Positions 1 to 64,000 of a stretch of DNA of 64,000 bases are shown here, one piece after another. The notes under the pieces were generated by a model, which had not been told where the DNA came from, searched no databases, and saw nothing but the letters and a program-made list of their open reading frames with translations. Positions within the stretch are counted from its first letter, which is position 1. Every line of letters starts with the position of its first letter. Source of the DNA: Aurantimonas coralicida DSM 14790 (lineage in GTDB: Bacteria > Pseudomonadota > Alphaproteobacteria > Rhizobiales > Rhizobiaceae); assembly GCF_000421645.1 (NCBI RefSeq), contig NZ_ATXK01000001.1:868001-932000 (forward strand). The letters are read 5' to 3'. A program made the position numbers and the translations under genes.

Positions 1-1
1 G

Positions 2-2403
<2,402 letters not shown>

Positions 2404-2416
2404 CCGCAGGGACGGC

Positions 2417-4471
2417 ATGACCTACGCAATCACGGCCGAGCGCGGCAGGCCCGCCGCGCTCGGCGCGACGCTCGACGGCGACGGCGTCCATTTCGCCGTC
2501 CACTCCGAGAATGCCGACGCCATCCAGCTCTGCCTCTTCGACCCGACCGGCACGCGGGAAACCGCGCGGCTCGTCCTGCCCGGCGAAAAGGACGGCCGGC
2601 ACTACGGCTTCGTGCCGGGCCTTGCGGCCGGCGCCCGCTACGGCCTTCGTGCGCTTGGCCCCTACCGACCGAAGGACGGCCATCGCTTCGACCCGTCCAA
2701 GCTCCTCGCCGATCCCTATGCGGTGCAACTCGACCGCCCCTTCCTCTATCATCCGGTGCTCGCAGCCCCGCCCGAGCGCCAGCTCGACAGTGCGCCCTAC
2801 ATGCCGCGGGCGCTCGTCACTGCGCTCGATCGCAGCGCCGCGCCCCTGCCCTTTGCCGCCCCCGGCCTGACCTACGAGGTGCTGGTCCGCGCCTATTCCC
2901 AGCGCCATCCGGATGTCCCGGCCGAGATCCGCGGTACCGTCGCCGCCCTCGCCGAACCCGTCTTCCTCGATCACATGGAGAAGCTCGGCGTCGAGACCGT
3001 TGAGCTGATGCCCCTCGCCGCCTGGATCGACGAGGGCCATCTCTCGGCACACGGCCTGACCAATGCCTGGGGCTACAATCCGATCACCCACATGGCGCCC
3101 GACCCGCGGCTTGCGCCGGGCGGCTTTGCCGAGATCCGCCGGGTGGTCGATGCGCTCCATGCGCGCGGCATCAAGGTGCTGCTCGACGTCGTGCTGAACC
3201 ATTCCGGCGAGGGCGACGAGAACGGGCCGACGGTCTGCTATCGCGGCCTCGACAATCTCCTCTACTACCGCCACGCCGAGGACGAGCCGGGCCTGCTCGT
3301 CAACGACACCGGCACCGGCAACACCCTTGCCACCCACCGCGAACCGGTGGCGCGGCTGTGCATCGACGCACTGCGAACCTGGGTCGAGGCGACCGGCCTC
3401 GACGGCTTCCGCTACGATCTCGCCCCGGTGATGGGACGGCTGGACGACGGCTTCTCAGCCGACGCGCCGTTCTTCCGCATGCTCGCCGCCGATCCCGTCC
3501 TGAAGCACCGCATCCATGTCGCCGAACCCTGGGACATCGGTCCCGGCGGCTACCAGGTCGGCCGGTTTCCCAAGCCCTGGTTCGAATGGCAGGACAAGTT
3601 CCGCGACGATGTCCGCCGCTTCTGGCGCGGCGATGCCGGCATGGTCGGGGCGCTGGCGACGCGCCTCGCCGGCTCGGCCGATCTCTACGACCGCGACGGC
3701 CGCCGCCCGTCGAGCGGCGTCAATTTCATCGCCGCCCATGACGGCTTCTCGCTGGCCGATATCGCCGCCTATGCCGAGAAGCACAACGCGGCCAATTGCG
3801 AGGGCAATCGCGACGGCCACAACGACAACCACTCCTGGAACAACGGCGTCGAGGGTGAGACCGACGATCCGGCCATCCTCGACGCGCGCGGCAAGGACAT
3901 CCGCGCCATGCTGGCGACGCTGATGGTCGCGCGCGGCACGCCGATGCTGGTGGCCGGCGACGAATTCGGCCGCAGCCAGGGCGGCAACAACAATGGCTAT
4001 GCCCAGGACAACGAGATCACCTGGCTCGACTGGGCGCGGGCCGACACGGATCTCGCCGCCTTCGTCGCCCGGCTGTCGCAACTGCGCCGTGCCCATCCGG
4101 CCCTCAACGCCGACCGCTTCCTCACCGGCCGCCCGGTCGAGGGCGGCGACGTCGAGGACGTCGTCTGGCTGCGCGAGGATGGCGCCCCCATGGAGCCCGG
4201 CGACTGGTCCGATCCGGAAAGGCGCTTCCTCGGCATGTCGGTCTATGCGCCGCGCGGCGAAGACGACATCGAGAGCGAGCGGGCGGTGATCTATCTCAAT
4301 GCCGGCGACGCCGACATCGCGGTCACGCTGCCGCCGCCGCGCCCCGACCACGCCTATTGCCTGCATCTCCAGTCGGACTGGCCGCAGCTCGAACCCCGGC
4401 GCATCGACGCGGCGGACGGGCTCATCGTCCAGTCCCGTTCGGTGTTCGTCATCCTCGAGGAGCGGCTCTGA
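2417..4471 (+). CDS. glgX: Glycogen debranching enzyme GlgX (isoamylase type)
   Basis: Hydrolyses alpha-1,6 branches of phosphorylase-limit glycogen. The protein is 684 residues from the ATG at 2417, which gives the expected N-terminus (MTYAITAERGRPAALG) of a CBM48 domain. The GH13 core follows: DVVLNHSGEG, then DGFRYDLA with nucleophile Asp ~334, AEPWDIG with acid/base Glu ~370, and FIAAHDGFSLAD. The frame stays open upstream into pgm, but the extra residues are low-complexity shadow of pgm, so 2417 is preferred. Third gene of the glgA-pgm-glgX run. There is a 122-nt gap before mutL. Confidence 0.95.
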   Translation: MTYAITAERGRPAALGATLDGDGVHFAVHSENADAIQLCLFDPTGTRETARLVLPGEKDGRHYGFVPGLAAGARYGLRALGPYRPKDGHRFDPSKLLADPYAVQLDRPFLYHPVLAAPPERQLDSAPYMPRALVTALDRSAAPLPFAAPGLTYEVLVRAYSQRHPDVPAEIRGTVAALAEPVFLDHMEKLGVETVELMPLAAWIDEGHLSAHGLTNAWGYNPITHMAPDPRLAPGGFAEIRRVVDALHARGIKVLLDVVLNHSGEGDENGPTVCYRGLDNLLYYRHAEDEPGLLVNDTGTGNTLATHREPVARLCIDALRTWVEATGLDGFRYDLAPVMGRLDDGFSADAPFFRMLAADPVLKHRIHVAEPWDIGPGGYQVGRFPKPWFEWQDKFRDDVRRFWRGDAGMVGALATRLAGSADLYDRDGRRPSSGVNFIAAHDGFSLADIAAYAEKHNAANCEGNRDGHNDNHSWNNGVEGETDDPAILDARGKDIRAMLATLMVARGTPMLVAGDEFGRSQGGNNNGYAQDNEITWLDWARADTDLAAFVARLSQLRRAHPALNADRFLTGRPVEGGDVEDVVWLREDGAPMEPGDWSDPERRFLGMSVYAPRGEDDIESERAVIYLNAGDADIAVTLPPPRPDHAYCLHLQSDWPQLEPRRIDAADGLIVQSRSVFVILEERL

Positions 4472-4593
4472 TCGCCGCGCCGTCCACAGGCGTGGCACCG
4501 GACCGGTTTGCTGCGGCCCCGGCGAGCCGGTAAGAACGGCAGGCGCGCGGCGATGCTCCGCGCCCCCTTGACCGCGAACCGGGCCCGTATCCC

Positions 4594-6462
4594 ATGCCCA
4601 TCCAGCAGCTCTCCGATGCCCTGATTGACCAGATCGCTGCCGGCGAAGTCGTCGAGCGGCCGGCCAGCGTCGTCAAGGAGCTGGTCGAGAACGCCCTCGA
4701 TGCCGGCGCAAGGCGCATCGAGATCGCCACGGCCGGCGGCGGCAAGAATCTCATCCGGATCAGCGACGACGGCTGCGGCATTCCGGCCGCCGAGATGCCG
4801 CTGGCGGTGCGCCGCCATTGCACCTCCAAGCTCGCCGGCGGCCTCGACGCTATCGGCACCCTCGGCTTTCGCGGCGAGGCCCTGCCCTCGATCGGCTCGG
4901 TCGGCCGGCTCAGCCTGAAGTCCCGGGCCGCCGGCAGCGACGAAGCCTACGAGATCTGCGTCGAGGCGGGCCGCCCCTCCGAGCTGCGCCCCACCGCCCT
5001 GTCCCGGGGCACGGTGATCGAGGTCCGCGATCTCTTCCACGCCGTGCCCGCCCGGCTGAAATTCCTGAAGAGCGACCGGGCCGAATCCAGCGCGATCACC
5101 GAGATCGTCCGGCGCATCGCCATCGCCTTTCCGGGCGTCCGCTTCGAGCTGTCCGGCCCCGACCGCACGACGACGGTGTTCGAGGCGGTGCCCGGCGACG
5201 CACCGCTGCCGCGCATCGCCGACGTGCTGACGCAGGACTTCGCCGACAATGCCATCCCGGTGGACGCCATGCGCGAGGACGTGCGGCTGCGCGGCTTTGC
5301 CGGGATCCCGACCTACAATCGCGGCAATGGCCAGCAGCAATTCTTCTACGTCAATGGCCGGCCGGTCCGCGACAAGACGCTGCATTCGGCCCTGCGCGGC
5401 GCCTATGCCGACGTTCTGGCCCGCGACCGCCATCCCGTCGCGGTCCTGTTTCTCGACCTCGACCCGGCCCTCGTCGACGTCAATGTCCATCCGGCCAAGG
5501 CCGATGTGCGGTTCCGCGATCCAGGGCTGGTGCGCGGCCTGATCGTCGGCTCGCTGCGCCAGGCCTTCAACGAGGCCGGCCTGCGTTCGGCGACCACCAA
5601 CGCCTCCGGTCTGATGGCCCGCTTCCGGGGCGCCGCCCCCGCCGAGCCGGCACCGGTGACGCCGGCCCCGCGCCGTTTCGACGGCTTCGCGCCCGGCGGC
5701 TTCGCCGCGCCGCGCCAGGCCGCTTATGCCGCCGAGGCCTCGCCCTACCGGCCCCTCGATATGGGCGCCGATGCCGCGACCCTCGACCGCGCAGCTGACG
5801 CCGGCTCCGCCGCCACGCCGGCGCCCGCCGCCTACGCTGCCGCCAACACCGAGCCCACCGAGGACGGGGCGAACGGGGCCGACCATCCGCTGGGTGCGGC
5901 CAAGGCGCAGTTCCACCGCAACTTCATCGTGTCCGAGACCGAGGACGGCATCGTCATCGTCGACCAGCACGCCGCCCATGAGCGCCTCGTCTACGAGGCG
6001 TTGAAGACGGCCCTGCACGGCCGCCCCCTCGCCTCGCAGCTGCTGCTGATCCCGGAGATCGTCGATCTGCCGGAGGACGACGTCGATCGCCTCGCCGAGC
6101 AGGCGGAGACCTTCGCCCGGCTCGGCCTCGGCATCGAGCGCTTCGGTCCCGGCGCGGTGGCCGTGCGCGAGACGCCGGCGATCCTCGGCAGCGTCGATTG
6201 CCAGCGTCTGGTGCGCGACCTCGCCGACGAGCTCGCCGAGGCCGGCACCGCCGACGCCGTGCGCGGCCGCATTGACCATGTCGCCGCGACCATCGCCTGC
6301 CACGGCTCGGTGCGCTCGGGACGGCTGATGAAGCCGGAAGAGATGAACGCGCTCCTGCGCGACATGGAGGCGACGCCCGGCTCAGGCCAGTGCAATCACG
6401 GCCGGCCGACCTTCATCGAGCTGAAGCTCGCCGACATCGAGAAGATGTTCGGCCGCCGCTGA
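4594..6462 (+). CDS. mutL: DNA mismatch repair protein MutL
   Basis: Mismatch-repair matchmaker with an N-terminal GHKL ATPase and a C-terminal dimerisation domain; 622 residues. The start context reads [30 protein letters not shown], of which the IAAGEV motif is diagnostic. ATPase motifs are ENALDAGA at ~32, DDGCGI and GFRGEAL. A proline/alanine-rich linker spans roughly 350-430. The C-terminal domain carries [12 protein letters not shown] at ~457, which fits the DQHA-X2-E-X4-E endonuclease motif, then ACHGS and CNHGRP. This indicates an intrinsic-nuclease MutL, as in bacteria that lack MutH. Same strand as glgX but probably a separate unit. Confidence 0.97.
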
Positions 6463-6559
6463 AGGCGAGGCGGTGCCATTTGACGGCTCCCCGGCCCGGC
6501 GTTAGTCAGAAGCCGACCGACCGGCTGGCAATGCCGGTCCACCGACAGCGGAGACATCC

Positions 6560-6772
6560 ATGAACCGCATGGAGAATGGCGGCGAGGCGAAGCTGCGCTA
6601 CGGCACGCCCGATTTTCAGGTCGTGCGGCCCGGCGCCTATGTGCGCTGCGCCGTGACCGGCGAGGCGATCCCGCTCGACCTGTTGCGCTACTGGAGCGTC
6701 GAGCGCCAGGAAGCCTATGTCGACGGCGAGGCCTCGTTCCGCCGCGAAAAGGAAGTCGCCAGCAAGGGCTGA
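6560..6772 (+). CDS. DUF2093 domain-containing small protein
   Basis: A 70-residue protein matching the alphaproteobacterial DUF2093 family. The core reads AKLRYGTPDFQVVRPGAYVRCAVTG, then IPLDLLRYWSVERQEAYVDGE, with a basic tail. No signal peptide or membrane segment is evident. The start at 6560 is supported by GGAG about 6 nt upstream. It sits 97 nt after mutL and converges with the leftward lpxK gene, whose stop is 19 nt away. The biochemical function is unknown; family recognition rests on the typical sequence and length. Confidence 0.85.
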   Translation: MNRMENGGEAKLRYGTPDFQVVRPGAYVRCAVTGEAIPLDLLRYWSVERQEAYVDGEASFRREKEVASKG

Positions 6773-6791
6773 GACGGACCGCTCCGGCCGC

Positions 6792-7823
6792 TCAGCCGAA
6801 TTTGCGACGACGGAAGGCGCGCCGCGTATCGCGGATGATGCGGGCGCCGAGGCTCTGCGGCGCGAAGCCGAGCGCCACGTCGAGCACCTCGCATTCCTTC
6901 AGGAACAGCTGCATCGCGGCGGATCCCGTTGCCAGCCGCACCGCATCCTTGCGCGTCGTCACCATCTGCAGGCCTTCGCGCCAGGCCGAGGCCGACAGAT
7001 CGTCCATGTCGTCGCTGGAAAAGACATGGTGGTCGGGAAAGTCGCGGGTCTCGACGATCTCGGCGCCGAGCGCGGTCAGGCTGGCGTAGAATTTCGCCGG
7101 ATCGGCGATGCCGGCGAAGGCCAGCACCCGCAGCCCGGCGAAGCGGGCGCCGTTCTCCGGCTCCAGTGCCGCCTCGAAGATCGGCTTGTTGCCCCGCGCC
7201 GTCTGCCGGATGACGGCATCGCCGGCGCTGCCCTCGCCGATCACCAATAGTGCGTCGGCATAGCGGATCTGGTCGATGAGCGGCGCGCGTACAGGCCCGG
7301 CCGGCACCACGGCGCCATTGCCGAGACCACGCCGCGCATCCACCGCGATCAGCGCGAAGTCGATCGCCAGCCGGGCGCTCTGGAAGCCGTCATCCATGAT
7401 GATGAAGTCGACGCCGCGCTCGGCGAGCAGCTTCTGCGCGGCCTGCCGGCGGTTCACCGCGACGCAGGTCGGCGCGACGCTCGCCAGGAGCAGCGGCTCG
7501 TCGCCGACCTCGGCCGCGCTGTGATGGGCCGGATCGACCAGCACGGCGCCGCGGCTGGCCCGCCCGTGGCCGCGCGACACGAAGCCGGGGCGCAGCCCCT
7601 CGGCGAGCGCGGCGCGCCCGAGCGCCATGGCGGTCGGCGTCTTGCCGCCTCCCCCGACGGTAAAGTTTCCGACGCACAGTACTGGCACCCCGACATCGGC
7701 GCGCTCGCCGTGCTCCAGATTGCGCCGGGCCACGCGCCCGTAGACCGCCGCCGCCGGTGCCAGCATCAGGCTCTGCCAGGCTTTCGGCCGCCACCAGAAG
7801 GGCGGCGTCTCGGCCCGCATCAT
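6792..7823 (-). CDS. lpxK: Tetraacyldisaccharide 4'-kinase
   Basis: Phosphorylates the 4' position of the lipid A precursor disaccharide to form lipid IVA at the inner face of the cytoplasmic membrane. The protein is 343 residues. A membrane-associated N-terminus (PFWWRPKAWQSLMLAPAAAVYG) precedes the P-loop VLCVGNFTVGGGGKTPTA, and the family's IIMDDGFQSARL segment follows. The ATGA overlap with the waaA stop makes it the distal gene of a leftward envelope run. The order (DUF374 acyltransferase)-waaA-lpxK is typical of Hyphomicrobiales. Confidence 0.96.
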   Translation of the reverse strand: MMRAETPPFWWRPKAWQSLMLAPAAAVYGRVARRNLEHGERADVGVPVLCVGNFTVGGGGKTPTAMALGRAALAEGLRPGFVSRGHGRASRGAVLVDPAHHSAAEVGDEPLLLASVAPTCVAVNRRQAAQKLLAERGVDFIIMDDGFQSARLAIDFALIAVDARRGLGNGAVVPAGPVRAPLIDQIRYADALLVIGEGSAGDAVIRQTARGNKPIFEAALEPENGARFAGLRVLAFAGIADPAKFYASLTALGAEIVETRDFPDHHVFSSDDMDDLSASAWREGLQMVTTRKDAVRLATGSAAMQLFLKECEVLDVALGFAPQSLGARIIRDTRRAFRRRKFG

Positions 7824-9148
7824 CGCGGCGCCGCCGGACGGTTGCAGCGGTCAAGGCCCACCGACAGCTTCAGCGGATGCAGGAACGGCTGCAGTGCCTG
7901 CATGGTCCGCGGCAGCGCGCCGCGCATCTCCTCCACCGTCGTCGCCGAGGCCCGCTTCATGCGGGCAAGCGCGGCGGGATCGTCGAGGATCTGCACAAGG
8001 CAGGCGGCCAGCGTGTCGCCGTCGCGCACGATCTTGGCGCCGCCATTCTTCAACAGCCGCTGATAGGCGTCGCGGAAATTCTGGACATAGCGGCCCGACA
8101 GGATCGCGGTGCCCAGCATCGCCGCCTCGAGCGGGTTCTGGCCGCCCTCGCCGGTCACCGACTTGCCGAGAAAGGCGATGTCGGTGAGCCGCAGATAGAG
8201 CCCCATCTCGCCCATCGTGTCGCCGAGCAGGATATCGGTTTCCGCATCGGGAAGGTCGCCCCGGCTGCGCCGCGCGACCTTGAGGCCGGCGCCGGTCAGC
8301 TCGGCCTCGATCTCGTCGCCGCGCGTCGTGTGGCGCGGCACCACAATCGTCAGAAGGCCGGGATGGCTTGCGGCCAGCTTGCGATGCACCTCGCCGGCCA
8401 GCGTCTCCTCGCCGGCATGGGTGGAGAGCGCCGCCCAGCGGGGCCGCTCGCCCAGCGCCGCGATCATCTCGTCCAGCGCCGCGCCGGGGCTTGGCGGCGG
8501 AGCGGTATCGGCCTTCAGATTGCCCGCCACCGAAACGGCCCGCGCGCCCAGGAGATGGAAGCGCTCGCCGTCCACATCCGACTGGGCGACCACATGCGCC
8601 AGTGTTTCCATCAGCGCCTCGGCGAGCCACGGCGCCGACTTCCAGCGCTTGAACGAGCGGTCCGACAGGCGCGCATTGACCAGCACCTGCGGAATGCGCC
8701 GCCGGTTCAGCTCCATCAGCGTCGTCGGCCAGATCTCGCTTTCCGCCACGATCGCCACGTCCGGGCACCAATGGTCGAGGAAGCGATGGATGGAGGGGCC
8801 GAGATCGAGCGGCACATATTGGTGGATGACGCAGTCGCCGAGCCGTTCGGCGACCAGCGTCGCCGAGGTCATCGTGCCGGTGGTCATCAGGACGGAGATG
8901 CCGTCGGCCGCGATCGCCCGCACCAGCGGCGTGACCGCGGCGCTTTCGCCGACGCTCGCCGCATGCACCCAGACCAGCGGACCGGCCGGGCGCTCGACAC
9001 TGGCATGACCGTAGCGTTCGCGGCGGCGCAAGGGGTCTTCCTTGCCCCGCGAGGTGCGGTAGCCGACATAGGGGCCGAGCAGCGGATAGACGAGCGTGCC
9101 GGCCGCCCGGTAGGAGGCGAGTGCGGCGCGGGCCAGGAAATCGCTCAC
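7820..9148 (-). CDS. waaA: 3-deoxy-D-manno-octulosonic acid (Kdo) transferase
   Basis: GT30 enzyme that transfers Kdo from CMP-Kdo to lipid IVA; inner-membrane associated. The protein is 442 residues from a GTG start that overlaps the upstream stop (GTGA). An N-terminal hydrophobic/basic anchor is followed by the family motif GPLVWVHAASVGES, then MTTGTMTSA and CPDVAIVAESEIWPT. The C-terminal half contains LGDTMGEMGLYLRLTDIAFLGKS and GGQNPLEAAMLGT, which resemble the CMP-Kdo-binding region. It overlaps lpxK downstream by 4 nt, so the two are almost certainly co-translated. Confidence 0.96.
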   Translation of the reverse strand: MSDFLARAALASYRAAGTLVYPLLGPYVGYRTSRGKEDPLRRRERYGHASVERPAGPLVWVHAASVGESAAVTPLVRAIAADGISVLMTTGTMTSATLVAERLGDCVIHQYVPLDLGPSIHRFLDHWCPDVAIVAESEIWPTTLMELNRRRIPQVLVNARLSDRSFKRWKSAPWLAEALMETLAHVVAQSDVDGERFHLLGARAVSVAGNLKADTAPPPSPGAALDEMIAALGERPRWAALSTHAGEETLAGEVHRKLAASHPGLLTIVVPRHTTRGDEIEAELTGAGLKVARRSRGDLPDAETDILLGDTMGEMGLYLRLTDIAFLGKSVTGEGGQNPLEAAMLGTAILSGRYVQNFRDAYQRLLKNGGAKIVRDGDTLAACLVQILDDPAALARMKRASATTVEEMRGALPRTMQALQPFLHPLKLSVGLDRCNRPAAPR

Positions 9149-9933
9149 GCAACCCTCCCGACCAGCCGCTCGGCCGCGACATTCGCCGCCTCGATCGCCA
9201 GCGTGATCTCGCGCCGCTTGGCCTCCATCTCCTCCGCGTCGGCATCGGCCGCCACATGGATCGGTTCGCCGACCACCACCGCAATGCGGCCGAAGGGCAG
9301 CGGCACCGTCGTCTTGTCCCAGGAACTCTCGACCACGTAGCGCCGGCTGGTGACCGCCGCCGACGGCAGGACCGGCCGGCCGGAAATCCGCGCCAGCGTG
9401 ACGATGCCGAGCCCCGCGTCGCGCGGCACGCCCTTCGGCACGTCGGCGATCATGCAGACGCCGAAGCCGCGGGCGAGATAGCGGCGCAGCGCGATCAGCG
9501 CCTTGGCCCCGCCCTTCTGGGCCCGCACCGGTCCGGCGCGTCCGCCCGAGCCGCGCACCGTCTCAATGCCGAAGCGCGCGACCACGGCGGCGTTCATCTC
9601 CGCGTCGGCATTGCGCGACAGGAGCGCGACATAGGGCAGTTCGGCCGGCCGGAAGAACGGCGCCAGAAGATGCTGCCCGTGCCACAGGCCGACGATCGCC
9701 GGATGCTCGGCGGTCAGCCGGGCCCGCCAGTCGGTCGAGCCAGGCGCTTCCCTCTGGGTCGCATGGACGAGGCGCAGACCGCGATAGATCGCGCTGCCGC
9801 CGACCGCCATGGTCGCCGGGCTGCGGAGCAGGCGCCGGACGCGCTTGCGCCACGCGCGCAGGGTCCCCCGCGGGCGTTTCGGCGGAGCGCCGTCCTCGCC
9901 GGTTCGAGCCTGTGCCATCAATTCATCCGACAT
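9145..9933 (-). CDS. DUF374 lysophospholipid acyltransferase-like protein
   Basis: A 262-residue member of the LPLAT/DUF374 family found beside waaA and lpxK in many alphaproteobacteria. Visible features are a basic N-terminus (RAWRKRVRRLLRSP), the acyltransferase-like GLWHGQHLLAPFF (His-containing motif I equivalent), [29 protein letters not shown] and MIADVPKGVPRDAG. Family context implies acylation of a lipid A or phospholipid substrate at the membrane; the actual substrate is unknown. Its stop overlaps the waaA GTG start. A short gap (39 nt) separates it from the DUF4170 gene upstream. Confidence 0.88.
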   Translation of the reverse strand: MSDELMAQARTGEDGAPPKRPRGTLRAWRKRVRRLLRSPATMAVGGSAIYRGLRLVHATQREAPGSTDWRARLTAEHPAIVGLWHGQHLLAPFFRPAELPYVALLSRNADAEMNAAVVARFGIETVRGSGGRAGPVRAQKGGAKALIALRRYLARGFGVCMIADVPKGVPRDAGLGIVTLARISGRPVLPSAAVTSRRYVVESSWDKTTVPLPFGRIAVVVGEPIHVAADADAEEMEAKRREITLAIEAANVAAERLVGRVA

Positions 9934-9972
9934 CGACGTCAGCCTGACCGCCTGTCCGGGGACAGACCGGCC

Positions 9973-10206
9973 TCACTGCTTGTCCGGGTCCATCAGCCGG
10001 TGCATGTGGACGATGAAATACCGCATGGCGGCGTTGTCCACGGTCTGCTGCGCCTTCGACCGCCAGGCCGTCAGGGCCGAGGCGTAGTCGGGAAAGATGC
10101 CGACGATGTCGAGATTGTCGAGGTCCTTGAAATCGACGCTCTGGAGATCGTCCAGTTCGCCACCGAAGACCAGGTGAAGAAGCTGCTTGGGTTTCTGCTC
10201 TTCCAT
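9973..10206 (-). CDS. DUF4170 domain-containing protein
   Basis: A 77-residue protein fitting DUF4170: LLHLVFGGELDDLQSVDFKDLDNLDIVGIFPDY, then ALTAWRSKAQQTVDNAAMRYFIVHMHRLMDP. Two tandem ATGs exist (10209 and 10206). AGAGG stands about 5 nt before the second, so the start at 10206 is preferred. Function is unknown. In Hyphomicrobiales it regularly lies between the CysQ-like phosphatase and the DUF374/waaA genes, as here. The gap to the phosphatase stop is about 110 nt. Confidence 0.85.
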   Translation of the reverse strand: MEEQKPKQLLHLVFGGELDDLQSVDFKDLDNLDIVGIFPDYASALTAWRSKAQQTVDNAAMRYFIVHMHRLMDPDKQ

Positions 10207-10319
10207 CATGTCCTCTTTCGTCCTGCACCGCGCCGCGCGCGGCGCAGACTGGGGTGTTGTTACCGGGTGCAGCCTTGTCCTGCACCAAAATACCGTCCGC
10301 TCCAAGGCGGCGGCGCCGT

Positions 10320-11117
10320 TCAGTCGGGAACGGCCTCGGCGAGCCTTTGCAGCCGCGGCATCGCCGCCAGCGAGGCGGCCATCAGGATCTCGTGCCGCCG
10401 CCCCTCGCTGCGATAGACGGTCGGCAGGCCGGCCCGGCCGCACAGGAGGCCGCCCGCCCGCTCGATCAGGAGATCGGCGGCGGCGATGTCCCAGTCGCTG
10501 GCGCGCGGCCGGATCAGCGTCCCGTCGAGCCGCCCGCAGGCCACCAGCGCCAGCCGGTAGGCCAGCGACGGCACGGCCTTCTCGCTGGCGAAGGCTTCGC
10601 CATCGGAGGCCTCGACGCGCTTGCGCATGGAATCGGGCATCGCCAGCCGCATCCGCTCGCCCGGCCCCGGCTCGGCAACGGCGCAAGGGGCCCCGTTCAT
10701 CAGCGGCGTGCCGTCGGCGGTCACTTCGAAGATCTCGCCCATCGAGGGCGCCACGATGACGCCGACCACCGGACGGCCGTTCTCGACCACGGCGATCGAC
10801 ACGCACCAGGTGTCCTCGCCGCGCAGATAGGCCCGCGTGCCGTCGATCGGATCGACCACGAAGAAGCGGCTGCCGGTGCCCGTCCGTGCGTCGCCCGGCT
10901 GCATCTCCTCCGACACCCAGCCATAGTCCGGCCGGGCGCCCACCAGCGTGTTGCGCAGCATCAGATCGACGGCGAAATCCGCCTCGCTGACCGGGGAATT
11001 GCCCTCCTTCCACCAGACCTTGGGGTCGCGGCGAAAGAAGCCGAGCGCGATCTCGCCGGCCTCGACGGCCGCCGCCTTCACCAGTTCCAGATCGTCCTGG
11101 TAGCCCGACAAGATCAC
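10320..11117 (-). CDS. Inositol monophosphatase family protein (CysQ-like 3'(2'),5'-bisphosphate nucleotidase)
   Basis: A 265-residue Mg-dependent phosphatase of the IMPase/CysQ superfamily. Metal-site motifs are visible: WVSEE, then VVDPIDGTRAYLRG (the DPIDGT signature), and near the C-terminus ASDWDIAAADLLIERAGG. The start is GTG and overlaps the pmbA stop (GTGA). Either 3'-phosphoadenosine-5'-phosphate recycling (CysQ role) or inositol phosphate hydrolysis is possible; the motifs do not discriminate. The position next to pmbA and DUF4170 is the usual alphaproteobacterial arrangement. Confidence 0.88.
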   Translation of the reverse strand: MILSGYQDDLELVKAAAVEAGEIALGFFRRDPKVWWKEGNSPVSEADFAVDLMLRNTLVGARPDYGWVSEEMQPGDARTGTGSRFFVVDPIDGTRAYLRGEDTWCVSIAVVENGRPVVGVIVAPSMGEIFEVTADGTPLMNGAPCAVAEPGPGERMRLAMPDSMRKRVEASDGEAFASEKAVPSLAYRLALVACGRLDGTLIRPRASDWDIAAADLLIERAGGLLCGRAGLPTVYRSEGRRHEILMAASLAAMPRLQRLAEAVPD

Positions 11118-12457
11118 GCGCCCGCCACGGTCATGGAGCCGATCCGCAGGGTCGGCACCACGGTGGAGAACCGTTCGTCGAGATCGTCGGCCGCCGTCAG
11201 CGAGGCCAGCATGTCGGTGAGGTTGCCGGCGATGGTCAGCTCGGATACCGGCGTGGTCAGCTCGCCATTCTCGATGAGATAGCCCGAGGCGCCGCAGCTG
11301 TAGTCGCCGGTCACCAGATTGGTGCCGTGGCCGATCAGCTCGTCGATATAGAGCCCGGTGCCGGTCTCGTGGATCAGCGCCTCGCGCGACATCCGCCCGG
11401 GCGACAGGAGGACGTTGCTCGACGAGGGCGACACGCCGTTGCCGCCGCGTGCCGCGCGGCCGTTGCTCTGAAGGCCAAGCTCCGTCGCCGTCGCCGTGTC
11501 GAGCAGCCAGTTGCGCAGGATGCCGTTCTCGACCAGCGCCATCGGCGCGCCGCGCACGCCCTCGCCGTCGAAGGGGCGCGAGCCCGGCCGCCGCGGTAAA
11601 AGCGGGTTGTCGGTCAGCGTGAAGCTTTCCGGCAGGATCGCCTGCCCCATGCGGTCCTTCAGGAAGCTCGTGCCGCGGGCGATCGCGGCGCCGTTGACCG
11701 CGGCCACGATGCTGCCGATCAGCCCCCGCGCGATGCGCGGATCGTAGAGGATCGGCATGCGGCCGGTGGCCGCCGTGCCGGGGTTGAGGCGCCGCACGGT
11801 CCGCTCGCCGGCGCGCCGGCCGATGGCCTCGGGGTCGTCGAGATCGGCGTAATGGATGCGGGAATCGAAATCATAGTCCCGCTGCATGCCGACGCCGGTG
11901 CCGGCGATGACGCTGATCGAGCGCGAAAAGCCCGAGCGCATGCGGTGGCCGGCAAAGCCCGAAGAGGTCGCCAGCACGAGGCCGGCCGCGCCTGCCGAGA
12001 CCGAGGCCCCACCGGAATTGGTCACGCCGGCAACGCCGCGCGCGGCCTCTTCCATCGCCAGCGCCTCGTCGATCATCGCCGTCGTGGCCAGATCGGTGTC
12101 GTCGTAGAGATCGAGACCAGGATCGTCGCGGCCGTCGGCCAGGCGGTCGGCATCGGCGAGCCGCGCGAAAGGATCCTCCGGCGAGACCTTCGCCATGGCG
12201 ATCGCTCGCTCGACCAGCGGCTGCGGATCGCTGTGGATGTCGCCCGAGACGGTGGCGACGCGCCGACCGACGAAGACGCGGAGCGACATGTCCTCGCTCT
12301 CGGAATTCTCCGTGTCCTCGACTGCGCCGAGCCGGACCGAAACCGATCGCCCGAAGGAGCGGACCACCGCCACGTCGCAGGCGTCGGCCCCGGCCTTTCG
12401 TGCGGTCTCGATGAGCCGCTCGGCGACCGAAAGGAGCCGCGTGCTGTCGTCGTCCAT
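11114..12457 (-). CDS. pmbA: TldD/PmbA family protein (PmbA/TldE subunit)
   Basis: A 447-residue PmbA/TldE-type protein, the partner of TldD in a heterodimeric metalloprotease known to process peptides and antitoxins. The N-terminus contains AERLIETARKAGADACDVAVVRSFGRSVSVR, and family-typical segments VFVGRRVATVSG, PRRPGSRPFDGEGVR and LIGHGTNLVTGDYSCGASGYLIENGE follow. It lacks an obvious HExxxH zinc motif, as expected for the TldE-like subunit. No tldD gene is in the window. It is the first gene of the leftward pmbA-cysQ-...-lpxK run and is divergent from the antiporter gene. Confidence 0.93.
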   Translation of the reverse strand: MDDDSTRLLSVAERLIETARKAGADACDVAVVRSFGRSVSVRLGAVEDTENSESEDMSLRVFVGRRVATVSGDIHSDPQPLVERAIAMAKVSPEDPFARLADADRLADGRDDPGLDLYDDTDLATTAMIDEALAMEEAARGVAGVTNSGGASVSAGAAGLVLATSSGFAGHRMRSGFSRSISVIAGTGVGMQRDYDFDSRIHYADLDDPEAIGRRAGERTVRRLNPGTAATGRMPILYDPRIARGLIGSIVAAVNGAAIARGTSFLKDRMGQAILPESFTLTDNPLLPRRPGSRPFDGEGVRGAPMALVENGILRNWLLDTATATELGLQSNGRAARGGNGVSPSSSNVLLSPGRMSREALIHETGTGLYIDELIGHGTNLVTGDYSCGASGYLIENGELTTPVSELTIAGNLTDMLASLTAADDLDERFSTVVPTLRIGSMTVAGA

Positions 12458-12576
12458 GAACCTGCCTGCTGGTGTTCGTCACCGAACCATTTATTGTGCG
12501 ATGCCATAGCCATCAAGGCGTCATTGCACGCGATTGCAGCCGGCCGCGCGTGCAGCAACCGGGAACGGGAGCTTCG

Positions 12577-14469
12577 GTGGAGCACACAACCTCGATCTTT
12601 CTGGAAGTCGTGCTGCTTCTGGGCGGCGGAATCGTCGCAGGTACGCTGTTCCAGCGCATCGGGCTCGGCACGGTTCTGGGCTATCTGTTTGCCGGCATTC
12701 TGCTCGGCCCGGTCTTCCGCGTCGTCGCCGATGGCGAGGAGATCCTGCATATCGGTGAGCTCGGCGTCGTTTTCCTGCTGTTCATCATCGGACTGGAACT
12801 GAAGGTCGGCCGCCTGTGGGCGATGCGGCGCCAGATCTTCGGCCTCGGCCTTGCCCAGGTGGTGCTGTCCGGCCTGGTGCTGGCGGGCGTCGCCTTCCTG
12901 TTCGACTTCTCGTGGCAGGCGAGCGTCCTGATCGGCTTCGGCCTCGCTCTGTCCTCTACCGCCTTCGGCCTGCAATTGCTCGACGAGGCCGGCGAGACCA
13001 ATACCCGCCACGGCCAGTCGGCCTTTTCGATCCTCCTGTTCCAGGATCTGGCCGTCGTACCGCTTCTGGCCGCGATCCCGTTCCTGGCGCCGGCCTCGGG
13101 CGACACGGCGATCGACCCGGTCGAGATCGCCATCTCGGTCGGTGCCGTCGCGGCCCTGGTGGTCGGCGGCCGCTATCTGCTCAATCCGCTGTTCCGCCTC
13201 ATGGCCACCTCCGGCGCCCGCGAGGTGATGCTCGGCGCCGCGCTCTTCGTGGTACTGGGATCGGCCATGCTGATGGAGGCGGCGGGCTTCTCCATGGCCA
13301 TGGGCGCCTTCATAGCCGGCGTGCTCCTGGCCGAATCCACCTATCGCCACGAGCTCGAAGCCAATATCGAGCCGTTCCGAGGCCTGCTGCTGGGCCTGTT
13401 CTTCATGGGGGTCGGGCTGTCGCTCGACCTGGCCGTCGTGATGCGCGACTGGCTGGCGATCCTCGCCCTGACGCCGGCGCTGATGCTGGCGAAGGCGGCG
13501 ATCATCTATCTTCTGTCGCGGGCCTTCGGCGAGACCGGCAACACCGCCACTCGCGTCTCCGGCCTGCTGGCCCAGGGCGGCGAGTTCGGCTTCGTGCTGT
13601 TCACCGCGGCCTCGGCGGGGCTGCTCATCTCCGAGGCGACGGCCTCGTTCCTCATCGCCATCGTCACCCTGTCGATGATGCTGACGCCGCTGACCACCTG
13701 GCTCGGACGCCGGCTCAGCACCGAGGCGAATGGCGACGAGGAGGTGCTGGACGAGGATTTTGCCGGCGCCGGCGCCTCGGTCCTGATGATCGGCTTCTCG
13801 CGCTTCGGGCAGATGACGGCACAGGTGCTGCTGTCGAGCGGTACCGACGTGACCATCATCGATTCCTCGGCCGAACGCATCCGCACGGCGGAGGCCTTCG
13901 GCTTCCGCATCTATTTCGGGTCGGGGCTGCGCAAGGACGTCCTGGAAGCGGCCGGCATCCGCAAGACGCGGCTGGTCGCCATCTGTACCAACAAGCGCGA
14001 AACCACCGACCGGATCGTCGACCTGATCCGCGCCGATTTTCCCAATGTCCGGCTCTATGTCCGCGCCTATGACCGCAGCCACGCTTTGTCGCTGCGCGCC
14101 CGCGGCGTCGACTACGAGATCCGCGAGACGGTGGAATCCGCCCTCGCCTTCGGGCGGGCGACGCTCGACGCCCTGGGCATCGAGGACGAGCTGGCCGACC
14201 GGATCACCGAGGATGTGCGCCGGCGCGATCTCGCCCGTCTCAAGCTGCAGGAGGCCGAGGGCTTCTATGCTGGCACCGACATGATCACGAACCGCGTCGT
14301 CACGCCTGAGCCGCTGGTCAAGCCGCGCCCGGCCCTCAAGGACATCGAGCGCTCGCCAACCGATGATGACGCCGGCGCGAGCCCGGAAGACGGGGCGCCG
14401 ATCAAGCGCCGCCGCGGACGCCCCTTTCGCGGGCGCCGTCGCGACTTCGGCAAGATCCAGTCGCGCTGA
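12577..14469 (+). CDS. CPA2 monovalent cation:proton antiporter, KefB/KefC type
   Basis: Inner-membrane Na+/H+-exchanger-fold protein with a C-terminal RCK domain; 630 residues. The frame extends upstream to 12472, but a GTG at 12577 has GGGAG five nt before it and gives a clean membrane start (EHTTSIFLEVVLLLGGGIVAGTLF). About 12 hydrophobic helices cover residues 5-380, including LLFIIGLELKVGRLW and the ion-path segment ILLFQDLAVVPLLA. The TrkA-N/RCK domain starts near 400 (VLMIGFSRFGQMTAQVLL, NAD-binding type). The basic C-terminal tail is RRRGRPFRGRRRDF. Probable role is glutathione-gated K+ efflux or K+/H+ exchange. No KefF/KefG partner is adjacent. Confidence 0.92.
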   Translation: MEHTTSIFLEVVLLLGGGIVAGTLFQRIGLGTVLGYLFAGILLGPVFRVVADGEEILHIGELGVVFLLFIIGLELKVGRLWAMRRQIFGLGLAQVVLSGLVLAGVAFLFDFSWQASVLIGFGLALSSTAFGLQLLDEAGETNTRHGQSAFSILLFQDLAVVPLLAAIPFLAPASGDTAIDPVEIAISVGAVAALVVGGRYLLNPLFRLMATSGAREVMLGAALFVVLGSAMLMEAAGFSMAMGAFIAGVLLAESTYRHELEANIEPFRGLLLGLFFMGVGLSLDLAVVMRDWLAILALTPALMLAKAAIIYLLSRAFGETGNTATRVSGLLAQGGEFGFVLFTAASAGLLISEATASFLIAIVTLSMMLTPLTTWLGRRLSTEANGDEEVLDEDFAGAGASVLMIGFSRFGQMTAQVLLSSGTDVTIIDSSAERIRTAEAFGFRIYFGSGLRKDVLEAAGIRKTRLVAICTNKRETTDRIVDLIRADFPNVRLYVRAYDRSHALSLRARGVDYEIRETVESALAFGRATLDALGIEDELADRITEDVRRRDLARLKLQEAEGFYAGTDMITNRVVTPEPLVKPRPALKDIERSPTDDDAGASPEDGAPIKRRRGRPFRGRRRDFGKIQSR

Positions 14470-14532
14470 CGCGCGACGGCCGCAGCGTCATCCACCGAGG
14501 GCGGCGCTATGATGGCGCCGGAAAGCCGGAGC

Positions 14533-14751
14533 TCAGTCCGGCTTGGACAGCTCCGATTCCGACTTCAGCACCCGGCTGCCATCCTCCTGCTCGATCATGT
14601 AGGCGGGGTTGTCCGCGTCGGCATTGCGGGTGATCTCGCTGCCCTCGATGGTGCGGGTGACCTTTTCGGTGAAGGTGTCGCTGACCTTCCCGGTGCCGGT
14701 CCCGGCTCCCCAGTTCCATTCGACCCATTCGCCCTTGCGGTACTTGGCCAT
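14533..14751 (-). CDS. DUF2945 / HVA1-type small TUDOR-like protein
   Basis: A 72-residue protein, MAKYRKGEWVEWNWGAGTG onward, with the family's KVSDTFTEKVTRTIEGSEITRNADADNPAYMIEQEDGSRVLKSESEL. This matches the DUF2945 (hypervirulence-associated HVA1) family of small SH3/TUDOR-like proteins. The frame is open further upstream, but ATG 14751 starts exactly at the conserved domain and has AGGAGG-like sequence ahead of it. It is divergent from the topoisomerase IB gene. A role in DNA or nucleoid binding is only inferred from fold; true function is unknown. Confidence 0.85.
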   Translation of the reverse strand: MAKYRKGEWVEWNWGAGTGTGKVSDTFTEKVTRTIEGSEITRNADADNPAYMIEQEDGSRVLKSESELSKPD

Positions 14752-14927
14752 CGGCTCGCCTCCTGTTGATTGGATAGGCGCGAAGCGATCTCGCGGCGGA
14801 TGCGTTCCCGCAGGGCTTTGCGTCCGGGCCGGCCAAATCGCCGCAGAGCGGGCGCGGAACCGGAATCCGAAGGCCGCCGTTTGCAGACTCGTCCCGGCCT
14901 TGCGGCCTTCCATCCATCGGCCCCGTC

Positions 14928-16058
14928 ATGAACCCTCGCCTTGCCTATCACGCCGAACAATTCGGCCTCGCCCTCACCGATCCGCACCGGTTCGAGGTCG
15001 AGCGCCGCAAATGCGGCAAGGGGTTCAAGATCTGCTTTTCCAACGGCGAGCCCATCGCCGACAAACGCCTGCGCAAGCGGGTGAAGGCCCTCGCCATTCC
15101 CCCGGCCTGGACCGAGGTGAAGATCTGCATGGACGAGAGCGGCCACATCCAGGCGATCGGTCGCGACGAGAAGGGCCGGCTGCAATATCGCTATCACGAC
15201 GAATGGGTGAATGTACGCGACGCGGTAAAGACCGAGCGGCTGCTGCGCTTCGGCCATGCCCTCCCCCGGCTGCGCCGCCGCGTCGAGAAGGACATGCGCC
15301 GCCGCAAGCTCGACCGCCTGACCACCTCGGCGATCGCCACCCGGCTGATCGACCTGACCGCCATGCGGCCCGGCCACGAGAAATATGCCAGCGATGGCGG
15401 GCGCGGCGTCGCGTCCCTGCGCAAGGACAATCTGCGTATCGTCAAGAAGGCGGCGGTGCTGAAGTTCGTCGCCAAGTCCAACAAGCCGCAGCGCATCGAG
15501 ATCGTCGACCGGCCGATGGTCAAGTCGCTCAAGCGGGTCCGCAAGGGCAAGGGCAAGCGCCTGTTCCGCTTCCCCGATGCCCGCAAGGAGCAGCGCGAGC
15601 TGACCGCCAACCTCCTCAACGACTATCTGCACGAGGCCGCCGACGCGCCGGTCTCGGCCAAGGACTTCCGCACATTCCACGGCTCGGCCGAGGCGCTGCG
15701 CTATCTGGTCGAGGATGCCGGGGACAAGGTGAACAGCAAGTCGAAGCGCAAGCGCGCCGTGGCCGCGGCCATGCGCTCGGTCTCCACGGTGCTGCGCAAC
15801 ACGCCGGCCGTTGCCCGCGCGTCCTATGTCCACCCGCAGATCGTCGCCGCCTTCGAGGCCGGCGAATTGTCGCCCGACCTCCTGAAGGGTCGCTGCCGCG
15901 AGGGGCTCACCCGCGTCGAGACCGGGCTGATGCGCTTCCTCGAACAGGCAGCGCGCAAGCCGGTCACGGCCGGGCAGAACGAGACCCTGAACGAGGCAGC
16001 GGAAACGCCGCCACAAACCGGTCGGCTGGACGAGCGGGTCCTCGAAGCCGCCGAGTAG
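14928..16058 (+). CDS. DNA topoisomerase IB (poxvirus-type)
   Basis: Type IB topoisomerase that relaxes supercoils through a 3'-phosphotyrosyl intermediate; 376 residues. The N-terminal domain covers residues ~25-100 (FEVERRKCGKGFKICFSNG ... IPPAWTEVKIC, GHIQAIGRDEKGRLQYRYH). The catalytic domain shows the first Arg region RPGHEKYA at ~147, KDFRTFHGS at ~245-253, and the nucleophile Tyr at ~300 in ARASYVHP. The C-terminal ~60 residues are acidic/basic low complexity. The Arg-Arg-Tyr set looks complete, so it is probably active. Such enzymes are common on Hyphomicrobiales chromosomes, often beside DNA-repair or stress genes. Confidence 0.93.
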   Translation: MNPRLAYHAEQFGLALTDPHRFEVERRKCGKGFKICFSNGEPIADKRLRKRVKALAIPPAWTEVKICMDESGHIQAIGRDEKGRLQYRYHDEWVNVRDAVKTERLLRFGHALPRLRRRVEKDMRRRKLDRLTTSAIATRLIDLTAMRPGHEKYASDGGRGVASLRKDNLRIVKKAAVLKFVAKSNKPQRIEIVDRPMVKSLKRVRKGKGKRLFRFPDARKEQRELTANLLNDYLHEAADAPVSAKDFRTFHGSAEALRYLVEDAGDKVNSKSKRKRAVAAAMRSVSTVLRNTPAVARASYVHPQIVAAFEAGELSPDLLKGRCREGLTRVETGLMRFLEQAARKPVTAGQNETLNEAAETPPQTGRLDERVLEAAE

Positions 16059-16078
16059 GCGGCCGCCGACAGTGTGGC

Positions 16079-16951
16079 CTATCCGGCCTTGACCGACGTG
16101 ATCCCGTGCTGACGCCGACCGCTGTTCCTGGACGAGAGCAGCGCGTCGAGCGACCGCTTGGTCTCTTCCTTCACCGGGCTGGTCTCGTCGAGGATCTGTT
16201 TGGTGCGCAGGAAGTCGAGGACGCCGTAATGCGACACCGGCGGGCAGATCAGGAGGTCCGGCGGATGCATGTGGACCTTGGTGTCGATGATCGACTGCAT
16301 CATCAATTGCGAGGCCCCGAACAGCGCCTCCAGCGGCGTCGGCATGATGTCCGGCCCGCCCTTCGGGCCGCCATTGACGTCCACGGCGATGACCTTGTCC
16401 ACCTTGCCCTGCAGCCGGTCGAAGGGCAGCGGGTTGAAGATGCCGCCATCGATCAGGATCCGCCCGTCCCGGCGCACCGGCCGGAACACCGCCGGCAGGG
16501 CGGCCGTCGCGGCCAGCGCGCTGAACAGTTCGCCGGAATCGATCTCGCACTCCAGCTTGCCGTAGAAATCGGTGGCCATCACCCCGAGCGGAATCTTCAG
16601 CTCGCTGAAATGCAGCGGCAGATCGAGCGGCAGGAAGGCCCGCACCACGCGCTCGGCATTGAGCTGGCCGAGGCGCAGCCCACCATCGGCAAGGAATTCC
16701 TGGAAGCTGCCCGGACGGGTGCGCCAGAGCCGGCCGAAGACGAGGCTCTTGCCGGCAAAGCAGTCGAGGACGAAGTCGCGGACGTCGCGGCCGCTCATGC
16801 CGGAGGCGCGGCCGGCCCCCATGATGGCGCCGATCGATGAACCGACGATGCGATCCGGCACGAGCCCGAGTTCGTCGAAGGCTTCGAGCACATGGATATG
16901 GGCGAGCCCGCGCGCGCCGCCGCCCCCTAGGGCGAGCCCGAGCGTCGTCAC
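16079..16951 (-). CDS. Patatin-like phospholipase
   Basis: Serine hydrolase of the patatin/RssA family; 290 residues from the GTG at 16951. This start gives the canonical beginning TTLGLALGGGGARGLAHIHVLEAF, with the oxyanion hole GGGGARG. The nucleophile elbow is GSSIG (Ser ~39), and the catalytic Asp is in IDGGIFNPLP (~168), completing the Ser-Asp dyad. Upstream in-frame codons read as an Arg-rich shadow of the M16 gene and were discarded. The start is 4 nt past the stop of the upstream M16 gene, so the two are co-transcribed. No signal peptide; probable cytosolic or membrane-associated lipid hydrolase. Confidence 0.92.
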   Translation of the reverse strand: MTTLGLALGGGGARGLAHIHVLEAFDELGLVPDRIVGSSIGAIMGAGRASGMSGRDVRDFVLDCFAGKSLVFGRLWRTRPGSFQEFLADGGLRLGQLNAERVVRAFLPLDLPLHFSELKIPLGVMATDFYGKLECEIDSGELFSALAATAALPAVFRPVRRDGRILIDGGIFNPLPFDRLQGKVDKVIAVDVNGGPKGGPDIMPTPLEALFGASQLMMQSIIDTKVHMHPPDLLICPPVSHYGVLDFLRTKQILDETSPVKEETKRSLDALLSSRNSGRRQHGITSVKAG

Positions 16952-16955
16952 GCCG

Positions 16956-18287
16956 TCAGGCTCCCGCGGGACCGACGGTGATGATCGTCGGCGGCGCCGA
17001 CAACAGCGCCTCGGCCTGCGCCTTGACGTCATCGAGCGTGACCGCGTCAATCAGGTCCTGGCGCTTGTCGATATAGTCGATGCCGAGATCGTCGAGCTGG
17101 ATGCCGAGCAGCGTCGAGGCGATCGCCGCCGAGGAATCCAGATTGCGGATGGCGTAGGCGCCCTTCACATAGGCTTTCGCCTTCGCCAGCTCCTCGGCCG
17201 TCGGGCCGTTTTCGGCGAGATCGGCCAGCTGCTCGCGGATGATCGCGATGCTTTCCTCGGCCTTTTCCGCCCGGGTCGCGGTGCTGATGCCGAGCACCGC
17301 CGCATGGTCGTAGCTGGCCAGGAACGAACCGGCGCCATAGGCGAGGCCGCGCTTCTCGCGGATTTCCTCGTAAAGCCGCGACGTGAAGGAGCCGCCGCCC
17401 AGGATGTGGTTCATCAGATAGGCGGCGAAGAACTCGTCATCGTCGCGCATCACGCCCGGCAGGGCCATCTGGATCGTCGTCTGCGGCACCGCCAGGTCGA
17501 CGGCCTCGGTCTTGCCGAGGACCGGCTGGATATCGGCCACGGGCTTCAGCTCGGGCGTTTCGGGCAGCGCGCCGAAGACTTCGTCGAGCCGCTTGCCGAG
17601 TTCGTCCGGCGTGATGTCGCCGACGACGCCGACATAGAGATTGTCGCGCGCGAAGATGCGCTTTCTGAATGCCTCGAGGTCGGCGGCGCCGACGGTTGCC
17701 AGCGTCTCCAGCGTGCCCTTGGTCGGCCGCGCATAGGGATGATCGGCGAAGACCGTGCGCGAGAAGGCCTTGCCGGCGAGCTCGCCGGGATCGTTCTGCT
17801 CGGCGAGGATCCCGGCCATGATCTGGCCGCGGATCCGCGCCACCGGCTCCTCGTCGAAGCGCGGATCGTTGATCGATGCCTTCAACAGGGCGAAGGCGTC
17901 GTCATTGACCTCGGTGATGGTCCGGAAGCTGCCCGAGAAATTGTCCAGGCTGGCGTCGTAGCTCAGCGACACGCCGAGATCGTCGAGCCGCGCCTGGAAT
18001 TCCTGGCTGTCGATGTCGCCGGCCCCCTCGTCGAGGAGACCGGACATCAGGTTCGCAGTGCCTTCCTTGCCGGGATCGTCCTGGGTCGAGCCGCCGCCCT
18101 TGAAGGCGAATTTCATCGCGATCAGCGGATTGGTGTGATCCTCGACGAGCAGCGCCTTGATGCCACCGGGACTGGTGACCGTCTGGATATCGACGGCCTC
18201 GGCGGTGCCGACCGATGCGAAGGACAGGCTGAACGACAGGGCCAGGGCGGCGATCGTGCCACCGAGCGCGGGGACGAATGACTTCAA
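16956..18287 (-). CDS. M16 peptidase-family protein lacking the zinc motif (secreted, pseudo-subunit)
   Basis: A 443-residue M16B-fold protein. I chose a TTG start at 18287 because AAGGA lies 8 nt upstream and it yields a clean signal peptide (MKSFVPALGGTIAALALSF... cleaved after AEA). An ATG at 18335 would overlap the upstream gene and put charged residues before the signal. Where active members carry HxxEH this protein reads GTANLMSGLLDEGAG, so it is presumably non-catalytic. The second domain keeps the family loop LGGGSFTSRLYEEIREKRGLAYG. It follows an active M16 gene by 28 nt. The pair probably forms a periplasmic heterodimer analogous to mitochondrial processing peptidase. Confidence 0.9.
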   Translation of the reverse strand: MKSFVPALGGTIAALALSFSLSFASVGTAEAVDIQTVTSPGGIKALLVEDHTNPLIAMKFAFKGGGSTQDDPGKEGTANLMSGLLDEGAGDIDSQEFQARLDDLGVSLSYDASLDNFSGSFRTITEVNDDAFALLKASINDPRFDEEPVARIRGQIMAGILAEQNDPGELAGKAFSRTVFADHPYARPTKGTLETLATVGAADLEAFRKRIFARDNLYVGVVGDITPDELGKRLDEVFGALPETPELKPVADIQPVLGKTEAVDLAVPQTTIQMALPGVMRDDDEFFAAYLMNHILGGGSFTSRLYEEIREKRGLAYGAGSFLASYDHAAVLGISTATRAEKAEESIAIIREQLADLAENGPTAEELAKAKAYVKGAYAIRNLDSSAAIASTLLGIQLDDLGIDYIDKRQDLIDAVTLDDVKAQAEALLSAPPTIITVGPAGA

Positions 18288-18315
18288 CGGGAGATTCCTT
18301 CTGCGAAGGGGAAGA

Positions 18316-19770
18316 TCAGGAGCGCGTGTCGGCATCCGGCTGGGCCTCGGGTCTGAGATAGCCGGTGACCGAGCGCTGCGGCCGCAGATATTTGCGGGCG
18401 ACGGCGTTGACGTCCTCGACGGTCACCGCCTCGATGCGCTCGGGCCATGCCTCGACATCCTCGATGGTGCGGCCGGTGGCCAGGGCCGCGGCATAGCGGC
18501 GGGCCATGGAGGTCTGGCTGTCGCGCAGATAGATCATGTTCTTGCGCACCCGGTTCTTGGCCCGGTCCAGTTCCGCCTCGGTAACGCCGTCTTCGATCAG
18601 CGTTGCGATTTCCTCGTCGAGCGCCGCCTCGACGGCATCGAGGGAAGCGCCGTCGCGCGGCGTGCCGTAGACGACGAACTGGGCCTCTTTGAGCGCGGTG
18701 CCGCCGTAATAGGTGCCGGTGGCGGCCGCCAGCGCCCGGTCGACGACCAGCCCGCGATAGAGGCGACTGGTGGTGCCGCCGCCCAGAATGTCCGCCAGAA
18801 TGTCCAGCGCCTCGGCCTCGCCGTTCTCGTCCGTCGTTTCCGACGGCACCAGATAGGCGGTCTGCAGCGACGGCTGTGTGACGCGCGGATCGGTCAGCGT
18901 CACGGTGCGCTCAGCCAGCGGCTCCGGCTCGACCGGACGAACCCGGTCGCCCGGATCGGCCCGCCGCTCGACCTTGCCGTAGGTCTCCGCGACGAGATCG
19001 CGGACCTCGGCGACGTCGACGTCACCGGCGATCAAAAGGGTCGCGTTGTTCGGCGTATAATATTTGTCGTAGAAGGCGATCGCGTCGTCGCGCGTCAGGC
19101 CTTCCATCTCCTGCCGCCAGCCGATCACCGGCGTGCCGTAGGGGCTGTTCTGGAACAACGCCGCCTGCACGGCTTCCGAGAGCTGCGAGCCCGGATCGTT
19201 GTCGATCCGCATGCGGCGCTCCTCCAGGATGACGTCGCGTTCCGGCAGGACCGCCTCCTCGGAGAGTACGAGGTTCTCCATCCGGTCGGCTTCCATCTCC
19301 ATCACCATCGCCAGCGCGTCGGCCGGCACCTGCTGGTAGTAGCCGGTATAGTCGGAGGTGGTGAAGGCGTTCTCCTGGCCGCCGATATCGGCGACACGGC
19401 GCGAGTACTCGGCGGTGGGGTGATTCTTCGTGCCCTTGAACATGAGGTGTTCGAGGAAATGCGCGATGCCGCTCTTGCCGGGCGCCTCGTCCGCCGAGCC
19501 GACATGGTAATAGACCATCTGGGTGACGATCGGCGCCCGATTGTCGGGCAGCACTACGACCTGCAGGCCGTTGTCGAGGGTGAAGGTGGTGAGATCCGGC
19601 CCGTTTTCGCGCGCCGCGGTCTCGGGCGTCGTCGGCGCCGTGTCGGACGGATCGGTCACCTCGGCCTGCGCCGGGGCCGGCTCTGTCTGGGCACCGGCCG
19701 ACAGCGTCAGGGGCAGCACGAAAGCGACGGCGAGCGCCGGCAGGCCGATGGGGCGGAAGTGATGCGTCAT
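18316..19770 (-). CDS. M16 family zinc metallopeptidase (secreted, active subunit)
   Basis: A 484-residue pitrilysin-family peptidase. The ATG at 19770 gives a signal peptide (FRPIGLPALAVAFVLPLTLSAGAQ); in-frame codons upstream to 19845 look like non-coding leader. The inverted zinc motif HFLEH is at ~104-108 (GIAHFLEHLMFKGT), with the third ligand Glu at ~183-184 in VILEERRMR. The second domain contains LGGGTTSRLYRGLVVDRALA. A likely periplasmic peptide-degrading enzyme paired with the inactive M16 protein downstream. In Hyphomicrobiales this pair usually lies near ileS and a lipoprotein gene. Here rsmD, rluB and tadA lie between. Confidence 0.93.
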   Translation of the reverse strand: MTHHFRPIGLPALAVAFVLPLTLSAGAQTEPAPAQAEVTDPSDTAPTTPETAARENGPDLTTFTLDNGLQVVVLPDNRAPIVTQMVYYHVGSADEAPGKSGIAHFLEHLMFKGTKNHPTAEYSRRVADIGGQENAFTTSDYTGYYQQVPADALAMVMEMEADRMENLVLSEEAVLPERDVILEERRMRIDNDPGSQLSEAVQAALFQNSPYGTPVIGWRQEMEGLTRDDAIAFYDKYYTPNNATLLIAGDVDVAEVRDLVAETYGKVERRADPGDRVRPVEPEPLAERTVTLTDPRVTQPSLQTAYLVPSETTDENGEAEALDILADILGGGTTSRLYRGLVVDRALAAATGTYYGGTALKEAQFVVYGTPRDGASLDAVEAALDEEIATLIEDGVTEAELDRAKNRVRKNMIYLRDSQTSMARRYAAALATGRTIEDVEAWPERIEAVTVEDVNAVARKYLRPQRSVTGYLRPEAQPDADTRS

Positions 19771-19879
19771 CGTTCGGTCTGATCCTCGTTGTTGCACCCT
19801 GTTGCAAGCCTCGCGACTATGCCGGATGCCGAGAATCCTTGCCAATTAAGGTTTGTTTAGGTCGCCGTGAGGATGGCGG

Positions 19880-20440
19880 TCAGCGGCCCGGGGCGACAAG
19901 AAAGCGCAGCACCGTCTCGCCCATGGCGCGTTCGTCGGTCTGCTCGAACCCGCCCGGCACCTCGAACGGCGCGGCCAGCGCTTCCTCGACGATCACCAGC
20001 GCCCCCGGCTTCAGCCAGCCGCCGTCGCGCGCCGAGACGAGCGCCGCCGTGCCGAGCCCGCGCCCATAGGGCGGATCGGCCACGACGCAGTCGAACGGCT
20101 CCATCGTTCCCACGATGCCGAGGCTGGTGGCGTCGCGCCGGAAGATCTTGGACCGCCCCTGCAAGCCGAAGGCCTCGATGTTCTCGCGGATGAGACCGCG
20201 GCCCTCGACGCCCTCCTCGACGAACAGGCAGAAGCGGGCGCCGCGCGACAGCGCCTCGATGCCGAGCGCCCCGGTGCCGGAGAACAGGTCCAGCACCCGG
20301 GCGCCGTCGAGCTGGAAGCCTGCCCGGTGCGTCAGGATGTTGAACAGGGTCTCGCGGTTGCGGTCCGTAGTCGGCCGGATCGTATCGGTCTTCGGGACGG
20401 CCAGCCGCCGCCCCTTCAGTTCACCCCCGACGATGCGCAT
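19880..20440 (-). CDS. rsmD: 16S rRNA (guanine(966)-N(2))-methyltransferase
   Basis: A 186-residue SAM-dependent methyltransferase. The family N-terminus MRIVGGELKGRRLAVP and DTIRPTTDRNRETLFNIL are clear. SAM motif I is VLDLFSGTGALGIEALSRGA, and the catalytic motif IV is VADPPYGRG (DPPY). It acts on 16S rRNA G966 during 30S assembly. It begins 6 nt after the rluB stop, a common rluB-rsmD pairing in alphaproteobacteria. Confidence 0.95.
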   Translation of the reverse strand: MRIVGGELKGRRLAVPKTDTIRPTTDRNRETLFNILTHRAGFQLDGARVLDLFSGTGALGIEALSRGARFCLFVEEGVEGRGLIRENIEAFGLQGRSKIFRRDATSLGIVGTMEPFDCVVADPPYGRGLGTAALVSARDGGWLKPGALVIVEEALAAPFEVPGGFEQTDERAMGETVLRFLVAPGR

Positions 20441-20446
20441 GCCGGA

Positions 20447-22084
20447 TCAGCCCTTGCGCGGCGGACGCGGCGGGCGCCCCGGACGCTGCGGGGCATCGCC
20501 GCCGGAGCGCGGCGGACGACCGGCGGGCTTGCCAGCCCCACCACGCGGCGCCGACGGGCCGGACGGCCGTTCGCCGCGGGACGGGCCCCGGTCGGGCCGG
20601 CCAGCCTGCGAGCCCAGCGCTTTCTTGGTTCCCTGCGGCCGTGCGCCCGGCGCCATCCAGACATTGGCGCTGCGCTTGGGCGCATCGATCGGCCGCTTGG
20701 GCGGGCTGGCCGCGTCGTCGCGGCCGCTGGCTGCGTCGCGATCGCCATAGGGCTTCTTCGGCCCCTCGAAGCGCTTGCCCGGACGCTCGCCGAACGGCTT
20801 GCGGTCGCCGCGATCGTTACGCTCGGGCCGTCCGGCACGGGTATCGAGCCGGCCCAGCGCATCCTCGCGCTTGGCCTCGCGGACCCGCTTCTTGTTCGGC
20901 GCGGTCTCGCTGGCGGAAATCCACTCGTCGGCCTTCTTCGGCCGCTCCGTGCGCTCGGCCTCGACCGGGCGGTTGGAGAAGGGCTTGGCCACGGGCGCGT
21001 CGAAATCGGCGCCTGATTCCTCGATCAGCCGCTCGCCGAGCTGGTCGCGCAGCATGCGGCCCTTGATCTCCTGCACCGACCCTTCCTTGAGGTCGCCGAG
21101 CTGGAACGGGCCGAAGGACAGCCGGATCAGCCTGTTCACCTCGAGGCCGAGATGCGCCAGCACCTTCTTGACCTCGCGGTTCTTGCCCTCGCGCAGACCG
21201 AGCGTCAGCCAGACATTGGAGCCCTGCTCGCGGTCCATCGTCGCCTCGATGGCGCCGTAGAAGACCCCGTCGATGGCGATGCCCTGGCGCAGCTCGTCGA
21301 GGCGCGCCTGGGTGATCGCGCCATGGGCGCGCACGCGGTAGCGCCGCAGCCAGCCGGTCGCCGGCAGCTCCAGGATCCGGGCGAGCCCGCCATCATTGGT
21401 CAGGAGCAGCAGCCCCTCGGTGTTGATGTCGAGGCGTCCGACGGTGAGCACCCGCGGCATGTCGCCGGGCAGGCGGTCGAAGATCGTCGGCCGGCCCTCC
21501 GGGTCGCGGTTGGTGGTCACCGTGCCCGCGGCCTTGTGGAACAGCCACAGCCGTGTCCGCTCGATAGCCGGCAGCGGCGCATTGTCGATCTCGATCCGGT
21601 CGGAGGCCGTGACGACGACGGCCGGCGTGTCGAGGACCTTGCCGTTCAGCTTGACGCGGCCATCGGCGATCATGCCTTCGGCGTCGCGGCGCGAGGCGAT
21701 GCCCGCACGCGCCAGGCGCTTGGCGATCCGCATCTCGCCAACGGCGGATTCGGTCTCGGCGCGCGGCGCACGATCGTCGCGCGGCGCCCGCTTCGGCCGG
21801 TCGTCACGCACCGGGCGGCGCTCGCCGCCGGGCCGCTCCGTGCGATCGCCTCTCGGCGCATCATGCTGCAGCCGTCCGAAGCTGCGGGGCTTCGCCCCCT
21901 CGCCCTTGTCGTCGCGCGCGCCGCCATGGGAGAACATGCCGCGGCTCTTCGGCGTGAAGGGCTTGCCACCCTCGCGCGGCTTCGGCCGGTCACCGCGCTC
22001 GCGGTCACCGCCACCTGCGCCCCGTTTGCCACCGGGTCCGCGTCCGCGACCTTTTCCGTCGTCGCCGTTCGTCGTATCGCTCAT
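20447..22084 (-). CDS. rluB: Pseudouridine synthase, RluB/RsuA family, with long charged extensions
   Basis: Isomerises uridine to pseudouridine in 23S rRNA (RluB-type). The start at 22084 (MSDTTNGDDGKGRGRG) has GAGG 7 nt upstream. Order: about 90 residues of Gly/Arg/Lys-rich low complexity, then an S4 RNA-binding domain (MRIAKRLARAGIASRRDAEGMI). The RsuA catalytic domain follows with VGRLDINTEGLLLLTNDG (catalytic Asp in GRLD). Last come roughly 170 residues of Pro/Arg/Gly/Lys-rich tail. At 545 residues it is about twice the size of the catalytic core. Divergent from tadA; rsmD follows. Confidence 0.92.
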   Translation of the reverse strand: MSDTTNGDDGKGRGRGPGGKRGAGGGDRERGDRPKPREGGKPFTPKSRGMFSHGGARDDKGEGAKPRSFGRLQHDAPRGDRTERPGGERRPVRDDRPKRAPRDDRAPRAETESAVGEMRIAKRLARAGIASRRDAEGMIADGRVKLNGKVLDTPAVVVTASDRIEIDNAPLPAIERTRLWLFHKAAGTVTTNRDPEGRPTIFDRLPGDMPRVLTVGRLDINTEGLLLLTNDGGLARILELPATGWLRRYRVRAHGAITQARLDELRQGIAIDGVFYGAIEATMDREQGSNVWLTLGLREGKNREVKKVLAHLGLEVNRLIRLSFGPFQLGDLKEGSVQEIKGRMLRDQLGERLIEESGADFDAPVAKPFSNRPVEAERTERPKKADEWISASETAPNKKRVREAKREDALGRLDTRAGRPERNDRGDRKPFGERPGKRFEGPKKPYGDRDAASGRDDAASPPKRPIDAPKRSANVWMAPGARPQGTKKALGSQAGRPDRGPSRGERPSGPSAPRGGAGKPAGRPPRSGGDAPQRPGRPPRPPRKG

Positions 22085-22277
22085 GCAACTGCCTCTCATG
22101 CGGCGGCTATCTGCTCGGACCGGCGCTCGGCGCCGGCTCACCACCGTCGAGATGGTGAAAGGATCGGTGGCGCGGTTCGCCCCTGAGGAGCTGGAACGCT
22201 TGCGCCGACCCGCGAATGGATTAGCAGGTGGCTCTACAGCATCGCCCGTCAAAGGGGAACGGGATTCGGACCGCGCC

Positions 22278-22760
22278 ATGCGGCCGGATCGACAGACCAA
22301 GGAGCCGCCTCTGCCCCGCCCGACCTTCATGGACATCGCCCTCGAGGAAGCCCGTCTGGCCGCGGCGCGGAACGAGACGCCCGTCGGTGCGGTCATCGTG
22401 CGCGGCGACGAGGTCATCGCCCGCGGCGGCAACGAGACCCGCCAGCGCAACGATCCCACCGCCCATGCCGAGATCGTCGCGATCCGTGCGGCGGGTGCCC
22501 GCCTCGGTTCCGAACGCCTGCCGGACTGCGATCTCTACGTGACGCTGGAGCCCTGCGCCATGTGTGCGGCGGCGATCTCCTTTGCGCGCATCCGGCGGCT
22601 CTATTACGGCGCGGCCGATCCCAAGGGCGGCGGCGTCGATGCCGGGCCGCGCTTCTTCAGCCAGCCCACCTGCCACCACGCGCCCGAGGTCTATTCCGAC
22701 ATCGCGGCCCGCGAGAGCGCCGAGCTTCTGCGCGGTTTCTTTCGAGCGCGGCGGTCCTGA
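22278..22760 (+). CDS. tadA: tRNA adenosine(34) deaminase
   Basis: Converts A34 to inosine in tRNA-Arg(ACG). The cytidine/deoxycytidylate deaminase fold shows the zinc motif HAEIVAIRAAG (His, catalytic Glu) and EPCAMCAAAISFARI (PCxxC). The reported frame from ATG 22278 encodes 160 residues. Start choice is uncertain: ATG 22329 (MDIALEEARLAA) begins at the domain itself. AAGGAG at about 22299-22304 lies 6 nt before a CTG at 22311, which would give a 149-residue protein starting one short turn before the domain. Divergent from rluB. The family call is firm. Confidence 0.93.
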   Translation: MRPDRQTKEPPLPRPTFMDIALEEARLAAARNETPVGAVIVRGDEVIARGGNETRQRNDPTAHAEIVAIRAAGARLGSERLPDCDLYVTLEPCAMCAAAISFARIRRLYYGAADPKGGGVDAGPRFFSQPTCHHAPEVYSDIAARESAELLRGFFRARRS

Positions 22761-22829
22761 CCGCGCCCGCCTACCGGCGACACCGCATGCGCGTGTCTCA
22801 GGAACGAACCGCCCGGCGAACGGGCGTGA

Positions 22830-23513
22830 TCAGAACGGCAGGAGGTCGCGGATCTTCGAGCCGAGGCCCTCGCCGCTGCCGCGCAGGCGCCGTTCCTTGA
22901 CGCTCTCGTCGACGCCCGGATCGCCGACCGGGGCGGTGGCCGCGGGCTGGCGATAGGCGACCGGCGGCTCGCTCAGATATTTGCGCTGGGCCGGGCTGCC
23001 CTGTGCGCGCTCCTTGAGGCGGGCACGCACGAGTTCGCCGCGACTGCGCAGCTGCTGCGGCGTCAACAAGGGCGCGTCGTCGTTGTTCTTACCGAAATCG
23101 AAGCCGTCGCTGCTGGTGCGATCGAGATAGGCCTGCGTCACGCCTTCCTTGCGGGCGGTCGCGACATCCGCCGGGATCGGTCCATCGCCCTGATAGGCGG
23201 CGGCCTGCAGGCGGGCGCTGCGCTGTTCGGGCGATTCCGGCCAGTTCGGATCACCGGTCGTGTTGCGCGCCGTCTGCGGCGCCGGAAGGACACCGGTGTT
23301 CTCGGGCTTCACCAGCTCGGGGCGCGGCGCATAGGCGATCTCGGCGCTCTTGTTGTCGCCGCCGAGGCTGACGACGTTGTTGAGATCGTCGAACAGCGTC
23401 TCGCCCTGCGACTTGCCGGTGCCGTAGGTCGGTCCCAGACAGCCGGTCAGCGCCAGGCTGGCCGCTCCGATAGCCGTAGCGCGAAGCGCATTGCGGACTG
23501 TCTTCGATGTCAT
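22830..23513 (-). CDS. Putative lipoprotein of unknown function
   Basis: A 227-residue protein with an N-terminal lipoprotein signal: MTSKTVRNALRATAIGAASL followed by the lipobox LTGC (Cys ~25). The mature part is hydrophilic and proline-rich without a domain I recognise. It contains LFDDLNNVVSLGG near 40 and a basic region LVRARLKERAQGSPAQRKYLSEPPVAYR near 165-190. It lies downstream of ileS on the same strand with a ~180-nt gap. Lipoproteins at this position (between ileS and the M16 genes) are common in Hyphomicrobiales and often annotated as DUF3035-like, but I cannot confirm that family here. Confidence 0.8.
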   Translation of the reverse strand: MTSKTVRNALRATAIGAASLALTGCLGPTYGTGKSQGETLFDDLNNVVSLGGDNKSAEIAYAPRPELVKPENTGVLPAPQTARNTTGDPNWPESPEQRSARLQAAAYQGDGPIPADVATARKEGVTQAYLDRTSSDGFDFGKNNDDAPLLTPQQLRSRGELVRARLKERAQGSPAQRKYLSEPPVAYRQPAATAPVGDPGVDESVKERRLRGSGEGLGSKIRDLLPF

Positions 23514-23694
23514 CCGGTACGGCCCCCTAGCCGATCATTTCCGCCCCCCATACCGGCATGCGGCCGGTCGGGCAGACCCTGCGCATGTCACGGAAATCTG
23601 GCGAATTCCGGGCGCAGTTCTAGGCTGCTGCAATGGGTTCTGCAAGCGTGCGGCCACCGCCGGGGCCGCCGCACGCTGTGATTGACCGCCGCGT

Positions 23695-26600
23695 TCAGGC
23701 CGCCGTCAGCCGCCGCGCCGCCTTCAGCTCGTGCAGCGCCGCCGCATCGCGCGCCGACACGTCCGGGAAGGCCGGGTCGGAACCGACATCGCCGGTGATC
23801 TTCCACGAGCGGGCGCATTTGGTGCCCTCCGCCTTGCGAAAGACGACGGCGACGCCCGGCGTGTCGGCCAGACGGAAGGCATCCGCCGGGGCCGGCTCGG
23901 CCGAGATGACGACACCCGAGGTGATGGCGATCTCGGCGAAGTCGACCGAGGCCGCCTCTGCCCGCAATTCGGCATCCTCGACATGGACCACCGGCGAGGC
24001 TTCCAGCGACGAGCCGATCACCTTCTCGCGGCGCTTTTCCTCCAGCGCGCCCATGACGACGCGGCGCACCCGGCGCAGCTTCTGCCAGCGGGCGGCCAGC
24101 TCGCCGTCGCGCCAGGCCGGATCGACGTCGCGGAAGCTTTCCAGATGCACGGACTTCGCCTCCGGATAGCGCGACAGCCACGCCTCCTCCATGGTGAAGG
24201 GTAGCATCGGCGCCATCCAGGTCACCAGGTGGTCGAACAGGATGCGGACCACCTGCAACGACGCCTTGCGGCGCGTCGAGGACAGCGGATCGCAATAGAG
24301 CGCGTCCTTGCGGATGTCGAAATAGAACGCCGACAGCTCCACCACCACGAAGTCGAGCAGCGTCCGGCTGATCCGCTTGAAGTCGAAGGAATCGTAGCCC
24401 TTGCGCACGATCTCGTCGATCTCGGCCAGCCGGTTGAGCATCAGCCGCTCCAACTCCGGCATCTCGGCCAGCGGCACCGTCTCCCCCTCGTCGTGGGAGA
24501 GCGTGCCCAGCATCCAGCGCAGCGTGTTGCGCAGCTTGCGGTAGCTGTCGATGTTGGTCTGCAGGATCGTCTTGCCGAGCCTCAGATCCTCCGAATAGTC
24601 GGAGCTGACCACCCAAAGCCGCAGGATGTCGGCGCCGGACTGCTTGATGACATCCTGCGGGGTGACGACGTTGCCGAGCGACTTCGACATCTTGCGCCCT
24701 TCCTCGTCCATGACGAAGCCATGGGTGAGGACGGCGTTATAGGGCGCCCGGCCGCGGGTGCCGCAGGATTCCAGCAGCGAGGAATGGAACCAGCCGCGAT
24801 GCTGGTCCGAGCCTTCCAGATAGAGGTCGGCCGGCCATTTCAGGTCGGGCCGCTTCTCCAGGCAGAAGGCGTGGGTGGAGCCGGAATCGAACCACACGTC
24901 GAGGATGTCGCGGACCATGGTCCACTTGTCGGCATCGTGCTCGTTGCCGAGGAAGCGCTCCTTGGCGCCGTCGGCGAACCAGGCGTCGGCGCCCTCGGCC
25001 GCGAAGGCTTCGAGGATGCGGGCGTTGACCGCCTCGTCCTTCAGCACCTCGCCATTCTCGTCGGCGAAGACGCAGATCGGCACGCCCCAGGCGCGCTGGC
25101 GCGACAACACCCAGTCCGGCCGGTCGGCGATCATGCCGCGCAGCCGGTTCTGGCCCGACGCCGGCACGAAGCGCGTCGCGTCGATGGCGCCGAGCGCACG
25201 GTTGCGCAACGTGTCCTCGGTGCCAGCGTTTGCCGACTGGCCGTCGAGGCCGTAGCCGCCGAGGTCCTTGTCCATATGGACGAACCATTGCGGCGTGTTG
25301 CGGAAGATCACCGGCTTCTTGGACCGCCAGCTATGCGGATAGGAATGCTTCAGCCGCCCGCGAGCGAGCAGATTTCCGGCCTCGATCAGCGCGGCGATGA
25401 TCCGCTTGTTGGCGTCGCCCTTCTTGCCCTTGTCGTCGATGACCCGTGCAGGCCCGCCCTCGGCGTCCGGGCCGAAGCCCGGCGCGTCCTTGGTGTAGAA
25501 GCCGTCGTCGTCGACGGTGAAGGGGATGGTTGTGTCGATGCCGCGCTTTTCGAGGTCGCGGCGCGCATCCATCCAGGCGTCGAAATCCTCGCGGCCATGC
25601 CCCGGCGCGGTGTGGACGAAGCCGGTACCGGCATCGTCGGTGACATGGTCACCCTCGAGCAGCGGCACGGCGAAATCGTAGCCGCCGCCGACACCCTTCA
25701 GCGGATGATCGCAGACGAGGCCCGCGAGATCGCCGGCCGGAACGTCCGCCACGCGGCGATAGCCGTCCTCCGGCACCCGCGCCTTGGACAGGACGTCGGC
25801 GGCCAGTGCGTCGGCCAGCACCAGCCGGTCGCCGGCCTTCGCCCAGCGCGGATTCTCCGCGTCTTCCCCGGCCGTCACCTCGTAGAGGCCGTAGGCGATG
25901 CGCGGCGAATAGGCGATCGCCCGGTTGCCCGGGATCGTCCAGGGGGTGGTCGTCCAGATGACCACGGCCGCACCGGCAAGCGCCTCGCTGCCGCGCACCG
26001 GGAACTTGGTCCAGATCGTGTCGGACTCATGGTCGTGATACTCGACCTCGGCCTCGGCCAGCGCGGTCTTTTCCACCACCGACCACATGATCGGCTTGGA
26101 GCCGCGATAGAGCTGGCCCGACATGGCGAATTTCAGGAGCTCGCCGGCGATCACCGACTCCGCCCCGTAGGCCATGGTCAGATACGGGTCCTTGAAGTCG
26201 CCCTCGACGCCGAGGCGGCGGAACTCCTCGGTCTGCACGCCCACCCAATGGGCGGCGAAGTCGCGGCATTCCTTGCGGAACTCGTTGACCGGCACCTCGT
26301 CCTTGTTCTTGCCCTTGGCCCGGTACTGCTCCTCGATCTTCCACTCGATCGGCAGGCCGTGGCAGTCCCAGCCCGGCACGTAATTGGCGTCGTAGCCGCG
26401 CATCTGGAACGAGCGGGTGATGACGTCCTTCAGCACCTTGTTCAGGGCGTGGCCGATATGGAGGTTGCCGTTGGCGTAGGGCGGCCCGTCATGCAGCACG
26501 TATTTCGGCCGGCCGGCCGATTCCCGGCGCAGGGTGCCGTAGAGGTCCATCGCGTCCCACTTGCCGATCCATTCCGGCTCGGCCTTGGGCAGGCCGGCGC

Positions 26601-26706
26601 GCATGGGAAACGGCGTTTCGGGCAGGAACAGCGTTTTGGCGTAGTCGATCCCGGTGGCGGAACCGGCCGCAGTGTCGTTCTTGGTGTCGCTCATGAATTC
26701 AGCCAT
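23695..26706 (-). CDS. ileS: Isoleucyl-tRNA synthetase
   Basis: Class I aminoacyl-tRNA synthetase charging tRNA-Ile, with an editing domain; 1003 residues from ATG 26706 ([14 protein letters not shown] 26694 is an alternative). The HIGH motif is in [13 protein letters not shown] and KMSKS in [12 protein letters not shown]. The CP1 editing region includes [14 protein letters not shown]. The C-terminal domain ends in the zinc-less bacterial form with KCARSWK and DAAALHELK. Part of a leftward run after a HAD hydrolase gene and ribF. It is 233 nt from ribF, so it may have its own promoter. Confidence 0.97.
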
Positions 26707-26939
26707 GTCGTCTGCCGCGGTCGTGACGGCGGCGCGAGAAAAGGAGGCGTGGTGGCGCAAATGGCCGGCAACCCGGACCTTCTCCGGCCTGGCCGGTCAG
26801 AAGGCCGGGCGACTAATTCGGCCCGGACGGAGTATTGCGCGTGGATCCAACATGGCGTGGCTTTAGCAACTCCGCGCCCAGATGGAAAGAACGCGCCGCC
26901 GCAGGGCGGGCGTCGCCGCCCCTGGGCGAGGGTGAAGGC

Positions 26940-27923
26940 TCAGAACGCCATGCGGCGGTCGAGGCCGCCGAGCGGCGCGACGCCGGCGAGCATCGCGCGG
27001 GCTTCTTCCGCGTCGCGATCCATCTGGGCAATCAGCGCCTCGGCGCCGTCGAAGCGCTCCTCGCCGCGCAGGAAACCGAACAGCGACACCGAAACGGTCT
27101 CGCCATAAAGATCGCCCGAAAAGTCGAACAGGAAGGTCTCGAACAGCGCCGCGCCATTGTCGAAGGTCGGGCGGCGGCCGAAGCTCGCCACGCCGTCATG
27201 CAGCGTGCCGTCGGCACGGCGCAGGCGCACCGCGTAGATGCCGTGCTTCAACAGGCTGTCCGGCTCGATCACCATGTTTGCGGTCGGATAGCCCAGCGTG
27301 CGGCCGAGCCTGGCACCGCCGACCACCTCGCCGGCAATCGTCCAGCGGTAGCCGAGCAGCCCCGCGGCCTCGGCGACGGCGCCCTCCCCGAGGCGGTCGC
27401 GGATCCGGCTCGACGACACCGTCTCGCCGCCCTCGTCGACGAAGGCCGGCACAAGGGTGGCGCCGAAGCCATGCATCCGACCCGCCCCGGCCAGCGTCTC
27501 GGGCGTGCCGCCACGCTTGGCGCCATAATGGAAGTCGAAGCCGGCGACCACGTGATGGGCGCCCATCGCCTCGACCAGCACGGTCTCGACGAAGGCTTCC
27601 GGCGCGAGGCCGGCAAACTCGCGGGTGAACCCCTGTTCGACCACCGCGTCGAAGCCGAGCATCTCCAGAAGGCGCGCCTTCATCGGTGCCGGTGTCAGCC
27701 GCGCGACAGGCTGGTCGGGCCGGAACACCGAGCGCGGATGCGGCTCGAAGGTCAGGCAGACGAGCGGTCGTCCTTCGGCCGCCGCGATGGTCCGGGCCTC
27801 TCCCAGGACGGCCTGATGGCCGCGATGCACGCCGTCGAAATTGCCCACCGCCACCACGGCGCCGCGCAGATCCGCCGGCACGTCCGCGACCGAGCCGAGA
27901 CGCGCGATCGCGTCTGGCATCAT
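26940..27923 (-). CDS. ribF: Bifunctional riboflavin kinase / FAD synthetase
   Basis: Makes FMN from riboflavin and then FAD; 327 residues. The N-terminal adenylyltransferase has VVAVGNFDGVHRGHQAVL and later VVAGFDFHYGAKRGG and SSSRIRDRL. The C-terminal kinase has GARLGRTLGYPTANM, then SFGRRPTFDNG and LFETFLFDFSGDLYGE. Tandem ATGs at the start overlap the upstream stop (ATGATG/TGA), so it is translationally coupled to the HAD-family gene, the usual TIGR01459-ribF pairing. Confidence 0.96.
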   Translation of the reverse strand: MMPDAIARLGSVADVPADLRGAVVAVGNFDGVHRGHQAVLGEARTIAAAEGRPLVCLTFEPHPRSVFRPDQPVARLTPAPMKARLLEMLGFDAVVEQGFTREFAGLAPEAFVETVLVEAMGAHHVVAGFDFHYGAKRGGTPETLAGAGRMHGFGATLVPAFVDEGGETVSSSRIRDRLGEGAVAEAAGLLGYRWTIAGEVVGGARLGRTLGYPTANMVIEPDSLLKHGIYAVRLRRADGTLHDGVASFGRRPTFDNGAALFETFLFDFSGDLYGETVSVSLFGFLRGEERFDGAEALIAQMDRDAEEARAMLAGVAPLGGLDRRMAF

Positions 27924-28828
27924 GTCAGGGCAGCCATGAAGTAGCGCGCCGTCAGGCCGCGTTCCGACAGGACGGCGGCGACGGTCTGCGTCGCCGAATC
28001 CGCCGACGCCAGTTCCTCGCCATGGATGCCGTCGGTGATCAGCAGTGCGTCGGCGCCGAAATCATTGGCGCCCTTCACGTCGGTCATCAGCCCGTCGCCG
28101 ATCGCCAGCACCCGCGACGACGCCCCGAGATCGAGGACGCGCGACGCGACGTCGTAGATCGGCCGGTGCGGCTTGCCGGCAAGGCGCACCGTGCCGCCGA
28201 TCAGGCCGTAGTCGCGCGCCAGCGCCCCGGAACACGGGATCAGCCGTTCGCCGCGATGCACGACGATGTCCGGATTGGCGCAGATCATCGGCAGGTCGAG
28301 CGCCTGCAGCCGGGCCAGCATGTCGGCATAGTCTGCCGGCGTCTCGACCTCGTCGTTGTAGAGGCCCGTGACGATCACCGCCCTCGCCTCGGCCTCGCCG
28401 ACCAGATCGACGTCGATGCCGGCGAAGAGGTCGTAGTCACGCTCCGGCCCGATATGGAAGACCGGACCCGCGACATCGGCGATCAGGGCGCGCGTCGCGT
28501 CGCCGGAGGTGACGATGGCGTCATAGGCGTCGTGGGAGAAATCCATCGTGCCGAGCTGCGCGACCACCCCGGCCGACGGGCGCGGCGAGTTGGTCAGGAG
28601 CACCACCTTGACGCCCGCCGCACGCGCCGCCGTCAGCGCCGCCTCGGCGGCCGGATGCTTGACGACGCCATTGTGGACGACGCCCCAGACGTCGCAGAAG
28701 ATCGCGTCGTAGTCGCCGGCGATCTCGGCCAGCGCGGCGATCGGCCGGACGTCCTGCGGCGGTCGGACGGTATCCGTCCCGCGGCCGGTGTCGGAGAGAG
28801 AAGTTTCCATCGGTGTCCACGCTGCCAT
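27920..28828 (-). CDS. TIGR01459-family HAD hydrolase
   Basis: A 302-residue subclass IIA HAD phosphatase of the type encoded beside ribF in alphaproteobacteria. Motif I is YDAIFCDVWGVVHNG, motif II is KVVLLTNSPRPS, and the metal motif is VLAIGDGLMTDVKGANDFG. Start is uncertain: ATG 28828 (MAAWTPMETSL) is taken, and ATG 28810 (METSLSDTG) is also possible; codons before that look non-coding. Substrate unknown; coupling to ribF suggests a flavin-nucleotide or sugar phosphate, but that is inference. Divergent from groES. Confidence 0.9.
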   Translation of the reverse strand: MAAWTPMETSLSDTGRGTDTVRPPQDVRPIAALAEIAGDYDAIFCDVWGVVHNGVVKHPAAEAALTAARAAGVKVVLLTNSPRPSAGVVAQLGTMDFSHDAYDAIVTSGDATRALIADVAGPVFHIGPERDYDLFAGIDVDLVGEAEARAVIVTGLYNDEVETPADYADMLARLQALDLPMICANPDIVVHRGERLIPCSGALARDYGLIGGTVRLAGKPHRPIYDVASRVLDLGASSRVLAIGDGLMTDVKGANDFGADALLITDGIHGEELASADSATQTVAAVLSERGLTARYFMAALT

Positions 28829-28982
28829 TGCCTGTCCCGTGCCGATAGAGGCGGCCTGCCGACCGGTCAAGGCGAAGCGCTGTCGCAAGCGCCCGCACCT
28901 GCCGCGTCAACCCCGCCCAGGGATGCCGGGCCGATCCCGGACGGCGATTAACGAAACTTCGATGACGCGATGCGCCGACCGC

Positions 28983-29011
28983 TTGACACCGCGCCGGCTG
29001 CGACACTATCT
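28983..29011 (+). promoter_or_regulatory. Sigma-70-type promoter of groESL
   Basis: TTGACA (28983-28988) and CTATCT (29006-29011) are separated by 17 nt, matching the housekeeping consensus. The predicted start of transcription falls just before the CIRCE element, so repressor binding would block initiation or clearance. Confidence 0.75.
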
Positions 29012-29020
29012 CCATCGTCG

Positions 29021-29047
29021 TTAGCACTCGCCCCAGGTGAGTGCCAG
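29021..29047 (+). promoter_or_regulatory. CIRCE operator (HrcA binding site)
   Basis: TTAGCACTC-N9-GAGTGCCAG. The left arm matches the CIRCE consensus fully, and the right arm differs from GAGTGCTAA at positions 7 and 9. It lies 64 nt upstream of groES and immediately downstream of the predicted promoter, the standard layout for HrcA repression of groESL. Confidence 0.92.
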
Positions 29048-29110
29048 TTGTTCACGCCGGATGCCGAAAAGCGGGTCCGGCCATATCCGTCAACGAAGGG
29101 TTCAACGAAC

Positions 29111-29407
29111 ATGGCAGCTGTGAATTTCCGTCCTCTGCACGACCGCGTCGTGGTCCGTCGGGTGGAATCCGAAGCCAAGACGGCTGGCGGCATCATCATT
29201 CCGGACACCGCCAAGGAGAAGCCGCAGGAAGGCGAGATCGTCGCCGTCGGTTCCGGTGCTCGTGACGATTCGGGCAAGGTCGTGCCGCTGGACGTGAAGG
29301 CGGGCGATCGCGTCCTCTTCGGCAAGTGGTCGGGCACCGAGGTCAAGCTGAACGGCGAAGACTTCCTGATCATGAAGGAATCCGACATCATGGGCGTCGT
29401 CGCCTGA
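29111..29407 (+). CDS. groES: Co-chaperonin GroES (Cpn10)
   Basis: A 98-residue lid protein of the GroEL chamber. [38 protein letters not shown] contains the mobile loop ([10 protein letters not shown]), and the C-terminus [16 protein letters not shown] is typical. The frame is open upstream to 28970, but the CIRCE site and promoter lie in that stretch, so ATG 29111 is the start. First gene of groESL; groEL follows after 83 nt. Confidence 0.98.
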
Positions 29408-29430
29408 TCAGGCGCCTGCGATTTCCGTAA

Positions 29431-31149
<1,719 letters not shown>

Positions 31150-31187
31150 GAAGTCCGAACCGGCCGGACATTCATCCGGACTATCGA

Positions 31188-31215
31188 GGGGCTCGGCATC
31201 GCCGGGCCCCTTTTT
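31188..31215 (+). terminator. Rho-independent terminator of groESL
   Basis: Ten-bp stem GGGGCTCGGC / GCCGGGCCCC (one T-G wobble) with a 3-nt ATC loop, followed by five T. It lies 38 nt after the groEL stop. Confidence 0.9.
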
Positions 31216-31282
31216 CATGTGCCCTGCCCGCCTGCGGCAGCACCGGCTTGCCCGGCCGCGCCCGCCTTGCGATAGACATGCC

Positions 31283-31702
31283 ATGATCTCGCAGCGCGCC
31301 CGCTACGCCATCCGCTCCCTGAGGAACATCGCGCCGCGGGCCGCGCCCGTATCGGCCGCCGTCATCGCCGCCGAAGAGCAGATTCCGCGCAAGTTCCTCG
31401 AAGCGATCCTGGCCGAACTGAAACAGGCCGGCCTCCTCGTCAGTCTGCGGGGGGCGCGTGGCGGCTACCGACTGGCGCGGCCCGGCGACCAGATCAGCTT
31501 CGCCGATGTCCTCCGCGTCGTGGACGGTCCGCTGGCGCTCGCCCCTTGCGCGTCCCGCACCGCCTATCGCCGCTGCGAGGATTGCCGCGACGTGGAGACC
31601 TGCGAGACCCGCACCGCGCTTCTGGCGGTGCGCGACGCCACCGCCGCCATTCTGGAAGCCCGGCATTTCGGCGAAGGGGAGCGGGCCGACGATCCTGCCT
31701 AG
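31283..31702 (+). CDS. Rrf2 family transcriptional regulator
   Basis: A 139-residue winged-helix regulator. The N-terminus MISQRARYAIRSLRNIA is the Rrf2 helix 1, the recognition region is IPRKFLEAILAELKQAGLLVSLRGARGGYRLA, and the dimerisation helix follows. Four cysteines (C89, C98, C101, C107) lie in the segment that holds the Fe-S cluster in IscR/NsrR/RirA-type members, so an Fe-S or thiol sensor is plausible. ATG 31283 starts exactly at the conserved N-terminus. It is followed after 205 nt by a TauE/SafE exporter with a perfect palindrome in its leader. I infer that it regulates the exporter. Confidence 0.92.
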   Translation: MISQRARYAIRSLRNIAPRAAPVSAAVIAAEEQIPRKFLEAILAELKQAGLLVSLRGARGGYRLARPGDQISFADVLRVVDGPLALAPCASRTAYRRCEDCRDVETCETRTALLAVRDATAAILEARHFGEGERADDPA

Positions 31703-31845
31703 TCCGGGACGCGCCCCGTCCGCCCGGGCATCCGCCCTGGCATGTGCAGTCACACCACCGCCCCGCAGGCGTCGAAGATGTCCGATCTCATGGGTCGGCG
31801 AAATACGCACAGGATGTGCGCGCGGCAGGCCCTCCGCCGAACTTC

Positions 31846-31870
31846 TATTCCTATCCACGAGATAGGAATA
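31846..31870. promoter_or_regulatory. Perfect palindrome, probable operator of the TauE/SafE gene
   Basis: TATTCCTATC-CACGA-GATAGGAATA: 10-bp perfect arms with a 5-nt spacer. A third GATAG half-site follows at 31871-31876 (AAGATAGCC). The site is 38 nt before the exporter start and downstream of the Rrf2 gene, so it is the obvious candidate operator for that regulator or another dimeric repressor. The AT-rich sequence contrasts with the surrounding GC-rich DNA. Confidence 0.7.
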
Positions 31871-31907
31871 AGATAGCCTGATCCGGTCTCCAACGACCGG
31901 GTCTTCC

Positions 31908-32678
31908 ATGAGCGACTTCCTCCTGTTTCTTGCCGTCGGCTTCCTCGCCCAGCTCGTCGATGGCGCGCTCGGCATGGCCTACGGCATCGTCTCCTCCACC
32001 GTGCTCCTGTCCTTCGGCGTCGCGCCCGCCGCGGCCTCGGCCTCGGTCCACACGGCCGAACTCTTCACCACCGCGGCGTCGGGCACCGCGCATCTCGCCA
32101 ACCGCAATGTCGACTGGAAGCTGTTCTGGCGCCTCGTGCCCCTCGGCATTCTCGGCGGCGTTCTCGGCACCTACGTCCTGACCAGCATCTCCGGCAGTAT
32201 TCTGCGCCCCTATGTCGGCGCCTATCTGGCGGTGATCGGCGTCTATCTCCTCGTCCGCTCGTTCCGGAAGATCCCCAGCAGGCCGGTCTCGCCCGCGACC
32301 TCCATGCCGCTGGCCGCCTGCGGCGGCTTCCTCGACGCGGTCGGCGGCGGCGGCTGGGGACCGATCGTGACCTCCGGCCTGCTCGGCGCCGGCGGCCAGC
32401 CGCGCTACGTCATCGGCACGGTCAACACGGCCGAGTTCCTCGTCACCCTCTCGGTCTCGCTGACCTTCGTCTTCGCGCTCGTCACCGGACATTGGGAGGA
32501 GGCCGGCGACCTGACGACCCACGGCCTCGCCATTCTCGGCCTGATCGTCGGCGGCGTCGCGGCGGCGCCCTTCGCCGGCGTGATCGTGCGCCGGATCCCG
32601 GAGACGGCGCTGTTGCGCATCGTCGGTCTTCTCGTCTGCGGCTTGGCCATCACCCAGATCGTCGGCCTCATCCGCTGA
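31908..32678 (+). CDS. TSUP-family sulfite exporter TauE/SafE
   Basis: A 256-residue inner-membrane permease with about 8 hydrophobic helices. The N-terminal repeat starts FLLFLAVGFLAQLVDGALGMAYG, with the second-half repeat at GGFLDAVGGGGWGPIVTSGLLGAGG (~140), the paired signatures of TSUP transporters. Likely substrate is sulfite or another C1/C2 sulfonate-derived sulfur anion, but substrate cannot be read from the sequence. It lies behind an Rrf2 gene and a palindromic operator. Confidence 0.92.
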   Translation: MSDFLLFLAVGFLAQLVDGALGMAYGIVSSTVLLSFGVAPAAASASVHTAELFTTAASGTAHLANRNVDWKLFWRLVPLGILGGVLGTYVLTSISGSILRPYVGAYLAVIGVYLLVRSFRKIPSRPVSPATSMPLAACGGFLDAVGGGGWGPIVTSGLLGAGGQPRYVIGTVNTAEFLVTLSVSLTFVFALVTGHWEEAGDLTTHGLAILGLIVGGVAAAPFAGVIVRRIPETALLRIVGLLVCGLAITQIVGLIR

Positions 32679-32773
32679 ACTTGCCGCAGTTTTCCCGGAA
32701 CAACCGCACCCGAAAACCGTTTGGATATCGAAGCTTGGCAGACACTGCCGGCAACGAAGCAAAGGAATGTCCA

Positions 32774-32956
32774 ATGGTCGACAAGAACGAAGTCAAGGGT
32801 GCCGCCACCGAAGCCGGTGGCAAGCTCAAGCAGGCTGCCGGCGACCTGACCGGCAACGAGCGCCTGAAGGGCGAGGGTGCGGCCGACGAAATCGAAGGCA
32901 AGACCCAGAAGAATTACGGCAAGGTCAAGGACGCGGTGAACGACCAGACCAGCTGA
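32774..32956 (+). CDS. CsbD family stress protein
   Basis: A 60-residue CsbD-like protein: MVDKNEVKGAATEAGGKLKQAAGDLTGNERLKGEGAADEIEGK, ending QKNYGKVKDAVNDQTS. The repeated GKxKQAxGxLTGNxxLKGEG pattern is typical. AAAGGA lies about 8 nt before the ATG. It is a monocistron, closed by its own terminator 28 nt downstream. General stress-response induction is known for the family; the molecular function is not. Confidence 0.93.
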   Translation: MVDKNEVKGAATEAGGKLKQAAGDLTGNERLKGEGAADEIEGKTQKNYGKVKDAVNDQTS

Positions 32957-32984
32957 TCGCGCTACGAGCCGCAGACGTTTCGAG

Positions 32985-33011
32985 AGGCCGTCCCCATGGG
33001 GCGGCCTTTTT
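32985..33011 (+). terminator. Rho-independent terminator after the CsbD gene
   Basis: AGGCCG-T-CCCC / GGGGCGGCCT stem with one bulged T and a tiny AT loop, then five T. Confidence 0.88.
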
Positions 33012-33151
33012 CATGTGCAGACCCCGCCGCACGTCCACCATTGGGCCCCGCGTGACGCACTGTGTGCGCCGCAGCAATTCCGAACCCTCCTCCCCTCTCG
33101 ACGACGGTGCGGCCACCCGATTGTGGTTGCCGTTTCCCGCTGTTCGGCTAT

Positions 33152-33168
33152 TTTGGAATCAATCCAAA
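33152..33168. promoter_or_regulatory. Short inverted repeat upstream of the molybdoenzyme operon
   Basis: TTTGGA-ATCAA-TCCAAA, 6-bp arms, about 59 nt before the iorA-like start. It is the only symmetric AT-rich site in the leader and could be an operator, but no regulator is adjacent. Confidence 0.4.
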
Positions 33169-33226
33169 TCATGACGGAGCCGCGTGGCGGCACCTGCCTG
33201 ACCGGCCGCCCTGAAGGAGGCTTCCC

Positions 33227-33685
33227 TTGATCAGTTTCACACTCAACGGCGAACAGAAGACGTTCGACGGCGATCCCGACACGCCCCTGCTCTGGGTCAT
33301 CCGTGACGCCGAGCGCCTGACCGGCACCAAATATGGCTGCGGCATCGCCCAGTGCGGCGCCTGCACCGTGCATCTCGACGGCATGACCCGGCGCTCCTGC
33401 ATCACGCCGATCTCCACCGTCGACGGCTCCAGCGTCACCACCATCGAGGGCGTCGAGGGCGCGGAAGCGGAGGCCGTGCAGGCCGCCTGGACCGCCATCG
33501 ACGTGCCGCAATGCGGCTATTGCCAGTCCGGCCAGATCATGTCGGCGGTCTCGTTGCTGCAGTTCAATCCGACGCCGAGCGACGAGGACATCGACAACGC
33601 CATGGCCGGCAACATCTGCCGCTGTGCCACCTATCAACGCATCCGCCAGGCGATCCACGACGCCTCCGACACGCTGGAGGGCTGA
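33227..33685 (+). CDS. (2Fe-2S)-binding subunit of isoquinoline 1-oxidoreductase-like molybdoenzyme (IorA-like)
   Basis: A 152-residue small subunit with two [2Fe-2S] domains. The plant-ferredoxin type site is C38, C43, C46, C58 ([13 protein letters not shown]...C), and the alpha-helical type is C96, C99, C131, C133 (CGYC ... CRC). The start is TTG at 33227 with AAGGAGG 6 nt upstream, an unusually good Shine-Dalgarno for a TTG. It is separated by 4 nt from the large subunit. The pair lacks an FAD subunit, as in the IorAB/aldehyde-dehydrogenase subgroup whose electrons go to a c-type cytochrome. Confidence 0.92.
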
Positions 33686-33689
33686 TCCC

Positions 33690-35846
33690 ATGGGTATCCA
33701 GACCATCAACCCGACCCGCCGCAACTTTCTGATCGGCACCGGTCTCGTCATCGGCGTGGCGCTGGCCTCGCGGACCAAGGCCGCCGCTGCCCTGATCCAG
33801 GGCGCACCGGCCGGTCCCGCCGGCCCGGCCAGCGAATTCAACGCCTTCGTGCGCATCGCCCCGGACAGCACGGTCACGGTCCTGTCGAAGCATATCGAGT
33901 TCGGCCAGGGTCCCTATACGGGCCTGACCACGCTGGTCGCCGAGGAACTCGACGCCGACTGGAGCCAGATGCGCGCCGCCGCGGCGCCCGCGGACGAGAC
34001 CTACAAGAACCTCGCCTTCGGCCTGCAGGGCACCGGCGGCTCGACGTCGATTGCCAATTCCTACGAGCAGATGCGCAAGGCCGGCGCCACCGCACGGGCC
34101 ATGCTGGTCGCCGCGGCGGCCGAGGAATGGGGCGTACCGGCCGAGGAGATCACCGTCTCCAAGGGTCGCATCGCCCATGCGGCCTCCGGCAAGGAATCCG
34201 GCTTCGGCGAACTCGCCGACAAGGCCGCCACCATGGATGCACCTTCCGATCCGGTCCTCAAGGATCCGAAGGACTTCGTCCTGATCGGCACCGACCGGCC
34301 GAAGCTCGACACGCCGGAAAAGACCAATGGCAAGGCGGTCTTCACCCTCGACGTCCTCGCCGACAACATGATGATCGCCATGGTCGCGCATCCGGCCCAT
34401 TTCGGCGCCACGGTGCAGAGTTTCGACGATACTGCGGCTCGCCAGATCCCCGGCGTCGTGGACATCCAGCAGATTCCGCAGGGCATCGCGGTCTATGCCG
34501 AGAACACCTATGCCGCCCTGAAGGCGCGCGATGCGCTGAAGATCGTCTGGGACCTGACCACCGCCGAGTCGCGCTCCAGCGAGGAGATCTACGAGGATTA
34601 CCGCGCGCTGTTCTCCGGCGAAGGGCTCGAGGCGGCCAATGAAGGCGATGTCGACGGCGCCTCCTCGGCGAACGGCATCACCACGATGCACTCCGACCTC
34701 GTCTTCCCCTTCCTCGCCCATGCCCCGATGGAGCCGCTAGATGCGGTGCTGATCAAGCAGGAGGACGGCTCGATCGACTGCTACAACGGCTCGCAGTTCC
34801 CCGGCCAGGACAAGGCCGCGATCGCCGAGGTCTGCGGCGTCGACGCGTCGAAGGTGCGGGTGAACATGCAGCTTGCCGGCGGCAGCTTCGGCCGCCGCGC
34901 CCAGTTCGGCTCGCCCTACATGCGCGAGGCGGCAGCCGCCTTCAAGGCGTCCGGCATGGACCGTCCGATCAAGCACATGTGGACCCGCGAGGACGACATT
35001 CGCGGCGGCTTCTACCGTCCGATCTACGTTCACGCGATCAAGGGCGCCATCGATGCTGAGGGCAACATCGTCGCCTGGGACCACAAGATCGCCGGCCAGT
35101 CGATCATGAACAAGACCGAGCTCGACGAGACGACGGTCGAGGGCGCCTCGGACCTGCCCTATGCGATCCCCAATCGCCGGGTCTACGCCCATCAGACCGA
35201 GCTGCCGGTGCCGATCCTGTGGTGGCGCTCGGTAGGCCACACCCACACCGCCTTCGCCGTCGAGACCTTCCTCGACGAGATGCTGGAAAAGGCCGGCAAG
35301 GATCCCGTCGAGGGGCGCCTGGCGCTGCTCGGCGAACACCCGCGCCACACGGCCGTCCTGAAGAAGGTCGCCGAGATCGCCGGCTGGGGCACGCCCGCGC
35401 CGGAAGGCCGTCAGCGCGGCGTCGCGGTCCACAAGAGCTTCAACACTTATGTCGCGGAGATCGCCGAGGTCTCCATCGGCGAGGACGGGGCTCCCAAGGT
35501 CCACAAGGTCTGGTGCGCGGTCGATTGCGGCGTTGCCGTCAATCCGAACATCATCCGGGCCCAGATGGAGGGCGGCATCGGCTACGGCCTCGGCGCGATC
35601 CTCTACGACCAGATCACGCTCGGCGACGGCGGCCGCGTCGTCCAGTCCAACTTCCACGACTATCGCTCGCTGCGCATCAACGAGATGCCCGAGGTCGAGG
35701 TCGCCATCATCCCTTCCAGCGAGCCGCCGACGGGTGTCGGCGAACCCGGCACTCCGCCGATCGGACCGGCCGTCGCCAATGCCTGGCGTCGCCTGACCGG
35801 CCAGCCGGTGCGCCGCCTGCCGATCGTCGGCAATCTCGTCTCGTGA
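33690..35846 (+). CDS. Molybdopterin cofactor-binding subunit, isoquinoline 1-oxidoreductase-like (IorB-like), Tat-exported
   Basis: A 718-residue xanthine-oxidase-family catalytic subunit. ATG 33690 yields a Tat signal ([10 protein letters not shown]-hydrophobic stretch, RR at ~10-11), so the heterodimer is exported folded with its Fe-S partner. Order: domain I with [14 protein letters not shown] at ~72, and the Mo-cofactor domain with [17 protein letters not shown] and the loop [15 protein letters not shown] near 415. [18 protein letters not shown] segment near the end carries the conserved base Glu of the family. The substrate is unknown (aldehydes and N-heterocycles are known for relatives). 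A diheme cytochrome gene follows at once. Confidence 0.92.
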
Positions 35847-35863
35847 ACGACAGGACAGCATCT

Positions 35864-36556
35864 GTGACGTCAATGACATCCCTGGCCGGCCGCTTCGCCG
35901 GCATCCTCGTCGCCGCTGGCCTCGTCATGGGTCCGGCCGGTGCGCAGGAACGCGCGCCCGCGGCGCCCGAACCCTCGACGCCTGCCGTCGCGCCCCAGGC
36001 CGATCCCGAGCGGACCCTGAAGCCGGTCTCGGCCTTCGACGGGATCGCCGACGAGACCCAGCGCTCGATCGCCATCTTCGAGGAAACCGGCAAGGTGCTC
36101 CTGCATCCGCGCTGCGTGAACTGCCATCCGGCGGGCAATTCGCCGCTCCAGGGCATGGAGATGCGCGAGCATCAGCCGCCCGTCGTGCGCGGCGATTCCA
36201 ATTTCGGCGCCCCCGGCATGATGTGCAACACCTGCCATGGTCCCGAGAATGTCGAGGTGGTGGCGCAGGCCGAGGGCATCCGCTCGATCCCCGGCAATCC
36301 GAACTGGCATGTCGCGCCGATCGAGATGGCCTGGGAGGGCCGTTCGCTGGCCGAGATCTGCGTGCAGATCAAGGATCAGGACCGCAATGGCGGCAAGACC
36401 CTGGCCGAGCTCGTCGAGCACATGGCCGCCGACGATCTGGTCGGCTGGGGCTGGAATCCGGGCCAAGGCCGCGAGAAGGTGCCGGGCACGCAGGAGCAGT
36501 TCGGCGCGCTCTACGAGGCCTGGGCCGCGACCGGGGCCCATTGCCCGGCCGGCTGA
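35864..36556 (+). CDS. Secreted diheme c-type cytochrome, probable electron acceptor of the molybdoenzyme
   Basis: A 230-residue periplasmic protein. GTG 35864 has AGGA 8 nt upstream and gives a signal peptide ([23 protein letters not shown]); an ATG at 35873 is also in frame. Two heme sites are visible: CVNCH at ~84-88 and CNTCH at ~121-125. A conserved [30 protein letters not shown] block follows. No third CxxCH occurs. It is 17 nt after the molybdoenzyme large subunit and is often annotated as an isoquinoline 1-oxidoreductase subunit, passing electrons from the [2Fe-2S] subunit to the respiratory chain. Ends at a terminator. Confidence 0.88.
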
Positions 36557-36583
36557 CCGGCCAGCATCCATGACGAGATCTTG

Positions 36584-36611
36584 CAGGCGGGTCCCCAGGG
36601 CCCGCCTGTTT
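36584..36611 (+). terminator. Terminator after the molybdoenzyme/cytochrome operon
   Basis: Eight-bp stem CAGGCGGG / CCCGCCTG with a 9-nt loop, followed by a T-rich stretch (GTTTCGTTTGG). It separates the operon from fumC. Confidence 0.75.
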
Positions 36612-36727
36612 CGTTTGGGGCTTCGCCGCCGGCCTAAACCGATTTTACCCTGCGTCCGCCCCTTCCGATCCGGCGGCGCGCCCGGTAAGCCATGCCCGAC
36701 CTGTACACGAGCTGCGAAGGGCAGAAG

Positions 36728-38116
36728 ATGAGCACCCGTACCGAAACCGATTCCATCGGCGCCATCGAAGTCGAGGCCGACCGCTACTGGGGCGCCCAGA
36801 CCGAACGGTCGCGCAACAATTTCCGCATTGGCGGGGACCGCCAGCCGTTGCCGCTGATCCACGCCCTCGCCCTCGTCAAGAAGGCTGTGGCCCGGGTGAA
36901 CACCTCGATGGGCCGCCTCGACGGCCAGATCGCCGACGCCATCGAGAGCGCCGCCGACGAGATCGTCGCGGGCAAGCTCGACGACCACTTCCCCCTCGTC
37001 GTCTGGCAGACCGGCTCGGGCACCCAGACCAACATGAATGTCAACGAGGTCATCTCGAACCGGGCGATCGAGATGCTCGGCGGCACCATGGGCAGCAAGA
37101 AGCCGGTGCATCCCAACGACCACGTCAACATGAGCCAGTCGTCCAACGACGTCTTCCCGACGGCCATGCATGTCGCGACCGTCCTGGAGACCCGCCGCCT
37201 GCTGCTGCCGGCGCTCGACCGGCTGCACGGCTCGCTGGACGCCAAGGCGAAGCAGTATGCGTCGATCATCAAGATCGGCCGCACCCACACCCAGGACGCC
37301 ACGCCGGTGACGCTCGGCCAGGAATTCTCCGGCTACGCCGCGGCGCTGGAACTCTCCAAGAAGCGCATCAACGACGCTCTCGACGGTGTCCTGGCGCTGG
37401 CCCAGGGCGGCACCGCTGTCGGCACCGGCCTCAACGCGCCCGAGGGCTTCGATACGGCGGTCGCCGCCGAGGTCGCCAAGCTCACCGGCGAGGCGTTCCG
37501 CACCGCGACCAACAAGTTCGAGGCGCTGGCCTCGCACGGCGCACTGACCTTCTTCCACGGCGCGCTCAACTCGCTGGCCGCCGATCTGATGAAGATCGCC
37601 AACGACATCCGCTTCCTCGGCTCCGGCCCGCGCTCCGGTCTCGGCGAACTCAACCTGCCGGCCAACGAGCCCGGCTCGTCGATCATGCCGGGCAAGGTCA
37701 ACCCGACCCAGGCCGAGGCCATCACCATGGTCGCCACCGAGATCTTCGGCCACGACACCACCGTGACGGTGGCGGCGTCGCAGGGCCATTTCGAGCTGAA
37801 CGTCTTCAAGCCGGTCATTGCCAATGCCGTCCTGTCCTCGATCCGGCTCCTGGCCGATTCCATGGTCAGCTTCGCCGAACATTGCGTCGACGGTATCGAG
37901 GCGAACGAGGAGCGCATCCAGAGCTTGATGGAGCAGTCGCTGATGCTGGTGACCGCGCTGGCGCCGACCATTGGCTACGATGCGGCCGCCAAGATCGCCA
38001 AGACGGCGCATCAGAACGGCACGACCCTTCGCGAGGAAGCCGTCGCGAGCGGCCTCGTCTCCGAGGCGGATTACGACCGGATCGTCGATCCGCGCACCAT
38101 GATCGCGCCGGGCTGA
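36728..38116 (+). CDS. fumC: Class II fumarate hydratase
   Basis: Catalyses fumarate + H2O to malate in the TCA cycle; oxygen-stable class II; 462 residues. ATG 36728 ([28 protein letters not shown]) has AAGG about 7 nt upstream; codons before it are non-coding. The substrate motifs [26 protein letters not shown] and the superfamily signature [13 protein letters not shown] (~318) are intact. Same strand as the cytochrome gene but behind a terminator, so an independent unit. Confidence 0.97.
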
Positions 38117-38320
38117 TCCGGGTGACAGACGGCGACGATCGATGCCTGCCTATCGGTCGTCGCCACCAGAACTGCGATTGTATCGTTTTTGGTTGACGAA
38201 TTGTCGGCGCCGGGCCGGGATGCAAGTTCCGGCGCGGCAGTTTACCTGTGCATCGGTTCAACCGACAAAGGCACTGCGGAACATCATCCACCGCAACGAC
38301 GCCGCCCAGGAGACATCGCC

Positions 38321-38701
38321 ATGAACGCCAATCTCATCCTTCTCGGCAGGGTTCTCCTGTCGATCATCTTCATCTTGTCGGGCTTCGGCAAGCTCGCCGG
38401 TGCCGCAGGCTTCTCCGGCTATCTGTCCAGCCTCGGCGTGCCCGCACCGCTCGTGATGGCCTATGTCGTCGGCGCCTTCGAGCTTCTGGCCGGCATCGCG
38501 GTCCTCGTCGGCTTCCAGACGCGGGCCGTGGCGATCGCGCTGGCCGCCTTCTGCGTCGCCACCGGTCTCCTCGCCCATATCGACGACCAGACCGCGCTGC
38601 TCAAGAACATTGCCCTCGCCGGCGGCTTCCTCGCCCTTGCCGGCGCCGGTGCCGGCGCGCTGGCCGTCGACAAGCCGAAGCGCGAAAGCCGCTACGCCTG
38701 A
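38321..38701 (+). CDS. DoxX family membrane protein
   Basis: A 126-residue protein with four hydrophobic helices: ILLGRVLLSIIFILSGFGKLAG, then LVMAYVVGAFELLAGIAVLVGF, AVAIALAAFCVATGLLAH and ALAGGFLALAGAGAGAL. The pattern and the FGKLAG motif fit the DoxX family. CAGGAG lies 8 nt before the ATG. Known members act in redox/thiosulfate or quinone-linked roles, but function here is open. Ends at a strong terminator. Confidence 0.88.
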   Translation: MNANLILLGRVLLSIIFILSGFGKLAGAAGFSGYLSSLGVPAPLVMAYVVGAFELLAGIAVLVGFQTRAVAIALAAFCVATGLLAHIDDQTALLKNIALAGGFLALAGAGAGALAVDKPKRESRYA

Positions 38702-38729
38702 CGAGCCCAAAGGTCCGAAGAACGGCCCA

Positions 38730-38765
38730 GCCGCTCCGGTCGCCAACGCGCCGGGGCGGCTTTTT
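38730..38765 (+). terminator. Rho-independent terminator after the DoxX gene
   Basis: Stem GCCGCTCCGG / CCGGGGCGGC (one wobble pair) with an 11-nt loop, then five T. Confidence 0.85.
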
Positions 38766-38823
38766 CGTGCGCACGCCCCAAAACCGGCATCCGCCGAACG
38801 GGGATTCCTTTACGTAAGTTCTG

Positions 38824-38851
38824 TTGCCTTATAGAATTCTCTTCTTATAGC
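38824..38851 (+). promoter_or_regulatory. Possible promoter in an AT-rich stretch before the 59-residue reading frame
   Basis: TTGCCT (38824-38829) and TATAGC (38846-38851) are separated by 16 nt. The stretch 38805-38855 is clearly AT-richer than its surroundings. It precedes the small gene at 38904 by about 50 nt. Confidence 0.4.
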
Positions 38852-38903
38852 ATCGCGGCGCGTGAGATTCGCCACGTGAGCCAGCAGGTTCGATGGGGGA
38901 AAT

Positions 38904-39083
38904 ATGACGGAACGTGTCAGTATCAATTCCGGTCAGGTCAGCCGGGAATACGTCGCCTGGATGTTGATGGAAAAGGTCATCCATTCGGAGGCCGACATCA
39001 GACGCAACAGTCCTGACCGGAAATATGTTCTCGATCTCTTCGTAGAATGCCTGCAGGCGACGGGCGGCCACAGACCCGGATAG
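38904..39083 (+). CDS. Small protein of unknown function (59 residues)
   Basis: Short reading frame between doxX and hisG. It starts MTERVSINSGQVSREYVAW and continues with MLMEKVIHSEADIRR and YVLDLFVECLQATGG, then a short Gly/His/Arg tail. A G-rich Shine-Dalgarno (GGGGGA) lies about 4 nt before the ATG, and an AT-rich promoter-like stretch lies upstream. The composition (amphipathic helices REYVAWMLMEKV and KYVLDLFVECL) looks protein-like rather than random GC-rich translation. No family is recognised. It converges on hisG, whose stop is 60 nt away. Coding status is moderately supported. Confidence 0.55.
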   Translation: MTERVSINSGQVSREYVAWMLMEKVIHSEADIRRNSPDRKYVLDLFVECLQATGGHRPG

Positions 39084-39142
39084 TCTTGATCAGAACAGAC
39101 CGCCGCTTCCCTACCGGGAGCGACGGTGCCACCGGGCTGATG

Positions 39143-39844
39143 TCAGTCCGGCGCCGAACCGAACCGGGCGGCCAGGGCGTCCGCTTCGGCCACATCCTGG
39201 CGGTCGCGCGCAACCAGCGAGCGGATCAGGCAGGCCTGCGACCGCAAAATCACCCCGTCGGACAGGATCTTGAGATGGTTCGCGGTCAGGGTGGAGCCGG
39301 TCGAGGTGATGTCGACGATGACATCCGCCGAGCCCGCAGCGGGGGTGCCCTCGGTCGCGCCGAGGCTCTCCACGATACGGTAGCTCTGGATCCCGTTGCG
39401 CCGCGTGAAGAAGCTCTGGGTCAGCCGCCAGTATTTCGTTGCCACCCGCAGGCGGCGCCCGTGCCGGGCCCGATAGCCGCCGGCCACGTCGTTCAGGTCT
39501 TCCATCGTCTCCACGTCGACCCAGGCATCGGGCACGGCCACGACCACGTCGGCATGACCGAAGCCGAGGCGGGCCACCGTTTCCACCATTTGGTCGGGCT
39601 CGGCGATGGTCTCGCGGATCAGATCCTCGCCCGTGATGCCGAAATCGATCGCCCCGTCGCGCAATTCGCGGGCGATCTCCGAGGCCGACAGCAGCAGTAC
39701 TTCCAGTCCCGGCGCACCGGTGACGCTGGTGCGGTAGCTGCGCGAATCCTCGGCCGACGCCACATGGATGCCGGCCCCGGCCAGCGCCGCGACGGCCTTG
39801 TCCTTCAACCGCCCCTTGGACGGGATCGCGAGGGTGAGCGTCAT
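39143..39844 (-). CDS. hisG: ATP phosphoribosyltransferase, short form
   Basis: First step of histidine synthesis. The 233-residue length and lack of a C-terminal regulatory domain mark the short HisG that requires HisZ. Motifs: [17 protein letters not shown] at the N-terminus, [16 protein letters not shown] near 62, and the PRPP-binding segment [20 protein letters not shown] near 172. The ATG overlaps the hisZ stop (ATGA), giving a hisS-hisZ-hisG leftward cluster. Confidence 0.96.
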
Positions 39845-40986
39845 GCCGCGTCTCCCGTCCGGCTGGCGATGCGGTCGAGCCAGAGCGAAAAGCCGACGGC
39901 CGGCACCGGCCGCTCGGCGCCGAGAATGCTCAACAGCCGGTCATAGCGCCCGCCGCCTGCCAGCGGCTCGTCCGACCCCTTGCGGCGCGCCTCGAAGACG
40001 AGGCCGGTGTAATAATCGATCGGCCGACCGAAGGCGGCGCGATAGCGCACTGCGGCGAGATCGACGCCGGCCGCCCGCAGCGCGAGATTGCGGGTCTCGA
40101 AGAAGGTCAGCGCCCGGCCGAGATCGAGCCCGGCCGCGCCGGCAAGATCGCCGATCACCGTGCCGGCCTCCGACAGGGGGGCGTCGATGGCCAGGAACCG
40201 GCGCAGGAGCTGCAACGAGCCCTCGCTGAGCCGGGCCTCGGCGATCGCTACCTTCTCGATCAGCCGCGCCGCGACCTCGCCCGGCGAGCGCCCGGAATGG
40301 GGCGGCAGCCCCGCTTCCTCCATGCGTTCGCGAATTTTGAAAGTCAGCGCGCCCTGCTCGCCGAGACGGGCGAGTTCGGCAAATTCCGGATCGAGCGTGT
40401 CCAGCGCGCCGCTGCCGCCACGTGCGAGCGCGGCGAGCGCCGCTTCCAGCTGATCGTCATGGCCGAAGGTGCGCACCAGACGGCGCTGCCAGCCCTCCGG
40501 CAGGCCGAGCGCCCGCAGGAACGCCTCGAACAGGCCTTGGTCGCCGAGAACGAGATCGAGCTCGCCGGCTTCGAGACCGCAGGTCTCCAGCCCCGCCAGG
40601 GCGTCGGCCAACGCCCGCGCATCGGCGGTCGCGGCGTTCTCTTCGCCCAGATCCTCGATCCCGGCCTGGTAGAACTCGCCCGGTCCGGTCGGCCGCTGGC
40701 GGAACACCAGCCCGACATAGCTGTAGCGGCGCGGCAGCGTCGCGCCGTGGCCGACATGGTCGCGGCAGACGGGGATGGTGAAGTCGGGCCGCAGGCACAG
40801 GGTCTCGCCGGCCTCGCCCCGGGTCAGGAAGATGCGCCGGCGCAGCGCCTCGCCGGCCGTGTCGAGATAGGGGTCGGCCGGCTGGATGATCGGCACATCG
40901 ACGCGCGCCGCGCCGCGTGCGGCGAACAGAGCGCCGAGCTCGGCTTCGTAGGGCGCGCCCGTTCCGGCGCGTGTCTCGGCGCTCAC
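39841..40986 (-). CDS. hisZ: ATP phosphoribosyltransferase regulatory subunit
   Basis: HisRS paralogue that assembles with short HisG and confers histidine feedback. It is 381 residues from the GTG at 40986, chosen because GGAG lies 9 nt upstream and it avoids overlap with hisS; an ATG at 41028 is in frame but overlaps. The class II synthetase-like fold shows [26 protein letters not shown] and [10 protein letters not shown]. The C-terminal part has [32 protein letters not shown]. It lies between hisS and hisG, as in other Hyphomicrobiales. Confidence 0.94.
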
Positions 40987-40990
40987 GGTC

Positions 40991-42553
40991 TCAGGCTCCG
41001 CTGCCGGCATCGCCGCCGGAACGGCCATTCTGACGCGCCAGGATCGCCTTCACCGCCGCGACCATGTCGGCCTCGTCGACCATTTCCTGACCGGCCCGCG
41101 CCTCGCGCCATTCGGCATTGTCGGTGATCTCGGCGGACAGTTCCTTGCCGAGCGCCAGATCCTTGACCTGCACCTTGCCGGCCGCCTTCTCGTCGCCGCC
41201 CTGGATGACCACCACGGGAGCGTTGCGCCGGTCAGCATATTGCAGCTGCTTGCCGAACTGCTTGGGGTTGCCCTGGAACACCTCGACCGGCACCGGCGTC
41301 GCCGTCGGATTGCCGTTCTCGTCGGTGTTCAGTGCCGCGCGCAGCGTCGTCGCCATGGCCTGGTAGTCGGCCATCCGGTCGCGGTCCATCACGGTGACCA
41401 CCACCGGCCCGGTCCGCTCGGCAGCATCCAGGCGGCCGAGATTCTTCAGCGCCGTCATCAGGCGGGAAACGCCGATGGAAAAGCCCGTCGCCGGCACCGG
41501 CTGGCTCATGAAGCGCGACACCAGCCCGTCATAGCGCCCGCCGCCGCCGACCGAGCCGAACTGGACCTTCTGGCCCTTCTCGTTGGTGACGTCGAACAGC
41601 AGCTCCGCCTCGAAGACAGGCCCGGTGTAATATTCGAGACCGCGCACGACGGAGGGGTCGATCGAGACCCGGCCCAGATAGCCAGCACCGTCCAGATACG
41701 CCTGGATATCGTTCAGCTCGGCAATGCCCTCGCCCATCCGTCCTTCGCCGGCCTCACCGGGGAATATGCCGGCGAGCTCATCGATCTTCGATGCGCCGAC
41801 AAAGCCGAGGATCTTTCCCGTCTGCGCGTCGTCCAGCCCGGCGCCCGGCGTGAAATCGCCCTCGCCTTCCTGCCCGCCGTCCCAGCGTCCCTTGCCGAGC
41901 AGCAGCTTGACGCCATCGGGGCCGAACTTGTCCAGCTTGTCGATCGCCCGCAGCACCGTCAGGCGGCGGCCGGCATTCTCGTCGCCGCCAAGGCCGATCG
42001 CCTCGAGGACACCGTCGAGCACCTTCCGGTTGTTGACGCGGATGACATACTGGCCGCGCGGGATGCCCAGCGCCTCCATCGTGTCGGCCATCATCATCGC
42101 CATCTCGGCATCCGCCGAGACGTTCGGTGCACCGACGATGTCGGCGTCGAACTGCATGAACTGGCGGAAGCGGCCCGGCCCCGGCTTTTCGTTGCGGAAG
42201 ACGTAGCCGGCACGGTAGCTGCGATAGGGCTTGGGCAGGCTCTCGTAGTTCTCCGCCACATAGCGGGCGAGCGGCGCCGTCAGGTCGTAGCGCAGGCTCA
42301 TCCACGCCTCGTCGTCGTCCTGCAGCGAGAACACGCCGGCATTCGGCCGGTCGGCATCCGGCAGGAACTTGCCCAGCGCGTCGGTATATTCGAACACCGG
42401 CGTCTCCACCGGCTCGAAGCCGTAGGTCTCGTAGACCCGGCGGATCTTCGCCAGCATGGCGTCCTGGGCGCGCAGATCGCTGGCGTCGCGATCGACGAAG
42501 CCGCGCGGCACCCGTGCCTGGACCCTCGACGGTTTCTTCTTCTTGTCGGCCAT
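40991..42553 (-). CDS. hisS: Histidyl-tRNA synthetase
   Basis: Class II aminoacyl-tRNA synthetase; 520 residues, the longer alphaproteobacterial form with an insertion around residues 225-290. Motif 2 is [29 protein letters not shown], the histidine-A motif is [16 protein letters not shown], and motif 3 contains [16 protein letters not shown]-terminal anticodon-binding domain ends the protein. Start [18 protein letters not shown]. First gene of hisS-hisZ-hisG. Its upstream flank carries the first 223-bp repeat copy, about 180 nt away. Confidence 0.96.
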
Positions 42554-42734
42554 GAATGCGCTGCGTCCAAACGGTTTGACGGGCGCTCGGATGCACCCTT
42601 TCCTGCGGGCGATCCCCTACCCCGTGCGCCCGATTTCGGCAAGGCAAGGCGGTTTTGCAAGGCGCGTGGTGGCGGGGGACGGCGTAAGCGCGGCGAGACG
42701 GCAGATCGGAGAAGTGGAGGGCAACGTCAACGAT

Positions 42735-42957
42735 TTGGCATGGGTCCTCGGGTCAAGCCCGAGGATGACGACCTTGTTGGAGGTCTTCGCTACACTTCAG
42801 CGGCTGTGACCTTTGCAGGGGCTGAGGACCTTTCGGTGCCACCGGTTTCGGCGCGTGCACAGACGGTGGCGATTGGCAGCAAAGCTCAAATCTCGGCGTC
42901 ATCCTCGGGCTTGACCCGAGGACCCATGCCTCGCCATCTCAGCTTCCGCTCCGGTGA
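42735..42957. repeat. 223-bp repeat element, copy 1 (34-bp terminal inverted repeats)
   Basis: Direct copy of the element at 43352-43574, same length with no indels and about 20 mismatches. The left arm (42737-42770) and right arm (42897-42930) are perfect 34-bp inverted repeats. Each arm is itself nearly palindromic (CCTCGGG-TCAAG-CCCGAGG). A shared 27-nt tail (42931-42957) follows the right arm. The 126-nt interior has no plausible reading frame. It resembles a MITE or REP-like palindromic unit. The rest of the gap 42554-42734 shows nothing recognisable. Confidence 0.93.
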
Positions 42958-42986
42958 AAACCACCAACGCACCCCCGCGCAACGCC

Positions 42987-43274
42987 TCACCACCCCATGC
43001 CGCGATAGAGTTCGTTCCACTCGGGGTTCATCGCCTCGATCAGGTCGATCTTCCATTGCCGCCGCCAGCGCTTGAGGGATTTCTCCCGCTGGATCGCGCT
43101 GCCGATGTCGACATGGTCCTCGTACCAGACCAGCCGCGTCACCCCATGAGCCTTCACGAAGCCTCGGGTCAGGCCGCTCTTGTGCTCATACACCCGCCGC
43201 GACAGGTCCGACGTGACTCCGATATAGAGCGTGCCGTTCTTCTGCGACGCCATGATGTAGACGGTGCCGGCCAT
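42987..43274 (-). CDS. GIY-YIG single-domain nuclease
   Basis: A 95-residue member of the small stand-alone GIY-YIG family. The motif is VYIMASQKNGTLYIGVTSD (Y6, Y17-I-G19), with the catalytic Arg likely R26/R27 in LSRRVYEH and the metal-binding Glu ~64 in QREKSLKRW. The family's usual end NPEWNELY follows. No accessory domain or signal. It lies exactly between two direct copies of a 223-bp palindromic repeat (29 nt from copy 1, 77 nt from copy 2), with no clear Shine-Dalgarno. Related small proteins are widespread in Hyphomicrobiales and their function is unsettled. Confidence 0.9.
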   Translation of the reverse strand: MAGTVYIMASQKNGTLYIGVTSDLSRRVYEHKSGLTRGFVKAHGVTRLVWYEDHVDIGSAIQREKSLKRWRRQWKIDLIEAMNPEWNELYRGMGW

Positions 43275-43351
43275 GGGGTGGAGCGTCGATGGTCACAGCG
43301 GCGGCGTCAAGCGGGTGAGGGTTCTGAGGCGTATGTGGCGGCGGAACCGGC

Positions 43352-43574
43352 TTGGCATGGGTCCTCGGGTCAAGCCCGAGGATGACGACCTTGTTGGAGG
43401 TTTTTGCTAGGCTTCAGCGGCTGTGACCTTTGCAGCGGCTGCGGGCCTTTTGATGCCACCGGTTCTGGCGACTACACAGACGGTGGCGGTTGGCGGCATC
43501 GCTAAAATCTCGGCGTCATCCTCGGGCTTGACCCGAGGACCCATGCCTCGCCATCTCAACTTCCGCTCCGGTGA
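43352..43574. repeat. 223-bp repeat element, copy 2 (34-bp terminal inverted repeats)
   Basis: Second direct copy. The arms lie at 43354-43387 and 43514-43547 and are base-for-base identical to those of copy 1, whereas most of the ~20 differences fall in the 126-nt interior. The downstream part of the gap (43575-43665) contains only a weak GCGTTAG/CTAACGC pair around 43583-43638 and no gene. Confidence 0.93.
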
Positions 43575-43665
43575 GGCTCACCGCGTTAGCCTGCCGTGAT
43601 ACCGTAACCACCGCTACCGCGACGTTCACCACTAACGCAACGCCGCTTATGCCCACGCCCCCCCC

Positions 43666-44322
43666 TCACCCCGGCGCCGTGAACGCATCCCGAGCCGTCT
43701 CGCAGTCATCGCGCATGCAGCAGCCGTCGATGTGGTCGTTGACGAAGCCCAGCGATTGCATGAAGGCGTAGACGGTTGTCGGGCCTACGAAAGTGAAACC
43801 GGCCTTCTTCAGCGCCTTCGACAGGCGTGTCGAGGCGGGGGTGACGGGGTTGGCGCGCAGCCATTCGGCGGTCACCGTCGCCGGCCGCTCGTCCGCATCC
43901 GGCGCGTGGCGCCAGAGGAATCGTGCCAGCGAGCCGTGCTCGGCGCGCAGCGCATCGGCGCGCCGGGCATTGTTGATCGCCGAGACGATCTTGCCGCGAT
44001 GCCGGATGATGCGGGCGTCGAGGACGATCCGCTCCACGTCCGCCTCGTCCATCGCCGCCACCCGCGCGATCGTGAAGCCATGGAACAGTTCGCGGAAGGC
44101 CTCGCGCTTGCGCAGGATGGTCAGCCAGGAAAGCCCCGCCTGAAATCCTTCCAGGCAAAGCTTTTCATAGAGCCGGTCGTCGTCAGCGGTCGGCCGGCCC
44201 CATTCCTCGTCATGGTAGCGACGATAGAGATCGTCGCCGCCGTGCCAGGCGCAGCGCAGCAGGCCGTCCGGGCCGCGGATCAGGCCGTCCGGCGGCGGCG
44301 CGTCTTGCATCGATGGGTCCAT
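43666..44322 (-). CDS. tag: DNA-3-methyladenine glycosylase I
   Basis: Base-excision repair glycosylase removing 3-methyladenine; 218 residues from ATG 44322 (MDPSMQDAPPPDGL; ATG 44310 also possible). Family features: LLRCAWHGGDDLYRRYHDEEWGRP with the zinc Cys/His, ERLFEKLCLEGFQAGLSWLTIL-like segment here as DRLYEKLCLEGFQAGLSWLTIL, and the active region ARIIRHRGKIVSAINNAR. The zinc-ligand end is HIDGCCMRDDC. It lies just after the repeat/GIY-YIG module on the same strand as the nuclease gene. Confidence 0.95.
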   Translation of the reverse strand: MDPSMQDAPPPDGLIRGPDGLLRCAWHGGDDLYRRYHDEEWGRPTADDDRLYEKLCLEGFQAGLSWLTILRKREAFRELFHGFTIARVAAMDEADVERIVLDARIIRHRGKIVSAINNARRADALRAEHGSLARFLWRHAPDADERPATVTAEWLRANPVTPASTRLSKALKKAGFTFVGPTTVYAFMQSLGFVNDHIDGCCMRDDCETARDAFTAPG

Positions 44323-44388
44323 GGCGCATGTTTTCGCAGGCGCCCGTCGAAGTGGCAAGCTACCGCAGCGATGCGCCGCCCGCCGGCT

Positions 44389-44583
44389 TCAGGCGTTGGT
44401 CGAGCGGCCCGACGCGCAGCGATAGCGCTTCAAATGCCATTTCGGCCGCGCCTTCAGATGCTCGACGGCGGCAGCCTGGCCGAACAGGGCGCATTGCATG
44501 ATGGAACCGTCGAAGGCGACCTGCTCGGGGCGGCAGTCGGCAGGGGCGGAGTTGAGGCAGACGATCAGGGTCAGAGCGATCAT
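44389..44583 (-). CDS. Small secreted Cys-containing protein of unknown function
   Basis: A 64-residue protein starting MIALTLIVCLNSAPADCRPEQVAFDG, a short hydrophobic N-terminus. Four cysteines lie at ~9, 17, 31 and 56. The pattern MQCALFGQAAAVEHLKARPKWHLKRYRC is shared by a group of small rhizobial proteins I recognise by pattern but cannot name. It could be a periplasmic or membrane-tethered peptide with one or two disulfides. It follows tag upstream on the same strand with a 66-nt gap. Confidence 0.65.
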   Translation of the reverse strand: MIALTLIVCLNSAPADCRPEQVAFDGSIMQCALFGQAAAVEHLKARPKWHLKRYRCASGRSTNA

Positions 44584-45012
44584 GGCAGGGCTCCTATGGC
44601 CGGTCCAGCGGCCATGGCGAAGGGGTTGCGATCGCAGCCTTGTGCGACCGGTTCATGCCATTGCGTGCGTTCGTCCCGCATCCGGGTTCTGGTGCCCGTC
44701 ATGACGACCTTTGGACGCCGGTATCGAATCTAGCAAGAATGCTGCATTGCACAATGCCTGAAATTTCGGCGTGCGCTTTAATTCGGCACAGTGTGGCAGG
44801 CGTGCTGCATCACCTCGGCGCGCCGCCCCCGCGCCGGCCTCACAACGCGCCCTTAACCACGCTCCGAAACCGCTGCTTAACCTTATGAAACTGTTTCCGT
44901 TTTCGAGGGCGTTTCGGACCGGCGCGTTTACCATTCCCTTGCCCTTTGCAGCGAGGCTCGGTGTCGAGGCGGCAGGCGCAAGCCGGCCCCGATCCGGCAA
45001 TCGAGGGACATC
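44584..45012. other. Gene-free stretch between a small secreted protein and an L,D-transpeptidase
   Basis: No convincing gene: reading frames here are GC-driven and lack start signals. It holds an AT-richer patch (44720-44790) with GCATTG-CA-CAATGC at 44744-44757, which also contains TGC-ATT-GCA. The end of the stretch is presumably the leader of the L,D-transpeptidase gene (GAGGG about 6 nt before its ATG). Confidence 0.6.
44744..44757. promoter_or_regulatory. Short inverted repeat containing a TGC-N3-GCA element
   Basis: GCATTG-CA-CAATGC; the embedded TGCATTGCA resembles the TGC-N3-GCA sites described for PhaR-type regulators of phasin and PHA genes. No PHA gene is adjacent, so this is only a possible operator. 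Confidence 0.25.
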
Positions 45013-45876
45013 ATGGCGATACCGATATCCGCCCGGCGCGCACTCGTCGGCCTGCTGGCGATCCTGGCATGCCCCGCGGCGAGCGAGGCGCAGGAGCGAT
45101 ACCGCAGCTTGCCGCCGGTCGAGATCGCGCCCGATCTGGCCGACCGCTGGCTACTGCAACTGTCGCCCGGTGACGGCGTCGCCCGCAGCTATCAGCGGGC
45201 CGCCGCGTCGGGTGTCGTCCTCGGCGGCCGCCGCGGCGCTGCGGCGCCCTCGGCCGGCGCCCGCGTCGTCGTGCGTCCGGGCTCCGCGCAGCAGCGCGTC
45301 CTCGGCCAGGCGCCCGGCGTGCGGGGCGGCTATCTGCCCGGAACGCGCAGCGCCGCACCGGTGACCGGACGCCAGCAGGCCGCGCTGGCGACCCGCAATC
45401 TTCCGGCTCCGAACGCCATCGACCCGCAATTCCTGCCCCAGACCGTGCCGTACCGCGGCAAGGAGGCGCCCGGCACCATCGTCGTCGATACCAGGGCGAA
45501 GTTCCTCTACCATGTCGGCCGCGACGGCACGGCGCGCCGCTACGGCGTCGGTGTCGGCAAGCCCGGCTTCGGCTGGAAGGGCCGGCATCCGATCACCCGC
45601 AAGGCCGAATGGCCGAGCTGGACGCCGCCCAAGGCGATGATCGCCCGCGAACGCAAGAAGGGGCGGATCCTGCCGGCCCACATGAAGGGTGGCGAAGCCA
45701 ACCCGCTGGGCGCCCGCGCGCTCTATCTCGGCTCCACACTCTACCGGATCCACGGCACCAACCAGCCCTGGACCATCGGCCGCGCCGTGTCCTCGGGCTG
45801 CATCCGCATGCGCAACCAGGACGTGATGGATCTCTACGAACAGGTGAAGGTCGGAACGAGGGTCGTTGTGCTCTAA
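45013..45876 (+). CDS. L,D-transpeptidase (YkuD domain), first of a tandem pair
   Basis: A 287-residue periplasmic enzyme that forms 3-3 peptidoglycan cross-links or attaches proteins to the wall. Signal peptide ARRALVGLLAILACPAASEAQ. An Ala/Arg-rich linker runs to ~150, and the YkuD domain starts at PGTIVVDTRAKFLYHV. The active site is IHGTNQPWTIGRAVSSGCIRM, with catalytic Cys in SSGCIRM (~268) and the His in HGT. It is followed after 148 nt by a close paralogue. Confidence 0.93.
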   Translation: MAIPISARRALVGLLAILACPAASEAQERYRSLPPVEIAPDLADRWLLQLSPGDGVARSYQRAAASGVVLGGRRGAAAPSAGARVVVRPGSAQQRVLGQAPGVRGGYLPGTRSAAPVTGRQQAALATRNLPAPNAIDPQFLPQTVPYRGKEAPGTIVVDTRAKFLYHVGRDGTARRYGVGVGKPGFGWKGRHPITRKAEWPSWTPPKAMIARERKKGRILPAHMKGGEANPLGARALYLGSTLYRIHGTNQPWTIGRAVSSGCIRMRNQDVMDLYEQVKVGTRVVVL

Positions 45877-46024
45877 CGGCAACAGCCCCGACTTTCCTCA
45901 ACGGAATGCGGAACTCGATGCGACCAACGCGGCGAGAATGCGTTCAAACCATGGCACAATGACGACAACGAGGCGCGGGACACGGTGGGCTTTGCTCCGC
46001 CCCGCCAAACGAGAGGAGCCTCCC

Positions 46025-46759
46025 ATGCAGAACTGGACACGATGGGCCGGAGCCGGCCTGACGGCGATCATGGCCCTGGCGGTGACCGGACAGGCCAGCG
46101 CCGAAGACGTGCGCCGCTACGACCACGCGACCAACAAGTGGGTGACGGTCAGCGCCGAGCGCGTTGCCGCCCGCACGCAGCACCGGGCCCTCGCCCAGCG
46201 CGGCCCGGCGGCCCAGTATCACCGCCGGCAGGTGCGCATCGAGACGCGCGAGAAGCCGGGCACCATCATCGTCGATTCCCAGCGCAAATATCTCTACTTC
46301 GTCGAGGGCAACGGCATGGCGACCCGCTACGGCGTCGGCGTCGGCCGCGAAGGCTTCGGCTGGTCGGGCCGGATGAGCGTCGGCCGCAAGGCCGAGTGGC
46401 CGGGCTGGACGCCGCCGCCGTCGATGATCAAGCGCGAGCGCGCCAAGGGCCGCATTCTGCCGGCCCACATGAAGGGTGGCCCGGCCAACCCGCTGGGTGC
46501 ACGCGCGATGTATCTGTATCGCGGCGGTCGCGATTCGCTGTTCCGGATCCACGGCACCAACCAGCCCTGGACCATCGGCCAGAACATGTCCTCGGGCTGC
46601 ATCCGCATGATGAACCAGGACGTCGAGCACCTGTATGAGCGCGTGCCGAACGGCACCAAGGTCATCGTCATCGGCCCCAGCGGCCAGGGCCCGAAGAACG
46701 TCTATACCGAAGTCGGCGTCGTGCGCGAAAACGTCATCGCCTCGATCTTCGGCGGCTGA
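46025..46759 (+). CDS. L,D-transpeptidase (YkuD domain), second of a tandem pair
   Basis: A 244-residue paralogue of the preceding gene with the same domain. ATG 46025 has GAGGAG 6 nt upstream and a signal peptide (RWAGAGLTAIMALAVTGQASA). The catalytic stretch IHGTNQPWTIGQNMSSGCIRMMN is almost identical to its neighbour. The blocks KAEWPxWTPPxxMIxRERxKGRILPAHMKGG are also shared, which points to a tandem duplication. The linker is much shorter. It ends in a terminator before glcF. Confidence 0.94.
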   Translation: MQNWTRWAGAGLTAIMALAVTGQASAEDVRRYDHATNKWVTVSAERVAARTQHRALAQRGPAAQYHRRQVRIETREKPGTIIVDSQRKYLYFVEGNGMATRYGVGVGREGFGWSGRMSVGRKAEWPGWTPPPSMIKRERAKGRILPAHMKGGPANPLGARAMYLYRGGRDSLFRIHGTNQPWTIGQNMSSGCIRMMNQDVEHLYERVPNGTKVIVIGPSGQGPKNVYTEVGVVRENVIASIFGG

Positions 46760-46785
46760 GTCCAGCGCCCGGTCGCTTCGACATC

Positions 46786-46814
46786 ACGGCCCGCCGGCGA
46801 CGGCGGGTCGTTTT
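46786..46814 (+). terminator. Terminator after the L,D-transpeptidase pair
   Basis: Ten-bp stem (46786-46795 / 46802-46811, one G-T wobble) with a 6-nt loop, ending in TTTT. It sits between the convergent ldt and glcF genes and could serve both. Confidence 0.75.
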
Positions 46815-46823
46815 GCGTTAGGG

Positions 46824-48167
46824 CTACTCCGCCGCGACGAGGCCGGGCTCGCCGCGGGGCTGGACGGCAGCGAGGCTTGCCGGCTTCTCGCCGCCAAAGG
46901 CCCAGTCGAGGAGCTCGATCGTGTGCAGGATCGGAATGCCGGTGCCCGAACCGATCTGCGTCATGCAACCGATATTGCCGGTGGCGATCGCCTGCGGCGC
47001 GATGCTCTCGATGTTCTTCACCTTGCGGTCGCGCAGGGTGGCGGCGATCTCGGGCTGCAGGATGTTGTAGGTGCCGGCCGAACCGCAGCAGATATGGCCC
47101 TCGGGCACGTCGCGAACGGTGAAGCCGGCCTGCGCCAAGAGCACTTTCGGAGCTTTCGTGATCTTCTGGCCGTGCTGCATCGAGCAGGCCGAATGATAGG
47201 CCACCACCAGATCGGTTGCGTTGACCGGCAGCGGCAGTTCCAGCTCGGAGAGGAACTCGGTGACGTCCTTGGCCAGCCCTGAGACCCGTGCCGCCTTCTC
47301 GGCATAGGCCGGGTCCAGCCGCAGCATATGGCCGTAATCCTTGATCGTCGTGCCGCAGCCCGACGCGGTGATGATGATCGCGTCGAGGCCGTCGGCGTCT
47401 GCCGTGCGCGACCAGACGTCGATGTTGCGGCGGGCGAAATCCAGCGCCGGCTCTTCCTGGCCCATGTGATGGACCAGCGCGCCGCAGCAGCCCTCCCCTT
47501 CCGGCACCACCACCTCGACACCGAGCCGGTTCAGAAGCCGCACCGTCGCCTCGTTGATCTTCGGATCGAGCACCGACTGGGCGCAGCCGCGCAGCAGCGC
47601 CACCCGCTTCCTGCGCGCCCCCTCGGCCGGCCGCACGCCCGGCGCGTTGACCTGCGACTTCGCCGGCACGGCGCCCGGCGCCAGCTTCAGCATCGCGGCC
47701 AGCGGCTTCAGCGGCTTGATCGCATCGAACAGCCCGGCGAAGGGCCGGCCGATGCGCGCCATGACGAGGCTCGCGCGGAACCGCTCGGGATAGGGCAGCG
47801 TCATCGCCAGGATCCGGCGGATCATCCGGTCGGCCAGCGGCCGCTCATAGGTCCGCTCGATATGGGCGCGGGCATGGTCAACGAGATGCATGTAGTTCAC
47901 GCCCGACGGGCAGGTCGTCATGCAGGCGAGGCAGGACAGGCAGCGGTCGATATGGGTGACGGTCTTCTCGTCGGCCGGCCGGTCGTTCTCCAGCATCTCC
48001 TTGATCAGGTAGATGCGCCCGCGCGGGCTGTCGAGCTCGTTGCCGAGGGTGACATAGGTCGGGCAGGTCGCGGTGCAGAAGCCGCAATGCACGCATTTTC
48101 GGATGATCTGCTCGGAATGCGCGGTCTCGGGATCGGCGAGCTGCGCGGGGGAGAAGGTGGTTTGCAA
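46824..48167 (-). CDS. glcF: Glycolate oxidase iron-sulfur subunit
   Basis: Iron-sulfur subunit of the membrane-associated glycolate dehydrogenase GlcDEF; 447 residues. Two [4Fe-4S] sites: CVHCGFCTATCP and CLSCLACMTTCP. Two CCG domains follow with CCGALVHHMG and CCGSAGTYNI. The start is TTG at 48167: it gives the family N-terminus MQTTFSPAQLADPETA, and the nearby ATG at 48180 is out of frame. About 60 nt after the glcE stop. Last of glcD-glcE-glcF. Confidence 0.95.
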   Translation of the reverse strand: MQTTFSPAQLADPETAHSEQIIRKCVHCGFCTATCPTYVTLGNELDSPRGRIYLIKEMLENDRPADEKTVTHIDRCLSCLACMTTCPSGVNYMHLVDHARAHIERTYERPLADRMIRRILAMTLPYPERFRASLVMARIGRPFAGLFDAIKPLKPLAAMLKLAPGAVPAKSQVNAPGVRPAEGARRKRVALLRGCAQSVLDPKINEATVRLLNRLGVEVVVPEGEGCCGALVHHMGQEEPALDFARRNIDVWSRTADADGLDAIIITASGCGTTIKDYGHMLRLDPAYAEKAARVSGLAKDVTEFLSELELPLPVNATDLVVAYHSACSMQHGQKITKAPKVLLAQAGFTVRDVPEGHICCGSAGTYNILQPEIAATLRDRKVKNIESIAPQAIATGNIGCMTQIGSGTGIPILHTIELLDWAFGGEKPASLAAVQPRGEPGLVAAE

Positions 48168-48230
48168 AGGTCTGGCCCATGAAAGAGTCTGGAAACGTCG
48201 TCGATGCGAACCGCCGGCGCGGCAGCCCGC

Positions 48231-49472
48231 CTAGCCCATCCGCCCCGGATTGAGCACGCCGGCGGGGTCGAACTGCTGCTTCAGCCGGCTGGCGAGGCCC
48301 GCCAGCGGCCCCGGCTGCGGCTGGAAGACGGCGGTCGCCGCCCGCACGCTTTCGGAGGCGCGCACCAGCGTCGCATGGCCGCCGCCGAAGCGCCGGATCG
48401 TCTCGCGCACCAGTTCGGCCTCCGGCTCGCCTTCCATGCGCAGCCAGACGAGACCGCCCTGCCAGTCATAGAAGGCGTCGATCGCTGCCTGCATGCGCAG
48501 GCTCATGACGATCTCGTGGCCGCGGGTCGGGGTGACGGACAGGCGCCAGACCGGCTTGTCGGTGCCGTCGACGAAGGGCCGGATGTCGCGCACGTCGCGC
48601 CAGACCGCCCGCGATGCCTCACCCTCCAGATGTTCGACCTTGCCGACCTTCTCGAGCGCGGCGCTGAGATAGGCCGAACGCGCCGCGACGGACGGGCCGA
48701 AGCCCTCCAGCCGGATCAGCGTCGCCGCGTCGTTGCCGAGATGGCCGTCGGCAACGCGCGAGGCGACATACATCGGCAGATGCGCCGCGCCCGAGGCCTC
48801 CGCCGACGAGCCCATCGCCGCCGCCATGGCGCCGGTCGCCGCGTCGTCGGCGAGACCGCGCAGCACGATCGTCGTCTCGGTCTCGGTCTTCGGCAGCACC
48901 TTCAGCGTCACGTCGGTCATCACCGCCAGCGTGCCGAAAGAGCCGGTGAGCCCCTTGGAGAGATCGTAGCCGGTGACGTTCTTCACCACCCGGCCGCCGG
49001 ACTTGAACATCTCGCCACGGCCGGACACTGCATGGACGCCGAGGATGTGATCGCGGGCCGCGCCGTGCTTCAGCCGCCGCGGCCCGGCGAGATTGCAGGC
49101 GACGACGCCGCCGATCGTGCCGAGGCCCGGCTCCAGCCCATGCAGCGGACCGTAGTCGAGCGGCTCGAATTCCAGGCGCTGGCCGGCCTCGTCCAGAAGC
49201 CTCTCGATCTCGGCGATGGGCGTGCCGACGCGTGCCGACAGGACCAGCTCTTCGGGTTCGTACAGGGTCACGCCGGCCATCGCCGACAGCGACAGGGTGC
49301 ACGCCGCCTGCACCGGCCGTCCAAGACCGCGCTTGGAGCCGGTGCCCTCGACCGCCAGCGGCTCTTCCTGCGACACCGCCGCCGCGACGATGTCGCGGAG
49401 CTGGATCGCGGTCTCGGGGCGCAGGATGGACGCGGCGGGGCCGGCCGCGCCGGTTGAACGCAACTCGCTCAT
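48231..49472 (-). CDS. glcE: Glycolate oxidase FAD-binding subunit
   Basis: FAD-binding (PCMH-type) subunit of glycolate oxidase; 413 residues. The start at 49472 (MSELRSTGAAGPA) has GAGG 8 nt before it and follows the glcD stop by 2 nt. Visible: ILRPETAIQLRDIVAAA, LAVEGTGSKRGLGRP, then VVACNLAGPRRLKHGAARDHILGV and GGRVVKNVTGYDLSKGLTGSFGTL, all typical of GlcE. The C-terminal part ends in FDPAGVLNPGRM. It is one of the two flavoproteins needed alongside GlcD. Confidence 0.95.
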   Translation of the reverse strand: MSELRSTGAAGPAASILRPETAIQLRDIVAAAVSQEEPLAVEGTGSKRGLGRPVQAACTLSLSAMAGVTLYEPEELVLSARVGTPIAEIERLLDEAGQRLEFEPLDYGPLHGLEPGLGTIGGVVACNLAGPRRLKHGAARDHILGVHAVSGRGEMFKSGGRVVKNVTGYDLSKGLTGSFGTLAVMTDVTLKVLPKTETETTIVLRGLADDAATGAMAAAMGSSAEASGAAHLPMYVASRVADGHLGNDAATLIRLEGFGPSVAARSAYLSAALEKVGKVEHLEGEASRAVWRDVRDIRPFVDGTDKPVWRLSVTPTRGHEIVMSLRMQAAIDAFYDWQGGLVWLRMEGEPEAELVRETIRRFGGGHATLVRASESVRAATAVFQPQPGPLAGLASRLKQQFDPAGVLNPGRMG

Positions 49473-49474
49473 GG

Positions 49475-50968
49475 TCAGAACCTCGGCAGGTCGGGAAAAG
49501 CCACCTGCCCCTTGTGGACATGCATCCGGCCGAGTTCGGCGCAGCGATGGAGCTGCGGGAAGACCTTGCCGGGATTGAGCAGATGCTTGTCGTCGAAGGC
49601 GCATTTGACCCGCTGCTGGTGGCGCAGATCGTCCTCGCTGAACATTTCCGGCATCAGGTCGCGCTTTTCCACGCCGACGCCGTGCTCGCCGGTCAGAACG
49701 CCGCCGACCTCCACGCACAGGCGCAGGATGTCGTTGCCGAACTCCTCGGCCCGGTGCAGCTCGCCCTCCTTGTTGGCGTCGTAGAGGATCAGCGGATGCA
49801 GGTTGCCGTCGCCGGCATGGAAGACATTGGCGACGCGCAGATCGTATTTTTCCGAGAACGCCTTCATGCCGGCCAGCACCCGCGGCAGCTCCTTGCGCGG
49901 AATGGTGCCGTCCATGCAGTAATAATCCGGCGAGATGCGGCCGACCGCCGGGAACGCCGCCTTGCGCCCCGCCCAGAACGACGCACGCTGTTCTTCCGAA
50001 TTCGAGACCTTGGTGACGGTGGCGCCATTGGCGTCGGCAATTGCCGCAACCTCGGCCAGGAGATGATCGACCTCAGCGCCCGGCCCGTCGAGCTCGACGA
50101 TCAGCAGCGCCTCCACGTCGCGCGGATAGCCGGCATGGACGAAGTCTTCCGCCGCATGGATGGCCGGCCGGTCCATCATCTCCATACCCGCCGGTATGAT
50201 GCCCTTGGCGATGATCGCGGCCACGCACTCGCCCGCCTGTTCGGAGGTGGGAAAGCCGATCAGCACCGCCCGCGCCGTCTCCGGCTTCTGCAGGATGCGG
50301 ACCGTGACCTCGGTCACGACGCCGAGCAGGCCTTCCGAGCCGGTCATCAGGCCGAGGAAATCGTAGCCCTCGGCCTCCAGATGCTTGCCGCCGAGGCGCA
50401 CCACCTCGCCCTCGATGGTGACGAACTCGATGCCGAGGACGTTGTTGGCGGTGAGTCCGTATTTCAGGCAGTGCACGCCGCCGGAATTCTCCGCGACATT
50501 GCCGCCGATCGAGCAGGCGATCTGCGAGGACGGATCGGGCGCGTAGTAGAACCCCTCGCCTTCCACCGCCTTGGTGATGCCGAGATTGGTCACGCCCGGC
50601 TGCACCACGGCGCAGCGATTGTCGTAGTCGATCTCCAGCACCCGGTTGAACTTCGACAGGACCAGGAGCACGCCGTCCTCGAGCGGCAGGGCGCCGCCGG
50701 ACAGCGAGGTGCCGGAGCCGCGCGGCACCACCGGGATCTCGTTGGCGTGACAATATTGCAGGACCCGGGCGACCTGCTCCACCGTCGACGGCAGCACGAC
50801 CACCAGCGGCATCTGGCGATAGGCGGTCAGGCCGTCGGATTCGAACACGGCCATCTCGTTGGCGGCATCGACCACGCCCTCGCCCGGCACGATCGCGCGC
50901 AGGGCGTCGACGATCGACTGGCGGCGGCCGAGGATCGCCTCGGACGGCTTGGGCATCATCACGGACAT
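49475..50968 (-). CDS. glcD: Glycolate oxidase FAD-linked subunit
   Basis: Catalytic flavin subunit oxidising glycolate (and D-lactate in some species); 497 residues. PCMH FAD domain: VVVLPSTVEQVARVLQYC, VPRGSGTSLSGGALP, and PDPSSQIACSIGGNVAENSGGVHCLKYGLTANNVLG. The C-terminal FAD-oxidase domain ends GVLTGEHGVGVEKRDLM and LLNPGKVFP. GGGAG is 7 nt before the ATG. First of the leftward glcDEF operon; no glcC regulator is in the window. Confidence 0.96.
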   Translation of the reverse strand: MSVMMPKPSEAILGRRQSIVDALRAIVPGEGVVDAANEMAVFESDGLTAYRQMPLVVVLPSTVEQVARVLQYCHANEIPVVPRGSGTSLSGGALPLEDGVLLVLSKFNRVLEIDYDNRCAVVQPGVTNLGITKAVEGEGFYYAPDPSSQIACSIGGNVAENSGGVHCLKYGLTANNVLGIEFVTIEGEVVRLGGKHLEAEGYDFLGLMTGSEGLLGVVTEVTVRILQKPETARAVLIGFPTSEQAGECVAAIIAKGIIPAGMEMMDRPAIHAAEDFVHAGYPRDVEALLIVELDGPGAEVDHLLAEVAAIADANGATVTKVSNSEEQRASFWAGRKAAFPAVGRISPDYYCMDGTIPRKELPRVLAGMKAFSEKYDLRVANVFHAGDGNLHPLILYDANKEGELHRAEEFGNDILRLCVEVGGVLTGEHGVGVEKRDLMPEMFSEDDLRHQQRVKCAFDDKHLLNPGKVFPQLHRCAELGRMHVHKGQVAFPDLPRF

Positions 50969-51047
50969 CGGCTCACTCCCATTAGAGAGGCGAAACTAGG
51001 CGCCGCACGGGCCGGCGTCCACAGAAGGAACGATAGGCGTCTGCGGC

Positions 51048-52346
51048 TCAATGACCGTCCTCGCCGCCCTGCATGTGATGCTTGCGGATACTGCGCACGA
51101 CCAGCCAGACCCCGAGCAGCGCGATCGGCACGAAACCGGCGACCAGCACCGTCGCGGAGACCGGCAGTCCCTGATATTCCAACGCCTTGGCGACATAGCC
51201 GAACAGCCCGACGACGTAGTAGCCGATCGCCGCGACCGACAGGCCCTCGACGGTCTGCTGCAGGCGCAATTGCAGCCGCGCCCGCCGGTCCATGGAGGCC
51301 AGCAGGTCGCGGTTCTGGTGCTCCAGTTCCACGTCGATGCGGGTGCGCAAAAGGTTTGCGGCGCGGCTGAGCTTCTCCGACAGATTGGCCTGCCGCTCCT
51401 CGATGGCGCGGCAGGTGCGCATGGCCGGCCCCATCCGGCGCTTCAGGAAGGCGCTCCAGCTCTCCTGCCCGGCGATCGGCTGCTCGCCCACGGAGACGAG
51501 GCGCTCGCTGACGATCTCGTCATAGGCCCGGCTGGCCCCGAACCGGTAGAGCACCGAGGCCGCGGAGGCCTCGACCTCGGCCGCCGCCAGGGTGATCTCC
51601 TGAAGCAGTTGCCGACTGTCCTCGTTGCCGCCCTTCATCTCCTCGGTGATCGACATCAGCCGGCTTTCGAGCGAGGCCACCATCGGCCCCACCGAATGGG
51701 CGAGCGGCAGGCCGAGCAGCGCCAAAGTGCGGTAGATCTCGACTTCCACCAGGCGCATGGCGAGCGCGCCGGCGCGTTGCGGTGGCAGCCCGTCGTCCAG
51801 CACCAGCATGCGCGTCATGCCGTCGCCGTCCTGGCGAAAATCCGTCGCCGCATGGGCGAGCCCGCTCTCCATGATCGAATGGCAGTAGCTGGACTTGTCG
51901 AAGCTCTCGAGCGCCGCCTGGCCGGCAGCGTCGTTCGGCCGCAACTCCAGATGGACACCGGCGATGAAGGGTCCCGGCGCCTGGAACTCGGCGCCGAAGG
52001 GATGGCCCTCGACCGGGTCGCCGAAATGTTCGGGCGGCGGCCCTTCCCAGGAATAGGTGCAGAATTCGGTGTGCCGCTCCCAGCGCAGCTTGCCCTTGCC
52101 GAAGGCGAAGGAATGGGTCCGGGCGTCCTTGGCCGGCGGCGGCACGCCGCGGCGCACCGACATTTCGGCGAGGATCGCCAGATCGCTTTCGCCGTGATCC
52201 TCGTTCATGAAGGCCAGCACCACGAGCGCCCGCGGCAGCTCGATCAGCGGAAACGGCCTGGCATGCAGTTCGCCGAGGACGGCGGCCCGGCGCGGATCGG
52301 TGGGAAAGCGGTCGAGCGACGCCTGGCGTAACGTGATGCGGCCCAT
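51048..52346 (-). CDS. DUF3422 family membrane protein
   Basis: A 432-residue protein of the DUF3422 family. The N-terminal soluble part begins RFPTDPRRAAVLGELHARPFPLIELPRALVVLAFM. It includes SFAFGKGKLRWERHTEFCTYSWEG and a long helical, probably coiled-coil region (~240-375). Two C-terminal hydrophobic helices (VAAIGYYVVGLFGYVAKAL and ATVLVAGFVPIALLGVWLVV) end in a short charged tail. It resembles a two-TM inner-membrane protein with a cytosolic domain. It lies between glcDEF and lutABC; a role in transport or lactate/glycolate metabolism is suggested only by position. Confidence 0.88.
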   Translation of the reverse strand: MGRITLRQASLDRFPTDPRRAAVLGELHARPFPLIELPRALVVLAFMNEDHGESDLAILAEMSVRRGVPPPAKDARTHSFAFGKGKLRWERHTEFCTYSWEGPPPEHFGDPVEGHPFGAEFQAPGPFIAGVHLELRPNDAAGQAALESFDKSSYCHSIMESGLAHAATDFRQDGDGMTRMLVLDDGLPPQRAGALAMRLVEVEIYRTLALLGLPLAHSVGPMVASLESRLMSITEEMKGGNEDSRQLLQEITLAAAEVEASAASVLYRFGASRAYDEIVSERLVSVGEQPIAGQESWSAFLKRRMGPAMRTCRAIEERQANLSEKLSRAANLLRTRIDVELEHQNRDLLASMDRRARLQLRLQQTVEGLSVAAIGYYVVGLFGYVAKALEYQGLPVSATVLVAGFVPIALLGVWLVVRSIRKHHMQGGEDGH

Positions 52347-52503
52347 CTTTTCCCCTTTGTGGTGCCGCTCTTGCTACCCGATCGGCCAAGTCCGGTCCAA
52401 GCAGGAATTGCGATTGTCGACAAACCGGCTCAGAACGTTTCCAAACTGCAACGTTGCCGACGCCGCCGCCAATGTGCGACGAAGGACGTACGAGGAGAAG
52501 CCA

Positions 52504-53286
52504 TTGAGCGAGAATGCCGTTCGCAGCGAGACCCGTCCGCAAGTCGCGCTGTTCGTTACCTGTCTGGTCGATCTGTTCCGTCCGAGCGTCGGCTTCGCGG
52601 CCATCAAGCTTCTGGAAGAATCGGGCTGCGACGTCGTCGTCCCGACGGCCCAGACCTGCTGCGGCCAGCCGGCCTACAATTCCGGCGACCGGGCCGACAC
52701 GAGAGCCATCGCCGAACAGGTGATCGCCACCTTCGAGGGGTTCGACTATGTGGTCGCCCCGTCGGGATCGTGCGGCGCCATGCTGAAGAAGCATTATCCC
52801 GAGCTCTTCGCCGGCGATGCCGAGTGGGAGGCGCGCGCCCTCGCCTTTTCCGACAAGGTGTTCGAACTCGTCAGCTTCCTGGCGGACGTGCGCGGCATGA
52901 CCGGCGTCACCGCCAGGGTCGAGGGCACCGCCACCTATCACGATTCCTGCTCGGGCCTGCGCGAGCTCGGCGTCAAGGCGCAGCCGCGCATGCTGCTCGA
53001 CAGCGTCGAGGGGCTGGAACTGACGGAACTGCGCGATTCGGAAGTCTGCTGCGGTTTCGGCGGCACCTTCTGCATCAAATATCCCGACGTCTCCAATGCC
53101 ATCGTCACCAAGAAGGCGCGCAATGTCGGCATGACCGGCGCCGACATGCTGCTTGCCGGCGACCTCGGCTGCCTGATGAACATGGACGGCAAGCTGAAGC
53201 GCGAGAATATCGGCGTCGAGGTCCGTCACGTGGCCGAAGTCCTCGCCGGCATGACCGACGCTCCGCCGATCGGCGGCAAGCTGTGA
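52504..53286 (+). CDS. lutA: L-lactate utilization protein, CCG-domain Fe-S subunit (LutA/LldE)
   Basis: A 260-residue (Fe-S)-binding subunit of the LutABC L-lactate dehydrogenase. Start is TTG 52504: GAGGAG stands 6 nt upstream and the protein then begins SENAVRSETRPQVALFVTCLVDLFRPSVGFA. Two CCG domains: CCGQPAYNSGDRADT and CCGFGGTFCIKYP. Followed after 114 nt by lutB, then lutC overlaps. Divergent from the DUF3422 gene. Confidence 0.94.
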   Translation: MSENAVRSETRPQVALFVTCLVDLFRPSVGFAAIKLLEESGCDVVVPTAQTCCGQPAYNSGDRADTRAIAEQVIATFEGFDYVVAPSGSCGAMLKKHYPELFAGDAEWEARALAFSDKVFELVSFLADVRGMTGVTARVEGTATYHDSCSGLRELGVKAQPRMLLDSVEGLELTELRDSEVCCGFGGTFCIKYPDVSNAIVTKKARNVGMTGADMLLAGDLGCLMNMDGKLKRENIGVEVRHVAEVLAGMTDAPPIGGKL

Positions 53287-53400
53287 GGCGTCAACGCCTG
53301 CAGCAAAGCGGCAGAACGCTCGTCCCGGTGGCGGCCGCCGCCCCGTGGACGGCCGCGCAGCGTCGCGCCCCAGACTTCATGCCCGAATAGGCTCCGCCCC

Positions 53401-54837
53401 ATGCAGATCACTTCGCATACGTTCAAGGCCAATACCGTCAAGGCGCTCGCCGATGTCGAGCTGCAGCGGGCTCTCGGCCATGTCGAGAAGGGCTTCATCG
53501 ACAAGCGCCAGACCGCCGTCGACGCCCTGCCCGAATTCGACGCCCTGCGCGACAACGCCGTCGCCATCAAGAATCACACGCTGAAGCATCTCGACCTCTA
53601 TATCGAGGCCTATGTGGCCAAGGTCGAAGCCTCGGGCGGCATCGTGCATTTCGCCGAGGATGCGGACCACGCCCGCAAGATCTTCCTCGACATCGCCCGC
53701 AAGCGGAACGCCAAGACCGTCACCAAGGGCAAGACAATGATCTCCGAGGAGATCGGCCTCAACGCCTTCTTGGAAGAGAACGGCATCGTGCCGGTCGAGA
53801 CCGATCTCGGCGAATACATCATCCAGCTGCGCGGCGAGCATCCGAGCCACATCATCGCCCCGGCCGTCCACGTGACCCGCGACCAGGTCGAGGCGGATTT
53901 CCGCCGCGTCCATGTCGATCTCGACCCGAACCGCAATCTGGTCGAGCCGGAGACGCTGCTTGGCGAGGCCCGCCAGATCCTGCGCCGCAAATATGTCGAG
54001 GCCGACATCGGCGTGACCGGTGCGAACTTCCTGATCGCCGAGACCGGCTCGTCGGTCATCGTCACCAACGAGGGCAATGGCGACCTCACCCAGCTTCTGG
54101 GCAAGTGCCACGTCGTGCTGGCCTCGATCGAGAAGCTGGTACCGACGCTGGAGGACACCGCCCAGATCCTGCGCATCTTGGCGCGATCGGCCACCGGCCA
54201 GGACATGAGCGTCTACACGACGCTCTCGACGGGGCCGAAGCGGGACGCCGATCTCGACGGGCCGGAGGAATACCACGTCATCCTCCTCGACAACGGCCGC
54301 TCCAACATGCTGGGCACCGAGTTCGAGGAGATGCTGCGCTGCATCCGCTGCGGCGCCTGCATGAACCATTGCCCGGTCTATCACGCCGTCGGCGGCCACT
54401 CCTATGGCTGGGTCTATCCCGGCCCGATGGGCGCGGTGCTGACGCCGTCGCTGATCGGTGTCGACAAGTCCGGCCATCTGCCGAACGCCTCGACCTTCTG
54501 CGGCCGCTGCGAGAGCGTCTGCCCGATGCGCATTCCGCTGCCCAAGATGATGCGGCACTGGCGCGAGAAGGAGTTCGAGAGCCATCTGCAGCCCAGGACC
54601 CAGCGCACCGGGCTCGGCGTCTGGGCGTTCTTCGCCCGGCGGCCGGCGCTCTACCGGGCAGCGGTGTCGATGGCGATGCCGCTCCTGAAGCTGGCGGCGG
54701 GCCGCAAGCGGCGCTTCGCCTCGCTGCCGCTGGCCGGCGGCTGGACCAAATGGCGCGACCTGCCGGCGCCCGAAGGGCGGACCTTCATGCAGCAATACGC
54801 CCAGAAATCCCATGCGACGACGGGGGACAAACGATGA
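53401..54837 (+). CDS. lutB: L-lactate utilization iron-sulfur protein LutB (LldF)
   Basis: A 478-residue LutB. The LUD domain occupies roughly 70-290 (TKGKTMISEEIGLNAFLEENG, GVTGANFLIAETGSSVIVTNEGNGDL). The C-terminal ferredoxin-like part has two [4Fe-4S] sites, CIRCGACMNHCPVY and CGRCESVCPM. The ATG is followed by MQITSHTFKANTVKALADVELQRALGHVEKGFI, standard for the family. Overlaps the lutC start by 4 nt. Confidence 0.95.
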   Translation: MQITSHTFKANTVKALADVELQRALGHVEKGFIDKRQTAVDALPEFDALRDNAVAIKNHTLKHLDLYIEAYVAKVEASGGIVHFAEDADHARKIFLDIARKRNAKTVTKGKTMISEEIGLNAFLEENGIVPVETDLGEYIIQLRGEHPSHIIAPAVHVTRDQVEADFRRVHVDLDPNRNLVEPETLLGEARQILRRKYVEADIGVTGANFLIAETGSSVIVTNEGNGDLTQLLGKCHVVLASIEKLVPTLEDTAQILRILARSATGQDMSVYTTLSTGPKRDADLDGPEEYHVILLDNGRSNMLGTEFEEMLRCIRCGACMNHCPVYHAVGGHSYGWVYPGPMGAVLTPSLIGVDKSGHLPNASTFCGRCESVCPMRIPLPKMMRHWREKEFESHLQPRTQRTGLGVWAFFARRPALYRAAVSMAMPLLKLAAGRKRRFASLPLAGGWTKWRDLPAPEGRTFMQQYAQKSHATTGDKR

Positions 54838-55508
54838 GCGCATCCACCCGCGAAGCCGTCCTCGGCCGGATCCGCCGCTCCAACGGCGCCCGTCCCAACG
54901 ACCCCGAGCGCAGGCGCATCGTCGAGGAGCGCATGGCCGGCGCACCCGTCGGCATCGTGCCCCAGCGCGGCCAGCTGCCCCAGGACGAGCAGGTGGCGCT
55001 GTTCATCCGCATGGCCGAGCGGGCCAACGCCACCACCGCGCGGATCGCCGGCTATGGCGACTTGGCCGGGGAGGTCTCCCGCTGGCTGCGCGAGAACAAT
55101 TTCCCCGCCGATCTCAGAATGTCCGAAGACCCGCGCTTCGCCGACGCCGATTTCGACGCCACGTCCCTCACCATCCGCAAGGGCGTCAGCGACGGCGACG
55201 ATCTCAATGGCCTCTCCCATGCCGAAACCGCCATCGCCGAAACCGGCACGCTGGTGCTCGTCTCCGGTCCTGAGAACCCGACGAGCCTCAACTTCCTGCC
55301 GGAAAACCACATCGTCGTGGTGAAGGCCGACAGCATCGGCGGCGAGATGGAAGCCGTCTTCCCCATGCTGCGCGCGCGCTACGGCAAGGGCGAGATGCCG
55401 CGGTCGCTGAATTTCGTCACCGGCCCGTCGCGCTCCGGCGACATCGAGCAGACGCTGCTTCTGGGCGCCCATGGCCCGCGCGCTTTGCACATCGTCATCG
55501 TCGACTGA
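54834..55508 (+). CDS. lutC: L-lactate utilization protein C (LldG, LUD domain)
   Basis: A 224-residue LUD-domain protein. The N-terminal segment SASTREAVLGRIRRSNG is typical of LutC, and the family's core includes NGLSHAETAIAETGTLVLVSGPENPTSLNFLPENHIVVVK. The end SRSGDIEQTLLLGAHGPRALHIVIVD is highly characteristic. It completes lutABC, which oxidises L-lactate to pyruvate. The ATGA overlap with lutB shows co-translation. Confidence 0.95.
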   Translation: MSASTREAVLGRIRRSNGARPNDPERRRIVEERMAGAPVGIVPQRGQLPQDEQVALFIRMAERANATTARIAGYGDLAGEVSRWLRENNFPADLRMSEDPRFADADFDATSLTIRKGVSDGDDLNGLSHAETAIAETGTLVLVSGPENPTSLNFLPENHIVVVKADSIGGEMEAVFPMLRARYGKGEMPRSLNFVTGPSRSGDIEQTLLLGAHGPRALHIVIVD

Positions 55509-55643
55509 CGCGGCGCGCGGCGGTTTGCACCGACCGTGCATGACGCTGGGGAAATATTTCCGCCGGACGGGATGAGCTTTGACACAAACCGGGCTAGGCT
55601 TTCCCTCCCGCGCCCGTACCGGGCGCGGCCAGGGGAGGCGGCG

Positions 55644-56015
55644 ATGACCGGATGGACATGGACGGGCCTTGCGGCAATCGCGGTCACGGCAGCGCTTCCC
55701 ATGGGATCCGCCAGCGCGGCGTCCTGCCGGGACTTTCCCGGCCTGCGCTCGCAGGAATCGGCACGGTCGGTCACGGTGACCTTCGTAAACCGCACCGAGG
55801 AATATCGCAGCGTCGACTGGCTCGACTTCGACGGACAGCCGGTCAGTTACGCCAACCTCAATCCCGGCGAGAGCTTCCGGGTCGAGACCTATCGCACCCA
55901 TCCCTGGATGCTGACCGACGGCCCCGGCAATTGCATCGAGATCTTCATGCCCGGACGCCGCGACGCGCAACGCTTCGACATCACGGTCCCTTCGGACGGC
56001 AGCGGCGGCGACTGA
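55644..56015 (+). CDS. Secreted von Hippel-Lindau beta-domain protein
   Basis: A 123-residue protein with a signal peptide (GLAAIAVTAALPMGSASA, cleavage after SASA). The mature part is almost entirely one domain. Residues ~44-112 (TVTFVNRT, VDWLDFDGQPVSYANLNPGESFRVETYRTHPWMLTD) match the VHL beta-sandwich pattern of eukaryotic pVHL, with the family's N-R-T, W-L-D, Y-A-x-L-x-P-G and T-Y-x-x-H-P-W features. AGGGGAGG lies 6 nt before the ATG. Two cysteines (28, 97) could form a periplasmic disulfide. Role unknown; the eukaryotic hydroxyproline-binding role should not be transferred without test. Confidence 0.82.
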   Translation: MTGWTWTGLAAIAVTAALPMGSASAASCRDFPGLRSQESARSVTVTFVNRTEEYRSVDWLDFDGQPVSYANLNPGESFRVETYRTHPWMLTDGPGNCIEIFMPGRRDAQRFDITVPSDGSGGD

Positions 56016-56145
56016 CGCTTCTAGAGCGGTGGAACCGGGCGACGGCCCAAATTCCAGGGGGCCAGCCCCGCGCAGGCGCAGCCCCGCTTGACCGCGGCGC
56101 GGCCGGGTGGCTCTCTTCCGCATCCCGGTCGCCAGCGGAGCGTTC

Positions 56146-56811
56146 ATGCCCATTGATCCCGCCACGCTTGCCGCCTTTGCGCTGGCCTCGTTGATCCTTC
56201 TCGTGATCCCCGGACCGACGATCATCATGGTCGTCGGCCAGGCACTGGCGCATGGCCGCAACGTCGCGCTGGCCAGCGTGCTGGGTGTGGGACTTGGCGA
56301 TCTCGTGGCGGCCAGCCTGTCGCTGATCGGCGTCGGCGCGCTTCTTTCGGCGTCGGCCACGGCCTTCGTCGCCCTGAAATGGGCGGGGGCGCTCTATCTG
56401 GTCTGGATGGGCCTGCGCATGTGGCGCAGCACCCTGTCGCGCGCTTCGCAGGCGCCGAACGATTTCGATCCCGTCGCCGCGGGACTGCCGGAGACAGGTA
56501 CGGTGCGGCCCAGCCACATCTTCCGCGACGCCTTTCTGGTCACCGTCTTCAATCCCAAGGGGATCGTGTTCTTCGTGGCCTTCGTGCCGCAGTTTCTCGA
56601 TCCCGCCCGGCCTTACTGGCCACAGGCCAGCATCCTCGTTACGCTCTTCGTGCTCCTGGCAGCCGGCAACGCCTTTCTCTATGCGCAGCTCGCCGTGCGG
56701 GCCCGCGATCTCATCCGACGCCCGTCGGTGATGCGCTTCGTGGTCCGCATCGGCGGCTCCTGCCTGATGGGCGCCGGCATCGCCGCGGCACTGGTCGCCC
56801 GGCCGGTCTGA
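56146..56811 (+). CDS. LysE family translocator
   Basis: A 221-residue inner-membrane exporter with six hydrophobic helices. ATG 56146 has GGAG five nt upstream and begins PIDPATLAAFALASLILLVIPGPTIIMVVGQALAHGR, where the PGP and G-R motifs are typical of RhtB/LysE proteins. A VTVFNPKGIVFFVAFVPQFLDP block in the second half is also characteristic. Substrate (amino acid or related metabolite) cannot be deduced. A GTG at 56107 is in frame but gives an unusual leader. Confidence 0.92.
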   Translation: MPIDPATLAAFALASLILLVIPGPTIIMVVGQALAHGRNVALASVLGVGLGDLVAASLSLIGVGALLSASATAFVALKWAGALYLVWMGLRMWRSTLSRASQAPNDFDPVAAGLPETGTVRPSHIFRDAFLVTVFNPKGIVFFVAFVPQFLDPARPYWPQASILVTLFVLLAAGNAFLYAQLAVRARDLIRRPSVMRFVVRIGGSCLMGAGIAAALVARPV

Positions 56812-56901
56812 CGCGCCGCCCGCCCCGGCAGAATTCGCTCCCGCGTGGAACAGGGTGCCGGTGACGCCGTTTCGTTGGCAATTCCGAATGGAGCATCCGA
56901 G

Positions 56902-57114
56902 ATGAAGACGCTGAACGAATCCGCCATGGACAATGCCATGCACGCAGGCCCGCGCGACCGCGCCGAGGACAAGGATGCGAAAGACAACGCGGCCTCCGGT
57001 GGCGGCGATCGGCCGATGACCGACGAGGAAGAACTCGACGAGGCGCTGGATGAGACCTTCCCGGCCTCCGATCCGGTCGCGCCGAGCCGCATCGACGGTC
57101 CGATCAAGCCGTAA
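56902..57114 (+). CDS. Small acidic protein with a C-terminal DETFPASDP motif
   Basis: A 70-residue hydrophilic protein. The N-terminal half is low complexity (KTLNESAMDNAMHAGP...). The conserved part is the C-terminus, ELDEALDETFPASDPVAPSR, a motif I recognise from small proteobacterial proteins (D-E-x-F-P-A-S-D-P) without a known function. GGAG lies 8 nt before the ATG. No signal or membrane segment. Closely followed by two strong hairpins. Isolated between a LysE gene and a leftward SDR gene. Confidence 0.72.
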   Translation: MKTLNESAMDNAMHAGPRDRAEDKDAKDNAASGGGDRPMTDEEELDEALDETFPASDPVAPSRIDGPIKP

Positions 57115-57133
57115 CACCAACAGACGCAGACAA

Positions 57134-57168
57134 GCGCCGCGCCACCTCGAGGGCTGCGCGGCGCTTTT
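57134..57168 (+). terminator. Terminator after the FPASDP-motif protein gene
   Basis: Nine-bp perfect stem GCGCCGCGC / GCGCGGCGC with a 13-nt loop and TTTT following. Confidence 0.85.
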
Positions 57169-57182
57169 CATTTGCGAAAACA

Positions 57183-57220
57183 GACAAAGGCCGGCGGGAG
57201 CGATCCCGCCGGCCTTTGTC
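57183..57220 (-). terminator. Strong terminator of the leftward SDR gene
   Basis: Seventeen-bp perfect arms (57183-57199 and 57204-57220) with a 4-nt loop, followed on the minus strand by T-rich sequence (TCTGTTTTC). It lies 7 nt beyond the SDR stop. Its flanks (CAAAGG...CCTTTG) are symmetric, so it may work in both directions. Confidence 0.85.
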
Positions 57221-57227
57221 GGTCCGG

Positions 57228-58025
57228 TCAGTTCTGGACGGCCTGCACCGAGCCGCCATCGACCCGCATGTTCGAGCCGTTGATGAAGGAGCCCCGCTCC
57301 GAGACGATCAGCGCGATCGCGGCGGCGACCTCCTCGGCCCGGCCGCGACGCTTCAGCGCGATGCCCGGACGCTCCTCCTCCAGGAAGCTCTCGACGGCTT
57401 CCTCGAAGGAGACCCCCAGTTCCTTGGAGCGCTTCTCCATCATGCCGTCGGTCATCTGGGTCTCGATGAAGGCCGGCGAGACGGTGTTGCAGAGGATACC
57501 GTGCTCGGCTTCCTTGTAGGAGAGGTTCTTCACGAAGGCCGCCAGCGCTGCCTTGGCGGTGTTGTAGGTCGCCTCATCCCAATAGGGCTGCACGGCGTTT
57601 TCCGAGGTGATGCAGACGAAGCGGCCCCAGCCATTCGCGCGCATGGTCGGGAAGGTCGCCCGGGCGACGCGCACCGCCGACATGAAGTCGATCTCCCAGG
57701 CTTCCAGGTAATCGGCGTCGGCGACCTCCAGCGGATGCCCCTTGGCGCCGGTGATGCCGGCCGTATGCAGGACGATGTCGATCCGGCCGAAGCGATCCAG
57801 CGCCTGCCTGGCCATCGCATCGACCGCGGCCTGGTCGGTCACGTCGGCGGCCACGCAGATATAGTCCGCGTCGAGGGAGGCGGCGTCCTTTTCGAGCCGC
57901 GTGATCTCCTTGTCGGAGAGCACCAGCTTGCAGCCTTCCGCGGCGAGGATGCGGGCGGTTTCGAAGCCCATGCCGTCGGTGGCGCCGGTGATCAGCGCGA
58001 CGCGATCCTTGATCTGGAGATCCAT
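57228..58025 (-). CDS. SDR family oxidoreductase
   Basis: A 265-residue classical short-chain dehydrogenase/reductase. NAD(P) site VALITGATDGMGFETARI (TGxxxGxG). Further motifs are DIVLHTAGIT, the catalytic Ser in ITSENAVQPYWDEATYNTAK with the YxxxK pair (YNTAK), and VSPAFIETQMTDG. C-terminus GSFINGSNMRVDGGSVQAV is typical. An acidic residue after beta-2 (LSDKEI) suggests NAD preference. AAGGA lies 6 nt before the ATG. Substrate unknown. Divergent from rsmE. Confidence 0.92.
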   Translation of the reverse strand: MDLQIKDRVALITGATDGMGFETARILAAEGCKLVLSDKEITRLEKDAASLDADYICVAADVTDQAAVDAMARQALDRFGRIDIVLHTAGITGAKGHPLEVADADYLEAWEIDFMSAVRVARATFPTMRANGWGRFVCITSENAVQPYWDEATYNTAKAALAAFVKNLSYKEAEHGILCNTVSPAFIETQMTDGMMEKRSKELGVSFEEAVESFLEEERPGIALKRRGRAEEVAAAIALIVSERGSFINGSNMRVDGGSVQAVQN

Positions 58026-58154
58026 GCGGTGTCCTTGCTTTGTGTCTGAGGGTTTCGCGTGACAATGACTGCGGGGAGATTAGGTTTCGCCGCCATGCGG
58101 ACACGATGCCGCATCCGGGCCGTGCCACGGCCCGAGGGAAGGACGATTCGAGAC

Positions 58155-58901
58155 ATGCCCAACCACGACTTCAAGAGCCCGCGCCTGTATCTCGACGCGG
58201 ATCTGGTCGCCAAGACCCCGGTGCCGGCAACGCCGGTGCAGGCCAACTACCTCCTCAACGTCATGCGGCTCGGCGAGGGCGCGAAGGTGCTGGCCTTCAA
58301 CGGCCGCGACGGCGAATGGCGCTGCGATCTGGTCAAGGCGGCCAAGAAGAAGCTCGACCTCGTCCCGCGCAAAAAGGTGCGGGACCAGACCCCGCCGGCC
58401 GACCTGCATTACCTCTTCGCACCGCTCAAGCACGCCCGTCTCGACTACATGGTCCAGAAGGCCGTGGAGATGGGGGCCGGCGTGTTGCAGCCTGTGATGA
58501 CCCAGCATGTGCAGGCGACCCGCCTCAACACCGAGCGCATGCGCGCCAATGCGATCGAGGCGGCCGAGCAATGCGGCATCCTGTCGATCCCCGAATGCCG
58601 TGAGCCGGTCAAGTTCAACGACATGCTCGACCGCTGGGACAGCGGCCGGCGGCTGATCTTCTGCGACGAACGGGCCGATGCGGCGAGCCCCATCGATACG
58701 TTGCGTGCGCTGCCCGAAGGCCTGCACGCCCTGGTGATCGGCCCGGAAGGCGGCTTTTCGGCCGACGAGCGCGAGCGGCTGAACGCCGCCGACTTCGTCA
58801 CCGCCATCTCGCTCGGCCCCCGCATCCTGCGGGCCGACACGGCGGCGGTGGCCGCCATGGCGGTGCTGCAGGCCGCCATCGGCGACTGGCGGCAAGGTTG
58901 A
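58155..58901 (+). CDS. rsmE: 16S rRNA (uracil(1498)-N(3))-methyltransferase
   Basis: A 248-residue SPOUT-family enzyme. ATG 58155 begins PNHDFKSPRLYLDADLVAKT; the frame is open upstream but that part overlaps the SDR promoter region. Family motifs are KHARLDYMVQKAVEMGAGVLQPVMTQHVQA, GPEGGFSADERERLN, and SLGPRILRADTAAVAAMAVLQA, which is the knotted SAM-binding end. It modifies U1498 in 16S rRNA. Same strand as the gshA-type gene 130 nt later; rsmE-gsh pairing is usual in Hyphomicrobiales. Confidence 0.95.
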   Translation: MPNHDFKSPRLYLDADLVAKTPVPATPVQANYLLNVMRLGEGAKVLAFNGRDGEWRCDLVKAAKKKLDLVPRKKVRDQTPPADLHYLFAPLKHARLDYMVQKAVEMGAGVLQPVMTQHVQATRLNTERMRANAIEAAEQCGILSIPECREPVKFNDMLDRWDSGRRLIFCDERADAASPIDTLRALPEGLHALVIGPEGGFSADERERLNAADFVTAISLGPRILRADTAAVAAMAVLQAAIGDWRQG

Positions 58902-59031
58902 GGCACGCCGCACTGGCCACACCGTCAACACGAATTATGTTGCGGTCCGAGGGGAAAATCGGCAGTGCCGATATTCCCGTGGCGGGACTCCGCTTGCCGG
59001 CAGGACCGGCTGAACCATTCGAAGGACGAGC

Positions 59032-60405
59032 ATGGCGCGCGATACGACCGATCTGACGCCGGTCACCTCGGTCGAGGATCTGACCGCTCATCTGGCGACA
59101 GGCGAAAAGCCGGCCTCGCAGTTCCGCATCGGGACCGAGCACGAGAAATTCGGCTTCTACACCGAGGATCTGTCGCCGGTGCCCTACGAGGGCGAGCGCG
59201 GCATCGGCAAGCTTCTGGAGCGCATGCAGGCGCTGTCTGGCTGGGAAGCGATCATCGACGACGGCCGCATCATCGGCCTGTTCGGCAGCGCCGGCCAGGG
59301 CGCGATCTCGCTGGAGCCCGGCGGCCAGTTCGAGCTGTCCGGCGCGCCGCTGGAGACGATCCACGAGACCTGCCGCGAATCCAACGCGCATCTCGCCCAG
59401 GTCCGCTCGGTCGCCAAGGAGCTCGGCATCGGCTTCCTCGGCATCGGCTCGTCGCCGACTTGGACCCTCGACGAGACCCCGGTCATGCCGAAGTCGCGCT
59501 ACGAGATCATGCGCCGCTACATGCCCAAGGTCGGCACCCGCGGTCTCGACATGATGTTCCGCACGGCGACCATCCAGGTCAATCTCGACTTCTCGTCGGA
59601 AGCCGACATGCGTCGCAAGATGCAGACCAGCATGAAGCTGCAGCCGATCGCGACGGCGCTCTTCGCCAACTCGCCCTTCACCGAGGGCAAACCGAACGGC
59701 CTCTGCTCCTGGCGCTCCGACGTCTGGTCCGACGTCGACAACCAGCGCTCCGGCCTTCTGCCCTTCGTCTTCGAGGAGAATTTCTCCTATCGCGACTATG
59801 CCGAATGGGCGCTCGACGTGCCGATGTATTTCGTCACCCGCGACGGCCGCTACACCGACGTCACCGACGTCACCTTCCGCCAGTTCATGGACGGCGCCCT
59901 GAAGGGGCGCATTCCCGATCCCGAGCCGCAGCTCGGCGACTGGACCAACCATCTGTCGACGCTGTTCCCCGATGTGCGGCTGAAGACCTTCCTGGAAATG
60001 CGCGGCGCCGATGGTGGACCGTGGCGGCGCATCTGCGCCCTGCCCGCCTATTGGGTCGGCCTGCTCTACGACGAGGCGACGCTCGACGCCGCCGAGGCCC
60101 TGACGAAGGACTGGACCTTCGAGGAAGTCTCGGCGATGCGCGAAGCGGTACCGCGCGACGGCTTCCGCACCCCGTTCCGCGATTCCAGCGTCCTGGAACT
60201 GGCCCGCGAGACGGTCCGGCTGTCGCGCCAGGGCCTCGTTGCCCGCAACCGGCGCAACGAGGAAGGCAATGACGAGAGCCATTTCCTCGCCCCGCTCGAA
60301 GAGGTCGTCGCTCGCGGCACCACGTCGGGCGAAGAGCTGGTCCGGCTGTTCGAGGAACAGTGGGACGGTTCGATGGAGCGCGTCTTCAAGCATCTGACCT
60401 ACTGA
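59032..60405 (+). CDS. gshA: Glutamate-cysteine ligase (GCS2/plant-like class)
   Basis: First enzyme of glutathione synthesis. The 457-residue length and sequence match the alphaproteobacterial/plant class rather than the E. coli type. Motifs: FRIGTEHEKFGFY near the start, GSAGQGAISLEPGGQFELSGAP, FMFRTATIQVN-like segment here as MMFRTATIQVNLDFSSEADM, and CSWRSDVWSDVDNQRSGLLPFVFEENFSYRDYAEWALDVPM. A Cys-rich redox insert is not seen. AAGGA lies 5 nt before the ATG. Ends at a hairpin at 60450. Confidence 0.95.
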   Translation: MARDTTDLTPVTSVEDLTAHLATGEKPASQFRIGTEHEKFGFYTEDLSPVPYEGERGIGKLLERMQALSGWEAIIDDGRIIGLFGSAGQGAISLEPGGQFELSGAPLETIHETCRESNAHLAQVRSVAKELGIGFLGIGSSPTWTLDETPVMPKSRYEIMRRYMPKVGTRGLDMMFRTATIQVNLDFSSEADMRRKMQTSMKLQPIATALFANSPFTEGKPNGLCSWRSDVWSDVDNQRSGLLPFVFEENFSYRDYAEWALDVPMYFVTRDGRYTDVTDVTFRQFMDGALKGRIPDPEPQLGDWTNHLSTLFPDVRLKTFLEMRGADGGPWRRICALPAYWVGLLYDEATLDAAEALTKDWTFEEVSAMREAVPRDGFRTPFRDSSVLELARETVRLSRQGLVARNRRNEEGNDESHFLAPLEEVVARGTTSGEELVRLFEEQWDGSMERVFKHLTY

Positions 60406-60449
60406 GCGCCTGCCGGCCGAGCGGCCGCAGCCCCGCCCTTCGACTGTTC

Positions 60450-60482
60450 CCGCCTGTTGCAGTCCGACGCTGCAACAGGCGG
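60450..60482 (+). terminator. Hairpin after gshA (possible terminator)
   Basis: Thirteen-bp perfect stem CCGCCTGTTGCAG / CTGCAACAGGCGG with a 7-nt loop. The T run that follows is interrupted (TCTTGCTTT), so termination strength is uncertain. Confidence 0.6.
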
Positions 60483-60574
60483 TCTTGCTTTGTGATTGGC
60501 TTTCCCCCGGCGGTTTGACAGGATGATCGGTCTGTGCCCCGTTCTGCCTGGGCACGCCTGCGAGCGAGGTCGCC

Positions 60575-61582
60575 ATGACGGACTTTTTCGACTGGTTGAC
60601 GGTGAATGACGGCGGTCTCGGCACCGACAGGCTCGCCGATGCCTTCAAGCTGAGCCGCAAGGAGATCCGCCAGACCACGGAAGCCCTCGCCCCCGCCTTC
60701 ACCCTGGCGCTGCAGCGGGCGATGTCGGACCCGAATGCCTGGTCCGAGGTGTCCCGGCACTTCCTGCCCTTCATGAACGCCGTCGGCACGCCCGGGCCGG
60801 AGACCGCCCGCAGCCCGGCGGCCAAGAACCTTGCCGACAATCTGTTCGGCTCGCGCGACATCTTTCTGGAGGTGGCGCGCAAGGTCTCGACCATGAGCGA
60901 CATCGCGCCCGACACGGTCGAGAAGCTGATGCGCAGCCTCTCGGTGATGAGCATCCAGACGATGATGCAGATGATGCTGGCCAACATGGCGCGCCAGCAG
61001 CCGGCCGGATTTGCCGAAGGCAACTACCCGGTCGCCATGGCCGAGATGATGCGGCGCAGCGCCAACGCCATGGAAGCCATAGGCCGGCCCTCCGACGAAC
61101 CGCATCGGCGCAGCGGCCCCGGCACCATGGGCTCGGACTATCTCACTGGCCTGTTTTCCGACGCGCTCAATGGCCGCCTGCCCTGGCTGCCGCCGAGCAC
61201 CGGCGAGACCGGCGCCCGCGCCAGGCCTGCGGACCGCACGAACGAGACGCCGGCGGCCTTCGACCCCTTCCAGCCCTTCGACGCCATGATGGCGCATTTC
61301 GCCAGCGGCATGTCGGGCGCGGATACGAGCGGCAGCGCAGGCTCGCAGCCCACCGAACCCGAGGCCCGTACGCCGGCGCAGGAGCCGGCGCCCGAAGCGA
61401 CGAGCGAGGCCAAGGCGTCGGACGAGGCAGCTGGTGGCTTCGACGATCTCGCCCGGGCCGGCATGACCATGCAGGAAGAGTTCGCGCGGCAGATGCTCGA
61501 CCTGTTCCAGGGCACCGGATCGGAAAAACCCGCCGACGACGCCAGCGACGGACCGGCCTCCGGCGACAGCCGCAAGACCTAG
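60575..61582 (+). CDS. DUF937-type protein with low-complexity C-terminal tail
   Basis: A 335-residue protein. Residues ~10-140 have the helical DUF937-like pattern: LADAFKLSRKEIRQTTEALAPAFTLALQRA, then LADNLFGSRDIFLEVARKVSTMSDIAPDTVEKLMRSLSVMSIQTMMQMM. The remaining ~190 residues are Pro/Ala/Asp/Glu-rich and disordered in appearance, ending GSEKPADDASDGPASGDS. No signal peptide. The family's function is unknown. It is a monocistron between gsh and a CBS-domain protein. Confidence 0.7.
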   Translation: MTDFFDWLTVNDGGLGTDRLADAFKLSRKEIRQTTEALAPAFTLALQRAMSDPNAWSEVSRHFLPFMNAVGTPGPETARSPAAKNLADNLFGSRDIFLEVARKVSTMSDIAPDTVEKLMRSLSVMSIQTMMQMMLANMARQQPAGFAEGNYPVAMAEMMRRSANAMEAIGRPSDEPHRRSGPGTMGSDYLTGLFSDALNGRLPWLPPSTGETGARARPADRTNETPAAFDPFQPFDAMMAHFASGMSGADTSGSAGSQPTEPEARTPAQEPAPEATSEAKASDEAAGGFDDLARAGMTMQEEFARQMLDLFQGTGSEKPADDASDGPASGDSRKT

Positions 61583-61693
61583 CCGGCGGGAGGGCCGAGC
61601 CGGGCGCTGCGTTTCCCTCGCGCCGCGGCGCGCTAGGTCACAGCGTCCAGGGCCGCCCGTCCGGCGGCCTGCCCCGACAACACGGCCATCTCC

Positions 61694-63001
61694 TTGCTCA
61701 TCTTCTACGCCTTCATCATCGTCCTCCTGGTTCTCATCAACGGCTTCTTCGCCATGTCGGAGCTCGCCGTGGTCTCGGCGCGAAAGTCGCGTGTCGAGCA
61801 GATGCGCGACGAGGGTCGGCGCGGCGCCGCCAGCGCCCTCAAGCTGATCGAGGACCCGACCGGCTTCCTGTCGACCGTCCAGATCGGCATCACCCTTGTC
61901 GGCATCTTCGCCGGCGCCTTCGGCGGTTCGACCTTTGCCGGGCCGCTGGCCGGGATCATCGAGGACTGGCCGTTGATCGGCCCCTATGCCGGCACCGTCG
62001 CCTTCGTCGCAGTGGTCATGGTCATCACCTATCTGTCGCTGGTGGTCGGCGAACTGGCGCCCAAGCGTTTCGCCCTCAGCCGGGCCGAGGCGATCGCCAT
62101 CAAGGTCGCCCCGATCATGGCGGTCATCGCCAAGGTCGGTGCACCCATCGTCTGGCTCCTGCGGGTCTCGACCAACGCCATCACCAGTATCTTCAGCGAC
62201 GGCGAGCGCGACGATGGCGTCACCGAGGAGGACGTGCGGGCGATGATCGCCGAGGGCACGCAGATCGGCGTCTTCAAGCCGAAGGAGCGCGAGCTTCTGG
62301 AAGGCGTGATCCGCATGGCCGACCGCAATGTGCGTTCGATCATGGTGCCGCGGCCGGGCGTCGTGTGGGTGGCGGTGGACGATGGTCCCGCGGCGGTCTT
62401 CGAAAAGATCCTGGAGGCCAACCATTCCCGCTATCCGGTGATCGACACGGAGACCGACGACGTCGTCGGCGTCGTCCAGACCAAGGACATGCTGGAGCAG
62501 CAGCAGGAGACCGGCACGGTCGATGTCGCCTCGGTGATGCGCGAACCGCTCTATGTCCACGAGACGATGCCGATCTTGCAGCTTCTGGAGCGCTTCCGCG
62601 CGGCGCAGATCCACATGGCCATCGTTCTCGACGAATATGGCTCCTTCGAAGGCGTCGCCACGCCGACCGACATTCTGGCGGCCATCGCCGGCTCGCTGCC
62701 CGAGGGCGACGACCACGACCCGCATGTCGTCGAGCGCGAGGACGGCTCGCGCCTGATCGACGCCGCGATCCCGATCCACCTCCTGGAAAGCGCCATCCCG
62801 GAACTCGAATTCCCCAAGAAGCGGGATTACGAGACCATGGCCGGGCTCGTGCTGGACCGGCTGGGCCGCATCCCCGAAGTCGGCGAACACTTCCAGTGGA
62901 AGGGCTGGCGCATCGAGGTTGTCGACATGGACGGGCACCGCATCGACAAGCTCCTGATGATGGCAACCGACCAGGCACCGGCCAGGCCGACCGAGGGCTG
63001 A
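61694..63001 (+). CDS. CNNM/CorC-type hemolysin-family protein with CBS pair
   Basis: A 435-residue membrane protein. Order: DUF21 (CNNM) transmembrane domain with 4 helices (~1-155, starting LIFYAFIIVLLVLINGFFAMSELAVVSARKSRV). A CBS pair covers ~210-330 (VPRPGVVWVAVDDG, HSRYPVIDTETDDVVGVVQTKDML, MAIVLDEYGSFEGVATPTDILAAIAG). A CorC/HlyC C-terminal domain ends it. The only in-frame start is TTG 61694, with no upstream ATG or GTG before a stop at 61634. Likely Mg/Co efflux or resistance; the old hemolysin name is misleading. Confidence 0.92.
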   Translation: MLIFYAFIIVLLVLINGFFAMSELAVVSARKSRVEQMRDEGRRGAASALKLIEDPTGFLSTVQIGITLVGIFAGAFGGSTFAGPLAGIIEDWPLIGPYAGTVAFVAVVMVITYLSLVVGELAPKRFALSRAEAIAIKVAPIMAVIAKVGAPIVWLLRVSTNAITSIFSDGERDDGVTEEDVRAMIAEGTQIGVFKPKERELLEGVIRMADRNVRSIMVPRPGVVWVAVDDGPAAVFEKILEANHSRYPVIDTETDDVVGVVQTKDMLEQQQETGTVDVASVMREPLYVHETMPILQLLERFRAAQIHMAIVLDEYGSFEGVATPTDILAAIAGSLPEGDDHDPHVVEREDGSRLIDAAIPIHLLESAIPELEFPKKRDYETMAGLVLDRLGRIPEVGEHFQWKGWRIEVVDMDGHRIDKLLMMATDQAPARPTEG

Positions 63002-63101
63002 TCCTCGCCCGCCTGCACTGGCGGGCTGAACGCAAAACGCGGCGACCGGACTGGCCGGCCGCCGCGTAAATGTCTCGAAGAATATCGGGCGGGGCTTGGC
63101 C

Positions 63102-63380
63102 CTATTCCCAGTCGTAGCCGCCGCGACGGCGCCGCGCGGCCGCGACCGCCAGCCGCCACGTCGGGTCCTCGCGCCAGTCGGTATGGAGGGCGTCGTGAAT
63201 ATCGTCGCGCCGCAGGCCGATATCCTTCAGCATATAGTCGGACATCTCGCTCATCGCGCGGACCTTGCGGCGATTGAGCATGGTTTTGACGATCGCACGG
63301 GCCGCCACGACGAGCAGCTTGGCTGCCTGCGCCGGGTGAGCAAGGGTCGGGCTGAGCCGCGTCTTCGTTGTGATCGCCAT
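63102..63380 (-). CDS. DUF1127 domain-containing protein
   Basis: A 92-residue protein. The DUF1127 core is VRAMSEMSDYMLKDIGLRRDDIHDAL at ~41-66 (pattern L-x-D-x-M-L-x-D-I-G-x-R-R-D-I). A basic N-terminal stretch (KLLVVAARAIVKTMLNRRK) and an Arg-rich end (AAARRRRGGYDWE) flank it. AAAGGAG lies 8 nt before the ATG. Family members are small RNA- or stress-linked regulators in Alphaproteobacteria; function here is unknown. Divergent from the LysR gene. Confidence 0.9.
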   Translation of the reverse strand: MAITTKTRLSPTLAHPAQAAKLLVVAARAIVKTMLNRRKVRAMSEMSDYMLKDIGLRRDDIHDALHTDWREDPTWRLAVAAARRRRGGYDWE

Positions 63381-63555
63381 GGCCGTGTCTCCTTTCGTGC
63401 CATCGGGGGATCGGGAAAAAGGCGGGAGGCCCTCCGCATGCGACGGACCGGCGCTCCCAAGTTCTTCCTGACAGCGACGAAGATATGCGCCCGCTATTGA
63501 TCAGACCAACGAATGTTAATAATCTCAGCCATCATCATCGGTGATGGGAAAAGCC

Positions 63556-64000
63556 ATGAGCACGCCCCTCGATCTCGACCATCTGCGCACCTTCGTCGCC
63601 ATCGTCGACGCCGGCAGCTTCACCCGTGCGGCGGACGACGTGTTCAAGACCCAGTCGGCCGTGTCGATGCAGATGCGGCGGCTGGAAGAGCGCCTTGGCG
63701 TCAGCCTGTTCGAGCGCAACGGCCGCACCATCCGCATCACCAGCGAGGGCGCCCGGCTGCTGACCTATGCAAGGCGCATGCTGGCGCTGAGCCAGGAAAC
63801 CCTGTCGGCCTTTGACGACGAGGCCATGCAGGGTCATGTCCGGATCGGCCTGCCGGACGATTATGCCGAGCGCTTCCTGCCGGAAATCCTCGCGCGGTTC
63901 TCGCGTTCGAACCCGCTGGTGGAACTGCAGATCGCCTGCGAGCCCTCCTCCAACCTGGCCGAACATATCGACAAGGGCCGCCTCGACGTGGCTTTGGTGT
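63556..64000 (+). CDS. LysR family transcriptional regulator (3' truncated by window edge)
   Basis: N-terminal ~148 residues of a LysR regulator. The HTH region reads MSTPLDLDHLRTFVAIVDAGSFTRAADDVFKTQSAVSMQMRRLEERLGVSLFERNGRTIRIT, a textbook LTTR DNA-binding domain. The start of the effector domain follows (GHVRIGLPDDYAERFLPEILARFSRSNPLVELQI). ATG 63556 is preferred; a GTG at 63541 and an ATG at 63544 are in frame upstream. It is open to the end of the window. The 175-nt divergent gap with the DUF1127 gene probably contains its own operator. Confidence 0.93.
   Translation, partial: MSTPLDLDHLRTFVAIVDAGSFTRAADDVFKTQSAVSMQMRRLEERLGVSLFERNGRTIRITSEGARLLTYARRMLALSQETLSAFDDEAMQGHVRIGLPDDYAERFLPEILARFSRSNPLVELQIACEPSSNLAEHIDKGRLDVALV

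Follow-up and report, generated by a model that had tools for sequence, protein, structure and literature searches.

A small GIY-YIG nuclease gene framed by CGTC-tagged REPs in Aurantimonas coralicida: a candidate enzyme for a REP super-family

Two large super-families of REPs figure in the survey of Di Nocera, De Gregorio and Rocco (2013, PMC3733652), and the CGTC-tagged REPs are one of them. They consist of a CGTC or TGTC head, an 8–9 bp stem starting with AT, a loop of 4–5 nt and a CCA tail, and occur mostly as head-to-head dimers. Azospirillum lipoferum and Sinorhizobium meliloti are named among their bearers, and their Neisseria form is dRS3. In the words of that survey, these elements "seem lacking a dedicated transposase" (Di Nocera et al. 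2013, PMC3733652). The GTAG REPs, for their part, are acted upon by RAYT, a tyrosine transposase of the HUH type, in the system known as REP/RAYT (REPtron, REPIN).

The window (the whole stretch of DNA that was analysed, 64,000 nucleotides of Aurantimonas coralicida DSM 14790, contig NZ_ATXK01000001.1) contains a locus in which a preliminary description, made from the sequence alone, had recognized a 95-residue GIY-YIG gene framed at 29 and 77 nt by two direct 223-bp copies of a palindromic repeat. Comparison of the copies confirmed this layout: they are in direct orientation, are 91% identical, and resemble each other further leftward, up to 42720 and 43337 (89% identity over 238 nt), while the 95-codon ORF lies between them at the distances just given. 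The 34-bp palindromic arms it had also reported hold for the first copy (34 nt, 100% complementary); those of the second copy measure 39 nt and are 95% complementary, the spacing being 126 nt in both. What had to be corrected is the nature of the repeat. The 223-bp copy was rejected as the unit, its full form having been found at the window locus only; the unit is a 30-nt hairpin, CGTC-ATCCTCGGG-CTTGA-CCCGAGGAC-CCA, which makes up each arm. Each 223-bp copy is a head-to-head pair of such hairpins, so that the locus comprises four REPs (Table 1), and the two that adjoin the gene are mutually inverted, with their CGTC heads facing away from it. Elsewhere in the window, positions 45013–46759 hold two adjacent ORFs with similar C-terminal halves which, as read from the ORF translations, resemble paired L,D-transpeptidases.

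Table 1. Features of the GIY-YIG/REP locus, in window coordinates
Feature	Position	Strand	Basis
95-aa GIY-YIG nuclease gene	42987..43274	-	Pfam PF01541, invariant residues, dN/dS
Head-to-head REP pair, downstream of gene (first 223-bp copy)	42735..42957	.	repeat comparison
Head-to-head REP pair, upstream of gene (second 223-bp copy)	43352..43574	.	repeat comparison
REP 1, distal	42741..42770	-	hairpin motif
REP 2, gene-proximal (downstream), CCA tail toward gene	42897..42926	+	hairpin motif
REP 3, gene-proximal (upstream), CCA tail toward gene	43358..43387	-	hairpin motif
REP 4, distal	43514..43543	+	hairpin motif

The window hairpin fits the definition of a CGTC-tagged REP, with an unpaired CGTC head, an AT-initial stem, a loop and a CCA tail; the one departure is an A–C mismatch at the first stem position of the window copies (ATCC..GGAC). 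Its abundance in the genome is far beyond chance: a 29-nt arm pattern with up to three mismatches has 36 copies in 4.6 Mb, versus none for the reversed pattern, and these copies fall into about 16 clusters (manual count). Among 18 neighbouring pairs less than 500 nt apart, a count that covers 33 of the 36 copies, 9 are head-to-head, 5 tail-to-tail and 4 tandem; one of the tail-to-tail pairs spans the GIY-YIG gene, and gene-less tail-to-tail pairs are also present in the same genome. The window REPs meet the description "dispersed, mostly head-to-head dimers" and share head, stem, loop, tail and dimer arrangement with the elements of the 2013 survey (PMC3733652). In that survey, however, no transposase is described in association with them and GIY is never mentioned, whereas the window unit pairs its REPs with a GIY-YIG gene.

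The likeness to REP/RAYT lies in inverted REPs that enclose a nuclease gene, in dispersed non-autonomous REPs and in the presence of several enzyme–REP pairs in a single genome. The difference lies in the enzyme, a GIY-YIG protein whose fold is unrelated to that of RAYT. Since the framed gene is GIY-YIG and not HUH, and since the tag is CGTC and not GTAG, the window locus fails the criteria for RAYT membership, although the unit would work like REP/RAYT.

The 95-aa product matches the Pfam GIY-YIG family (PF01541, 1.6e-15). An alignment of 40 sequences has Y6, Y17, G19, R27, H31, E64, K68, N83 and W86 among its invariant columns; these include the conserved Tyr, Tyr, Arg, Glu and Asn of the GIY-YIG superfamily (Y6, Y17, R27, E64 and N83), which we take to be the catalytic residues. 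Comparison with the copy of a genome of the same genus (G606) yields a dN/dS of 0.0115/0.309 = 0.037; the gene is under purifying selection. The solved folds nearest to the predicted model (pLDDT 91) are those of the small UPF0213 GIY-YIG proteins (1zg2, 1ywl) and of Slx1, the best match being 1zg2 (E 4e-5) and Slx1 a weaker one (E 0.012); sequence identity is low, however (28% to 1zg2), and to our knowledge neither UPF0213 nor Slx1 proteins have been linked to REPs. Slx1 processes branched DNA (structure entry titles), so the proximity of the predicted folds makes structure-specific cutting of REP hairpins plausible, an inference that rests on the model. Searches of NCBIfam and PHROGs gave weak matches, mostly to homing-endonuclease models. 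The GIY-YIG core is indeed common to the window protein and to homing endonucleases of the I-TevI type, but the window gene is framed by hairpin repeats, no intron or intein is seen around it, and a protein of 95 residues can hardly accommodate a distinct DNA-binding domain. The window genome contains one close copy of the gene and a second GIY-YIG ORF that is 36% identical, and the protein is annotated "GIY-YIG nuclease family protein".

The association between REPs and this gene family was assessed in four sets of loci, no locus being common to any two of them. Sample A contains the best 80 of 553 GIY-YIG loci from genome contigs, with flanks of up to 10 kb; these are the nearest relatives and are not independent. 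Sample B contains the best match per genome for 75 Pseudomonadota genomes outside the family, out of 93 non-family genomes with a match (manual count). Two paralog sets of 20 loci each were hand-picked. Note that some records are MAGs, possibly mis-binned, and that the REP finders are stem-agnostic but rely on fixed tags, so that variants are missed; the second version permits long loops. With this long-loop finder, sample A displays 143 REPs in the 24.0 kb lying within 150 nt of the gene (6.0/kb) versus 35 in the 738.6 kb lying 4–10 kb away (0.05/kb), and sample B 127 in 22.4 kb (5.7/kb) versus 37 in the 279.6 kb lying 2–4 kb away (0.13/kb). The corresponding counts obtained over the same lengths with the first, stem-agnostic finder are 130 versus 40 and 93 versus 33. 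On reversed sequences, the long-loop finder returned 1 REP in 1329 kb, 0 in 590 kb and 0 in 123 kb.

At the level of loci, a CGTC REP lies within 200 nt of the gene in 71/80 (sample A), 49/75 (sample B), 17/20 (first paralogs) and 6/20 (further paralogs) cases, versus 42/905 control ORFs taken from both samples and from the first paralog set. A tag-free test, which requires an inverted repeat between the 150-nt flanks with a score exceeding 13 (the 99th percentile among control ORFs), was met by 49/80, 53/75, 19/20 and 14/20 loci, respectively. Either a CGTC REP or an inverted-repeat flank is present at 75/80, 69/75, 20/20 and 16/20 loci, a total of 180/195; the remaining 15 of 195 have neither, and many finder-negative loci show variant-tag hairpins by eye. 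Six examples, chosen out of 37 records, can be named: REPs lie near the gene in Sinorhizobium meliloti pSymB, A. lipoferum, Aeromonas caviae and Neisseria gonorrhoeae (dRS3-type arrays), and variant-tag or long-loop REPs are seen by eye in Novosphingobium aromaticivorans and Planktothrix agardhii, both of them finder-negative. In the P. agardhii plasmid (L390), the GIY-YIG gene sits between an MmeI-type restriction-modification gene and the DISARM gene drmA. In the sampled loci, the association of CGTC REPs with the window-type GIY-YIG family is very strong, as an association only. The preliminary description had considered two passive MITEs as an alternative, and had proposed that a repeat scattered without association to GIY-YIG genes would refute its reading: the scattering is real, the lack of association is not, and a chance pair of MITEs is rejected on the near-gene REP density and the control-ORF counts.

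The REPs that frame the gene are mostly oriented and their stems match. Within 150 nt of the gene, heads point outward versus inward in a ratio of 99:44 in sample A and 92:35 in sample B, and the expected orientation is found on both sides at 35/80, 32/75 and 13/20 loci (samples A, B and first paralogs); REPs nearest to the gene are not always heads-outward. Of the 76 loci with a stem on both sides of the gene, 52 have the same 8-nt stem upstream and downstream, versus 6.9% between loci, and none of 2000 permutations reached the observed mean. Between different loci of one genome, 8 of 30 ordered pairs have a common stem, 6 of which come from three near-identical copies in genome G288. In genome G358, paralogs L258, L259 and L260 have different REPs, L258 and L259 each matching on both sides. 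Within one family, stem similarity and protein similarity correlate weakly (r = 0.175, a value reached in 49 and 32 of 1000 shuffles).

The framing does not extend to the other GIY-YIG genes examined: at 18 loci (17 places), no REP was found within about 1.5 kb of the domain in either direction, and a REP link to any GIY-YIG protein is rejected on this ground. The 17 places comprise 13 ORFs of 670–850 aa, which by their size we take to be UvrC, the 36% paralog (retrieved twice) and three others; the 3' gene ends of the long (670–850 aa) ORFs were outside the examined stretch. Among 121 Rhizobiaceae genomes, 56 are gene-positive (E up to 1e-10) and 65 gene-negative, there being mostly one or two matches per genome. 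At least one REP of the window stem type is found in 44/56 of the former versus 16/65 of the latter (Mann–Whitney p = 6e-9, not corrected for phylogeny), and in each of the four sampled pairs of congeneric genomes of which just one has the gene, REPs are more numerous in that genome (36 v 11, 53 v 14, 25 v 6 and 8 v 0). Strict dependence of REPs on the gene is nevertheless unsupported. No REP of the window stem type is found in 12 of the 56 gene-positive genomes (other stems were not counted), and 10 of the 65 gene-negative ones hold five or more, up to 80 (G004) and 59 (G097), the sole GIY-YIG match of these two being in an ORF of 691 or 692 aa. Eight of these ten have a single GIY-YIG match, in an ORF of 686–850 aa that we take to be UvrC, and the other two also have another small GIY-YIG match. 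At least 18 of the REP copies of G097 equal the consensus pattern. The gene is also found in records labelled as many phyla, many of them MAGs.

These data bear on the possibility of a passive co-location, in which REPs and a small gene both gather in permissive intergenic gaps without any functional tie. In its favour, REPs are also found in intergenic DNA distant from the gene (outside ORFs of 100 aa or more), at 0.33/kb (68 in 204.7 kb), and some REP-rich genomes lack the gene. Against it, the near-gene density is well above this intergenic value in both samples, orientation is biased and stems match, other examined GIY-YIG genes lack REPs, and the A. lipoferum unit described below has REPs on both sides. 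We consider passive co-location very unlikely.

Comparisons of orthologous sites show that the gene and its REPs are present or absent together and that gene-deleted derivatives keeping both ends exist. In the genus of the window, the genome with the most similar Tag protein (G606) carries the gene beside tag, flanked by REPs at either end. An IS110-type element interrupts the distal REP of G606, and hisS was not seen in the examined stretch. The preliminary description would have been refuted by relatives holding the nuclease gene at this site without repeats, which is not what G606 displays, its hisS side remaining unseen. At the split REP (L344, from about 3064), an IS110-type transposase ORF (3233–3667, PF01548) follows directly, a situation that might reflect the use of REPs as IS targets. 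The tag–hisS gap contains a gene-less tail-to-tail REP pair in G604 and neither gene nor REPs in G001; in the remaining same-genus loci hisS lies beyond the examined stretch. In A. lipoferum, the unit occupies the gap between sufB and sufC; a tail-to-tail REP pair flanks the gene on either side, the heads of the gene-nearest REPs pointing toward the gene and those of the outermost ones outward. The sufB–sufC gap is devoid of gene and REPs in the five congeners examined (A. ramasamyi, A. oryzae, A. sp. B510, A. argentinense and A. thermophilum; 23 Azospirillum records matched). In Shinella sp. PSBB067 (L396), the same gap holds a REP and another GIY-YIG gene, with 50% identity to the query; this gene apparently arrived there independently of the A. 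lipoferum unit.

In genus g73, the GIY-YIG/REP unit is multi-copy. Two sites, L249 and L244, were compared with 29 relatives' loci each, those kept out of 97 and 93 relatives with a match. At the L249 site, the gene is absent from all 29 loci and a gene-less REP pair is present in 5, of which the finder detected both ends in 3 and one end in 2 (the other end being seen by eye); of the remainder, 1 shows part of a REP end, the right flank is missing from 1 and 22 are finder-negative, two of which (L289 and L296) contain apparent decayed solo palindromes. At the L244 site, the gene is present in 4 loci (split over two frames in 1); one locus (L327) has lost about residues 6–64 of the gene and retains both REPs; 6 loci contain, by eye, a solo palindrome that can be read as a fusion of the left head with the right REP; the right flank is missing from 2, and 16 are finder-negative. 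These solo palindromes (L314, L319, L322, L333, L338 and L340) are nearly perfect and occur where relatives have the whole unit; they can be read as deletions between direct stem copies, and an excision scar is a possibility. Finally, a 212-nt gene-less element (L301) retains both subterminal regions of the gene unit. Since derivatives such as L301 and L327 keep the ends of the unit, gene units and gene-less derivatives have common ends, like autonomous and non-autonomous elements. With respect to the criteria for a transposable element (mobility and defined ends), polymorphic sites and common outer ends are seen without a resolved duplication: no target-site duplication could be resolved, the intergenic regions compared being too diverged, and no insertion between strains was resolved among the compared loci.

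Two further explanations can be weighed against these sites. In a homing-type element, the nuclease would cut gene-less tail-to-tail REP pairs and repair would copy the gene in, the REPs being targets and not mobilized ends. Gene-less tail-to-tail pairs do exist (in the G604 tag–hisS gap and in the window's own genome) and the protein is weakly similar to homing endonuclease models, but the sufB–sufC gap is REP-free in the five congeners examined, and L301 and L327 resemble deletions of the gene unit and not unoccupied targets, which leaves this scenario unlikely. Alternatively, a host-beneficial nuclease might trim or resolve REP cruciforms, for example at stalled forks, without mobilizing them. 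Purifying selection, the Slx1-like fold, the low number of matches per genome and the solo palindromes resembling deletion products speak for such a control or disposal role; the patchy presence of the gene (56/121 genomes), its scatter over records assigned to many phyla (MAGs in many cases) and the framing of the gene by its own REPs, which this role leaves unexplained, suggest a mobile unit instead. We also regard it as improbable.

On balance, we lean toward reading the window locus as a REP and GIY-YIG nuclease unit, the REPs being the cognate ends and substrates of the enzyme; cleavage and transposition are inferred, and there are no binding or cleavage data. The preliminary description had proposed a composite unit of the REP/RAYT kind, which the family-wide association supports, binding, nicking and mobilization remaining inferences. 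In the model we favour, the enzyme would recognize the REP hairpin, as a single strand or a cruciform, through its conserved feet (GTCAT/ATCCA) and its variable stem, and would nick it, the Slx1-like fold suggesting structure-specific cutting; nicking would lead to excision of the framed segment and its copying to new intergenic sites, and gene-less REP pairs would be served in trans by the same enzyme. The GIY-YIG enzyme would thus have for CGTC REPs the role that RAYT has for GTAG REPs. We propose that movement is rare and that the gene is therefore usually low-copy and maintained by purifying selection, whereas dead REPs remain in the genome. A bolder reading would be that of a minimal transposon with a GIY-YIG protein of about 95 aa as its sole dedicated protein, without HUH, DDE or recombinase enzyme, which would recognize hairpin ends, mobilize itself and gene-less REP derivatives, and have given rise, in many phyla, to the CGTC REP super-family with its Neisseria form, dRS3; taken jointly, these claims go a little further than we are ready to endorse.

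No GIY-YIG/REP link appears in the titles or abstract openings of the literature searched (preprints and most subscription journals were outside its scope), and the examined passages of PMC6006769, PMC12306157 and PMC5896051, works that cite the 2013 survey, do not mention GIY. In PMC9465073, RayT and a GIY-YIG gene are merely co-listed in one table. What we propose as new is a dedicated-enzyme candidate for the CGTC REPs, which were left without one in the 2013 survey: the window-type GIY-YIG family is put forward as a good candidate for that vacant role, as the counterpart of RAYT with an unrelated fold. A named, small candidate enzyme makes the CGTC-REP question directly testable. If the proposal is true, an unrelated nuclease fold would have independently evolved the RAYT role, and the annotation "GIY-YIG nuclease family protein" would gain a biological role.
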